Shown piece after piece: positions 1 through 64,000 of a stretch of 64,000 nucleotides of DNA (position 1 is the stretch's first letter; each line of letters begins with the position of its first letter). The translations under genes and the position numbers were made by a program. The notes under the pieces were generated by a model. The model ran no database searches. It worked only from the letters and a program-made list of their open reading frames with translations, and was not told where the DNA came from. Origin of the DNA: Capitulum mitella. Lineage: Eukaryota > Arthropoda > Thecostraca > Pollicipedomorpha > Pollicipedidae. Location of the stretch: NCBI GenBank assembly GCA_030062745.1, contig CP099839.1, forward strand, positions 26,835,324-26,899,323, read 5' to 3'.

Positions 1-205
1 TTTCTATGTGGCAGAGAGCAATGCTGCCAGAAGTCACCTGGTGGCTGGAAAAAAATATTGTTTAAATTTATACTGCTCAGATAGTCTTATTTTACTGTTA
101 TATGCGACTTCCAGGCATCTGATGTTGTACAGTTAGTAATTCTACCGGAACAATGCCCTTTTCAGTGCAGAGTTGGTAGTTTACTAATATTGTCTTGCAT
201 TTCAG

Positions 206-323
206 TAATTGGCCTGGACAAGAATGCTTTTAAAGCTTTCAAGTATAAGGTCATCAGCCTGATAAACTCAGGCAAATTTGAAGAATGCCTGAAGCAGCTG
301 GACACCAATGTTAAACTGTCCAG
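206..323 (+). CDS. SRP72: SRP72 exon (first in window)
   Basis: The acceptor is TTTCAG at 200-205. The exon enters with two bases (TA) of a split codon and reads [19 protein letters not shown], a TPR helix pair. It ends CCAG followed by GCAAGT, a consensus GC-AG donor; no GT donor keeps the frame. The last two bases (AG) combine with T at 4936 to give Ser. Confidence 0.9.
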
Positions 324-3300
324 GCAAGTCCTCATTGAGTTGGTGGCTTATTGGTTGTTGGTGTGCAGATGTCATAGAAAATGGCCATGATCTGATGCTT
401 GGCTGATGACCTTGTTCATGATGTAGCATTCCAATTTAGTGTAGTCCTCCTTGCACTGGCTTCCAGGATGGAGCAGCTCAGTACAGGGCCTATTTTAACA
501 TGTTAACTGGGGAGGCAAATGCCCCCCCAGTCGGGCACTTTGCCCCCCCCAGTCAAGATCCTTTGCCCATGCAAGGAAAAAAACAGCCAGGTGTACTAGC
601 GTACCCAGGAAGGTATTCCATCAAGCGCTGCGCTCGCAAAGCAGCATCTTATCAATGAAGGATGTGTTGAATCACTGAGTAATGTGGGAGCACACTTAGA
701 AGCATCACTTTATAATACGTATTGCAGGCGCACCTAATGACCGCTGGCGAGCGTGTTTCGTAATTAGTACGCCGGCACCCGATGCCGCGATTGTCTGGTG
801 GGCGGCCAAGGCGTTTCATTGCATCGTAAGCACGTTAAAAATGATGATAACCAGCTTTGATGTGTTCAAGCGCAAGAAAACTGAAGGGCGAGCTGGTGCG
901 CAGGGCGGTTTCGCTATGGTGAGATAAGGTTTATATGAATGTGGTAACAGTCCAGCAGTGCTGTAGTCATCACCAATCATCCTGATCCGAAAACCCTGCT
1001 AAAATCCCAGTACCTGACTGGTAGAACTTCATTGAACTAGGCTGTTAAACCAGAGTTTTACGCGAGGAAAACAGAAAATTAATCAGTCATATATTAAAAC
1101 CGTCAATCTTGCTGCTCCTAGTGCATGGGTTTGAGCATCCCATGAGCATGCTTTATCTGCTTAACGAACATGGCATGGCCCAGACTGCAGATAATGACGA
1201 ATGCTGGTGATATCTCATTGAGGCGGGCCTAAGGCGAATATTTCAATCTGAGGTGACTTTTTTATTTTGGGGCCGATAACCTGGAAATGGAGAAGTTTGT
1301 TCTGCCTGTGTTAGGACAGCTTTTACACTTCTGCGCAGTGTTGAAAAACATATGGCCAAAATTCGGTGAGAAAATGTATTTTGGGGATAGATTAGATTAA
1401 CAGAAACTATCCCGGACAGGCAACCTACTGTCTCATTTAGGGAAGAATCAAAGCTGCCGCAACATCTCGCAAATATTCCGCCCATCGTTTGCAGACTGTG
1501 ACTTATATATTTGAAGTACCACGCCTTGCCATGCCACGGCAACCCACGGTGCCGGTCTGGCAATTTCCCGCGCGTTCTTAGACGTCAGGATATTTAAGGA
1601 CCACCTGCGTCAATGCAGAAAGTACCTTTTATAACGGAAGTCTGTGCCACTATGGCTGCACCACCACCCACAAAAGCCGAATTTTGGTTGACCGGTGCTC
1701 AGAACTGCCTTCGCGGGGAGAAGTGCTGCAGCAATATTTTCAGTCCCACCGTGTGGATAGGCTTACCCAGAGGTAGGTCAAAACACAGATCGTCCGCGAA
1801 ATGATGAAGGTGTGGAACAAAACCCGTATTCTCACTGCACCGGAGCGGAACGTGATAAAGAAGCTCAACAGGAAGCTTGACCAGTACCAAAGGCAAATTC
1901 TGGAGGTTCAGCCCGGAAATTGACAAGAAGAATGGATTTAGGGACAACCTTAACAATGTTTTTGACCTTGTCCTTGTCGGCACCATTAAGATCATCAAAA
2001 CCAAGAGGATAAAGACATTCTCTAGGCCCAAAGGGATCCAGGTCGCCGAGGCGTCATGGTGGTATTCGATAAGTTCCCTTCTGAGAAGGAGGAGCGAGCT
2101 CTTCAACGACAACAGTAGGCCGAAGCTTTAAAGGGCCCGCCGTTAGATTAAACAGCAGACCGAGCATGAGGCAACTGCCCAGCTGGAATACTCGCCTACC
2201 GACAACACATAATTGACAGATCAGGATGACCCGCAGCCCTTGGCCATGCCTTCGAAGCGGCCCTGCAGGAGAGCCAAGAACATCGCCACTCCTGGTCAGG
2301 CAGCAGCCCTCGATCGGACCAAGCTCAATGATCGCTCTGCAATTCACTTCCTATCGGCGACGGCTTCGGTCCTCGGCCACGACTCCTCTGAACTGGCGAT
2401 CACAGAAGCTCGGGCAGGCGCGCACGTAGATCGCAGAGGAAAGCCATTGCGGACGAAATCTAGCATTCTTTCTCCGCGTCACCCCACCTGGTGGTCCACT
2501 GGGACGGCAAACTGTTACTGACGATGGAAAGGAAAAGGTGGATCGACTCTGTCATTGTAGCCGGTCCAAGAAGTGCCGCCAAGCTCTTCGGTGTTTGGAA
2601 GTTGCAAGTAGAGCCGGAGCAACGCCAGCCGACGTTGTCGCGCTTTGTCTGGAAGACTGGGAGGTTTCGGACAACGTCGTCGGCATGAGCTTCGACACCA
2701 CCTCCAGCAATACTGGACAAGTTGTGGGAGCAAACATGCTTCTTCAGCAGAAGCTTGAGTGACGGCCTTTTCACTTTGCTTGTCGCCATCATATCGTCGA
2801 ACTGGTGGCAGAGGCGGCTTTCTCCACGCGCTTCGGTCCGTCCTCGGGACCGCGATCTCCTTGTTCAAGAGCTTCAAGAAGAGATGGAGACTCATTGATT
2901 GAAACAAGTTTGAACCTATGGTGTATGAAGACCTGGAGCCAGCAGTGGCCGAGACTATGTTGTATGAGCTTTTCTCTTCCAATGATCGTTTCGTCGCCTT
3001 CTGCCGTGAGAAGCTCGCCGAAATCCTGTCTAGCGATGATCATCGTTGGTTCTTTGAGGTCTCGATTATCCCCTTTGGTCAAGAGCCTCCACGGCGAATC
3101 AAGTTCCCCAGCCGGGTGCTCTCCACCGTGCCAGATAGATGGTTCCATCGCACCAGATGGATGGGACGCATAATCTGCGGGATCAAGATCTTCTGGCTTT
3201 GCCATCAGTTCTCCGTGACTCTCAGTGAACTGGGAGCACTCAAGCGCTTCGTCTCTTTCATGGTTGTTTTGTACGTCAGTGCATGGTTCTGTTCTTCATC

Positions 3301-4436
3301 GGCGGTCAGCGCTTCCGTGCACGACCTAGCCGTTCTGCCAAGCCTGATGTGAATGCTGAAATTTCGAAGGGGATCTCCAAGGAGTTTGCCGATCACCTAT
3401 TATCTATTATGACATTATAGTCGACATATGATTTATTATAACAATCACCTATTATGGTGCCCCAGCGAAGAACTGGCTGGTGTGTCGTTCTTCGACGAGG
3501 GCGTGCCGTGTGAGATGAAGACGAGGATGATCGCGGCACTCCAGGAACAGGGATCGGAGAGTCCTCCCAGCGAGCGCAGGTGGATCTCGCAGAAAAGGAG
3601 GTTCTTGTCCCAGGAAGATCATCGTCGACTTCATTACCGCAAAATCGGTGGGAAACCTGAAAGCCTACGGCATCAACATGGACTTCCTTGCCGCCGATCC
3701 CGCTGATTGGGAGACAGCACCTGGCTTCACGAACGCTAAGGAAGTCCTGTGCGGGATCGCGGTAGTTAGCGACTTCGCCGAACGAGCTGTAACTCTTATC
3801 CAAGTATACAACAAGGTACTGACGAAGGATGAAGGGCAAAAGCAGTATCTGCTGCAAGTCGTCGAATAGCATCGTCGCCAGAACCCCGAGACCACTAAGA
3901 GGACTGAAGTATCATTCCCACCTAAGCCACACTGCTGCCGACAGGGCCAGTGACCAATGACCTGAGACAGAATGCGAAGTGTCTTTCGATCCAGTGTGTC
4001 AAAAGGAGTACTATGATGTGCATTTTATGCATATCGTGCGCTTGGTTTAAAAAACTAAAGCACAAAACACGTTTGGGGCATTTCAGACATCCCTGAGCGA
4101 ATCTCCCAGAGATCACAAGTCCAGGGAGAATGAGTTCTTGCTGGGGATAAATGAAATGGTGTCCTTTGAATTTAATGGGCTCGGAATGCACAAAAACCAG
4201 CGCGAATTTCATCAAAATAAAATAAAATCCAGCACAAGCGACATAGTCTTCGTGTGAAAGTGCTTAAGAGTGCTGGACCAAGACCATATTTTGCACACAT
4301 GGTTTCCTCCAAAAGACATATCAGTTAATAACAGAGTGCTGTGGAAGTGTTCATCGTAATTCGCCCTTATATATGTATATATATATATATATATCTATAT
4401 ATATATATATATATATATACCTTCCTTAGGAAAGCA

Positions 4437-4503
<67 letters not shown>

Positions 4504-7500
4504 AGTGGACAAAATTCAATAAGGAGAACACAAATGCCTGGTGGGGTCTCAACCAATGCGTCTCGTTCGCAGAATTGCCCCCGCAGTCATTTTTCCTTAA
4601 AATAGGCCCTGGCTCAGTATGTGCTGAATGTCTCACTTGTGGCTTGCTTCCATGTAGGGATGGATAGTCGCTAGTACCCACATGGGGATATTTGGTCCTT
4701 AGCTCCTGCAGTGTGGGTACTGCAAGTGATGTATGGTATGCTGATTGTTATCATGTTTCACATGAGTGAACTTTTGCTACCTATCAGGCATGGGGTGTGA
4801 CCATCTGCTCTGCTGTCATTGTTCATCCCACATTCATCAAAATGCTGCTGGCAATGTGTTCAGTAGCCATCCCACTGTCACATCATTGGTGCTGCCATAT
4901 CTTGGCACTGCTACTTGCCACATTGTGCCCTGCAGTGGACTGCTCTTTGAGAGGGCCTACTGCCACTACCGGCTGAACCAGAATAAGGAGGCTTTGGCGA
5001 TCATAGACCAGGCTGAAGACTGCACACTCCCAATGAAGGAGCTTAGGGCCCAACTGTACTACAAACTAGAAAGGTGAGTCATGAAGTTCATGTATTGCCA
5101 AAACTGGTCACAATTGTGTGCACGTGAGGATCACAAAACAATTATTTTTAATATTCCAAAGCATTGCCAGTGGATTTTGCCCTAAATTTCCTCTGTTTGC
5201 ATTAGCATAACACTTTTTACTTTGTATCATGACATTTTCAGCAGTTTCTGTTTTTGTGAATCATATTTCTTTGTGTCTGATGTAGATTTCAGGAGGCACA
5301 CCAGGCGTACCGTGATGTCATAAAAAATACCGATGACGATTTCAACGATGAGCGAGAGGCCAACCTGGCAGCAGTGCTGGCTCAGCTGAGGATGTCTGAA
5401 CAGGTTAGCCTGTCTTCTATTTTATTATAAGACTCTTATAAGATTACACTCTGTTATTATAAGATTACACTGTTTGCGGTAGATAAATCACGGGGAAAAT
5501 TTTGCAGACATGTGATCTTTTCTCCTTGTGGCCAGTATGTCTCCGACTTTTATCTTGCAGGAAGACAGTGGCATGTTTGCTCCAGCATCAAGAAAGCAAT
5601 AAAAATGCCTCCCCGCGCCTCACCCCAACTGTCGCTTCAACAATGGAGGACTCGTCTACCTGATTTTTCATTGTCAGATTGGCAGGGATGATGTAAGCCG
5701 CACTGTCGAGGGGGTGGCCTTGTCGCTAACCGTGTTGGTTCGGAGAAAACAGCCAGTGTCATGCCCTGTGTGCAGCGCTGAAGGGACGTTGATTTTGTCT
5801 GCTATGCTCTCGGGGAGATGGTGCCAGTGTGACGCGGTGTGCCTCTGAGAGATGGCGCCAGTGTGACTCCGTAGGTCTCGGGAGACGGCGCCAGTGTGAC
5901 GCCGTATGTCTCTGGGACGGTGTCGATGTGACGCGGTATGTCCTGGGGAGAAGGCGCCAGTGTGACGCCGTATGTCTCTGGGACGGTGTCGATGTGACGC
6001 CGTATGTCCCGGGGAGAAGGCGCCAGTGTGACGCCGTATGTCCCGGGAGACGGCGCCAGTGTGACGCCGTATGTCTCGGGGACGCTGTCGATGTGACGCC
6101 GTATGTCCTGGGGAGAAGGCGCCAGTGTGACGTTGCGTCTCGCACCATAGGGAGACGATGACTCTGCCGAGCTCTCTGACGGCACCTACGAGCTGGTCTA
6201 CAACGGCGCCTGCCGCCACCTGGCGGCCGGCCGTTACCAGAAGGCCGACAAACTGCTGGTCCGGGCCGCCGAAATGTGCCGCCAGACCCTGAAGGAGGAC
6301 GGCGCCGACGACGACGAGATTCACCAGGAGACGGCCATCATACAGTGCGTACTGCTCATTCGGTTACAGTGTGTGCCACACTGTTGCAGGCAGCCGTCAT
6401 ACTGTGCGTACCGTTCACTCGTTTATGACGATGTACCACAGATACTCCACCACAAATGTGAATGCAGATAGCGATCATGCAATGTATGCTGCTCACTCTT
6501 TAAGCGATCATATTGATCGGCTGCAGATGAATATGGTGCAGTGCATGCCGGTCGAGTCTGATGCCTCGCACGTTTGGCTGCATCGCCTTTCGTGTAATCA
6601 CGTATTGGAACAAACGGAGAAGTGGTCCATAGATGTTGCTGGAGATAGCGACCACGTCCTTTCCACCGTCCCTGCTTTTATTTATGAATAGTTTCCACAC
6701 TGTGCATTTATCATGACGTGCGAAGCGTTTTTGTGGCTTGGTGTTCAGCATTACAGTGTGTTGTAGTTACTGTACAAAAACGAATTCATCTGCTGCCTTT
6801 ATGATCCCATGTTCCATCCGCCCTGTTTATTCATCCATGTTACGTCGCTAGCATGCCACTGCGTGAGCCGTCGCCGAACCGAAAGTCGTGTCGGCTGTGC
6901 CGTGTGGTGACGATTGTGGCGCTGCCGCTGCCTGGCGCAGGGTGCAGCGCGCCTTCTGCCTGCAGCAGCTGGGTCGCACGGCCGAGGCGTCCGAGATCTA
7001 CCACGAGACGCTGAAGCACCGGCCCAGCGACATCTCCGTGGTGGCCGTGGCCTCCAACAACATCGTCGTCATCAACGGCGACCAGAACGTGTTCGACTCG
7101 AAGAAGCGGATGCGCGCCGTGGCGGCGGAGGGCGCCGACGCCAAGCTGGCCGCCCACCAGTGCCGCCGCATGGCGATCAACCAGTGTCTGTTCAGCCTGC
7201 TCACCCACCAGGTGAACGGCCAGCAGCTGGGTCTCAGGGTCCCGGTACGCTCCGGCTGAAACTGGGGAATGCATTGCGGGTCGCGTGTGAGTGATGTAAT
7301 TCCGCCATGCTCTTTAATAAGGCTCCATGAGGAATCGCGCCCTGTGTTACTTAAGTGTGTGCTGGAATGGAATGGAAATGGAAGATTTCACGCGGTGTAG
7401 GGGCCGGGGGGTTCACGGCTCGTCGCTGCTTCATGCGACTCTCAGGTTTATGTCGCTGCGCTCGTGTCCTGGATAGGACGCCTGTGCTCACGGCTCTATG

Positions 7501-10500
7501 TCCACAGGCCCGCGGCGTCGCGCGTCTGCGGCGCCGTTTGTCGTGTGCCGGACGGCAGTCCGCCACGTCGCTTGCCGTATGACGGACAGAAGTCTTCTGC
7601 GTCGTCTGCCGTGCGTGGGGAGGGAGGCTGCTGCGGCGTCTGCTGAGTGTTGACGGGAGTCTGTTCCGGCGTCTGCCATGTGGACGGGAGTCCGCAACGT
7701 GTGCCATGTGTCGGGCAGAAGTCTGAGTCGGCGGCTGCCGCGTACCGGCCAGGAATCTGCGTCGTCTGCATTGTGCTGGGCAGGAGACTGCGTCGGCCGC
7801 CGCTGTGTGCCGGGCGGGATTTGGCGGTGTCTGCTGTGTGCCGGGTGGCGTCTGCGGTGTCTGCCGTGTGCCGGGTGGGAGTTTGCGGTGTCTGCCATGT
7901 GCCGAGTCGGAGTCCGCAGCGGCGTCCGCTCTCTGTCGGCAGGGGGAGCAACTGCAGCGGCAGCTGGCCGAGCTGACGGAGCGGTTCCCGGAGGACGCGG
8001 TGACGGCGGCGCTGATCCGGGCCTCGCACGTGGGCCGCCGCAGCCCCGAGGAGGCCACTCGCCTGCTGCAGCAGTTGCCGGCTGGCTCCGAGCGGGAGCA
8101 GCTGCTGCTCAAGCTGGCCCAGGTCCAGCTGCACGTCAACAAGGTGGGTCGCCTTCTTCCGTCGTCGCCATTTGCTCGACATTGTCGTTTCTATTGCTAG
8201 TTCTGGAGTCCTTACGAACACTGTTACGACAGATGACTTGCGTTGTCTGTTTGTCACGGTCCGTTACCTGTAATGGCTGTTATGGCTTGAAATTCGAAAA
8301 TTCTTCAGAAGTCTGTGATGTAGAAGAACATCTGTACTGTGTCGAAAAGCCTGCGCTGGTGCGTTGTGGCTCGGGTTCTCTTCCGATGCTGCGTCGCAGG
8401 CCCGGTATTACTGTATTAACGTAACGTAACGTAGTGTAACGTAACGCCGCTCCGTTATGCTCCGCTCGCTGTCATGCTGCCGCGCCGCCGGCCCCTGCTG
8501 ACGCCCTGCCGCCCCTCAGGGCCAGCTGGCGGAAGCCAGCCGGCTGCTGGGCGAGCTGGGCGCCGTCAGCTGGCAGCCGGGCGTCGTGTCGGCGCGCGTG
8601 GCGCTCTGCGTGCGCGCCGGCGACCAGCAGCGGGCGGCCGCCCTGCTCGCCGAGGCTGTCAAGTGGCACAACAAGACCAAGGTGAGCCCGCCCTGGTCAC
8701 GGCCGCCTTAGACACGCTCTCCTATGGTAATCGTGGACAGACGAGGCTCCTGGGACGGGGGTGACACGTTAGGAGCAGGGAGGACTGGCGCTGTTCTCGG
8801 CGGTACGCGTCGGTGGTGAGTATCGGCACAGCCTATTTGAGCAGTGCGACTGTGAGTAGTGATGTTGGAGAGAGTGGTGTTGGGAAGTGGTATGGTTGCG
8901 TTTGCGTTTTTCAGCTATGTGGTGTTTTGGCGAAGGGCGTCCGCAGGACTTATTTCTTCTGATGTGGCCGCCGTGGAAAATCCCAGAGTAGCGTCTCTTT
9001 GCGTCTGGCCTGTCGATCGTAATGGTCATGAATCCATCCCCGTAGGGGATTACGCTTGTCGCCGCTCACTAACATAAGTTCGCCGAGTGTATCACGAGCC
9101 GTTGCTGCCCCGTGTTCGGTCGTTTGTGCTCTGTGCTCTGTGCTCTGTGCTCTGACCGCCGCCGTCTCTCGCATGCCGTGTCCGGTCGTTTGTACTCTGA
9201 GCGCCTGTGCTCTGACGGCCTCCGTCTGCCGCAGTCGGAGGCGGGAGACGTCAGTCAGCTGTTGCGGCAGGCGGCCGACTTCAGTCTGCGCTGCGGCGAC
9301 CCGCGCACGGCCGCCGCCAGTCTGGAGGAGCTGCGCAAGCTGCAGCCGGGCGACGTGCGCACCGTGGCCCAACTGGTCACCGCCTACAGTCAGGTGTGCT
9401 GTCTGTTCTGAGGCCCAGCTGGTCACCGCCTACAGTCAGGGAAGCTGTCTGTGCTGACGTCCGGCCGGTCACCACCTACAGTCAGACGACCTGATGCAGG
9501 CCTTGACGGTACTAAGGTGCATCCGGTCACCGCCTACAGTCAGGGAAGCTGTCTGTGCTGACGTCCGGCTGGTCACCACCTACAGTCAGACGACCTGATG
9601 CAGGCCTTGACTGTACTAAGGTGCATCCGGTCACCGCCTACAGTCAGGGGAGCTGTCTGTGCTGACGTCCGGCCGGTCACCGCCTACAGTCAGATGACCT
9701 GATGCAGGCCTTGACTGTACTAAGGTCCAGCCGGTCGCCACCTACAGCCAGGTGGCCTGCTGTTGACTCCCGGGCGCCGAGTGCCTGCCAGTGTCTCCGC
9801 CCTGTGCTGGCTGTCTGGATTTTCGTTGGACGCGCTCTAACCTGGCGACCTGCGCTGGCCCGGTGACCTAACCCTTCTGGCAACCCACCGTAGCCCTGCG
9901 ACCTACCCTGACGCGCCGCCCGTCTGCCGCCAGTTTGACCCGGCCCGGGCGGAGCGGGTGTCGGCCGAGCTGCCGCCGCCGCAGCCGGGCGCCACGCTGG
10001 ACGTGGACGCGCTCGAGCTAACCTCGTGGTCGGCCGGCGGCCGGCCGCGGCGCCGCGACGGCCTGCCCAGTCCCGGCTCGCCTAGGTCAGTGGTCGCCGC
10101 CGTACGGACTGTGCCGTCCAGACTGGAGGCTGCCAGACTCATCCGAGTCACTGCTATGCTGAGTTAATAGTTTGTAGTGGAGACCGGCTGGTAGTTACGC
10201 CTTTCGGAACAATTTTTCTGAGGGTTGTACCGCGTCCTGTGGCGGTACTTTCCAGACCTGAGCTTGCAGCCCGATGAAATGCAGGTTGACCTCGTTTTCT
10301 GTCCGATTTTTAGTAGACCGGGATAAGTGTTTCGTCACCTCGGCACCGTTCGTCTTTGTCGGGACACACCCTTTCCGAGATGACGCAATGGCGCACCCAG
10401 ATCACTGGAGAGTCCGACACAAAACGGGAATAACTTGCATTCCGTCGGAGCTCAGGCACATGTCGGCTACTGACGTTAAAGCCACAGTGGTTTTCACGCG

Positions 10501-12328
10501 ATTAAATTAATTTAGATTTAATTATGCCGGGACTGCCCTATCACTTCTGGTTACAAGTGGCAATTGGGTTGGTACGGAGTGATCATCGTATGCTCATGCG
10601 TCATCGTTCTGGTTCTGTGTCCGAGAGCCGGCCAATGCCGGCCGTTGGAGTGGTTGTGTCGCACTTCAGAAGCTGGTCGGTGCTCTCTGCCGTCCCCGGC
10701 GTGTGTTGTCGCTCCTCTGACGACCTACTGCGCCGCCAGCCGCCATCGGCGACGCAGTCTTTACGTTACCGTGTCTCAGCCGAGCGACACGTGTCAGCCG
10801 ATTCTGACGTCATCCCGCGCCGGCAGCTCGCCGGACGCCGCCGGCGACGCCCTCATCCAGCAGAAGCAGAAGAAGCGCAGGAAGAAGAAGCCGCGCCTGC
10901 CCAAGGACTACAACCCCAAGGTGAAGCCGGACCCGGAGCGCTGGCTGCCGCGGCGTGAGCGGTCTACCTTCAAACAGAAGAAGCGCCGCCGCAACGAGGT
11001 CATGAAGGGCACGCAAGGAGGACCATCGGCCCAGAGCGACCTCTAGTGAGTAGCCATATCGGGCTTGGCACGTGCCCACGTCCGCATGACGATGTGAGGG
11101 TTGTCTCAGCGGGGGAGGGCAATTTGCGTATCGGAGTAGTATTTCTTATTTGGCATCGACCCAGGTGAAAGCCTCGGTTTCATGTCTCGAATAGTCAAGC
11201 ATTGGCGTCCCAAGCATGGATACGTATGTCTGATGCAACTGGCATTGGCTCCAAGCCTAGCGTATATCATGACCGTGATCGGTAGTTCAGTTGGTAGTGC
11301 TCCGGTCTCCCCGTCCTGGCAAGACCAGTTTGAGTTGCCCCGGCGCTCGATATTTGGCCCAGCTTTTTCGGGTCAGCCGGCAATGGGCCAACACAGTGTT
11401 AGACTGCTCATCACACGGTCGTGCCGCGCCCTTGCCGGCGCATTAAACGGTCGCCACGATATCAGTTGTTGCCTGGAATTGCTCGATCTGGAGAAGGGGG
11501 TCGGGTTCTGCAGAAAGCTTTGCTTAGCGCTGGCTCCGATCCCCAACATCATTTCAGCAGCCATTTGGGTCAGAATTATTTAAAAAGAAAATACATGGCT
11601 GAGCACCCAGCGACGACGGTGCTTTGTGACTAATGCCTGTTCGGCTTTAGGTTTTGCCCACGTTGGTTGGACTGACGTCCGTATGTTCTGGCCACCTGGT
11701 AACCGTGACCGTGTGCCGGTATGTGTCCGTTTGTCTCTGCTTCTTGGCGGGACACCGTCTGTGTGACCGTGTGCATGTGTCTCGATCCGCCCGAATCGGT
11801 CACGGACGTCCTGGTGTCCTTGGGTCTGGGACTTTTCTCCACCTGGCACTGTGCCCAGCGCCGTGTTGGCTATTTACGGTCGATACGGATTTCGTTTATC
11901 TCCGTCGGCCTCGTTGTCGTGACAGCTCTGTGTAATCACCTGTGTACCCGTTTACCCCCCTGCCGCGTGATGTTCGTGTGTCCGTGTCTGCGCCGCTGGC
12001 CGTCTGTCCGTGCGTGTGGCCTGCTGGCCGTCTGTCCGTGTGTCCGTGCCCGCCGCGCTGACCATGTGTCCGTGTGTCCGTGTTTGCGCTACTGACTGTC
12101 CATGTGTCTTCATTGCCGACCGTCTGTTCGTGTTTCCGTCTGCACGCTACTGATCGTCTGTCCGCGTGTATGCGCTGCTGACTGTGTGGTCGTGTGTCCG
12201 CCAGCGACATCACCAAGACGGCGCCGCAGCAGAAGGCGGCCGTGCTGCCGGACCAGACGGCCGGGCCGCGCCAGATGTCGCGCAACGCCCAGAAAAAGAA
12301 GAAGCAGAGCAAGAAGAGCAAGTGGTGA
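206..12328 (+). CDS. SRP72: Signal recognition particle subunit SRP72 (11 exons, 5' end outside window)
   Basis: SRP72 is the largest SRP protein. It forms a heterodimer with SRP68 on 7SL RNA and is needed for co-translational targeting to the ER. Exons, all joining in phase: 206-323, 4936-5073, 5286-5403, 6151-6344, 6941-7211, 7943-8143, 8520-8681, 9235-9393, 9934-10085, 10827-11045, 12205-12328; about 618 codons. The order matches the vertebrate protein: N-terminal TPR helices, a middle segment with [13 protein letters not shown] '[12 protein letters not shown]', DVDALEL, then the lysine-rich RNA-binding segment with [17 protein letters not shown] and RRERS, KGTQGG, and a final lysine-rich tail ending KKSKW. 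Human SRP72 is about 671 aa, so roughly 40 N-terminal residues are missing here, presumably upstream of base 1. There is no internal stop or frameshift, so the gene looks functional. Coding exons are strongly GC3-rich from 6.1 kb onward and less so in the first three exons. Confidence 0.96.
324..1560. other. Intron sequence, AT-balanced, no gene seen
   Basis: This is the first part of the large SRP72 intron. It has a C-rich stretch near 520-560 and no open frame longer than about 100 codons with recognisable content. Bases 700-1560 may be the 5' flank of the transposon relic that follows. Confidence 0.4.
1613..3930 (+). pseudogene. Decayed transposase-like gene relic inside the SRP72 intron
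   Basis: Broken plus-strand frames follow one another as one ancestral protein: 1613-1804, 1801-1920, 1877-2131, 2226-2429, 2491-2688, 2538-2762, 2763-2917, 2918-3352, 3428-3640, 3648-3872. Readable pieces include [44 protein letters not shown], the piece starting [18 protein letters not shown], and near the end [20 protein letters not shown] with ALTLIQ-like and [16 protein letters not shown] recall this D-T-T-SNTG / CRHH / DFAER combination from multicopy unannotated invertebrate proteins that look like DNA transposases. The D in FDTT may be the first catalytic residue of an RNase H-like fold (inference). Many frameshifts and stops mark it as dead. No terminal repeats were found. Confidence 0.55.
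4369..4501. repeat. (TA)n microsatellite, two blocks
   Basis: A long AT dinucleotide array is split by a short unique insert (CTTCCTTAGGAAAGCATC) around 4420-4438, in an SRP72 intron. The Tyr-Ile open frames through it are artefacts. Confidence 0.97.
4936..5073 (+). CDS. SRP72: SRP72 exon
   Basis: The acceptor is CCCTGCAG and the donor AAG|GTGAGT. It reads [20 protein letters not shown]..., the conserved SRP72 TPR segment equivalent to the vertebrate FEKAYCEYRLNR stretch. It ends with two bases of an Arg codon. Confidence 0.95.
5286..5403 (+). CDS. SRP72: SRP72 exon
   Basis: The acceptor is GATGTAG and the donor CAG|GTTAGC. It reads [14 protein letters not shown] then [19 protein letters not shown], matching the family pattern YRDLV-N-QDDYDEER-TNL-AV. 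It ends in phase 0. Confidence 0.95.
5829..6150. repeat. Minisatellite abutting an SRP72 splice acceptor
   Basis: About nine copies of a roughly 33-bp unit, with variants of 'GGCGCCAGTGTGACGCCGT' plus 'ATGTCTCGGGGAGA'. It runs straight into the acceptor at 6149-6150. The exon's first bases GGAGACG match the GGGAGACGG part of the unit. All frames are open because the unit lacks stops, which explains the long repeat ORFs on both strands. Confidence 0.93.
6151..6344 (+). CDS. SRP72: SRP72 exon
   Basis: The acceptor is ACCATAG, directly after a minisatellite; the donor is CA|GTGCGT. It reads [20 protein letters not shown] then [20 protein letters not shown], a TPR with the family's G-T-EL-YN-AC motif. 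The acidic loop [12 protein letters not shown] precedes AIIQ. It enters in phase 0 and ends with two bases of Gln. Confidence 0.94.
6345..6940. other. SRP72 intron, no gene seen
   Basis: Unique-looking sequence with short duplicated phrases near the exon (CATACTGTGCGTAC repeats of the donor CATACAGTGCGTAC around 6338-6411). Nothing else is recognisable. Confidence 0.5.
6941..7211 (+). CDS. SRP72: SRP72 exon
   Basis: The acceptor is TGGCGCAG and the donor CCAG|GTGAAC. It reads [20 protein letters not shown] ... [20 protein letters not shown], very close to vertebrate SRP72 ([17 protein letters not shown]). It ends in phase 0 at SLLTHQ. Confidence 0.96.
7440..7942. repeat. Degenerate minisatellite ending at an SRP72 acceptor
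   Basis: Imperfect repeats of a roughly 30-bp unit of the form GTCTGCCGTGTGCCGGGTGGG, AGTCTGCGGC. Best-kept copies lie at 7790-7910. The array continues to the pyrimidine tract and AG at 7941-7942, so the splice acceptor sits at the array edge. Confidence 0.85.
7943..8143 (+). CDS. SRP72: SRP72 exon
   Basis: The acceptor TCGGCAG follows a degenerate minisatellite; the donor is AAG|GTGGGT. It has 67 codons, phase 0 at both ends: [19 protein letters not shown] then [17 protein letters not shown], with the repeated Leu/Ala spacing of TPR helices. Confidence 0.93.
8520..8681 (+). CDS. SRP72: SRP72 exon
   Basis: The acceptor is GCCCCTCAG and the donor AAG|GTGAGC. It has 54 codons, phase 0: [20 protein letters not shown] then [14 protein letters not shown], equivalent to the family's A-I-W-Q-N TPR helix. 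Confidence 0.94.
8682..9234. other. SRP72 intron with short tandem CTCTGTG/CTCTGACGG repeats at its 3' end
   Basis: Bases 8682-9090 look unique. From about 9115 to 9234 there are tandem GTGCTCTGT units, then two copies of a CTCTGACxGCCxCCGTCTxxC phrase; the second forms the branch/polypyrimidine region of the acceptor. Confidence 0.6.
9235..9393 (+). CDS. SRP72: SRP72 exon
   Basis: The acceptor is CTGCCGCAG and the donor TCAG|GTGTGC. It has 53 codons, phase 0: [18 protein letters not shown] then [13 protein letters not shown], matching the family's REAANFKLKYGR...H-LAQLISAYS. The last 21 bases of this exon are copied several times in the following intron. Confidence 0.95.
9394..9760. repeat. 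Minisatellite derived from the 3' end of an SRP72 exon
   Basis: The phrase GGTCACCGCCTACAGTCAG, identical to the last coding bases of exon 9235-9393, recurs at about 9420, 9525, 9629 and 9674, with variants at 9467, 9571 and 9728. The higher-order period is about 105 bp. Spacers share GAAGCTGTCTGTGCTGACG and GACCTGATGCAGGCCTTGAC. The donor GT after the CAG is altered in most copies; a copy near 9752 keeps CCAG|GT. Confidence 0.95.
9934..10085 (+). CDS. SRP72: SRP72 exon
   Basis: The acceptor is CTGCCGCCAG and the donor CCTAG|GTCAGT. It reads [19 protein letters not shown] then [12 protein letters not shown], matching the DVEALE segment that links the TPR part to the RNA-binding tail. It ends with two bases of Ser. 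Confidence 0.93.
10086..10826. other. SRP72 intron, nothing recognisable
   Basis: A 741-bp intron with open frames but no family resemblance. Confidence 0.5.
10827..11045 (+). CDS. SRP72: SRP72 exon, RNA-binding segment
   Basis: The acceptor is GCCGGCAG and the donor CTCTA|GTGAGT. It contains [19 protein letters not shown] then [13 protein letters not shown] and MKGTQGG, the hallmark of the SRP72 7SL RNA-binding domain. This exon identifies the gene most securely. The acceptor is the one that restores phase with the preceding exon (AG + C). Confidence 0.96.
11275..11600 (+). mobile_element. tRNA-derived SINE copy in the last SRP72 intron
   Basis: The head is GATCGGTAGTTCAGTTGGTAG, a tRNA-like A box. 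The B-box position reads AGTTTGAGTTG (degenerate) about 45 bp downstream. A second copy at 49912 keeps a clean GGTTCGAGTC there. The body shares CGCTCGATATTTGGCCC, GGCGCATTAAACGGTCGCCAC and CAGCCATTTGG with the copies at 49.9 and 51.2 kb. It ends in an A-rich tail near 11590. Confidence 0.8.
11950..12200. repeat. Degenerate GTCCGTGTGTCCGTG / CTGACCGTCTGTCC minisatellite
   Basis: Short TGTCCG-type repeats of variable length occupy the 3' end of the last SRP72 intron up to its acceptor. Confidence 0.8.
12205..12328 (+). CDS. SRP72: SRP72 terminal exon
   Basis: The acceptor GTCCGCCAG ends a TGTCCG-rich tract. The split codon TA|C gives Tyr, then [33 protein letters not shown] and TGA at 12326-12328. 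The lysine-rich, Trp-ended tail is typical of SRP72. I see no clear AATAAA before the transposon that starts at 12610. Confidence 0.92.
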
Positions 12329-12609
12329 GCGGCGCGGGCCGCACGTGTGGCCTGGAGGTGGCCAGGGCCATTTTCTTCACATTTTATCAATAATAGGTGA
12401 TGTGGACGGGAGACTGTTTCGATTCGTCGTGAAACAGAGAGAGAGACCAGAGTTCGGAGGAACGCGAGAGGAGAGACTGATTCGCGGAGTTCGAAGAGCT
12501 CACGGCTGCTGCGCTCGGATGCCGGTCATGGCTGGCACTTCGTCTCGATGTAAACGAACAGTGAGGCGTTGCATCATCATACGGACCTCCGGCCGTGCCT
12601 GGGAACCCG

Positions 12610-13877
12610 TTAACCCTTTCCCGTACCCGTAACGCCAGGGCGCATTCCCGTGTGGGATGCTTATTCTCCACACACCCCCCCCCCCGCCCCGCACAAGGTC
12701 TCGAGAGTTGCCCTTTCTGTTTCATTGCAGTAAACGGCGAACGACTCGCCATGCCGCGAACATGCAGTAAACACGAACGCAAATGGCCATGCTGTAACAC
12801 GCCGTGCAGTAAACGCAAACGACGTCATTTTGATAAGCTTTGAAAATCTCTGACTTGGTATGTTTATTATAATATTACAAAATGTTTATAATTATAATTT
12901 ATTCATTCCGACATTTATGGACCTATTCAATGCAAATGTCATGAATTTAAAGCAAATCGATTGGACCGTTTTATTTGTTAATACGTTTATAACGTTTGGA
13001 ATTTCGGGAAAATCTTGAGTGTTCACAGGGCTTGAAAATTGGGAGGAATTTCTCTTCTGAAAACTGGATTAACCTAAAAGTTGAAAATAGTTTTTTTGGC
13101 TTTTACTAGTTGTATTAGAAGTACAAATCGTATCACATTGATTGTATTTTATTGGCACAGGCGGCGCCAGGGACATGAAAAGGGGGACTGTCATGATCAC
13201 ATGTTGATAAGATCAGCGTAAGACATATGGCCTTAAATGACCTCAGATGACCTGAGAGTCACATTGGATGGCCGTGAGTTTATCTCATTTTGTTTCAAAA
13301 CGATCCTAGTTATCTGAGTTGAATATATTGAATATATTCTAAAACTTCTCGATACGGCCATCGTGATATAGGGTACGCGCACCGACTTTTTAAGTCAGCT
13401 CCGTGACCCGACGTGATGTGGATCTGAACCGTGAAACTCATGTAGAGGACATTGTTCTAGAACATATAAGTTCTTGATTTTCCATTTCTAAAATTAGCGT
13501 AAAATATAGTTGCATAAAACTTGGCCTGACCTTTCAAAGTGAACTCAAATCGTAAAAAATATGGTCGCACGTTTGCCCGGATATTTACCTATACACTTAT
13601 CTAATGTTCCGAGTACTACCTCGAGAACTCTATTTTTGGCAATCATTTTCCTTTCACTTTCAACAATGCGAAAGAATGGTCTGAGGTACGCCTCAGAAAC
13701 GTGGCCTGATTCCGCTCTTGGGCAAAATGGAGTTATGAAAATGTGGCGTACTACGGAGGAAGAATTGGTAAAGTAAATTACCATGTTTCGTGACGCATCT
13801 TCAAAAACCTTGAAACAGCCACCACAAAAAGACGGGAGGTTCTGAAGCCTCTCGCCCCCGCACGGGAATAGGGTTAA
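12610..13877 (+). mobile_element. piggyBac-like nonautonomous element, family B copy 1
   Basis: It begins TTAACCCTTTCCC and ends CACGGGAATAGGGTTAA. TTAA at both ends is the piggyBac target duplication, with CCCTATTCCC/GGGAATAGGG terminal repeats. The interior matches copies at 34093 and 51440: a C-run then CTCGAG, 'TATGGACC', 'GGGGGACTGTCATG', 'CCTTAAATGACCTC', 'GGGTACGCGCA'. There is no coding capacity. It lies 281 bp after the SRP72 stop, so it may supply part of the 3' flank. Confidence 0.85.
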
Positions 13878-15087
13878 GACGGCTAGATCCGCCGCAAGTG
13901 GTGTCCACCATGTCCGAGCAGAGCAAATCGCTCCGCCACGCGGCTTTTGTCGGGCGACATGCATGCGCGACAGGTACACGAACACCCGTCAGGCGTCGTT
14001 GATTTACACCTGCGGTACGTATCCGGCGTGCGGTCGTAATTCCGTGTTCCATGGGCAGATACAACGGCCGTGACGGGACCGGCCGATAGCCGGCGATATC
14101 ACTGATGATGCACATCCGCCCGAGGATGGGCGATTTGCACCATTTGCAGGTTCACGGACGACCGGCCGCGGTCCGGTGGCCCACAGTCGGGACGGGTACG
14201 GGGAACTTGGTCGCTGTTGTGGTGGCGGCGCCGCACGGTGATAGGTGTCGACGCGTCCGGACCGGAGGAGCGGGCCCCGCCAGGTGGCGGAGGCTTCGGG
14301 TGGGTCGTGTTCTTTGGCTGGTGCCGGTCCGGCCAGCCCCCTGCAGAGATTCGACGCAGATGTGTTCTTGACGAGGTTCAACGCCGACAAAGGTGTTTGT
14401 GTATCGCCACGAGGCCGGGCCAAGACGCGACAGCACTGAACATATGTTTCGTTTTTCTGACGAAATCCCGGCTTCATCCGGCGAGAGGCGCTGTCGTCCT
14501 TCGCTGGACGAGAGTGGCTTCGGGGCCCCCTGGCTCGATAATGGAAGGTGGTAGAGGAAATCAGAGTACTTTTGAATGCCTCTTGTGCTCACCTAGAATG
14601 AAGTCCAGCAATGCCTGATCTATATAAACGTTTCTAGGTGAACTTACGTCGAAATATGTGCTTTGTGACAAGTTATGCTTCATGCTTCAAGAAATTTTTC
14701 TTCGGGATATTACTACAGAAAAATGTCATCATGAATATTAACTAGGCGTGCTTCAGCGTGCATCACCCAGCGGTGGCGTGTGCGGTGTATGCAACAGTTC
14801 TAACTACCATGAAATGGTTTTCATATGATCATTTGTAACTAGCGAGTGCAATCCTGGCCCTGGTTTAGTCCTCTAAGAGTCATCCCCTTCTTTGGCCGCT
14901 TTGGGCAGTGATTCATAGCATATTGTGATGTTACACAACATCAGCAACATGTGCATATGCGTTGTACATTTCACATGTGCAAATGTTGCACATGCTGCAG
15001 ACATGACAAATCATAGCCCATGGACATTGTTGCATTTCCCGGGGTTCCTTAGATATCTTTATTCCTAAAGCAAAGTATTTAAGAATC
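13878..15087. other. Intergenic, GC-rich then AT-rich, no gene supported
   Basis: Open frames on both strands at 14.0-14.6 kb overlap each other in GC-rich DNA and have no recognisable content. Confidence 0.4.
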
Positions 15088-15145
15088 TTGTATATATATG
15101 TATATATATATATATATACATATATTTGTATATATTTTAAATATA
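15088..15145. repeat. AT-rich TATATA microsatellite
   Basis: Dinucleotide TA run interrupted by TATATG and TATTTG. Confidence 0.9.
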
Positions 15146-17976
15146 TTCAAATGTAATGGTCAATGCTTGTATAAATGGGCAATTCGCAGTTCTTGCAAAA
15201 TCCGAGATGGCGTGACCTTGACGAATAGGTCATGTCTTAGAAAAGGCTTTACAAAAAATGTTCAGATTTACAAATCTTGTGTAAAAATATGCAAAATTCA
15301 TCTACGAGAAATTTCAGAATGATATGTCATATATATCAAAAGTGATGAACGAAAAACCTCAGGGGACCCTGTGAGAGGTGCCGGCTCATGGTCCCACAAA
15401 CACCTGAGGCACAGCGCAAGTGTAGCACCATATTGTTTTATATCCGGCTGTCTATCATATATACGCTATCAAACCATAAATGATAAACGACCGTTTTCAG
15501 GTTGACTTATACAAAAGAAACAGAATGCTGTATGACGCTGCATCACTTTCAGTGTTATGTCTGTTATCTGTAAAGAAAGCTAGAACACACTGGGTATCCA
15601 CTTCAGTCCATAAAACGAAAATAATCAGAAAACACCCGCATCCAGTGCCCCAGGCGGAAAGTTTTCTTCCGTTCCAAATGCAGATAAATGATCGTCAACG
15701 CTAGGTGCATACAGTCGTTGAATCATTTGTCCACAGTTCCGAGGCGTATATCTTGCATTTTAAACTAATACAAAATGCAGGTACACAATATTTGAACCAC
15801 TAACTATTTTACAAACACATTTCTTTCCCCGCTACTGATGTCAGTGGCGTCGTGCACTCGTGCAGCTGAGCATCCTTCGTCGCGGTGATCCGACGGTGGC
15901 TCCGCGACGGCGGCGGCGAGAGGCATTACTACGCGTCGCCTCTCAGAGACCGTCACTGTGTCGGCGGCGGCCGACGTGCAGTTTCGCGGAAGCTCGCCAG
16001 GGTCGAACTTCCGCGAGGGGCGCTGTGTTACAAGGGATTCTAGCGTTGGCTGAGGCGGGTGAGCTGGCTGCCTCTACGGCCGTCTTGCACCGTGTGCTTG
16101 AGGAGGCAGCAGCGGTAGGGATGCGGCGCGGCGCGTGGCGCGTTTGGAGGCATGCTCCTTGCTATGTGCATGAATGCGTGAGCAAACTGAGCACATTACC
16201 CAGTTAAGCTAAGCATTCAGTTTTATAATCGGCGTGACTGCGCAGATTACGTATGATTTTTGTTCCACATTTCCCGATATTTTTCGTGAGGAACTGTCTC
16301 AGTTTCCTCTAATGACGAGCCGACACTTCCTGTAATGCCTCCCTTGCCGGGCGAGGGGTTTCACCTTCACGCGGGTTTTGAACTGAAATACCCAAATGGA
16401 CTTCTGGTATGGAATGAGTCAAGACCAAATTTCGCAACAGGACGTCCCATTTATGTCAGATATTTAATCATCACTAATATTTTCCATCTCAGGTGTCATC
16501 GGCAATGTTTTATGTCATCTTGAGGTTTAGACCCGGAAAACAGCACTTCAGGACAACTTAAAAAGTGGCTTCACATGTGGACGGAGGCAGTCCAAGCGAA
16601 CAGACGCACGCCGTGCTTCTTAGTATGAGTGACAGGTGCAAACATTGGCTTGCGCTGCGATAACGGTGATACGGACTACCACCAACGGTTTACGGAACCT
16701 GGCCAACATACTGACGGAGGCGTGGTAATTTTTTCCGTGTGCAATGGACTGCAAAGCCAAAAAAGGCGAATAAAACCCCGTAACGTGTGCTATTTGCGCA
16801 TTAGCGGCTACGTCAAAATCTCTGAAGCCAGTCGTATGCGTTTTATTGTATCATGCAAATCCACAAATCTGTGTAGTTAAGTCCAGTTTGAGGTAATAAA
16901 GGCCGAATAGAAATACGACTGAATGACATATTTTGAATCGGTGTCCCAACAATTTCTAGTATGGCTATTTTCAAGCAAATCTAGTCATCACACTAGAAGT
17001 TTATTGTGCTTTGTAGTCCGTAGTCTGTCATATGTGCACTGTCTCAAATCCCGACGCTTGCGGAAGTTCAAAGCGATTACCCACGGCTCTGTCGTGTACT
17101 CTTTCAGGTCGTAGCCTGCTTACATCTGATCCGTGACGTCGCAGGCGGATGCAGGCCACTGAACTGTTGCGCTCATCGGCCTGCGAAGGCCCGTATTGCG
17201 TTTTATCAGGGTGCGACTGCAGAAGGTAGTTTTAGATGAATCGCATTTTCTGAAACTTTTAGGTCTTAATCAAAGAAATGAGAAATAAAAATACGGAAAT
17301 GGTATGAACGGTATTTTATCGCCAATACCGGCAGTCCATGAGAAGACAACCCAGGGTGGAGCATTCACTATAAATGAAAGGGGAGCAAACAAAATGTAAT
17401 AGAAACCGGGATAACACACGTCATTTTAAGGGGCGTCATGGAGTGATTGGCATGGTTGTTCGGACTGTTAGAGATGAATGGGAGCGGTAGACGTCGTGAC
17501 CAGCTAATCGGAATGCACACCAATCTCCTGCTGTTCTGCTGTCTGTGGCTGGTGCGGAGAGTGGGCCTGGGCCTCAGACCGCAGCCGCACTGCGGCAGGC
17601 GAGGGAATAGCACCAGGTGATGAAGTACGTCCAGGTACTGGGCCCAGAGCAGCGGGTCCGGCCTGTGGTCGGCGGGCCTCTGTCCGCGCCTGTGTGATAT
17701 TTCCAGCCGACGCCAGCCGGATCCGGGGGACGACGCCCGTGGACGATTTTCCCGGCCAGACCTGCGTCATCCAGACGAATCATCCTCCACACCTGACTTT
17801 CGCCGGCAAGAAGATCCTTTCTGCGGTGCGAAATGCCCCCCTCCGACCGGCTGGCCAAACAGGTACAAGATATGTCGCAACTGCCGACTGCCGCGTATGT
17901 AATTCCCACCAGGTGAGATCCGTCAACCTCGAGAGGGCAATACAAAGTAGATGCAAAACGTTGTATATTCTATAAA
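15146..17976. other. Intergenic, no gene supported
   Basis: Mostly AT-rich unique sequence. A GC-rich patch at 15850-16150 has a 115-codon Arg-rich frame without recognisable domains; I do not call it a gene. A second GC patch at 17560-17830 is likewise anonymous. Confidence 0.4.
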
Positions 17977-19184
17977 TAATAACCCGCGCCCGACCCTGGG
18001 TCGGCGGCGATCACGCCCGACTGGGGGGTAACGGCCCCCCTCTAACTGATGAACGGTTGGTCACACGATAAGAATAGGCGCACCGTTGCAAAGCTCGTGA
18101 CAAGTAGAGCTCGAAACTGGTCTCATTTTTAGTTTTGGATAATATATAAGCCATTTACGCCCTATATATATTTTCTCAGCCGACTGCATGAGACCGAGAA
18201 TCTCAAAGGCCGTGACTAATAACGTATAGGTTGAGGCACCAACGCACAGGTTAAGGTCCGCAGATGCCGATACACGTCTAATTTCTCAGGTTTGTTCAAT
18301 ATATACGCCGGAGCTCTGAGTTAAAGACACGCGAATTTTCACGCCGACTGTCGGCGGGCGCTGCAGCCGTACGTAGTAAGAAATTAACGGGAACTAATTT
18401 TAGCGTTTCTTTATTTTCGCAACATAAGCCTATTTCTGTAAATTTCATTGATCTTAGTGGTTCTTGCGATGGTTTCTCATGTTTAAATTTTGGAAAAACT
18501 TATCAGTTACCAATCTAAACAATTGGCGGAGCTGTATTCGCCTCTTTCGCCTCTTTATATCCAAAATATGCAATTTTTTAAACTTTTTTGGGATTTTTGG
18601 TATTACTTGCGTCTGTGCAAGCCAGCTCTGCCATGTTCTACGCATTCTGAGTAATTCATCGCAGATTTTGACGGTGCTACATTTTGGCTCACAACAGTTA
18701 TTCGTGACCTGACCTCAGGTCAATGGCTGGAAGTCATTGATACTTTGCCCATTGACGGTAATTAGATGTCCGCATCATTCCACACTAAAACTGTTATGAA
18801 AATTCTGCCAGTTTCCCAAAAAACGACGACATGTCTCAAAAATGGGCTTGACCTTAGGTCAATGACCCGGAAAATTTCGAAAAATCTAAGATAGCAGATT
18901 TTTTGCATCTATCAAGATCTCTAATCCCTGAAAGTATTATTGCGACATCTTGTTTTGCGAAAAAAGTTACAGGGCGCTAAACTTTTTCGGACATAGGTCC
19001 GTTTGACCTGACCTAGGTCAGACCTTTGGCTTGGCCTGAAGTCAAACCTTTGACACAAGGTGTAAAAATGATCAGGCAAAAGTTACACGAAGTTTCGTGG
19101 CGCTGCGTTTGTTCGTTCTCTCGCAATCCTAGGAAAACCTCAGGGGGCGGTCAACCGCTCCTCCCCAGTCGGGGGCGGGATAAC
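17977..19184 (-). mobile_element. piggyBac-like nonautonomous element, family A copy 1 (inverted)
   Basis: Reverse-complement copy of the elements at 56793 and 59043. It starts AACCCGCGCCCGACC (their right end) and ends CCCAGTCGGGGGCGGGATAAC (their left end). Shared interior includes 'CATATATTTTCTCAGCCG', 'AAATATGCAATTTTTTAAAC' and 'GTCAATGACCCGGAAAATT'. Its terminal TTAA sites have decayed (ATAA and ATAAC), so this copy looks older. Confidence 0.85.
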
Positions 19185-20294
19185 AAATCGATGGCTGACG
19201 ATGGCACAGGCACACGAAGGCATACAAAGGCATTGCAAAATGCATTATTGCGATCCTCGATACACATACACCAGGTGCCACTATAAATAGAAATGTACAC
19301 GATACTCAACAATAAATACAACATATCACAGAAAATTGAATAAAAAAGGAACGACATCTAACAAGTAAAAATAAACAAGACTAGTTGCCTTTTCCTGCAA
19401 GTCACCTCAGAACACCGGCATGCAATTATGAAATGCTTATGAATAGCTTTACTTTTGTGCTGGAACGTTGGCGCCGCAACACATGTCAAGAACGTTATGC
19501 TTCGGTGACTTGAGGAATCGGTGGTTTCGTTTATACGCTTGCAACGTGCACTCTACCGTGGGTACAAAAATAATGCAGTCTCGACGAAGAGGTTTTTGAG
19601 ATGGCTTCGTTCGCAAAGTTTAAAAGGTTGCAAAAAAGCGCCGCATACGCTTACGTGGTACAAGTCTTAGGAACTGGTTGCCTCATAAAACAGCGTCATA
19701 GTAAACGGCTCGACATCCCAACAGAAATCCATGGGCACAAAATGACTTCGGAAGTCGGCGCGCCCGAAAACACCAATAAACAACCAGCAGAAGTCCTTAT
19801 CTGCGCCGCATCAGGCAGATTACCAAATGTCGCCTCGTCTTTGTACTGGTAGCCGTTTGGGTAAGATCTAATATTCTGAGCCCTTCCTTGGAAAACCCCT
19901 GTCTCGCGCCGAGGAGTGTCTCCAAACAAACTCGGAAATTCGCTGAACACATCGCTGTCGCAGTGCAGCTCGCCGGTGAGCTCCTTTCCACGGTTCGTGA
20001 CGGGCTGCCTGACTCTCAGCTCGAGAAAGCCGCGCAGATAAGGACGTATTCTCGGCGGGCTCAAGTCAGATGACGCTGATACTCGGCTTGCGTCGTCCGC
20101 TTGGCAGCTGGCTCTGGCCGGTGGCTGCTGATCTGTAGCCGGTGCAAGCCCGGTACCTGCTGATTCGCAGCTGGTGCTGGTTCGTAGCTGCTGATTCGTG
20201 GCTGGCGCCGGTCTGCAGCTGCTGATCCGAGCCTCGGCTTGCCCTCGCTGTGCCAGGAACGCTGCGCCGGCAGCTGCCAGCTCCACCTCGGCAG
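19185..20294. other. 3' flank of the cytokine-like gene; ORF of unclear status
   Basis: On the minus strand, 20286-19696 is open for 196 codons just after the stop of the cytokine-like gene. Bases 20090-20240 are a short GCTGATTCGTAGCTGGTGC-type tandem repeat. The frame contains RPYLRGFLELRVRQPV and SRSLFGDTPRRE-like text but no family I know. It may be 3' UTR or an unrecognised exon. Confidence 0.3.
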
Positions 20295-20507
20295 CTAGCC
20301 GGCCGACGGCTGGTTCCTCAGCGTCCGCATCACCTCGTCCAGGTGCGAGATGTACCGCTTGTACTCGCGGATGGTGATCCAGTTGCGGAGGTTGCGCTCC
20401 CGGCTGATGTCCAGCGCCCGGTCTCCGTCACCCATGAAGTCGGCGGTCACGGTGCCCTTGGGCCGTAGCTGCTTCTCCAGCATGGCGATGTGCAGCTCGC
20501 ACAGCAG
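20295..20507 (-). CDS. Cytokine-like gene, exon 4 (helix C end, helix D, stop)
   Basis: The acceptor is CTCTCCTCCACAG, phase 0. It reads LLCELHIAMLEKQLRPKG, TVTADFMGDGDRALDISRER, NLRNWITIREYKRYISHLDE, then TAG at 20297-20295. Helix D ends only eight residues before the C-terminus, as in the CNTF/LIF group. Confidence 0.7.
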   Translation of the reverse strand: MLCELHIAMLEKQLRPKGTVTADFMGDGDRALDISRERNLRNWITIREYKRYISHLDEVMRTLRNQPSAG

Positions 20508-23500
20508 CTGTGGAGGAGAGGCGGTGCGTCAGAGCGGCGCCGCCGAAACAGGTCGTGTCGGAATGGCACGGATGAGGTAACGGGCGTGAGTCAGCGGCCG
20601 GCCGACCGCTGCAGAGGGCCCGTCACCGGTTCCAGGTAAGCCCACGGCGCCGGCCCTGACGCCGAGGCCGGCCGGAGACGTCACCACATCAGAACATCGG
20701 CGAGGTAACCACCAGTCACAGTGATTCGCCGGTCGGGGAATACCCCGGGAGTCGGCCAAAACAGCGACGCCACCTTCCGACGACGTCAGGGCCCGCCTGG
20801 GCCGCGCTCAGCGTCCACTCCGTGGAGTTCGACCATGAGCTGCTCGGGTCGAGCCGGTGCGGGCCGCGCCCGCCACCCACCTGCATCAGGTCGGCCTGCA
20901 GCCGGCGGAAGGCGTCCAGGTTGAGGTCGCCGGACACGGCCGCGTCCAGCGTCATCCGCTCGAAGACGACGGCGATGCGCTGCAGGTCGGCGAAGTGGAT
21001 GGGCAGCGCCTCCTCCAGCGAGAGCGCGCCGCCGCCCTGCTGCCGGGCGATCGTGACGTGCACGAAGCCCAGCCAGCTGACGTTGTGGTGCCCCCAGTCG
21101 CGCATCATCGCCTCCTCGTCCACGTTGTACGTGGAGCGCACCTGCGAGCGGGAGGAGGACGGGTCACGGGCGGCCGGGCGCATTCGGAGCGGACGTTCCA
21201 ACGGGTCGCCGTGGCTGAACAGAGGCGCGAGGGCTGCGAGGGGCCGAACAGACCAACGACAACGCCGAGGAGCGCGATCGACCGGGACCAAACGCAGCAC
21301 GCGCCGCGCGAAAAAGCAGCCACGCGGCGGAGAGAAACTCCCCAAGCCAGCAGCGGTGACGTCATCCGGCAGCGCGCGCCACACGGAACTGGCGCGGAAC
21401 TGCCCGCTTCCCGGCCGGCCGGCCGGCGCGAGCGTACCGCGGCGTCGAGTCACGGCTGCGCGCGGACCGGGTCCAGCGCGGCGGCGTGAGAGGCCCCCGC
21501 CAGGGAAGTCCCATCGCTGCAGCGTCGGCCGGCGGCCGGCCGGCCCAGACGACGCCGGCGGCGCCCGCCTCCCTGCCGAGCGCGCCCCAGACAGGCGGCC
21601 TACTAATAGTCACTCTTCTCCAGAAGCCGCACCAGACGGCCCCGGCTTATTCCTACTCGGAAGGGGTGAGCCAGACGCGAAGCTATCCGCGGCGGTAGTG
21701 ACAGCACTCGGTTCGGAAAACAGCGCGATGCAATATGGGCGGCGCGGGGCGAGTCTCGGTAGCTGCGAGCAGACGTGGGACCGGCAGGACAGGCCAGATC
21801 ACCGCCTTCCGAGGAGGCCAGCTGGGCCGTGACCCCACGGCGCCGCCCGCAGAACGCCGCCGGGCGGGCGGCTGCGCCTGTTTAGTCATGCAAACAGCTC
21901 CGACGAACTGGGAGTCGTTCCGCGCCGGTCCCCGCCGCCACCGGCCAGCCTCCAGCCGCCAACACCGGTGGCAACGAACGCCCTTACCCGGGGATTAGCC
22001 GATAAAAATGGCTCAGAACGTTTCCCGGTATTTGGTGGAATGTTGTGGGCGGCGCCAGGAGCCGCCGTCGTATCTGAGGCACGCTGTGCTTATGGCCGCG
22101 GGACAGGGGATGTTGCGGCCGTGCAAAGTGTCGTTAACGTTTATATTGTCGGCCATAAATATCGCGCCGCGTACGTCGCTGGTTGTCCGGCTGGGGTTTT
22201 TATCGCCGATGGCCAGCTGCCCATTATCGTTTGTCGTTATGAGTAGGTGTCGATTTATGGTGATGTAATGGTCACGTGCCATTGAACTAGAACCGGTTTG
22301 GAGTTCCCAATCCGACTCCGGAGTTCAAGGCGAGTGTTTCGCGTTCCGCGCGGCAGCTATCAATTAGCTACCTCCAGAAGCTCTCAGTGAAGTATTTTCC
22401 GTGCTCAGCGCCTTCAAGTGCAAACGTCCCGGCGAAATTTCGCAACGTTGACGTCCGTCTACTCGACGGTATTGGGGTTTCCCAGTGGGTGGGAATACGA
22501 CGACATGTCAGACAGACTCATTCCGCGAACGCTTTAGATGTCGTAGTTTCCTGACGCACAGTATATCGCAAGAAACCTGGCGCCCCGGCCAAGGCAGCGG
22601 TGACCACTGCCTCCTGCCACAGCGGGCGGCCGCACGGGTGCCCGGCGCCCCGCCAGAGGCAGCGTCGGCGCATCGCGGCCGAGGCGGGTGGCGCCGCTCC
22701 GTCGCCGCGCCCTGCGCTCGCCGGAAGCGACCGGCTGCGTCAGAGTCACCTCTGACCCAACGCCCCGGCACGCGCGTCATTCCTGCCGCCGGCGGCCGCC
22801 CCCGCCGCCCCTGTTATCGGGCGCCGACTGCCAGGCGTCGACTGCGGCGGCCCCGGTCCGGGCGGACCGGCCGGGCCGGAGGGCAGGCCGCGGCGCGCCT
22901 GCAGCGGTGCCGCGCCCCCCCCCCCCCGCACTCGCTGGAGGATCGGACGCGAGGGAAGCGCCGGGACCGTCGTCTACGTCCAGGGAGCGTCAGGCGTGGC
23001 GCCGGAGGCGACTGGCCGTCGTTGTCGCCAGCGTCGGCGGCCGGCCGGGCGGCGGGTCCGCGGGGAGCTCGGCGGCCGTCTCCCGGGGCCGGCGCGACCG
23101 GCCGCTTCCGGCGCGGCGACACCTCGGAAGCCGGCGTCGGCCGGCCGCGGCCGCTTTGTTGATCAGTCCAGTCTGACGTAACACGCGGCGGCATGAGATC
23201 AGCGGCCAGGCGCGCGGCGCCGCCCCCACGTGACGCCGCGCGCGTGCGTGGCCGCCGGCGGCCGCCCGTGATTCAGGTGCGCTCCCGGATCCCGACCGTC
23301 AACAATAGGCGCGGCGCCGCGGCGAACGCGCCGGCGCGCCACGCATGGCCGTGACGTCACGGCCGGGCCGGCCGGCGTCCGCCCAAACAGACGGCGTGAA
23401 TCAACGTGGCGACATCGTGACGTCACGGCGCTGGCGGCCGGCCGGCCGGCCGGCGGCGCTCTCCGCCCGCGCCGCGCGAAGGGCAGGCAGCAGGGCCGGC

Positions 23501-26185
23501 GCGGTCGCTGCTGGTGTATCTCGTGACTGCGTGCAGTGACGGCATGTGTCATGCCCCCGCGACCGCTGACCGGCGTCCAGCGGGCAAAGTCCGGCACCAG
23601 CCTCGATGTGCCGGCTGGGTATCGTTCAATGTCCGCGGTCGCTTGCCGGCCGCACTCTGCTCATGGCCCCGTGTTGGTTGCCATGTGCCTCTGCGTTTGA
23701 CGAAAATGACATCTGGTGTGTGTGGAACTGGAATTAGACGTTGTCTGGCAGCTCCAGAAAGTCTGGAGGTTCCGGTGAACTCTGCTCTACGATTAAACAA
23801 CAACCGTTAAATACCAGAGACAGTCTTGGACGTAGGAAAAAGAGGCCGAGGAAGAAATAGAAAAAGAGGGCGGAGAATATTGATACAATTGAAGGCCAGA
23901 GCGGGAGAAAAGATAAACAGAATGAAAGGTGAACAGCATCTTGGCCCTCTTCAGCTGGCCCTTTCCTACGGCTCTGAAAACTACGCCAGACTGCACGGGA
24001 TTTGCAGTAGACCGCTTACTGTGTCGTCCCCCCGGACCAGTTACAGACGTTTCAAAGAAATCGTTACGCAACGACGGACCTGAGCCAGTGTCAGATCAAA
24101 CCGGCCGTGATGGTACAGAGTTCCGGCAAATGAAAATCCCGCACTTCTTGGAAACACCCGACAGAAAAACAACCTTCATAACGGACAATGCAGAGCAAAA
24201 ACTACAGCACACCTTAAACACCTCGTTTACCACAGTATCAACCATTATGACTCACAACGATAATGCGCTCCGCCCGGTCCCAGCCACCCAAAGCCATTGG
24301 TTTCACAACAGGGCCTTGGCGGCAGCGGGACTCGGTATTTCCGGCGCGTCCGCGCGTGCCAGCCTGGTCCGCCCCCGTCGGCGAAGGCATTTCCGACCGG
24401 CCCGATAGCTGAACGAAGCCGAGCGGAGACGAGAGCACGAAGTCGTGAAAATCGCCAGTGGGATGGAATGATAGCGGTCCATTACCGTTAGTCAGAAGGT
24501 GTGGAGAGTCATCGGTGTTCTGTCGTGTTCCGTCATGTCAGTTTCGTCAATTTCGGCCGCTGTTCATCGCGTCAGTCTGGCGCACCGCCGCAGCCAAAGG
24601 GGCCCGGGGGCCCGGCCCCCTTAGGATTTTTTTCACATTTTTTGTGAAATTTCGCATTTTTGTGAAAACCAGTACAGATCGTCTTTCCAGCAAGCGGTTT
24701 TCGTATGATTTCAGTTCATATTGAGCTCTGTCCCCCGCCCTCCTTAAAAAAAATCCTGGCTGCACCTCTGGTCTAGCGACGTGTAGTGGAAGAAGCTGCT
24801 GCCTAGCGCTGACGTTCAGGTCACCACGAGGCCTTTGCACGTCATGCAGACGATGGCTCCGCAACGCAGGTATTACAAAGCGGCGACCGACGTTACACAG
24901 CACGCAGTGGCGGTCAGATGTCGCAAAACAATGCGGTCGGTTACTTACGAATACGTCCATGATGTCGTCGACTTTCGGCCGCACCACCCGGTTCAGGTGG
25001 ATGATCCTGTCGAGGATCTCGGCGTCCGAGGCGCCCGAGATGCTGGTGCCGCCGCCCTTCATCAACGCTTCGTCAATGGCGCACGGGTTATTCCACTGAG
25101 ACTGCCGCGGCGTGGGTGCCGCCAGCGCCGGTGGGCACACCAGCCACCAGACCACCAGACCCACCACCGCTGACTGGTCTGCAATGGGGAGAGGGAGGTT
25201 CGTCAGTCGACACACCAGTCGCCAGGCCGGCAGACCTGCCGCCGCCGCCGACTGGTTTGTAATAGGGACAGGGAGGTTCGTGAGTCGACAGACCAGCCGC
25301 CAGACCAGACCAGCAGACCCACCACTGCCGACTGTTCTGTAATGGGGAGAGGGAGGTTCGTCAGTCGACAGACCAGCCGTCAGACCAGCAGACCCACCAC
25401 CGCCGACCGGTCTGTTAGGGGCGTTTGTCGGTAGACAGACCAACCACCAGACCCACAGACCTGCCGACGCGCTAGTAAGGACTAGACAGGACGGTTCGTC
25501 AGTCAACATTGTGCGCAGCTAAAATGAGGCTGACGTTGAATGCGGCTAAATATACAACTCATCCCTGGAATGCTTCGAATGTTGTCGCTACAGAAACTAG
25601 TTTGTTTGTCTCTCTAGTGACGAAAGTTTCGTGGGAAATCACAATCACAGTGGGAGCAAACAGGTCTTGTTATATGAAAATAAATTAGTAAATATGGTCC
25701 TCGAAGCACTTTTTGAAGATGTGGCGGCGTACCATTCACTGTAAACACGGTTAACTGTGAAATATGTGGACAGATGCGCGTCTAACGGCGTCGTATGTCG
25801 CATATCGCACGACATAAAACATAGCTATTTTGGGCACATAATGACGTGTCTAAGGTCAACTTATCACGACATGTTGAACAAACACACCCTCACCACGAAC
25901 ACATGGCCTCTCAGCAACATCAGGGCCCGGAGTGACCAGAGGGATCATCTGACTCTCCATTAGCACAAAATTTTTCGTCGGCTGACTACCGTACATATGT
26001 GGCACGATGTTCCTCACTTTTCAAGATGCTTTCCAGTCTCTCGTCCTTTTATGAAAATCCCGATTACGTGCTTCTCGTAACGACCACGAACTGTACAACA
26101 TCTCAGTCTGCTGGCGAATGACAGTGAGGCTGTACTGACGACCTCTCGGCAGGCGGAACTTACAGCCCTGCCCCGAGGAGAACAT
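20295..26185 (-). CDS. Secreted four-helix cytokine, IL-6/CNTF/cardiotrophin class (candidate), 4 exons
   Basis: Exons in transcript order: 26185-26164, 25178-24949, 21141-20881, 20507-20295. They join to 241 codons plus TAG with no stop or frameshift. Residues 1-27 are a signal peptide (MFSSGQGYQSA then VVGLVVWWLVCPPALA, cleavage likely ALA|APTP). Predicted helices: A about 58-86 (EILDRIIHLNRVVRPKVDDI), B about 124-153 (LSLEEALPIHFADLQRIAVV), C about 158-186 (LDAFRRLQADLMQLLCELH), D about 206-235 (RNLRNWITIREYKRYISHL). There is a long A-B crossover and a long C-D loop. Cys are at 22 (in the signal), 40 and 174; an N-glycosylation site NVS is at 104-106. Intron phases 1, 0, 0, with the first inside the signal peptide, are those I know from IL-6 and LIF. 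Length and helix order fit IL-6, CNTF, CLCF1 and cardiotrophin; the C/D region, with a GDG-containing loop, resembles CNTF most. Such ligands act through gp130-like receptors and JAK/STAT; in flies Unpaired/Domeless fill this role. Identity is by fold pattern, not strong sequence similarity. A family outside the cytokines remains possible. Confidence 0.62.
20881..21141 (-). CDS. Cytokine-like gene, exon 3 (A-B loop, helix B, start of helix C)
   Basis: The acceptor is CGCTCGCAG and the donor ATGCAG|GTGGGT. It has 87 codons, phase 0 at both ends. It contains VRSTYNVDEEAMMRDWGHHN, VSWLGFVHVTIARQQ, and helix B starting after EEALPIHF. Confidence 0.7.
21142..24948. other. Intron 2 of the cytokine-like gene; CpG-rich
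   Basis: A 3.8-kb intron, very GC- and CpG-rich from 21.1 to 23.7 kb with runs of GGCCGGCC (23441-23456). Long frames on both strands here reflect base composition. A hAT MITE sits at 24583-24770. Confidence 0.7.
24583..24770. mobile_element. hAT-type MITE with 8-bp target duplication
   Basis: The ends are CACCGCCGCAGCCAAAGGGG and ...AATCCTGGCTGCACCTCTG, an imperfect inverted pair. The flanks are GTCTGGCG (24575-24582) and GTCTAGCG (24771-24778), an 8-bp duplication with one mismatch. It shares CAGATCGTCTTTCCAGCA-GCGGTTTTC with the copy at 37893. Confidence 0.88.
24949..25178 (-). CDS. Cytokine-like gene, exon 2 (signal peptide end, helix A)
   Basis: The acceptor is CTCTCCCCATTGCAG with a strong pyrimidine tract. 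It enters with AC, completing Tyr 8; the donor is TTC|GTAAGT in phase 0. It encodes the hydrophobic core VVGLVVWWLVCPPALA, a short N-terminal segment with WNNPC, a Gly/Ser linker GGGTSISGAS, and helix A. A second possible acceptor (CTCAG at 25096-25100) would remove the signal peptide, so it is less likely. Confidence 0.65.
25172..25450. repeat. Minisatellite built from the exon 2 acceptor and signal-peptide sequence
   Basis: About four copies of a 75-80 bp unit start at about 25172, 25251, 25330 and 25405. Read on the minus strand each contains the pyrimidine tract CCCTCTCCCCATT-CAG, ACCAGTC and the Trp/Leu-rich signal-peptide segment. At least the copy near 25337 retains a CAG acceptor. The minus frame is open from 25509 through all copies into exon 2. 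Confidence 0.9.
26164..26185 (-). CDS. Cytokine-like gene, exon 1 coding part
   Basis: ATG followed by FSSGQG and one base, then CT|GTAAGT, a perfect donor, in phase 1. Twenty-two coding bases is close to the very short first coding exon of IL-6 and LIF. The base at -3 is A. In-frame ATGs 15 and 21 bp or more upstream (MLHCR..., GMLHC...) are alternatives. I prefer this start because it leaves the most compact signal peptide. Confidence 0.6.
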
Positions 26186-26199
26186 TCTGCAGTGCAACA

Positions 26200-29100
26200 T
26201 TCCCAGCCAGTGCCACTGCTCTCTGGCTGCTTGGCGGGCCGATTGGGTGTAGTGTAGCTTCATTGCCATCTAGCACGCACATGGGAGCCGTCTCCCGTCT
26301 GTTGCCAGGAGGCGGCAAGCTTTTGAGGGTGGCGCTCTTTTGACGAAATCCGGAGCCAGGGCGGTGGCGGCGGCGGGGGGCGGGAGGGGGCGAGTCGGCC
26401 GTTCCGTTAGCCGGCCTGTCGACCACGCGCGGCGCGAGAGGGACCGAGGGCACAGTTCACCAGGTCTGGCGGTCGCTGGCCGCCCATGACGTAACGCCGC
26501 GGGCCGCCGCCGACGCCACGCTACCAAGAACCGGCGGCAAGCAGACTTCACGTGAACCCAAACACGGGAGGCGGAGGGCGGCCGGCGCCTGCGGCCCGCC
26601 GGAGTCGCCGGCGGCCCGACCTCGGCCGCCCGCCACCCGGCCGAGCCGGCCGCCGCACGCGAAGACTCGGGGCGTAGCCGAGCCGCGGCGGGCGGCGGCG
26701 GCGGCAGCGGCGGCCGACGCGCGCCGCAGCTTGCGCCGAACACTGCGCGGCCTCTTCCCGGTCCGTCTGCGCCCTCTCACTGACTGCACGTCTTGACGAT
26801 TATGTTTAATCTTAATGACGCCATGCGCGGTGACGCCAGCCTATTATGTCATCTCCTGCGCCGCGCACTGGTCAGTGCGCAGCGACCACGTGTCGCGCGA
26901 TCACGTGCACCGGCCAGCTTGTGGGATGGGGCCCGTACGTATTTGGTGATCGCCCGTCCCCGTCAGCGAGCGTCAGCGAGCAGTCGTCAGTCAGTCCCCG
27001 TCAGCGAGCAAGAGCATACGTTCCACCGCCCTGCTAAGCTACAAAAGGGGAACCAACGGCTAAGCAGCACTCCAATAAGGTCACCCAACATGCAGTGAGC
27101 CCGATTGAAGGAAATCACGGGCCTAACGTCGTCACGCGTTTCCCAGCGAGCACCACGTATGACCCGACTTTGTGCATGCCGCGGTGCCGCCCCCTTGTTG
27201 TGGTTCGAGCATGATTCAGGATTATCGAGCTGTGTGTAGACCAAGGGAATTCGTCGAACCGGCGCGGGTTTTCGCGGAACGGCCAGCTTTCCCGCCATCA
27301 TCGATCAACACGGCCTGTCCCGCCGGCTCGGCCACCTGGACCGGTCAGGGTCGGTCAGGCGTCGCCCGCGTTGAAATCACCGCCAGGTGCATACGACGCG
27401 GGTCACGCGCCTCAGACCCTGCCCGCGGCGTCAACAGAGAACAGCGAGGGGGCGCCACGGGGACAGGGAAAGGTTCTCCGGCCCTGATGTCGACGACGCC
27501 TGTCTTTGAGCTGCCGACATGCCGGTGGATGTCGATCAACGTCGAGTAGGACCAGCCAAGGACGGGGCTTTCACTGGTTGGGATGTGCAAGGGCATGTCG
27601 AAGCCCTTTCATTCCTCGTGAGCCTGGACATGCACCAGCATCTCCATCTTGCATTTATGTCAGCGCCAGCCAACGGGTCAGCTCGGAACGGTGAAAGGTT
27701 CTGGGAGAAATCTGCGCCGAAGGAAAATACGATGTAATGACTGGAAGGAACTTTACCTTATCTTACCAGTACTATTTATCTTAGTACTATCTATCAGTTA
27801 TTTTATCTTAACCTTACCTTATCTTAGAACCATATCAATTCCGCTCGGATGCTGTTAATCCTCGGTAACGTTGGCGACATTCTTCAGGACCTCGACCACG
27901 TGATTCCTTCCGACTGTTTACAAAAACGTATCCGATTACCGAGATCCACGCCGTCGGTCCCGTCACGTGCGACGTCGACACGGTCCGAATCTCGCCGGCG
28001 ACGCCCCGTGCCTGACTCGGCCCCGTGCCCGAGTCAATCTCGAGCCCGGACTCGCGATCGCGCCGACGATTCGCGGCCTTGTCGCGGCGTCTCCGCCGGA
28101 GTCGTGCAACACCTAGCCGGATGCGGGCAATAATCCACGATAAGCCCCAGATGTCACTGCGCACCCCCGCTCCGGCCCAGTGGGTCAGTTCGAGGAACCG
28201 CAGTCGGGCCAGTCTCTGACCTTCTGGCAGGATGTCTGTGAGGGGCCCCGCGGCGTGGCGTCCGTCGTCCTCCAGCAGAGCTGGAGCACTTTCGAAAATG
28301 TCGGGGTGCCGACCAGTTTTCATCATCGGCACACGTATATAGCCGTAATTACCAAATACGTGCTCTAGCATGCTTTGTCTCGGATTTGATCTATCTTATT
28401 TTACTTTCCAGGCTATGTTCTCATGCCTAAAATGGTAACAGTAGGCCGACAGACAAAAGGGGCCTTTAGCCATGGTGCAGTGCGTTCACGGCAACGAATT
28501 TTGGGAATCAGGAGGGACTGAACTCCACTTCTTCAGACCCAAAAACCCATGCATGCCCTCCAGCCTCGCCGGCGGCCGCGACGTTCACGGTCCCCTCATG
28601 GCTGACGGCCACGTGGTGGCACGTGCGGCCACGACGCCGCCGGAACACGAGCCCAGTGTCGGCGTGGCGGACCGGGGGGCCGTCCTGGCGCGGGCGCAGC
28701 TGCAGGTGTCGTGCTGGCAGGGCGCCCGACTTGACCTCGGTCAAGCGACACAGCTGCCGCGGCCGATCCCCAGCGGCGCCTGAATCGGCACTTTCCGCCG
28801 ACGAGGCTTCGTGAAACGCGATACAAATCTGCCGGGGCCGTAGCCGTGGCGCGCAGTGTTACGCGGTGACGTGACCTGCACTACCGCTCGAAAAGCGCCG
28901 CCGCAGCCGGTTGGACGACCGCTGCAGTCGGGGTTCGTCGTGCCAAAGTTTTGCATGGCACGTCAACTGGTCCATCCATCGTCCATGTGATGGGTCGCTT
29001 TGGCCTTTAGCAAGTACAATCCTCAAAGATACGCTTCACGTGACTGCTCCAAGCCACAGGGTTCGGACACAGGACATGGCACGGGTCGAAACGGTGAGGA

Positions 29101-29860
29101 TGAACACTGGATGAGACTACGTTTTTAACCATCCCTGTCTCAAGTGTTGCGTCACCCACCTGCGATCAAGGCAACGGCGATTGTGATCTGTCTCGTGCAA
29201 TGACAGGAGATGAGAGTTCCGGGGGTGCGCGGCGTTAGGCGCTCGGGCGGCTGCTTGCCCATGGCAACAACAAGACGGAAAGGTTTCGCCGGGGCCAGAA
29301 GAAGAAGGCGAAGCGCTGCGTACCGAACAGACGGTTCGCAGCGCGTCCCAGCCGCCGAGACGGCCGGCCGGTTTCGTCACCAGACCTGCGCGGCAACGCC
29401 GTGCAGGATCGCAGCAGTGACGACAGCGCCGTCCGCCTCACACGGGGAGACCGGCACCGGAGCGCGGCGCCGGCGACTACTCACGTGTCGATGGGTGGCG
29501 GCCGCCGCGGACGGGCGACGTCGGCGGACTCGTCTGCCGCCTCCGTCCGAATCTCCGCGCGGTGCTCTCGGCACGCGGGGCGCAGCTCTCGGCACTCTGT
29601 CCACAGGGAACGCCGCGGCCCGCGAGCGCCGGCGACTCGCACACGGCGCACCTGCAGCGCCCGGCGTACTCCCGGCAAACGGCGCTCCCCGACGCGTCGG
29701 CCAGCATTCTGAGGCGCGGCGAGATCGGCACTGACAACACGCCGCCGCGGCCACGCTGTCCGAGCTGCTAGGCAAATCGGCTCCTCACCAACACTGATGG
29801 CGCGCGCTGCCGGCTCCGGCATCATATACAAGAATCTTACCTGGCAGGCGCGCTGGCCCG
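26200..29860. other. GC- and CpG-rich region upstream of the cytokine-like gene
   Basis: Very GC-rich blocks at 26280-26780, 27240-27560, 27940-28300, 28560-28900 and 29200-29800 are separated by ordinary sequence. Many overlapping frames run on both strands; only the weak exon candidate at 28508-28753 is listed separately. Confidence 0.5.
28508..28753 (-). CDS. Possible coding exon of unknown gene (weak)
   Basis: A minus-strand frame opens after a GCGGCAG acceptor at 28754-28755 and reads LCRLTEVKSGALPARHLQLR, then TGLVF, then GRTCHHVAVSHEGTVNVAAA and AWVFGSEEVEF before a stop. The alternation of short hydrophobic strands with VSHEGTV and VFGSEEVEF faintly recalls the beta-trefoil of FGFs, but there is no decisive motif. 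No partner exon was found. Confidence 0.2.
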   Translation of the reverse strand: MCRLTEVKSGALPARHLQLRPRQDGPPVRHADTGLVFRRRRGRTCHHVAVSHEGTVNVAAAGEAGGHAWVFGSEEVEFSPS

Positions 29861-29862
29861 CT

Positions 29863-29990
29863 ATTGGTCGGCGCAGCCGGCGCCCGCGAGAGAACGTCAG
29901 GCAAGGCGTGGCGTGACGTCACAGCGGTTGGATGACGTCACCCCAGGGAACGTTCTGGCCGCCAGGGCCGGACGGGCTTGTATAAACAGG
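29863..29990 (+). promoter_or_regulatory. Promoter-like cluster: inverted CCAAT, two CRE/ATF palindromes, TATA
   Basis: ATTGG at 29863-29867 (inverted CCAAT), TGACGTCA at 29914-29921 and again at 29933-29940, and TATAAA at 29981-29986, inside CpG-rich DNA. The spacing suits plus-strand initiation near 30010. A short frame starting MMELLPVKWDL follows at 30052, but no further exon was found. On the minus strand there is also a strong donor CCAG|GTAAGAT at about 29840. Confidence 0.45.
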
Positions 29991-30710
29991 GCGGGCTGGA
30001 ACAATAAAGAATAGCAACACGACCGCCTTATCAGCGCAACGTGGGGCAATCATGATGGAGCTACTGCCAGTAAAATGGGACCTCAGATTCGATTTATCGA
30101 TGCTATTTTGCTGTCCTCTGAGGTTTCTCTGACGTAACCTCGGAATGTCACCCTGGTGCGGCTTCAAATTCTGAACATTCCTAACTACACAGACTATTCG
30201 TTACAAAGACTGCTCAACAGGTAACCATGGGCCCGTGAAGCGTGATATCATCGTGCAGGTATGATGACATCATGTGAATCATTGATGCGCGTTCCCAGGA
30301 CTTTCTCTTCTCCAGTATCTTCTCTTTGTTTCCGCTCGGCATAAACGTCCCTTGAGCCCGTTGCACTTCATCTCCTTGTAGGGAGTACTTACTTGTCAGC
30401 TATGTGAAGTTGCATGAAAGTTCCCTCCGCTCCATTTTGTTGCGAACGTTCCTTTTTTCGTAACTGACTGTGAGACATAACTGTGAGACAATAATGCTGG
30501 CACGCACGGGGCGAAAGGATACGTTCCCGGTATTTGACGGATTTGATAAAACCTACGGGATTACTGAAAAACATCAAAATAAGCTTAAGATCGTCATCCC
30601 ACCCAACTAAACAGCAGATAGTCCGTTCAGTTCGCGGAAGAGCCCTTGATTATTGGCTGCTTTCGGAAGCTATCAGCTGCGCTAAACGTGTGAAAACTGT
30701 CGCGTAATAG

Positions 30711-30980
30711 CAGGCACGTAGCCAGGATTTTCCCTGGGTGAGAGGCAAATGTCAAATTTCGTCATATACTACTGACTTATGATGAAGTCTATAGGAAAAT
30801 GCAGAAATTTTACGTAAATGACCTCATTTTTAACTCATTAGAATAAATATAATGATTGCTTTTGCAACATATCAATGATCGCTATTCCGTATTCGTGCGA
30901 AACGCTATACATCTAGTACAAACCGCTTGGCTCAGGGAGCCATGGCCCCCATGGCCATGGCCCCCTTGGCTACGTCCCTG
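30711..30980. mobile_element. hAT-type MITE with exact 8-bp target duplication
   Basis: The left end CAGGCACGTAGCCAGGATTTT is inverted at the right end as GGCTACGTCCCTG. CGTAATAG flanks both sides exactly (30703-30710 and 30981-30988). It is 270 bp and noncoding. Confidence 0.95.
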
Positions 30981-30988
30981 CGTAATAG

Positions 30989-32369
30989 TTGTGGCTATCG
31001 ATGTTGTCAAGCAGGGGACGACGGATCGCTACATCCTTTGTGATCGATCAGGAATAATAAACATAATGAATGTGTTCCAATCTTTCATATTTTCACAAAT
31101 CGTATCATAACAATGGTGTTCCATATCAGCTTAACCCAATTCCGTGCTGCTGCCCGGTACGTACGATTCCGTGCTGAGGAGGCAGATTCTGACCCCTGCG
31201 ATCTCGAAAATTATTGGTCCGATTTCCAAGCGGAAAACAGTGTTCGGTAGCTTGTAGCAAGATGTACAGTTCTTAACGAGAGCAATGTTGAAAATTTTGA
31301 AAAGCGGGAATAATTAGGGGAATAATTAGGAGTTGACTTACGCGAGCTTTTTGACCACATTTGATCGTCGATTTTGTTCTACTTCATGGTATTCTACCGA
31401 TAATTGACAGATCTACCACATGTATTAGGGACAGATCGATTTCCATAACTTATAGGTGTATTCAGATTATATAAAAAGGGCTGCGTGTTTTTTTTGGGGG
31501 GGAAATGTTTATTCATTCCACACAATATTTAGAGCCAGGCGAACGTATTTCTGTTCGAAAAACACTTCCGTACGTGTTATATACAGCACCATGCCATATT
31601 ATACACCGGGACAAATGCCCATAGGCGGATCCAGTTACCAAAAAGTGTGGTAGCTTTCTGTATAGTGAACTATTGTTAAACTGCTTTCGAATTCAAATAT
31701 ACCGTGAATGCTATTTTGTATTGTGCTTTAAGTTCACATTTTGAGGTCATAAGCGCATCACATTTTGACATGATAAACTATAGGAGTAACCTGGGCTCAT
31801 AAAGTGGGTAATTTTGGGGAACGTTAAGTTTTTTGCCAAAGATTATGAGTCTCGTAAACAAAACATTTCCATATTGATGAAAATTTACCAAGCTGCATGA
31901 AGCATCTCCTAAAAAACCCGCGAACTGCGAGCAAAAGCCGGAGAAGGGGAAGAATCTGCCCTCTTCCCCTCCCCTAGCACAGAACAGGGTTAACCAACAA
32001 CATGTAGACAATCTATGGTAAGAGCGGATTTTGCTTCCTAGACATGAAGCTCATGAAACCCCTACGACGTTTGACTTGGATAGAAACAAACGGATTCAAC
32101 TTTCAAACGTCCTTGCTGACATTTCACGCGCTTAAACGTATCTTCGTACAGCTTGCTATGGAGAAATATTACCTACATGAAAGCATTTAAGCACCAAAAA
32201 GTGGAGGCTGACAAACATGTGCGTAGTCATTTTATTGTTCATGGAGATTGGTAGACTTAATGTGCGGCAGATGAACATACACCATCTTGATTATTGGGGC
32301 TTAGGGACGCACCAACTTCGAGGTCATTCGGCGCCCATTACATACACCATCTTCTGACACCCTAAGGCG
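30989..32369. other. AT-rich intergenic sequence, no gene seen
   Basis: No frame over 80 codons with recognisable content, and no clear repeat. Confidence 0.5.
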
Positions 32370-32890
32370 TTTAGGACCAAGGTTCGTGGTAAGTCAAAGC
32401 TTGTGTGGGAAGAGGTTTGTAGCCAAAGGTAATACGGCTCGTTTGCAAAAGGCTCGTATGACGAAAGGTTCGTATCGGAAAAGTTCCGTATCAGAAAGGG
32501 TTCATAAGGGAAAGGTTCGCTCTACAAAAGGTTCGTATGGAAACGGTTTGCACAAAAAAGGTTCGTAAGGGAAAAGGCTCGTGACCAAAGGCTCGTAAAC
32601 TTAAGGTTTATATCGAAAAAGGTTGATATCGGAAAAGGCGAGGGGCAAGAACAGTAACCTAGCCTGACCTAACCTATCCTAAAGTAGCCTTTTTGTTGGA
32701 CCGAGCCAAGTCCGATCGCACTCTTCATCGGCCTGCGGCCTCTCATATCCTACACCGCGCCTTCGGCGCAAACCCAGAATGAACCTTTTCCGATACGAAC
32801 CTTATCCCATACGAATCTTTTCCGATACGAACCTTATGTTTATGACCCTTGGGCAGCGAACGTTTTCCCAAAGGGACCCCTGACTTACGA
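32370..32890. mobile_element. Foldback-like inverted array of AAAAGGTTCGTAT units
   Basis: The left arm (about 32370-32640) has roughly fifteen tandem copies of a 15-20 bp unit such as AAAAGGTTCGTATGGAA. The right arm (about 32775-32880) carries the same unit inverted (CCTTTTCCGATACGAACCTT repeated). The middle is a 130-bp core with CCTGACCTAACCTATCC. Terminal inverted repeats built of tandem short units are the hallmark of Foldback-type elements (known for the class; assignment inferred). Confidence 0.65.
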
Positions 32891-34092
32891 GGCTTGTTCC
32901 GGCTACGCACCCTTTGTGACACTGGCGGGGATTAAATCTGTCCCGCCTAAATCTGTTCCAGGCGGGGGCGTATTACACTCCGGCTTTGTTTGATAACTCT
33001 GGAGTTTTGATAACTCTGGAGTTTTCGCCTGCCATGCCTGGACGGTTTAAGATGGAATCATGAAACTTAGCGACTTTTCTAATGTCCTTTTCGCGTGCGC
33101 TTGGAAATGGGGGTTTGTAACTTTATCAGATCCAGGTGCAGCAGAAGGGAAGGCATGTTCGGACATATTTCGCCACTTTCGTGGCAGAAACTATGTCAAA
33201 AGTGGTTGATACAGGAGAGAAAAGGGGTACTGTTACGATATTATTTTTGGAAAAGTAGATAATTAGTCTCATCTCTATCTCAAACACATATAAAACAATA
33301 TTTAATACGTTTTATTTCTTTTTTCGTTTACTTTTTCGCGTAAAGGCGGGGCTAGGAGAGCAGGGTCTAATCCAGAGAACCAATGAGCTCTCAGTGGACT
33401 CTGTCACGAATCTTACTTCCATAACATGCAGTTCGAAGGAAGACTGTGGACTGTTGTAGCTTTTACGTTATGTATAGGATTCTTTTTGACATATAGATAT
33501 GGCGCATATTGCCAGGGGCCAATTCTGAGGAAGTGTAAATGGTGCTATAAATGACGCTAAACACTACAGTATCGTTCATAGTACAGTAAATAGGTGATAA
33601 ACACGTTAAAAACGTCTCAAAATATCTATTTTCAGAATTATGTTGGTAGCTTCTAGTTCCACGAAAACTCATATTTGGTTTACAATAAGTGCTTTGAGCT
33701 CGTTTTAGGCCCAAACAAATATTGCCCTTCATGCAGGGATCCTTGACACGTTTGAGTATGCTATAATGCATATCATCATGTTAACATGATGTCAGACTCT
33801 CAGACCTCAGTCGTATGCATTCTCAACATTCTCATCAATACGGATATTTCCGTATGCAGTACATATCATAAAGGCGCAAACCCCGACCCCCATTCTGGAT
33901 TTCAGGCAAGGTCATTGTAAGATCCTTTCCACCAGCTACTTTCCAAAATGTAGGAATGGTTATAATGGCTCATTTTAAGCCCTTCCGGACGGCAATATTC
34001 CCTAAACATACAACAAGCAATGCATCATACACTGTCTTCCCTTTTATGATGCTTGGACTTGCCATTGACAAGTGTGTAAAAATGTGTCCGTC
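32891..34092. other. Intergenic, no gene seen
   Basis: AT-rich; includes a short direct duplication TGATAACTCTGGAGTTT at 32990-33025. The 102-codon minus frame at 33463-33771 has no recognisable content. Confidence 0.4.
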
Positions 34093-35312
34093 TTAACCCT
34101 ATTCCCGGAGGGCTAGACGGTATGGCCGATTCCCGGCAGGGGGGGCGGATTCGGCCCCCCCCCCCCCCTGAGATCTCGAGAACTAGTTATCCGATTTCAT
34201 TGCAACAAACGGCAATCGATTTGCCGTGACGTGAACTACATTTTTATAAAAAGAAATTTTCAAAATTTTGAAATTTGTGGATACAGGGGGCAAAAATGTC
34301 AAAATAGGGGGTACTTTTTGACTTCTTATAACTCCGTTGTTTATGGACCGATTTCGTTGAAACTGGCATGAAACGAGAGATTATGGATAGGGCTTTTACC
34401 ATGGGTATGCAAATTTGAAATTTTGAGAAAATTCATGGGCGTTCACAGGGTTTCAAAAATAGGAGGATTAGTTTTCTAATAACGGAATGAACAAAAGAGG
34501 CCAAAACACTTTTTTAGCTGCTGCTAGTCATGTTATGCTAAAGAAGTACAAATCGCATTACATTGTTTGTATAATGTTAGCATAGGCGGTGCCAGGGACA
34601 TAAAAAAGGGGGAACTGTCATGGTCACACGTTCTTCAGATCAACTTGTGACCTTTGACCTTAAATGACCTCCAGTGACCTTGGGGTCACCTGGAATGATG
34701 TCATGTGCATTTAATATTATCTGTAAACGTTTTTAATCGATTGAATTCACTCTATTCCAAAAAATTCATTTTTTGGCTTTTGCGATATAGGGTACGCGCA
34801 CTGACATTTTAGGTCATATCTCCGTGACCCGACCTGATATCAAGCTGATACTTGGTACACAAGTGGAGGGTGCCTTTCTACGTCATATATATTCCGGGTT
34901 TGGCATTTGAAAAAACGGCGCCAAAATTATTGCGAAAAACCAAATTTTGACTTTTGACCTTGACCTGACCTTGTAAAGTGACTTCAAATAAACAAAATTA
35001 GATATGCACGTTGCCCAACTATTTAGCTATACATCCATATAAAGTTTTAAGTTCTATCTTAAAAACTCTGTTTTTGGCAGACATTTTCCTTTTACCCACA
35101 ACATGGCCAAAAATGACCTGAGGTGCCTCCCAAAAACGTTGCCTGGCTCCGCCCCTGAGCAAAATAGAATTTCGAAACTTTGTCACGGCGCGTAGAAGGA
35201 ATAGCTAGGAAAAGCCACCAAGTTTCGTGAAGCTGCGTTAAAAAGCCTGGAATTGGCAAGCAAAAAACCCGAGGGGGGGCGGATTCCGCCCCCCTGCCGA
35301 GAATAGGGTTAA
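34093..35312 (+). mobile_element. piggyBac-like nonautonomous element, family B copy 2
   Basis: TTAACCCTATTCCCGGAGGG at the left and CCCTGCCGAGAATAGGGTTAA at the right, with TTAA at both borders. A G-run/C-run pair forms a stem near each end. It is 1220 bp with no coding capacity and aligns along its length with 51440-52685. The interior has TGACCTTTGACCTTAAATGA and TTTTGACCTTGACCTGACCT, dense AGGTCA-type half-sites. Confidence 0.92.
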
Positions 35313-37892
35313 ATACATCCGTAAATTTCAGATCCTTCGATGTCATTTCCACCCATTTTTTAGAACCTTCCCCCAATAATATTTGATCCAAGGGCGACCA
35401 TTAAATATGCTACAAAGCTCTCTTTCAGAGTTCCTGACACCGCCACTGAAGAGCTTTTTTTATTTTAACCCTCGTAGCACTGTATGTTAGTTCCCAAGGA
35501 TTCGTCTGAGTCGTCTCCCACCAACAGCGGACGGTTCGTTCCCAAGGTATCAAGGAAGCCGAATAAGCCCCCTAGTGAGATTTAGCTCTAAAACATAGGT
35601 CTCGGAATTGGGTAAAGTGCTGCTTAAGTGCTGAGTCTGACTTGATGCCGCCCCTGCACTGAGAACTCTGATGCCCCAAATGTATAGCGCAATTATGTAA
35701 CACTTTGCCTTTGGTTTAACCCGTCGTACGTAGGTTTATTTCATCGTCTGACAATGCATATTGTACGGTTATCGTAAATTTCTTTTCGTTCGAAATCGAA
35801 GTTTCCAAAAACTTTTAGACTGATCTTTTTAGATACCTTTATGACACCTAAACTTTTTAACTATGTCAGCTATGTTATTAACTATGTCAACCATGTTATT
35901 ACTGGAGTGTTGAATTTTGCAGCGCAGGCCAGTATATTACCATGCACTCAAGCGACACAAGCAGCACGGCTAAATCGGTCGTCCTGCGGTGGTCAGTGCT
36001 GAGCTTTAATCCCAGCAAATCGCATGTTTCCCTGATCTTGTCTCGACGCCTGCCGTCAGGGATTACCACGCTCATTGACCCCAGCAGTTAACGCGTAAAA
36101 AGCGCAAGCCATTACGCACGACATTGTTGGCAAGCAGCAGATACGCTTTATCATCAGTGACAGGGAAAACGGGAAGGCTGCGAAGGATAAGTGTCGTTCA
36201 ATAACCCAGTAACCGATAAGGGCGGCGAGGGATAGACGAAAATGTTTGCGAACTCTATTTTTATTCGGCGTATTTCGCTTGAAATTTATGCGAGGGTCTA
36301 TTCGGCTTCCCCTGTAACTACCGCGTTACTGGACCAATGGCGACGAAACAGGGCTTAAACGAAATTTTGTGATCTGAAAGAACTGCAACAGCTTCCAATA
36401 CGTGCAAAAGTAGCAAAATCGTTCGTGATGTCAGGAGACCAATTAACGGCCGACTTTTGCCGTCTGGCGTGCGGTGGTCAAGCAAGGATGGAAGAAGCAG
36501 GGGGAGGGGCTACAGGGAAGTTGTCCAGGCAACTGGAAAAATTTAATGTTATTCCTGTGGTGCTGAATGGAAAAGAGCTACTCCAATATGGCCTTTTGCC
36601 CCCCTCCCACTTTGAAAAAGTTCCGCCGTAAATGGCTCAAAATTCTTGTTCTGAACATGATATTCACTTTTAGCCTCTAGATAGCCCCCAGGCGTGTCTG
36701 AAAACAATTTTTGAACCAATGATGGATCCAGGGTCTTGGATTTTATTCCTGTTAGCCTATATGCGTGGCCCAAATCCTTTACCAAAGAGCCTTTACCAAA
36801 GACAGGAAGAAACAGTCAGGAAGTGACTATAGTTAACTGAATGTTCCAATGGTGTACCGATGAAAAACGGGCCGGCTTTTCTTTGCTTCTCCCATTCATT
36901 TGCTCGGATTCGCCCCTGGCAATGCATGTATAAGTATATGTCGTATATGCATGATCCATTAATGTCATCACTGGGTTGAAATCAGCCACGTAGGTCATTA
37001 TTATATGTGGATAGATGTCTAAAGCTCCGAAATTTATGAATCTGGTTCCGTCCTTGATCCCTCCTTATTCCCCATCAATAAAACATGTCCTTTGAAACAA
37101 CATCCTCGCATATGAAGACATATGGGTATCCAGCCATTCCTTGCTCTCAGCACGCATAACCAGCTCACACACGATGTTGCGTTAGCCCTATGATGCCGCC
37201 TGCATCCTTTCTTGGCAGTCTCCGAACAATGCGCAGGCGACGTGGATGGTCAGTTACAGGGGTGTCGATTGTCGATTGTTGGTTTGGGCCCCTTCAATAT
37301 TTTCTGCCAGTTTTAAAGGGAATTGGGCAAAAATAACGACAGAAAGGGTCGCAATAGATAAAAGATAGGCAAAAAGTACAGAACAAGGCAAAAAATGATG
37401 TATCTATCTTTCTATCTTCTCTCTCTCTCTATATATGCATATCTGTGTGTGTGCGTGTGTGTGTGTGTTTGTGTGCCTATAAACATGGGAGATGTGCAAT
37501 TTTTTATTTGAACACTAGCGAAGAACTCAAAAATTTCCATTGATCAAAATAAAGTGGGCTAAGTCCATTGAGGAACCCAGTTTTGGGGGGAGGTTAGGTT
37601 GTCAGACCCACGGCTCTGCCCACCCAAACATGTAGAGAAATTGACGCCCCTGGTCAGTTATCTTAATTTTCATGCACTGACAATGTAGTTTTGTCAAATT
37701 TTGGCTTACAGCACCGATATGTGAAAGAGTGAGCATGCGTCTGAGACGGCCGCGAAACGACATGACAAGCCTCCCAGAAATGTCTTCTGGAGCCGCTCCT
37801 GGTTCATGCACTCGAGGAACCTTGAAATATTGGTGGAATGTACAACAAGGATGCATAGGAAAAGTTACCAAATCTCGGCGTGATTAGCGCAC
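35313..37892. other. Intergenic, no gene seen
   Basis: Anonymous sequence with a CT/TA/GT-rich microsatellite at 37411-37476 and several TTAACCC-type stretches (35467, 35717) that I could not pair. Confidence 0.4.
37411..37476. repeat. Compound CT / TA / GT microsatellite
   Basis: CTCTCTCTCTATATATG followed by a TGTGTGTGCGTGTGTG run. Confidence 0.9.
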
Positions 37893-38052
37893 ATAGGAGC
37901 AGCCAAGAGGGGGGCCGCCCCTTCCCCCCAGACCAGCATTTTCTGTGAAAGCCATTGCACATCGTCTTCCCGGCAGGCGGTTTTCATATGATTGCAGCTC
38001 ACAATCAACTCCACCCCCCCCCCCCCTTACGAAAATCCTGGCTGCGCCCCTG
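37893..38052. mobile_element. hAT-type MITE
   Basis: The left end CATAGGAGCAGCCAAGAGGG pairs with the right end AAAATCCTGGCTGCGCCCCTG. The flanks TTAGCGCA (37885-37892) and GTAGCGCA (38053-38060) match at seven of eight bases. The interior matches the MITEs at 24583 and 58338 (GCCATTGCACATC-TCTTCCC). Confidence 0.9.
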
Positions 38053-41000
38053 GTAGCGCATGATGTATTGGCCCCGCAATGAAAATAGGGTTACCTCGTC
38101 AAAACAATCATACCATTTGTGTAGTCCGGCTTGAACATTCAAGTACGTACGTGCGGAGACACGACCATCAAGTTCCTCCAAAAAAAAAAAAAAATAGGAA
38201 AATAGGTCTTGTTCTAATGTCATCTTGAGACTTCGACTAGAGACAGTGTATAACTATATAAACGGACAAAAACAGACAGAACAAATGCCACAAACGCACC
38301 AATCCTCAAGGACACATATGATTAAAGCAAAGATGATACCGTGACTAATGACAGGAATGGTAGTGTGGCTGCGACCAGTTTGCCCTTCATGCCCCAATTC
38401 CGTGGTACTCCGCCGTCCCATTTCGGATGGTCCGATGACCTTTACCCATAACCATAACCCATACCCATGTTAGCACTTTGATTTCCTCTTGCGTAAATCC
38501 CTTTTGGTGCCTGAGAGAAGAACCGAAGCCAGTGTTTGCAACGAGGCCCGCTGCGCACACGCGGGATCTTGTTTCCTTGGTGCTACTGCCAGCGGAGCGT
38601 ATGAGGTCGAGAAGACAAAATCAACGTAGAGAAATCTCATTGCTTGGTTCCGGCAGCATGCACAAGACGAAACTCACGAGTGAGACTGCCGAACTTTGGG
38701 GAAAAAGAGCAAATACAATGGCATTAAGACCGCTCCTTAGAACCGGCTTAAAGCTGGGATGAAGGATGGCACGACGCGCTCGTGCTGACAGTGCACTCAC
38801 CTCGTGTTTTCACCTGGTAAAGCAAGAAAAATCCTGTCATCGGATACCGAGAAACACCCGATTCTTTGTTGGTTAACTTATACGTCAAACAATAACACCG
38901 CGAGTCCTTGTGACATAGTAGCAGCGCGCAAAAATCCCGTGAAAGCTGCTTAGTGGACGTTTTCAGGGACGCGGACTAGCGGCTTGTCTCGTCCGCCGCT
39001 GCATAGCCGGCAACAGGTCTCCTGTTATCATGCGCCAATCACGTGCGGCGCGCTCCGAGGCTCCGTGCTTCTCTCGCGCCGTACTGACGATTGCGGGAAA
39101 TTTCTGACCTGACGTGGAGCACGTTTCAATGAAAGGGCTCGCCAGAAGACGGAATACCGATCTAGGAGCATTGGCCTCGACTTTCAGCGTGGATCACCAT
39201 TTATCAATGCTTGAATGGCTGTGAAAGTGTTCTTGTCTCTCGACCACTTTCATGGGAAATTTAAGCTGAGGTGACGTCATGAATAGGCTTACTAAGTTTC
39301 ACCAGTACCTTGCTATGAAAGTGGAGTAGTAAGAAGCGCAAGGATTACTTTCAGCGAACATTTCCACTTTACTGGTGTTCACACCACATTTCATTTGAAC
39401 TCGAAACAGTTTCTTACGTGAATGTGAAGCACATCATGTCATTGAAGTGTCATCAATGAATGCAGATTTATTCAAATCAGCATTATTTCAGCTTCAGTTC
39501 TAACGTCTTCAGCGCCATAAGGATGCTTCAGTAACCAGTCTTCCTCTAAATGAGCATCTGCACGTTTTATTGAATACAGTCTTCATGGAAGGGGCACGTG
39601 TTTCGTATGTACAGGCATGTAGAGCTGTTGAGCCTTTGTATTTAAAGAAAAAAATGTACTTTTCAGTACCTTAGACGGAATGCTGGCCAAGACTTTTCAG
39701 AATCGTCCTAACAAATACTAAAGTATTTTCTGTGTTTCTCTTTTTTAAGTCATATCTGACATTAAAGGGCGTTTTTACTTCCTAGAACTTCCTAGAACAA
39801 CGGTAAAAGCGCCAGTACGAATAACCAGCATTTTCAGCGGGTGTGCATGTTGGAACTAGCATCGAGTAGTCGCATTTCGCGTTGAATTTTCCGTTTCATT
39901 CCGCCAAAAGGTGTAAAAGGCTCAGAAACGCAAGGAACCGTTAACAGCCACTGACCAACGCAAAACAGGCTGCTGACAAACACTGATGTCACGTTCTGCG
40001 ACGTATAAGTGAACGTTTATGCTCTGTATGCTAGGGATAACCTCGAATCTGTGATGTGAAACTGACTTGGTTAAAACAGGCATTGACACGACATATTGCA
40101 CCAGAAAAATCGTCCGTAAGCATCGCGCTTATATTTCTTAATGGAAAGCTAAAAAACACTTAATACTTTGGAGGGATGTAGGTAATTTTGCCAGTTAGCA
40201 AGATTTGTGAAGATTTTGGGTGATGATGCAACAGACAGATGATCTCAGTATCAGTATTTGCAGTGTGCGTGCATTCCCAACTGCCAGTTTCATTTCATCT
40301 GAATGTGCCAAATAATGTATCCTTTTCAGAAACGTTTCCCACACCCTTTTTTGAATAAATAATGGTGTATCTGGTTGTTGAAATGGACTTAATACTGGGC
40401 CAACGTGTCAGAAGATACAGTCGTTCGTCCGTGAGGACAGTAGGCCACAGCAGAAACTCATGGAAACAAAGTCGGCGACGTTCCTCAGCGACAGTCATGG
40501 GAGTTTGGTAGATATTCCAGGATGAACCTTTCATATTCTTTTCGCAGTGAGAAGCACACCATAGCGAGCATTTTGAGATCCCGCAATTCTTGAGTCTTGT
40601 CACTGTTGTTTGTTTTTGTCTTGTTTTTTTTTGTTTTTTGCTAACATGCGTGTCCTTTTGGAAATGTTTGGGAATGTCTTTTTTCTGCTGAGTTTGGGAA
40701 GATGATTGAACTGTTGGGCAATGGTAAGAGAAGGCGTGTATGTGATGCCCTTACCTAAACTGCATTTTATTAAATTAACTCTATACCATTCAACTAAAAG
40801 AACGTGGTGTGTTGCTCCTTCTACCCAGCATGGTACTTTTACCTTCCCTTGAAAACATGTCTCAAAATAGCTCACAGGCCGTGACTGAATTCACTGATCT
40901 CCATGAGTAAGTAAAACGTGCCGACAGAGCTATACCAGTTGTAAAAAAAAAACAGTTCAGCAATAGAACAGAGCAGTGTGCCATGATGATTTCTTGCCAT

Positions 41001-41300
41001 AACTCTAGCTTTACGGGGACGGATTCGGCCCACTGGGCTTTGTTTTTGGCCGTTCTCGAGTAGCTCGAAGCATGTGCAAGAGACTTGGGCTACTTGATTT
41101 CTTTTCAGTTATGCATATTTTGGGATCTATCCCAGTCTTGCGTACTATCAGGCCACAGAGGTTAGTTTCAAAGACATTTGCTGTGATTTCGCGATTGTTC
41201 ATGCAAGCCGACGCATTGCTTGCGCAAATGGAAAAAAGAGACAACAAATTGTCAAAGTAGTCCAAAAAAGAGGTTACAGCTTGAACAAACGTAACATACA
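38053..41300. other. Intergenic, no gene seen
   Basis: Moderate AT content. Minus frames at 40295-40875 have no recognisable domains. A GC-richer patch at 38930-39080 is anonymous. Confidence 0.4.
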
Positions 41301-42697
41301 TGCTCTTGAATGCTTCACTGCCTCTCGTGACCTGCCAAAGGTCAAGGGAGTTTGATGACCTGATTGGACCTGGGGAGGGGGGGGGGGTATGAGCTTTTTA
41401 ACATTATGGAAGCAATACAGACGACAAAGACTGTTTCTTGAAGGTCACGCCGAACATGCTACTCATATCACATAGTCACACAAGGTCATATCGCATCGGT
41501 TCGAAACAAAATATTACGTTTCCATGACGATTCGCTACCGATCTGCAGATCACTAAAGGTCCATTCGAAACTCGGATTAGCCCGGCATCGTCTGGCGTGT
41601 TCTTATAGTCGCGACGGCCTGTGGTATCAAAAAGGTCACCTCCTGTTATCTCAGGCTCTCACGGTTGGGTCTCAACCTGTTTACTACCAATCGATAACCC
41701 TGAGTCTTGCGATTCAGAAAATATTATGTTAGCCCTGGTCACGTGGCTGATGACGTCACAGGTCGCGTAAAAGGCATAACACGACGTTGGAAAAACTGAC
41801 ACCAATTGTTACATCATATCACCAGCAATAGTGATTTTAGAGCCTTCAACCGGGTATCAAATGAAACACCACGATCGTTCGCATCAGAAGCATGCCAAAT
41901 GTCAAAAATGTCGGGTTAAGGCCAGCCTAGGTCAGGTGAAATATTTGTCTTACTTCACTGGTCAAAGGTTGATACTCGCAACCGTTTTGATCCACGTGAC
42001 AAAAAAAGTCAAAAGTGAAACCTTCTGATGGTCAGTTTTGTACCACCTGCTTCCATCCAGTCAAGGTAATTTTAGGTCAGGTCATATAGGGTTGTATTAT
42101 TCTTCCTCATAAGGAGCGATGATAAATCGCTGGGATTCTGAATTGCGTCAAGTACAGAAGTGAAATGACATCTCGTGGCATGAAATCTGCTCTGTCTGCC
42201 CCTTATCGGGTCAACGTCAAGCTACGTCAAGCAGGTCAGGACAGTCATTTTTCATCTTCCGACCAGGAACAATAGTTGTTTTCTGCTACTACTGAACGAT
42301 CTTCCACATACAGAGCTGTATTTTATTTCGTTTTGGCATCACTCTACGACGAGGTCTGACATGACCTCACCTTGCAATTGATGGACCTTGCTAAGAGGCG
42401 CATATAAATTTGCTTGTCTGGCTTGAACGATGAGGAGGGTCAGCGTCAAGCACTTCTTTCACCCGCGATGCAAGTCATTTCAACTGTCATCATGCATATG
42501 ACCCAGCATGACCTCTAACGTTGAATTGTTACGCTTACATATGATTTTTGGACCGTGTCCTATCTAAATCCAAATAATCCATGCATTATGTTGGCGAATG
42601 TTATCAAAAAACGAAGGATTTTCGCGCCACCGCTCGAAGAGACGAAAAAATGTATGCAAGGGCTTATTTATTTCGTCATATCTCCATGACCTGACGT
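41300..42697 (+). repeat. Old repeat rich in AGGTCA/TGACCT motifs, host of the hAT insertion
   Basis: Many AGGTCA/TGACCT half-sites (41325, 41440, 41630, 41930, 42075, 42355). The segment just before the hAT element (TCGTCATATCTCCATGACCTG) matches family B near 34813, and the sequence after it (46416 on) appears to continue the same repeat. Boundaries are not resolved. Confidence 0.5.
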
Positions 42698-43914
42698 GGT
42701 ATCAACATAGGTGGGCATCGTTACTAAAAAATGTAACTTCGTTACTCGTTACTACGTTACTCAAAAAAGCCAGTCCGTTACTCGTTACTCCGTTACTCTG
42801 CCTTAAAAAGTAACGGAAGTTACCGTTACTCCGTTATTCCGTTACTTTTTTAAATGCAGGGAAAACCAAGCGAACGCGGGTTTTAAGTCTTTTATGCTGC
42901 TTTCTGGTTGTAAAACGCATTCCATATACAAAGGGAAGAAAAAAAAGCGCTTACCCCAAACACTCCTCTAGCTGCCCACTGCCCTCACCAGCCGTTGTAG
43001 AGTCGGCGGCGCCGGGACAACAGCCGCGGCGGGTATTCTACCAGTGTTAACCACAATGTTCAAACCAACGAATTCCTGTTCATTGCCCGCGGCGCCGACG
43101 GAGCGGGAACAACCGGCGCTGGAGCGGACGCATGCAAAATGCGACAAACAGCGGACATCTATCGACTGGGTTTGATCAACAATGCCTCTCGAAGTATCGC
43201 CCTGAACATAATGGTTTCCGTTCAGAGCTCGTTTCGGTCTCGCGAACTTCTTGTTTTGTTTTGAAATTATGTGTGTGTATTAGTTTGTGTACGTGCGCGT
43301 GCGTGGAGGTAAGATTCCTGATACCCCTGACGTTTTTTTAATACCAAACGACGAAGGACTCAAAAAAACATGACTGATATGGATTTGATTATTGTGAAAT
43401 AAAAGACTAAAAAAAGGTGCTTTAGTACCTCTTCAGCACCCTTGAAAAGACAAATTAGCTATAAAAGCATGGTCATAAGTAAGATGCAACGGACATGCAA
43501 GACGGATGCAACATGTTAGCCGTTCACAAGTGGAACATTTTGGAACGATGACGTGACCTGACCTGACCCCTGTGAAAGGCCAAAATTGATATCAATGAAC
43601 TCGCTATTGTCTTACGGTTCAGTATATGTTGCTTAAGTTCAGCTTTTCAGGGACAAGGTATTGTGTCTATTTACCTAATTCCAAGGACGTGTTTTGACCT
43701 TTCATGGTGTCTGGTGGCCTCAAAATTGACCTGAGGTCAAAACTCTTGAATGTTTTCGTCTCGGTTTCACAAAACCTTTCCGCCGGTGTTTTTCTTTTTC
43801 CGTGCGATATATGGGAGCCGACATCCTGGGAGGTGCGGAAATCCGCGTTCCCCCTCCGGCCGAGCAAAGGGCCCGGCCCTGAGCCCGGCCGGAGACGGGT
43901 TAAAAACACTTCAT

Positions 43915-45323
43915 TTAACCCTATTCCCTGTGGGGGGGGGGGGCAGATTCTGCTACCCGTGTCTTTTTGCTTGTCGCTCCCACACTGTTTGCCGCAGCGC
44001 CACAAGATTTTCTGGCATTTCATGGAATTGATACACAAGTGTTTTGTCAACATCTTAAAAAAATCGGTCCCGTAGAGGCGGTTCCAAGCCCCCGTTTTCG
44101 GCGGTAATGTGCTGTGCGTGAAGCTGCAAAGTTGTGCGGTTCACTATCGTGACATCCTGAGTAGAAATAAAGATCACTGACTCATTTATATAGTCATACA
44201 CATCCTAAACAATGCGTATGCACACACATTCTCAGGCGAACGCACACCCAGGTACTGAAAAAACTGGGGAGCATACTATTGTGCATATGGTGCCCTCCCA
44301 ATTTTGTTTCCCTGGATCCACCTCTGCGCTACATATAAACTTAAACTGGCTTGCTAGTTGTACATCTGATGTTTATATCGCCCAAAACAAACAAAAACAA
44401 AGGAAATTTCTTATTTCAAAAATCACCCTTCTTGCCCTCCCTGGAACTGCCTATGGTTTTCTATTTTAAATTTCAGCTTTCGGTATATAAAAGACTTGGA
44501 CATTCCAAGCTGAACCGTGTTTTTCCCATGAAAATTGGTTGGTAAACACGGCCGCAGTGACCTTTCAAAAATCACCAAATTTTGGAGTTTGTTTGCCCCC
44601 ACGCCCTATTTTCTCAATTTTTGAATTTTTGGGGTCCGGAATTGGAGATCTCGTTGAAACATATTAAATGGCATTCATCCCATCAACATTGGACGAATGC
44701 ATCTCGAGATCTCTGGAAGGGCGGGGAGGGGAGGGGCAGAATTGGTAATCTTCACCTTTCAGCCAATGCATATTTTTCGAAGGTGCAAAAGTGGCAACGG
44801 CTCATATCATGTTTGAGTTTGGGTCCTCACTTCTGCGTCTACAAAAAATCATGTGTCAGCCGAAAGGTGTTTCGGCCAGTTGATATTTTTTTCGGGAACG
44901 CAGAAGTGGTAACTCGAATCGCGTGGACAGTGTAGCCTGTCATCCAAGTTAAAAATGATTTAAGCTAACCTAACTTATAACCTACTGTATGGTTGCAGGG
45001 ATTGCCCTAGATGGGCATGTAAAACTAATTTTTTGTTAGGTTCAATTTCCCTGTTTTTTTGGTTTGGTTAGCTCGTATCGGCTGAAGGCAAACATGTGTC
45101 AACTGAATCAAAATTCAAGAGTTACCTAACCAAGTCAGTTTACACATCCAGTAGCGGCCAGTGCTTAGAAAAATACCTGAATGGGCTAAATTGTTCACAC
45201 AACTTGTGTTGCCACTTCCGCGTCTCCAAAATTTACGCGTAAGCGTCGGCCGAAAGGTAGATTACCGCAGATCTGACCCCCCAGGGTAATGTGAATCTCA
45301 CTGCCTGCAGCGAATATGGTTAA
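43915..45323 (-). mobile_element. TTAA-bounded element nested in the hAT transposase
   Basis: The left end is TTAACCCTATTCCCTG and the right end CAGCGAATATGGTTAA, which match as inverted repeats at 14 of 16 positions. The ends resemble family B, though most of the interior is different. A second TTAA with an ACGGG end lies at 43900-43903, so another TTAA element may abut it. Confidence 0.75.
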
Positions 45324-45678
45324 GGCAAATAGTCCCAAGCAATAGTCGACAAGCTTCATAATTATGCTTCACTACTGACAACTTATTGTGCACATTGTTC
45401 TCACCTGAAAATGACGTAAATAATGCTTCCTTTTGATGTGCCTTTAGGTTTGAAAGGCTACTCTTGTGACCCTTGATTGTAACCTCTTTCGGTCGGCACA
45501 GGACATACGTAAAAATGACGTTTTTCCCCTCCTCCTTAAACTCAAAGTACGTTTCTAGATGTGGCCATGGGTGACCCAGACCGGGCTCGTCCTCTGCCTC
45601 CGAAGCTGAGGCACCGTCGGACTCGGAGTCAAGGTTTTCGACCTCCAGTGGCGGCGTAAAGACGCCTTGATGGGACAT
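45298..45678 (-). pseudogene. hAT transposase N-terminal (BED-finger region) fragment
   Basis: The frame starts MSHQGVFTPPLEVENL and contains HPWPHLETYFEFKEEGKN then VLCRPKEVTIKGHKSSLSNL and KAHQ. The pattern W-P-L---F-F ... LC-PK ... K-S-SNLK-H is the BED-type finger region of hAT transposases. One of the paired cysteines is absent. The genuine frame ends at the TTAA border (45320-45323) of the nested element; the last codons are read from the insert. Confidence 0.75.
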
Positions 45679-46415
45679 TTTAGTGTCAGGTAGTTAAAAT
45701 TTCAGGCCAGTCAAGAATCAATCACCACTCCATCGCCCCATGGACACCACAGATGCAAGGCCATGGCGGCAGTAATCATGTGCTCAACAGCCTTGAGTGA
45801 TCTTGGCGGGGAACCGTGTGGCGGTGGTAAGCAATCCGTGACTGACTTGAGACAACATTGAAAACTGCCGTCAGCTGGCTGTTCCATTATAAATGACAAT
45901 AACTTTGATATCTTTTGGCCTGAAAAATGACGACTGGTTAATTTATAATTTTAAGTCATATCAAACTTAGGCATAATTCAATACTTTTGTCCCAAAAGAG
46001 ACCAAAGTCAGCTGGCCTTTATACTGAACCATTGCCGCCAGCTTGCCGTCAACGTTTATCAGCTGACGAATATTGTCAACAAGTCTACTCCGCGATTGTC
46101 AGCTGAGTGCGCACCCAGCCGCGCTTGTATCGCCGCACGCTATTGGGTGTTGGCTATTCAAGTAGCCAATGGCGTGTGCCGATGCAAATAAAGCCGGGCG
46201 GTGTCTGTAAGGAGTTTAAAAAGTAACGGAGTAACGGAGTAACGGAGTAACGGACCAAAAAGTAACGGAGTAACGGACCACAAAAGTAACTTCCGTTACT
46301 CAGTCCGTTACAGTAAAATAAAAGTAACGGGTCCGTTACTCCGTTACTCAAAAAAGTAACTTCGTTAGTAACGGAGTAACGGAGTAACGGACCAGTGCCC
46401 ACCTATGGGTATCAA

Positions 46416-48050
46416 AATGGTGTTGGCGTCAAAATATGTAAAATTGGCTGATAAACAGTTGCTGAAAGTTTGGTTGGGCAGGCTCTCATAGTCCAGAAGT
46501 TATTCACGAAAACCCGAGGGGATTGCCCTATTTAAAACCCCAGGCGGTGCCGAGTTAGCATGCCCATCTAGCTTGGCCTACGGTCCAACTAAATCCAATT
46601 CCATTCACCCGAGAAATGAAAAATGACCATTTTGGCCGTGCTTGCCCAGCTTAACCCGGCATGCTGGGCCGACGATAACCCCTGCATAACAACATTGTTT
46701 GCTTTTGTAGTAGAAAAAAATGATCACGTGGCGTTTATTTCATCGCTCATCATTCTTAGTTTACGAACAGCCGGGGACCGAACCGTTTCCCGTCGTCGGC
46801 CGCTGTAATAAAAATGTTCCGTAGGACTAGGGCTAACTACCAGAGAATATGGACTCCGCCAAAGACAGGAACGGAGTACTCTCCATAGCTTTTCTATCCG
46901 AATTGAGCTCTCTCTGTACACACTAAGATACCCGGAGTCATTTGCGAGCTGCTGGAGCCTTTTTGCCCCACGGACCGGCCCACCCCATCTCCTGCCTGTT
47001 GCGAAAGCCAATGGAATGATTCTTTCAGTTCTAAGGGAAACTGTATATTTATCCGACCAGGGTTAACAAACCGCCCGAAAAACACTAGAACTGGAAACAG
47101 AAATTGTGTATGGTTAACACTGTCGGGACTCAAAGAGCATGATCACGGACTTGACTGACTTCCATTGACTGAAGAACTTTGGTCTTGTGTGGTATCATGT
47201 GAAGATCTTTAGGGGAACATGCCATTTGTAGTGTCTGCGGACCAGAAAACCTTGTCGTGAGTGGTAAGACCCCGTTGCCCATTATTATACCTCATCAGTG
47301 TCACATAGGATTTTCTCAGACAAATGGTCAGTGAAATCCTTAGGTGCACAGTGTTAAAATCTCTAATCTTCTGGCTATTTGATGAACTTATAGTTCCCTA
47401 CTCCGCCACTAGAGCCAGTCGGCGTGACATGGTCGCGATGCGCTCTACGCCAGGGAGCAGTAGCATGAAAAATGAGAAGGTGGAGGATAGACTTAAAAAC
47501 TCCCTCGCCATGCTCAGCTGCAAATACCCCAACCCAGACGTTGGTGAGCCTGAATACCCTACCCAGTTTGCAGAAAGAGGCGGCTGCCCGCCTCTTTCCT
47601 TCTTTCAAGTCAGCGACGCCATTTGAAACAACATCCGGGACAGTTAAACATGCCTGAACTACCTGTTGTATGCACAAATACCAGACACCAAATGAGACCC
47701 ATTGCCAGCATCAAACGAAAGATGTGACTGAAGCGAAGTTGCACTGCAAGCCACGGCCTGACCTTGACTTCCTCTTATAAGTAAGTCGTTACGACCAACT
47801 CGCACGGAAGTCCTCATGCCAAACATCATTAAACGTAAGATGCGTTACTAAGACAAGGCTGCCGACTGACTTTGACCTCTCGTGAAGGCCTCTGTCGCAA
47901 CTTTTTGGTGTCCTGATCAAGACTTCTCGGCGTCGCGGAGATTAATTCACATGAACCCCTACGAAGAAGTGCACCAGAGACAGTGGATATATTTTACCTT
48001 GGGTAAAGGTCAGGCAATGACTCTGAATGGATTTTGCACTCAACCAGGAC
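46416..48050. other. Repeat continuation then anonymous sequence
   Basis: The first 200 bp appears to continue the repeat interrupted by the hAT element. No gene is supported; frames at 46.6-47.7 kb overlap on both strands without recognisable content. Confidence 0.4.
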
Positions 48051-48059
48051 CGTGCCACC

Positions 48060-49350
48060 CGTCCCAGGAGGGTGAGGGGGTCAGAGGCAGCAAAGGAATG
48101 GAGCAAAGCAATGGAGGTCTCCTAGGTTCCGGGGCCTCTTTAACTGAGGTGAGATCCTCACCCTGACTTTTGGGGTCTCCTGTGGCGCAGTAGAGGTCTT
48201 CTGCGAAACTTCAGGGGCCTCCATGGTTCTCAGAGGGGCCTCATCGCGTGCTCAGGCGGCCTTTCCTGCGGCGTTCAGGAGGCCCTCCTAAAGCATGTGG
48301 TGGGCTTCTGTTGCGGCTCAGGGGCCTCCAATGACTCCCAGAGGGGGTCCCGTGGCGTTCGAGGGGGGGGGGGAGGAAATTGTGAGCCTCCTGTGGCAGT
48401 ACGTCGGTGTCTTGTGTCACTGTATTTCATTCACAGGGAGTCTCCAGCGGCGCTCAGAGGGCTTCCTGTTATCTCAGAGAAACCTCCAAGAACATTCGGT
48501 GACCTTCAGAGGGCCCCAGGAGCCTCCAGTGGGTGACACTCAGAGGGGATTCCTGTGGCGTTTGACAGTTACCCTAAGGCCATCGGGGGCATCTCAAACC
48601 GCTCGTGGAGAGGGAGGCTTCCCCCTTGCCCTTGCGTACGCCACTGGCCGGGATGGGGAGGGGACCCCTGTTGGGAAGGCCTCCTCGGTCAGCAAAGGGG
48701 CCTCCTCTGCCGATGAAAGAGCCTGTTCTGGTGATCAGAGGACCTTTTGTGTCTATTAGAGTGGCTCTTGTGGAGAAAGAGGGTCCCCTTTAATGATATG
48801 ATAATTCCTGTATATATGCTAGGGAACTGGCCTCCAGTGGTAAGAAGACACCTATGTCGATAAGGAGGCCGTTTGCGGTGGTGAGGGATATTTCTTTCAC
48901 GGTGCGGGCAGAGATGTAGCCAAAGGGGCCAAGAGGACCATTGCTCCCCTTGATGAAAATTTAACGTTTTCTTACTCATCAGAAATGAAAATAAGCAATA
49001 CTTTCGGGGATTCAAAAATAAAGTGGTCGAGATCCGCGTAGTTCTCAGTTTTAAGATGGGATTAGGTTTGTCCGGCCTCCCGGGGGATATCCTGGCTACG
49101 CCCCTTGGTGAAGGCCCCCTGCGGCGACAAAGGGCCTCTCTTGAAGGTCAGGTGATCCTAATAGCTGTTACGGGCTTTCGTCGGAGATGAGACTCTTGTG
49201 CTGTAAGAGAGCCTTATGGTGTGGGGAGTACTCCTGCTCCGGCGAATGGAATGGCGGATGGCCGTGAATGGAGTCATCTGGTGGCGGTGAGGCTCAGAGA
49301 CAGTGAAGAGTCTTCATTTGACGAAGTGCGGTCTTCTGTGGCATTATGGG
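48060..49350. repeat. Degenerate minisatellite, GGCCTCCTGTGGCGxTCAGAGG type
   Basis: Roughly 25-35 bp units with the pattern 'GGGCCTCC..TGGCG.TCAGAGG' run from about 48110 to 48780 and resume at 49107-49340. The MITE at 48909-49106 interrupts the tract. The 154-codon frame at 48295 is repeat-derived. Confidence 0.75.
48909..49106. mobile_element. hAT-type MITE
   Basis: The left end CAGAGATGTAGCCAAAGGGG pairs with the right end ATCCTGGCTACGCCCCTT. The flanks GGTGCGGG and GGTGAAGG match at six of eight bases. Confidence 0.8.
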
Positions 49351-49911
49351 AGAAAGGCGATGGCTAAACTGGGAACAAATACAAATATTTCAATGACTTG
49401 AGCTGTTCATGTAAGCGTTTCTACGAGCCAATAATTCAGGGCGTCACAATACCTGGGTTTTACCATTTGCATCTTCAAAACAATTTGGCAACAAGGCCAT
49501 CGTGTTAAATGTTATTCAAGCAGGATGCTAGAAGCTTAGACACAGATAATTTCAGAAACTTTTAAAGCGGGAGTGAAATTCAGGTAGTCTTTGCAGTCTT
49601 ACCAAAGTGACCAGACTTGTCGATGTAGGGCGTACAGGCAGGCAAACGGGGTCCTGCTGTCCGTGAGCCTCGGAGATTTTCTTCGACGCTCTGCCTTAAA
49701 ACCACATGAATCTTTGAAGAAACATGTACGTCTGTCGGCTGCACTGGCAAATGCGGAAGAAAGTAGTACATGTAGCTCCCGTCGCAGCTTACACACTTCT
49801 TGAGCTGCGGTGCCATCACCAGGAGGGGGGAAGGACAGTTAGGGTACCGGGTCTCCGTCAAGTCGTAACGACTGTTGCGACGCGACGACCTTTTGCGAAG
49901 ACATCCGCGAC
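49107..49911. other. End of minisatellite, then anonymous sequence
   Basis: No gene is supported. The frames at 49.58-49.86 kb on both strands have no recognisable content. Confidence 0.4.
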
Positions 49912-50058
49912 GATAGCTCGAATGATAAAGCGCTGGTCTTCCCGTCCTGTCAAGACGGGTTCGAGTCGCTTCGGTGCTCGATATTTGGCCCGCGGGTCAA
50001 CTGGCAACTGAGCAACATGGGATCAACTTCCATGTGATCATGTCGCACCCTTAGCGCA
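49912..50058 (+). mobile_element. tRNA-derived SINE, 5' part
   Basis: GATAGCTCGAATGATAAAGCGC (A-box region) and GGTTCGAGTC at 49958-49967 (perfect B box) in tRNA spacing, with an anticodon-arm-like CCCGTCCTGTCAAGACGGG stem. The following body GCTCGATATTTGGCCC matches the SINE at 11275, so this is not a tRNA gene. Confidence 0.85.
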
Positions 50059-51215
50059 TGGGTGTGGTTTTCGGAAAATGATTGTGGGTGCCCAAAACGC
50101 ATATGGGGACATCCAGACATTGCTTATCGGAGGGGGAAGGGGTCGTGACAGGCGTTTATGCCTAAATTTCAGAGAAATGAGTTTAAGAAGATGTTAAGGG
50201 AGGTCAGTTACGGAAGGATGACTTTCGTAAATCAAACATGGTTTTATGGCGGCGACATTCTTAAAGGGAATACATCTGGTTTTCCCGTTATCCCAAAAAT
50301 GCACTCGGGGGAATATTTAAGATTGGTTATGGATTGTCATGTAAATGAAAAGTTTATTTTGGTCATCTTAGACCAATATTTCATGCATTTTAGTTATTGT
50401 ATTTATCGACAGTGACATCAGTAGGCAAAATACAATGCAAAATATAAGAGAAAGGAGGCAATGGGCGAGTGGAAAATACGTAGGTAAACCTTGGACGCAC
50501 CCGATGCTTACCCAACACTCTGCCTTGCTGTACCAGATGCAGTTACAGAGGGCAGCGACCATTGTTTTGATAACACTAACGTGTTTCGACCTCTTCATGT
50601 AATACATACCTGCGAGGGAGATTCGAGGAACAGGAGCGGTACTTGCCCGAATTCATGATGGGCGCCTTCATAATTTTGGTGTTCATTAACTGATGTAAGC
50701 TTCGACATCGCTAAGCCTAACGATACGCTAACCCTATTCATCGGTGATTTCAGTGCTGAGAAGAAAATGGGGTACATAGATTAAACTTGGGCTAGCAGCC
50801 AGTATGCTCAATTACTCCAGTAAAATATGAGCAAACGAGTGCGAGTTGGCAAGAATGAATGACACCTACTCTTTGATTTATAAAAATGTTCTCTTCTGTC
50901 GCACGTGTACATAAAAAAATCACGATTTGCGTACATACACTCTCTTTAATGGAGGGCCTTCCTCCGGAACCCGGCTTGACACAGTGTTACTTGGAGGATG
51001 GTGGGGAAAAGCAGTTGGTGGGTGACAATAGAGTAAATGAGTTCCGATCATTGTTTACAAAGCTGATTGTAGGTGGTCACGTCATGGGACCGAGAATATA
51101 AATATATTTTAATATTTAAACATAATTTAAGTTGTGGGTGCCCAAATCATATTGTGGGTCCTCGTTTCCACTTTGTGGGTGCCGGGACACCCACAAAGAG
51201 ATGAGAAATCATGCA
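50059..51215. mobile_element. Insertion splitting the SINE (unclassified)
   Basis: The sequence between the SINE head and tail is bordered by a direct motif, TTGTGGGTGCCCAAA, at about 50083 and 51132. Near its right end is a perfect 11-bp-stem hairpin (51171-51198, CTTTGTGGGTG...CACCCACAAAG). No coding capacity seen. The hairpin near one end suggests a Helitron-like or other hairpin-ended element, but the expected CTRR end is not evident. Confidence 0.4.
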
Positions 51216-51366
51216 ACTGCCTGCACGGCACATTAAACGTTCGCCACAAAAACAGCGATTACCTGGAATTGTCCGACTGGGTATAGGGGTCAGAGTCTAT
51301 GCAACAAACCCCGCTTAGCAAAGGCTGTGATCCCCAGCATTGCCATATCAAACCATTTGGATCAAA
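51216..51366 (+). mobile_element. tRNA-derived SINE, 3' part
   Basis: Matches 11430-11575: GGCACATTAAACGTTCGCCAC, TTACCTGGAATTG, GCTGTGATCCCCAGCAT, CATTTGGATCA. It runs into an AT microsatellite that probably grew from the SINE tail. Confidence 0.8.
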
Positions 51367-51368
51367 TA

Positions 51369-51420
<52 letters not shown>
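51367..51420. repeat. (TA)n microsatellite
   Basis: Dinucleotide TA array at the SINE 3' end. Confidence 0.97.
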
Positions 51421-51422
<2 letters not shown>

Positions 51423-51439
51423 CAGGCCCATTACTGCCA

Positions 51440-52685
51440 TTAACGATATTCCCGGAGGGCTAGACGGTAAGGCCGATTCCCGGCAGGGGGGCGGATTCGC
51501 CCCCCCCCCGAGATCTCGAGATCTACACATCCGATTTTATCGCAACAAACGGTAATCGATTTGCCATGACGTGGACTGTATTTAAAAAAAGAAACTTCCA
51601 GAATTTTGAAGGGGTGGATACAGTAAGGCAAAAATATTGGAATGGAGGGTACTTTTGGACTTCTTATAACTCCGTTGTTTATGGACCGATTTCAATGAAA
51701 TTGACATGAATCGAGAGATTATGGGCAGGACTTTTACCAATGATACACATATTTGAAACTTTGGGAAAATTCGTAGGCGTTCACAGGGTTTCAAAATTAG
51801 GAGGATTAGTTTTCCAAAAACTAATCCTAAAAAAAAGAAGAAAATAGTAATCAAAAAAAAGAAGAAAAAAGGAAAAAGCATTTTTTGGGATTCTTTTAGT
51901 CAAGTCATGCTAAAAAAGCACAGATCGTATCACAATGTTTATATAATGTTAGCATAGGCGGTGCCAGGGACATGAAAAAAGGGGGAACTGTCATGGTCAC
52001 ATGCTCTTCAGACCAACTTATGACCTTTGACCTTAAATGACGTCCAGTGACCTTGGAGTCACTTGGAATGATCTCTTGTGCATTTAATATTATCAGTAAA
52101 CGTTTTCAATCATTTGAATTCACTCTATTCCAAAAATTTTCCTTTACGGCTATTGTGGTACAGGGCACGAGCAATGACATTTTAGGCCATAGCTCCGTCA
52201 CCCGAACTGATATCAAGCTAAAATTTGATATACAAATAGAGGGCACCTTTCTACGTCATATGTATTCTGAGTCTTGCATTTCAAAGAAAAAGTGCCGAAA
52301 TTATTGCTATAAAACCAAATTTTGACTTCTGATCTTCATCTGACCTTGTAAAGTAACCTCAGATGAACAAAATTGTATTTGAACGTTGCCCAACTATATA
52401 GCTATACATCTATATAAACCTTGAAGTTCTGTCTTAAAAACGCTTTTTTGGCAGTCATTTTCCTTTTACCCTCAACAGGGCCAAAATTTGCCTGAGATGC
52501 CTCCCAAAAACGTTGCCTGGCTCCGCCCCTGAGCAAAAAAGAATTTTGAAATTTTGTCACGGCACGTCGAAAGAAAAGCTAGGAAAAGTGACGAAGTTTC
52601 GTGAAGCTGCGTTAGAAAGCCTGGAATTGGCAAGCAAAAAACCCGACTAAGGGCGGATTCAGCCCCCTGCCGGGAATAGGGTTAA
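51440..52685 (+). mobile_element. piggyBac-like nonautonomous element, family B copy 3
   Basis: Starts TTAACGATATTCCCGGAGGG and ends CCCTGCCGGGAATAGGGTTAA. Near full-length match to 34093-35312, including TGACCTTTGACCTTAAATGA, TCTACGTCATAT and AACGTTGCCTGGCTCCGCCC. An A/G-rich microsatellite-like insert lies at 51823-51880. Noncoding. Confidence 0.92.
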
Positions 52686-55200
52686 AGCGGCAAATGATAT
52701 TTGATATCAACGTCGGGGACCACGCCTCCACTTTTTACCAGGCTTGTTACTTTTTAACAGGCTTGTAAGGCAAGGTCAGCTGAGGCCACTGACCCCCGAT
52801 GATTTCGAATCACCTTTTTTGATCTCAGGTGGTTTCCAGGATACTTTGAGGCGCCAATTTCAAATTCGGCAACCATTTTATACCATTGCCGCTTGTTCAT
52901 ATTGATTTCATGGCCAACAGAAGGTTCTAGATTTCATGCCGTTGCAGCCGGTCACGGGGTTTTACCTGATCTAACTTGTGCCAATGACCATAAGTAATTA
53001 TAAAGGGGACCATTAGATTTGCAGGACTTCAATGAATCCTCTAGCTCTTGTCCGGCCTCATTTACTGCGCTATCTTTGTACTCTGGCCGTCGAAACGGAA
53101 AGTTACGCGATTTTCGCCTATTTCTTGCCGTTGACCTGACATGGTAGGGAACCGGGTACCGTTGGCTTCTTAAACCCGGATAACGTTAGTTTCCTCGTAT
53201 GACCAGCAATACGTTTGTGCTTGTTTTGTGGCTTTAGCTCAATCAAGGGCCAAACGCTAGGGGGTCGAGCTGACCCCCCTTCTGTATAGTTGAAGGTGGG
53301 AAAAAAAACGCTTCCGGACGAGGGTTAACAGAGAGAAAGTAAGAGCTTTCCAGAGCAGTGGATTCCTTAGTTTTTGTTCTTTAGTCAGAATTCATACGCA
53401 GTAAAATGAGAAAAAGAACCCTTGCCATAGGTCGTCATCGGAAATTTGCTTTTTCTGAAATTGCTGAACGAAGATCATCAGAGTTGATGCCATCATTTTG
53501 AATTTCATCATAATGTTGTTGGTGTGAATGTCTGGCCGTACCGGTGTCGAATGAGGGTGCCCGTTACAAACTGAAAGCAGTTTGAGATAAAGGCCAATTT
53601 TCCAGGAGGATCTGAAGGTTTAAGCAGGATGATGCAGGCTGGACGCGCCTGGTACAAAAAGAGGCAATTCGGCGAATCAGTTCGAACAGCAGCAGACCAA
53701 GAACTAACGTGACAGGTCTCGATCAAGCAGTTAGAAAGCGATCATCAGCTAAGCGGACAGCTATCAACCTTTGGTTTCTCTGCTCGACAAGCTAAATCTG
53801 CTGTTTTGGTCAGGCTTGACAAGAAAATCGCGAGCCAGGGCTCGTTACCGGGAATTATCCAGCGACTTTGCGTTGTTCGGATTGTTACACGATCTCAGTA
53901 CTGCTGAGAAGTTCTGTACTGAATACCAACTCTTTGGCCCCTGACCACTCAGTACCAGGCACTCAGCACTAAGCACACAAAGACGGTCAATTCCTCGACG
54001 ATCCGAAGATGTAATGACGCCTAATGTTTTCCACGTCGACGCGCCGTAACTACTGAACCGCAAATTCTGTGATATGAACGGCGCTGTTGCGTTTAATCCT
54101 CTTCAGGAAGACATTTTATTCTTTCAACGAAGAACTGCGACCTGCATGGACTGCAGGGCGATAGGATTCTAAGAACCTATATGTCCATATAGCTTGCCTA
54201 TACAGGTCTTCGATAAATTGCGTAACGACGGCAGGGGTTTAACTTCATGTCTCTTTGTAGGTGCACATGCGCACACAAACCGGATATTTGCACCCACAAA
54301 CATGGTCCTTGCACCCGCAAAAAAAGTTAACGGCCCTAAAAACAGTATCTGCACTTTTACATCATACAAAAAAGATGATTACTTACAAAGAAAACATGTA
54401 TACTTATGTATGAAAATGTTCGCGTGAGAAATGCAGCCATAGGCATACCCATGGCACGCCGCACCCTTCAGGATAGGAATTTTAAAAATTTTGTGCAATA
54501 GAAAGAAATAGGTCCGAATGTATGTGGCGTCTGGACAACGTTCCCCCTGCTGTCCGAATTTACATCTGTCATTACGTGAGGCAAATAGTACACTTGTAAA
54601 TTCTCATGTCATGGTTATCCTCTCAGGACAGTTTCTGTTTTAATACCAGCGCCTTCAGAGTATTCGCTCAGTCGGTTTTTAGACACCTTGGTGAATTTGC
54701 CATGCCTTGTGACTGCGGTCTGAAGATTTACGCGCTGTTGCGGCCGTGTGTAGGCAGGCCAGACATCTGAGCCAATCATTAGCCAGCTACCTGGTTGCCA
54801 TGGCAGCAGCAAAACTCAAGCTGCGGCCCTGCGGGCGTCGCTCGCAGTAATGGCGCGCGGACTCGGGGGATGAGGTATGGGCGCTGGGTCCACGATGACC
54901 CCAGGATCGACCGCTGACGGACTTGGAAATGTATGCTACGGTCGCCCGTCAGCAAATATTCGTCGGTAAGTGTTCCCTTTTGGTCTCTTTGTCTCTTGTG
55001 ATACCGTGGGTATGCGACATTAATTGTACTGTGTGAGGCTTGGACTCTTCCAGTGAGCTTACGGCAGGGTTACCTCCATGATGTAACGAGGGGAAGTGGC
55101 GAATTTCGGGGCAGTTTATGCCGAAGCACGAGGCAACATTTACATTCGTACTAACTGACCAGTTTGCGCGATGCGCAATTTGAGAACAGTGGAAAACAGT
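52686..55200. other. Intergenic, no gene seen
   Basis: Starts with a TTAA-bounded-looking stretch ending GGACGAGGGTTAA at 53329, but its left terminal repeat is not convincing. The remainder is anonymous. Confidence 0.35.
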
Positions 55201-55219
55201 TAAGTTAAGAACAGTTACT

Positions 55220-55657
55220 TCGTCCCAGTCATCCTCTCCACTGAGCCGTCGCCTGTTCCATCCGTTATCCCGTGCCCAGTCATGATCTTTTCTGTGCGGA
55301 TCCCCGTTCTTTTCGCAGTCCCTGGTCTCGTTCTCTTTCCTGTCCCAGCCGAAGTCTCTGTCCCTGTCCGTATCCCTATCCCTGTCCATGTTCCGTAACT
55401 GTCCTTGTTATCAATGTTCTCCTATTGTACCAGTACGATGCCGTTGTTCCCGTTTCTGTTCCCGTCCCCTGTAGTGTACCCCTGTCCCGGCGCTCTCCTG
55501 CCTCGGCTGTCACCTTTCCCGCTGGCCCTTTGTTGTATCCGTGTCCTTTCTCCCTGTCTTCTGTCCTTTGTAATACTGGCCTCTTATTCATTGTCCTGGA
55601 TCCAGTGTCCTGTAACGTTTCATTGCCCCGGCCCTTTAACCACCAGTTCCCTGTCTC
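55220..55657. repeat. Pyrimidine-rich TCCCTGTCC minisatellite
   Basis: Irregular repeats of CCxGTCCCTG/CCTGTCCC. The segment CCAGCCGAAGTCTCTG with flanking CCTGTTCC and CTGTCC recurs at 61650-61850, so the two tracts are related copies. Open frames here are repeat artefacts. Confidence 0.75.
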
Positions 55658-55919
55658 CGGGGACGTAGCCGGGAGGCGGGCCATGGGAGCCATGCCCCTT
55701 CCCTGAGCCAAGTTATCTTCACTAGATATATGGCGATTTGCACGAATACGGAGTAGAGATCATATACGTCTTGCAAAAGCAAACATGTGTTTTCCTGTGC
55801 GCTAGATATGAGGTAAATTACATGAAGTTGGCGTTTTTGCTAGGAATTTCATTATGTCAGTGGAATATGAAAAAATTTGACATTCCCCCCCCCCGAGGAA
55901 AATCCTGACTACGTGGCTG
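55658..55919. mobile_element. hAT-type MITE
   Basis: The left end CGGGGACGTAGCCGGGAGG pairs with the right end AAAATCCTGACTACGTGGCTG. The flanks CCTGTCTC and GCTGTCCC match at six of eight bases. The TCCCTG minisatellite continues on the right, so the element inserted into it. Confidence 0.8.
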
Positions 55920-56792
55920 GCTGTCCCGCTCCCTTGTTCAGGTCCCTGTCCCTATCTCGGTCCTCGCGCGTTTCCCTGGGCTGGTCTCCTGTTCAGGTTG
56001 TGGTTCTGTTCTGGTCCAGGACTTATCTGTCGGTCTGCCTACGTTTGTCTGTCTCCGTCGATCTCGAAATACATCTTTGGATATATGTCCAGCGATGGCT
56101 TTCTTTAAAACGTCTTTACTAGATCCCGAAAACGGAGGGCGCCTCAAACTCAGCATGATCAATTGATTTCGTTTTCAGCTGTGAACAAAAGGTGATGGTT
56201 TGGATCCCGACAGCAAAAAAACACAAAACGCGACATGTAGACAAGTTTTGTGCGCTTTTATTTGAATCAGCGGCAAAGAAGTACGGACAGTGATTTATGC
56301 AGACGTGTCCAAAATTGATCTAGAAACTTTGTGATGGAACTTTGTGGAGGTCACCAATGAAGAGCGTGCTCCCAATGACGTCGCTACAATCTTCAGCTAA
56401 ATACTAATAAGACGAATTGCGTCGACTTCGCGTGGAATCACGACATACCTTCGCTTACCTGATGCACTTTAGTACGGAAAGCTTGGTGAATTGTGATTGT
56501 TCTATTGCAGAATAAGGGCGACAAAAGAAAAAAAACAAGGCTTTCCATCGAAACTAGCGATTTCCCTACCCAAACCTCGAATGCGGTCGCAATCGCGGAG
56601 TAAACACAAATAACCCGAAAACCGAAAAGGCTTTTCGAATGTGTGCCACAGCTACCTGGTTCTATGGATCTGATCCACCTTATGAAATGGTTTTCGATCG
56701 GTACTTTATGGCGTGAGGTCTTAGAGTCGTTACCGTTACCGCTTTCATTTACCCGTATCCTGTTTTGTTAACCTTGCATAACGGTGCTTTTT
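55920..56792. other. Minisatellite remainder then anonymous sequence
   Basis: TCCCTGTCCC repeats to about 56070, then AT-balanced unique sequence with no gene. Confidence 0.45.
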
Positions 56793-58015
56793 TTAACCCG
56801 TCCCCGACTGGGGGGCAATTGACTGCCCCCCCCCAAGGTTTTCTAGGATTGCGAGAGAACCAACAAACACAGAGTCACGAAACTCTCTGTACCTTTTGCT
56901 CCATCAATTTTACGTCTCGTGTCAAAATTTTGACCTTAGGTCATGTCAGGTGCCTAACCTAGGTCAGGTCAAACAGACCTATGTCGAAAAAAGTTTAGCG
57001 CCCTCTAACTTTTTCGCAAAACAAGATATCTCAATGATACCTTTAGGGATTAGTGATCGTGATAGATGCAACAAATCTGCTATCTGAGATTTTTCGGAAT
57101 TTTCCGGGTCATTGACCTAAGGTCAAGACCATTTTTGACACATGTCGCCGTTTTTTCGGAAATTGACGGAATATTCCATAACATTTTTAGTGTGGAGTCA
57201 AGCAGACATTTAGTTACCTTCATTGGGCAAAGTATCAGTGACTTCCAGCCATTGGCCTGAGGTCAGGTCACGAATAACTGTAGTGGGCCAAAATGTACCA
57301 CCGTCAAAAGCGATGATGAATTACTCAGAATGGATAGAAAATGGCAGAAATAGCTTGCACAGATGTAATTAATACCAGGAACCTCAAAAAGTTTGGAAAG
57401 GAGCATATTTTGGAAATAAACAGGCTCTGTCGAATAAAACTCCGCCAACTTTCTAGATTGGTCACTAATCAATTTTTCCAAAATTTAAGCATGAGAAACC
57501 ATCACAAGAACCACAAAGATCAGTCAAATTGACATAGATCGTCTTTTTCGCGAAAATAAAGGGACGCTAAAATTAGTTCCCGTCAATTTGTTACTACATA
57601 CGGCAGCAGCGCACACTAACGGCTGACGAGAGAATTACGGTGTCTTTAACTCAACGTTTCGGCGTATATATTGAACAGATCTGGGAAATTAGACGTGTGT
57701 CGGCATCCGCGGACATTTACTTGTTCGCTGGTGCCTTTACCTATGCGTTATTAGCCACAGCCCTTGAGATTCAGGCCATTTCTCGGTCTCATGCAGTCGT
57801 CTATGAGAAAACATATATAGGGCGTAAATTGGCTTACATATTATCTAAAACTAAAAATGAGACCAGTTTCGAGCTCTACTCGTCACAGGCTTTCCAACGG
57901 TGCTTATTTTTATCGTGCGACCAACCGTTCGTGAGTTAGAAGGGGGGCAGTCAACTGCCCCCCCCCCCCCCAGTCGCCGATGTTCGGGACGGACCGACGG
58001 TCGTGCGCGGGTTAA
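56793..58015 (+). mobile_element. piggyBac-like nonautonomous element, family A copy 2
   Basis: TTAACCCGTCCCCGACTGGG at the left and GTGCGCGGGTTAA at the right, with a G-run/C-run stem inside each end. Interior carries TGACCTTAGGTCATG, AACCTAGGTCAGGTCA, CATTGACCTAAGGTCAAG and CCTGAGGTCAGGTCACG. 1223 bp, noncoding. Confidence 0.92.
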
Positions 58016-58337
58016 GGTTTGCCTCGGCCAGCACGCGGCACGTGCTGGTCCCTATGCGCCATTTTTTTACGTCATGCGGTTCACCAAGTGATCCCCGATG
58101 AACGCACCCGGTTTCGTTTCGGCGCGATTCTTGGTTTGCCAGGTTAGGCGCCCGAAGGAGGACAGTGTTGGCGATCGCCATGCGCTTTGGCGTAACCATG
58201 GGGATGGGACTGGAGGAATATGTCCCCTCCAGTTATGGCGAAGTGGGCTTTTGTCTCCCCCCCCCCCATTTTGGTCGGAAAGTAAGCGTTTTTACAGCAT
58301 CTCGTTGAAGAGTAAGATTTTGGGCTAGATAGTCCCT
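58016..58337. other. Short spacer with similarity to 60260-60310
   Basis: CCGGTTTCGTTTCGGCGCGA at 58109 resembles CCGGTTTTGTTTCGGTGCGA at 60267, so the duplicated unit may extend beyond the family A element. Confidence 0.4.
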
Positions 58338-58491
58338 CACAGACGCAGCCAAAGGGGGGAGGGCGGCCCCCTAGGTCCGCATATGTGTGCAAGCCATTGC
58401 ACATCATCTTCCCAGCAGACGTTTTTTTTACGATTTCAGTTCACACTGAGCTCTGGGTATCCCCCTTTAAAAAAAACCGGCTGCGTCCCTG
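58338..58491. mobile_element. hAT-type MITE
   Basis: The left end CACAGACGCAGCCAAAGGGG pairs with the right end ACCGGCTGCGTCCCTG. The interior matches 37893-38052 (GCAAGCCATTGCACATCATC, CCAGCAGACG). The flanking duplication is not clear. Confidence 0.75.
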
Positions 58492-59042
58492 GTCCCCCGA
58501 TTCTGATGTATTCCCCGGCCTCACCAGTTTAGTCTCAGAGATATGCAGGGGCAGTGGAACCTCTGTGGAGATGGAGGAGGGGGCAAGCGTGATTTTGGCC
58601 TCGTTTCTTTCCACGCAACGCCATAGGTTTAATGTTAAATATCCAAAGTTGGGGAGTGGCAGCTGCCCCGCTGCACCCCCCCCCCCCACCCTTCCAGTTC
58701 CAACGCCCCGTAGAACACGCTTCTTTATGTGCGACATTGCAGTGCAAACAAAATAACCGAAATTTGCAAATATTTGCGCTTTGAGCAATGTGCAATGTGC
58801 AATGTGCCGTGGCCACCCGTCTGGCGGACGGTCGGTCGCGGGACACGTTTGCAGTTTGTACCTTGCTGCGTAAGGCGGCATGATCGTCGATTTCGTGTCT
58901 CCGCCAATTTCCAAGACTCACGCCATGTTCTTTTTTACGCCTTGCAAAACGGGTGTTTTGGTGTTGGCGCGCGACGCACGCACCGCGTGCCGATCTGCAC
59001 GCTCCTTGCTTCGCTCGATGCGATTCCCCGATCGATTCTCTG
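58492..59042. other. Anonymous sequence between two family A elements
   Basis: Contains a C-run and overlapping frames on both strands without recognisable content. Confidence 0.4.
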
Positions 59043-60259
59043 TTAACCCGTCCCCGACGGGGGACAGTTGACTGCCCCCCTGAGGTTTTTCTGGGATTGC
59101 GAGAGAACCAACAAACACAGGGTCACAAAACTTTGTGTACCTTCGCTCCATCAGTTCTACATCTTGCACAAAAGTTTTGACCTCAGGTCAGGTCTGGTGT
59201 CTGACCTAAGTCAGGTCAAACGGACCTATGTCCAAAAAAGTTTAGCGCCCTCTAACTTTTTCGCAAAACAAGACGTCTCAATAATGCTTTCAGGTATTAG
59301 TGATCGTCATAGATGCAACAAATCTGCTATCACAGATTTTTCGGAATTTTCCGGGTCATTGACGTAAGGTCAAGCCCATTTTTAACACATGTCGCCGTTT
59401 TTCGGAAATTGACGGAATATTTCATAATATGTTCAGTGTAGAGTCAAGCAGACATCTAGTTGCTGTCATTGGGCAAAGTATCAGTGACTTCCAGCCATTG
59501 ACCTGAGGTCAGGTCACGAATAACTGTAGTGAGCCAATATGTACCACCGTCAAAATCGACCACGAATTACTCAGAATGGGTAGAAAATGGCACAACTAGC
59601 TTGCACAGACGTCAGTAATACCAGGAACCTCAAAAAGTTTGAAAAGGCAGCATATTTTGGAAATAAACAGACTCTCGCGAATAAAACTCCGCCAATTTTG
59701 TAGATTGGTAACTAATCAATTTTTCCAAAATTTAGGAATGAGAAACCATCACAAGAACCACAAAGAGCAATAAAGTATACGTAGATCGTCTTTTTCCGCG
59801 AAAATAAAGGAACGCTAAAATTAGTTCCCGTCAATTTGGTACCGCATACGGCAGCGGCGCACACCGACAGCTGGCGGGAGAATTGCCTTGTCTTTAACTC
59901 AACGTTTCGGCGTGTATATTGAAGAAATCTGGGGAAATTAGACGTATATCGGCATCCGCGGACCTTTACTTGAGCGCTGGTGCCTTTACCTATGCGTTAT
60001 TAGTCACAGCCCTTGAGATTCAGGCCATTTCTCGGCCTCATGCAATCGGCTATGAGAAAACATATATAGGGCGTAAATTGGCTTACATATTATCTAAAAC
60101 CGAAAATTAAACCAGTTTCGAGCTCTTCTCGTCACAACCTTTCCAACGGTGTGCTTATTTTTTATCGTGCGGCCAACCGTTCGTGAGCTAGAGGGGGCAA
60201 CCAACCGCACCCCACAGTCGCCCATGTTTGAAACGGACCGACGGTTGTGCACGGGTTAA
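59043..60259 (+). mobile_element. piggyBac-like nonautonomous element, family A copy 3
   Basis: TTAACCCGTCCCCGACGGGG at the left and GTGCACGGGTTAA at the right. It aligns with 56793-58015 over its whole length with scattered changes. 1217 bp, noncoding. Confidence 0.92.
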
Positions 60260-61374
60260 TAGCAACCGGTTTTGTTTCGGTGCGACCCGCTGTTGCCGAG
60301 ATCGGGCTCCGAAAACCGGACCAAGTCGGTTTCCACCATCACGTGCTGACCCTATGGGAAAAGTTTTTGCGTGACACGTAACACCATGCGGTTGCACGTG
60401 CAGCACATTTTAACAAGACCCAAGTTGGTACAAAACTGGTCACGTGACCAGATTTTGGCCACGTGCAGTGAACCAGCTCGGCGCGGCAGCCCGTCAACAA
60501 ATGACTGACAATAACGCACATGCGTACAGACATCTTAGTTGTGTACCTGAGAAGGGGACGTCATATTACAGTATGACCCCGTTATATCGCGATCGTATAG
60601 GTCCATTAAATGGCTTCGCGAAAAAAGTTGAGTGGAGCGAAATCGGAGTTTAAGGAAGTCGGCCTTCAGACTTACCTAATGTTAACCTAATGTTCTAAAA
60701 AAAGAAAAACAGTTTCGTTCCATTTGACTCGTTATTTGCACGTCTACTTGCTGGCCAATAAATTGCCTGTGAATTAAAGGATTCCGTGAAAAAATTGTTG
60801 GTGGAGTAGAACTTGAAGGGTAGTCTTATGTAAAGCTTTTTAATAAACAAAGAGGAAAATGTGCGTGAAGTGTAAAACCACATGTTTATATTCAAGCATG
60901 CTATAAAAATTGTTTCACTAATATTCTACTTAGAGGTAGCTCGATAATAAACAGAAACTTAAAAAACTCTGTCATGCGCTTCCTCCAACGATTCACTGCG
61001 CAGCCAGCTGGGAGCCGTAGAGGCGAGGGGCTTGCGGGTACATCATTGCCCCTCCAAGATTTGGAAGAATAGCTTAGGTTTTGTGATGGAGCATGAAAAG
61101 AAACAACACCGTCAGTACAGGACGAGGGAATTAAGGTCCAGTATCCCTGCGGTTTTTCGCCAGCCGCTCTACGATTGTGGTGATCGTTCGGAAATCAAGT
61201 ACGTGAAGCTTATCTTCCACAGATATTCTTTTTCTTGCAGTTTTTTCCATTTTGACCTGCAACAAGAAAGCATGAAATTTAACTCACCATCCGGCAAGAG
61301 CAAAAAAGATCCAATGACCCGTCGTCTTATTCCGAATTGGCGTTAAATCTGGACGCGTAAAATCGAGGTCTTAC
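60260..61374. other. Intergenic, no gene seen
   Basis: AT-rich; frames of up to 104 codons without recognisable content. Confidence 0.4.
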
Positions 61375-61575
61375 TGTATGTTGCTGGTATAACGCCGACG
61401 TAGGCGGCGTGAAAAAGGGACATGAAAAGGAGAAGACTGTCATGGAAGCATGCTCATCAGGTCAGCATGCGACGCTGGACTTTTAAAGGAACCTCGGGTG
61501 ACCTCTGAGTTACATGGAATCACCTCGGGTTCATTTGGTAGTGTCTGAAAACGTTTCCAAACATTTGAAACGATT
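61375..61575 (+). repeat. Diverged family B fragment
   Basis: GGCGGCGTGAAAAAGGGACATG, AGACTGTCATGGAAGCATGC, CTCGGGTGACCTCTGAGTTACATGG and AAAACGTTTCCAAACATTTG follow the order of the family B interior (34585-34745). Confidence 0.7.
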
Positions 61576-61639
61576 GTCTGTATGGACTACCTGGCCAGTC
61601 CGCGTTATGCACGATTTGGGAATAACGGAAGAGGACAGT

Positions 61640-61855
61640 TATCTCGACCAGGTTGTCCATGTCCGCTATCCCGTCGCCTGTTCCAGTCCCTTGTCCTGTG
61701 TCCTGCCAGGGTCTCTTCCGTCCCCATGCCTGTTCTTATCCCAATTCCTGACCTTGTCCCCTTTCCTCTGCCAGCCGAAGTCTCTGCCTTGTTTCCGTCT
61801 GTATCAACTCCACTGTCCTTGTTCTCATCGATTCACCACACCAGTACCTGTGAAG
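61640..61855. repeat. Pyrimidine-rich minisatellite related to 55.2-55.6 kb
   Basis: CCTGTTCCAGTCCCTTGTCC type units and the shared phrase CCAGCCGAAGTCTCTG. Confidence 0.7.
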
Positions 61856-62648
61856 TGAAGGGGCCTAACGAGGATCATCGCGTAGTTAACACACCAAGCA
61901 ACACGTTCGTTCTTTTGTTTCGTCGTTGTACTATATCAGGTTTGGAAATGGCTGGAGCGGGGGTCGTACCAACCCCCGCCTTTACTGTCGACGATGGCGA
62001 AAGAACGAATACTGGCAAGGGTTAGGGTGCTAGTATGTCGCGTCACCGATAGACCTGTGGCAGGCTTGGCTGGAAATCGCGGACCAAGGGGCACGGTGCT
62101 AAAATGGAAGTAGGTGCCTGTGAGCAAGTAATTCGAAGCATGGTGTTAAACACTCCCTAGAGTAAGAAACTAGAGCACGGCCATCACTGTCATGACGTAA
62201 TATAGTGCGTTGAACTCAGCGATACCGTGCAGACGATAAAGTGGCATCGTCGCCGTTTCATAAGTAGTATTTACAATAGAAGCACGACATACAGGAAACT
62301 GAACTGCAGTACCTCGCATTGCAGTTTTTTTTTCAAAGGACATCGCACGGAGGACAGAGCAGACGACTTGTCCCCCCCCCCCATTTGCCGGGTGCCGACT
62401 CATGTACGTTGCCTGGCCACATCTGGCTGAACGAGGATTAGGCGATGCCATTTTGCACCATCTCTCGTCCCAGACAGCATAATGCCTGTCATGCGATATA
62501 ACGTGCAGCCATGCGAGGTTTAACTGCTGATGGCTTAATCGATACTTTTCTGATGCCCTGCTTAATCGATACTTTCCTGATGATGTCGTAACAAATGGCT
62601 CTTCTGGGGCGGGCAAACATCGGAGATGGAATGTTAGGACCGGAATAG

Positions 62649-62649
<1 letters not shown>

Positions 62650-62684
<35 letters not shown>

Positions 62685-62763
62685 GCTGCTACACACACAC
62701 ACATCTGTGTGTGTGTGTGTGCGTGTGCGTGCGTGCGTGCGTGCGTGTGTGCGTGCGTGCGTG
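62650..62763. repeat. Compound (TA)n then (CA)n/(GT)n/(GTGC)n microsatellite
   Basis: TA run at 62650-62682, ACACACAC, then TGTGTGTG and GTGCGTGC units. The ACAC/TGTG junction around 62693-62720 is palindromic. Confidence 0.96.
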
Positions 62764-64000
62764 CGGTTTTTGTTAGAGTTGTTAACTGAGTCGACGTTCA
62801 AGGAGGAGCGTTGAGGAGGTCGACGACTGTCTTCCGCTTTCTCCTGGATAATAGTCACGGTAATTTACTCTGAAGCTTGCAGACCTGGGATGTTTCTAAA
62901 TGGAGGAAGAAGTAGCCATCAACGGCATGTAAAGTAGTGCATGTCTTGTTTCGGTTGCAAATACTGCATACAAAACACAGTTGAATGATGTTTTTCGGTT
63001 TTCAGATGGCGCACGCTTGACCTTGACACCGCAACCGTCCGGCTGCACACCGCAGTTGGCGAGAGCAGTGGCTCTGTCGCAAAGGAAAACGGGAGATGCC
63101 GCCACCTGACCGCACGTTTTGTCAAGGCTCCACACCAGGAAATTCCGGCATTGGTCGAGCTCTGCCTCTGCGCGATCAGGAACCTGTGAAGAAGCTGCCC
63201 CAGCCCTCCCGCCTGCGTATTGGCGGTCGCAGGACCTTCGTCCTTTGCTCCGTCGGCAGTGAAAGCGGCTCGGGTAGTGCTCCAGTCGACGTTGTCCCAA
63301 GTGGCGCTGACGGGGACGGTGGCGGCCTGTCGGCGAGCGACAGCACGACTCCCCTGGACTGCAGACACCAGACGTTGCACCTGATGCTGACCTGCTAAGG
63401 ACTCCAGTTCACCCTGTGGAATCCATTGTCGGCGGGGTCAGCCGAGGCCTGCTCCTCAGTACTCGCCGCGATCACCGCAGCACTCCCAAACACCCGCGGT
63501 CAGCGAGAATTTCCTCCCCCCGGTCAATATGATTCGATTGCCAGCATCTGGCCGTGCAGGCCATGGGGTGAAAGGCTGCGTCGGTGACAATATTGAGCCA
63601 CCGGGCCGGTGGTTGCCATGACTACCGGGACAAACAGACCGGAGCCAGGCGGGAGTTGTATTGACGGCGGGGTCCGAGCACCTGGAATACATTTCCGACC
63701 GGAGCACGCATCTGCCAGCTCAACCCTGCCTGTGGTTACGAGAGCAAGGGAGGAATGCTGGTTCTGCATGGAGTGGCCAGAAAAGGCCGTCGTATGCATC
63801 AGGCCAGATGAACCATCGTGCTTACTCGGACAGGTGCCATCGAAAGGAGTCGTGGTACTACCCTCATTCAAAGCATATACGTAATCGTGGAGGTCCTGGG
63901 GGTTATTCATACCCCTTCCCGTAATCTACCATTAGAGCTAAGGTTAGGTACCTACGAACCTCTTCTCCTTTAGGTACTTACGACGCGATTCTGGAACAAA
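62764..64000. other. Intergenic, overlapping open frames, no gene supported
   Basis: Frames of 80-153 codons overlap on both strands at 62.9-63.9 kb (minus 63380-62919 and 63910-63524; plus 63096-63398 and 63609-63884). None has a domain I recognise and none has an obvious splice partner. Confidence 0.3.

What the first reader, a model, noticed from the sequence alone, without database searches (positions are those of the whole stretch)
20295..26185. Intact IL-6/CNTF-class four-helix cytokine candidate in an invertebrate-like genome
Four minus-strand exons join in phase into 241 residues: signal peptide, four amphipathic helices with long A-B and C-D connections, one N-glycosylation site, and a helix D next to the C-terminus. 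The C helix, GDG loop and D helix region align by eye with CNTF, and 'EALPIHFADLQ' resembles the cardiotrophin A-B/B region. Classical IL-6-family ligands are described mainly from vertebrates; in arthropods the JAK/STAT ligand role is known for the very divergent Unpaired proteins. A recognisable CNTF/cardiotrophin-like gene here would inform the origin of the family.
Basis: partly seen in the sequence, partly recalled or inferred. Interest (0 to 1): 0.92.

Follow-up and report, generated by a model that had tools for sequence, protein, structure and literature searches.

The report
Barnacle IL-6/CNTF-like four-helix cytokine gene
This barnacle gene encodes what looks like a secreted signalling protein built like the vertebrate interleukin-6/CNTF messengers, whose counterparts are unknown in many arthropods, so it offers a testable candidate for a missing immune and growth signal.

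The parts
29485..29731 (-). alternative 5' exon used in P0001; the only ATG within this stretch (29707) is in frame with the cytokine; ends phase 1, donor C|GTGAGT
   Evidence: tblastn of P0001 on window, splice site, ATG scan
24949..25178 (-). exon 2: signal-peptide core, mature N-terminus with Cys, helix A; ends phase 0
   Evidence: joined to exon 3 in P0001
25120..25176 (-). hydrophobic core and A-L-A cleavage site of the signal peptide (QSAVVGLVVWWLVCPPALA|AP)
   Evidence: hydropathy peak in P0001, P0005, P0006; alignment
25081..25083 (-). invariant N-terminal cysteine (NPC), proposed to pair with the helix C cysteine
20881..21141 (-). exon 3: end of helix A, A-B connection with two short helices and an N-x-S sequon, helix B, first half of helix C; ends phase 0
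20295..20507 (-). exon 4: second half of helix C, C-D connection, helix D, stop codon
20499..20501 (-). invariant cysteine in helix C (LLCEL)
20313..20408 (-). helix D (model residues 280-311)
   Evidence: DSSP of model

Best explanation
The gene encodes a secreted long-chain class I (up-up-down-down) four-helix cytokine of barnacles, nearest in fold to the gp130 (IL-6/CNTF/IL-11) group. Shown by computation: gene structure, conservation, predicted fold. Inferred steps: a hydrophobic signal segment takes the protein into the secretory pathway and signal peptidase cuts at A-L-A|AP. The mature protein of about 214 residues folds into helices A-D, with one disulfide tying the N-terminus to helix C. 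It then acts as an extracellular ligand that clusters a class I cytokine receptor of the Domeless/gp130 type (or CRLF3) and switches on JAK/STAT. This is the role that Unpaired plays in flies and for which several other arthropod groups have no identified helical ligand.
Confidence: 0.8

Rival explanations
1. A class I helical cytokine or hormone, but of the growth hormone/prolactin/leptin or G-CSF branch rather than the gp130/IL-6 branch, signalling through a homodimeric receptor.
Against: CNTF and IL-11 lead in both models, by 1.8 to 3.1 Z units over G-CSF; the N-terminal-to-helix-C cysteine pair resembles LIF.
Confidence: 0.12
2. A four-helix protein that has converged on the cytokine topology and does something else, for example an extracellular structural or binding protein.
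For: No sequence similarity to cytokines; helical bundles give middling fold scores easily (tool note).
Confidence: 0.07
3. The translated product is leaderless (starting near AMSAP as the Pollicipes and Amphibalanus models do) and acts like CNTF, released on damage, or inside the cell.
For: P0002, P0003 and P0004 begin at MSAP; CNTF itself lacks a signal peptide (recalled).
Against: The segment before AP/SP is strongly hydrophobic in all three sequences that extend upstream, though its letters differ, as expected of a translated signal peptide. The window species has no Met at that place.
Confidence: 0.1

Closest known systems
CNTF / CLCF1 / IL-11 / IL-6 (gp130-family cytokines)
   Different: 9-18% identity in the structural alignments of these four and no significant sequence or profile hit; no F-x-x-K; invariant Trp (RNLRNW) lies 5-7 residues after the extrapolated site 3 aromatic; arthropod.
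LIF / oncostatin M
   Different: One possible bond instead of the two that tether LIF's N-terminus; no F-x-x-K; lower fold scores than CNTF and IL-11.
Drosophila Unpaired (Upd1-3)
   Same: Proposed role: secreted helical ligand of an arthropod gp130-like receptor; [quoted passage not shown]
   Different: Homology was not tested; Upd2 homologues were annotated only in Drosophila species (PMC5385356 passage); none of the 8 hits is named Upd.
Amphioxus growth-hormone-like cytokine
   Same: A type I helical cytokine outside vertebrates (PMC9010856 passages).
   Different: Chordate, assigned to growth hormone; the barnacle protein matches gp130-family members best.

Membership tests
Long-chain class I helical cytokines (superfamily) | Four long helices in up-up-down-down order with long A-B and C-D connections | tested here: met
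   Two AlphaFold2 models; alignment to CNTF over 170 of 174 residues at 2.5 A. Topology is read from this match; coordinates were not inspected
Long-chain class I helical cytokines (superfamily) | Enters the secretory pathway | tested here: inconclusive
   Hydrophobic segment in 3 of 3 sequences that reach it but start codon unresolved; no signal-peptide predictor available
Long-chain class I helical cytokines (superfamily) | Binds a class I cytokine receptor and signals through JAK/STAT | not testable with these tools
   Needs binding and STAT assays
gp130 (IL-6/CNTF) family | Closest in fold to gp130-family ligands | tested here: met
gp130 (IL-6/CNTF) family | Detectable sequence or profile similarity | tested here: inconclusive
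   None significant; but LIF and CNTF do not find each other in the PDB by sequence
LIFR-binding subgroup (CNTF, CLCF1, LIF, OSM) | F-x-x-K motif at the start of helix D | tested here: not met
   No F-x-x-K in any of the 8 sequences, 7 of which cover the start of helix D; motif described in PMC10022904
IL-6/IL-11/IL-27p28 subgroup | Tryptophan at the start of helix D for site 3 | tested here: inconclusive
   RNLRNW in 7 of the 7 sequences that cover it, but its Trp is 5-7 residues after the place extrapolated, without gaps, from the alignment ends
LIF/OSM subgroup | Disulfide tying the N-terminal extension to helix C | tested here: inconclusive
   Cysteines at both places, the only two in the mature part of 5 of 5 full-length sequences; distance not measured, no coordinates
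Unpaired family | Sequence or structural homology to Upd1-3 | not tested
   No Upd structure or sequence was compared

The most novel reading that the evidence does not exclude
This is the unrecognised helical ligand of Domeless-type JAK/STAT signalling in a crustacean lineage. It is a true homologue of the vertebrate IL-6/CNTF group, showing that a gp130-type ligand with its receptor existed before protostomes and deuterostomes split and was missed elsewhere because its sequence evolves too fast.
Probability: 0.45. Interest if true: 0.9.

Novelty: new member of a known kind. Interest (0 to 1): 0.78.

Why it matters
The activators of JAK/STAT in arthropods are described as largely unknown (PMC9195186 abstract, which reports the enzyme peroxiredoxin 4 as one ligand in shrimp). 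Varroa keeps Domeless, JAK and STAT while no Unpaired was found in Varroa, ticks, honey bee or scale insects (PMC12027997 passages). IL-6 was detected only in vertebrates in one survey (PMC13203501 abstract start). A barnacle gene with a confident IL-6/CNTF fold gives a concrete ligand to test against the barnacle receptor. It also gives a structural template for finding hidden ligands in other arthropods, which bears on when this cytokine group arose.

Tried and rejected
Pfam scans of the 241-aa protein and of 6 family members gave no credible family (only hit Ku_C, E 0.06, 14.3 bits against a cut-off of 23). PDB sequence and profile searches gave only hits read as chance: eIF1 E 0.04, CRM1 E about 1, ribosomal S19 E 1.6. 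hhalign of the barnacle profile against single LIF and CNTF sequences was not significant, probability 0.1-0.3%, although the short aligned stretches put helix D on D (LIF) and helix A on A (CNTF). Helical hydrophobic moments were not exceptional (of 2000 shuffles 85 reached the value for helix A, 397 B, 681 C, 523 D). CpG content did not mark a promoter, because the window is not CpG-depleted (observed/expected 1.02). Viral capture: two peptide patterns, 35 matched stretches in viral contigs, none a relative. Rfam: nothing in the window. Chance assembly of the exons was rejected on P0001. Vertebrate contamination was rejected because relatives are in two named barnacles and the gene is split by introns here. 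Similarity of the intron phases to vertebrate IL-6-type genes is recalled only; the one paper search for it gave nothing useful, and no weight is put on it. A family absent from the 50-row fold lists is not excluded by them; CLCF1 is absent from the second list.

Literature: the listed rows (25 of 33 papers; 1; 15 of 4,205; 12 of 43; 15 of 27; 12 of 120; 1; 12 of 145,110; 12 of 69) showed, by title and abstract start, no paper on a barnacle cytokine. The LOC numbers themselves were not searched, and the library holds open-licence papers only.

Full report
Observation. Read with the literal coordinates the frame breaks. Moving each internal boundary by one base gives exons 26185-26164, 25178-24949, 21141-20881 and 20507-20295, with GT/AG at each junction, phases 1, 0, 0, a 726-base frame and 241 residues. 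GC at third codon positions is 0.95 against 0.53 at the first two.

Transcript support. A search of about 5.8 billion proteins returned P0001, 316 residues from a 2,221-bp contig, 100% identical over exons 2, 3 and 4. In the window these exons span 4.9 kb, so the contig is spliced (inference: a transcript assembly). P0001's first 82 codons plus one base map to 29731-29485, ending C|GTGAGT, and join exon 2 at the predicted acceptor. Its first letter, M, is a valine codon in the genome. The only ATG of that stretch lies at 29707 and is in frame. It may be an alternative first exon (donor GTAAGT) or may not be real. The hydrophobic segment and the A-L-A|AP site lie in exon 2 either way.

Family. 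The first search gave 3 proteins (of 1,043 candidates), a profile search 6, and a wider profile search 8 (8,000 candidates scored in each). The named ones are Pollicipes pollicipes LOC119098438 and Amphibalanus amphitrite LOC122381661, both called uncharacterized, so the window is very probably a barnacle (inference). The other six, P0001 included, come from unnamed sources; P0006-P0008 are partial. In the mature part, identities to the window protein are 63, 62, 59 and 49%, and 79 of 237 columns are invariant among the five full-length sequences. P0006 ends a few residues after the exon 2 end with letters that look like a read-through donor, and P0007 begins a few residues before the exon 4 start. 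Both suggest the same intron places in other species (inference from the protein letters). The searches reach only relatives that share exact 5-residue words, so absence outside barnacles is weak evidence.

Features. The mature part has exactly two cysteines in 5 of 5 full-length sequences, in NPC before helix A and in LLCEL in helix C. An N-x-S sequon is present in 4 of 5. Three of the eight proteins reach upstream of the mature start. All three show a hydrophobic stretch there, with different letters but the same character.

Sequence silence. Pfam, PDB phmmer, PDB profile search and hhalign against LIF and CNTF are not significant. This does not count against the fold: LIF finds no CNTF or OSM in the PDB by phmmer at E up to 1, and CNTF finds no LIF at E up to 10.

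Mechanism. Shown by computation: gene, conservation, predicted fold. Inferred: secretion, one disulfide, and action as an extracellular ligand that brings class I receptor chains together to start JAK/STAT signalling. Domeless is the first candidate receptor, CRLF3 the second (its endogenous ligands are described as not identified, PMC8063046 abstract start). No barnacle receptor was looked for. F-x-x-K, the LIFR contact described in PMC10022904 (passages), is absent, so receptor contacts must differ in detail. If helix D is aligned without gaps, the vertebrate site 3 aromatic falls near P0001 residues 282-284, while the invariant Trp is at 289 (reckoned from the alignment ends; residue numbers of the vertebrate hot spots in part recalled).

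Relation to known. It meets the fold test of the class I long-chain superfamily and is nearest the gp130 group. Membership in the LIFR-binding subgroup fails on F-x-x-K. Relation to Unpaired was not tested. In print, IL-6 was detected only in vertebrates in one survey (PMC13203501, abstract start and passages). The arthropod activators are called largely unknown, with peroxiredoxin 4 proposed in shrimp (PMC9195186, abstract and passages). Upd is reported not found in Varroa, ticks, honey bee and scale insects (PMC12027997, passages). Type I helical cytokines are known in amphioxus (PMC9010856, passages). None of the listed paper rows showed this gene.

Verdict. The finding stands, with a corrected gene model and a more careful family label: a new arthropod family of IL-6/CNTF-like class I helical cytokines, receptor unknown.

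Noticed in passing
25146-25415: A 78-bp tandem array (3.5 copies) whose unit includes the start of exon 2 and its acceptor, so the signal-peptide coding region has partial upstream duplicates, some with acceptor-like ends.
   Followed up: partly
6867-11046: Exons of an SRP72 gene on the + strand (PF08492 at 10522-11046, E 1.2e-18; weak TPR at 6867-7259), convergent with the cytokine gene.
   Followed up: partly
29485-29731: The 5' exon of P0001 reads as an open frame from its only ATG into the cytokine, giving about 75 arginine-rich residues before the hydrophobic part; P0005 from another source also has a long in-frame extension there.
   Followed up: partly
32436-32835: Arrays of 16-bp units (GGTTCGTATGAAAA-like and its complement), function unknown.
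   Followed up: no
42719-42798 and 46222-46391: Short arrays built on AGTAACGG and its complement, about 3.4 kb apart; possibly ends of a mobile element.
   Followed up: no
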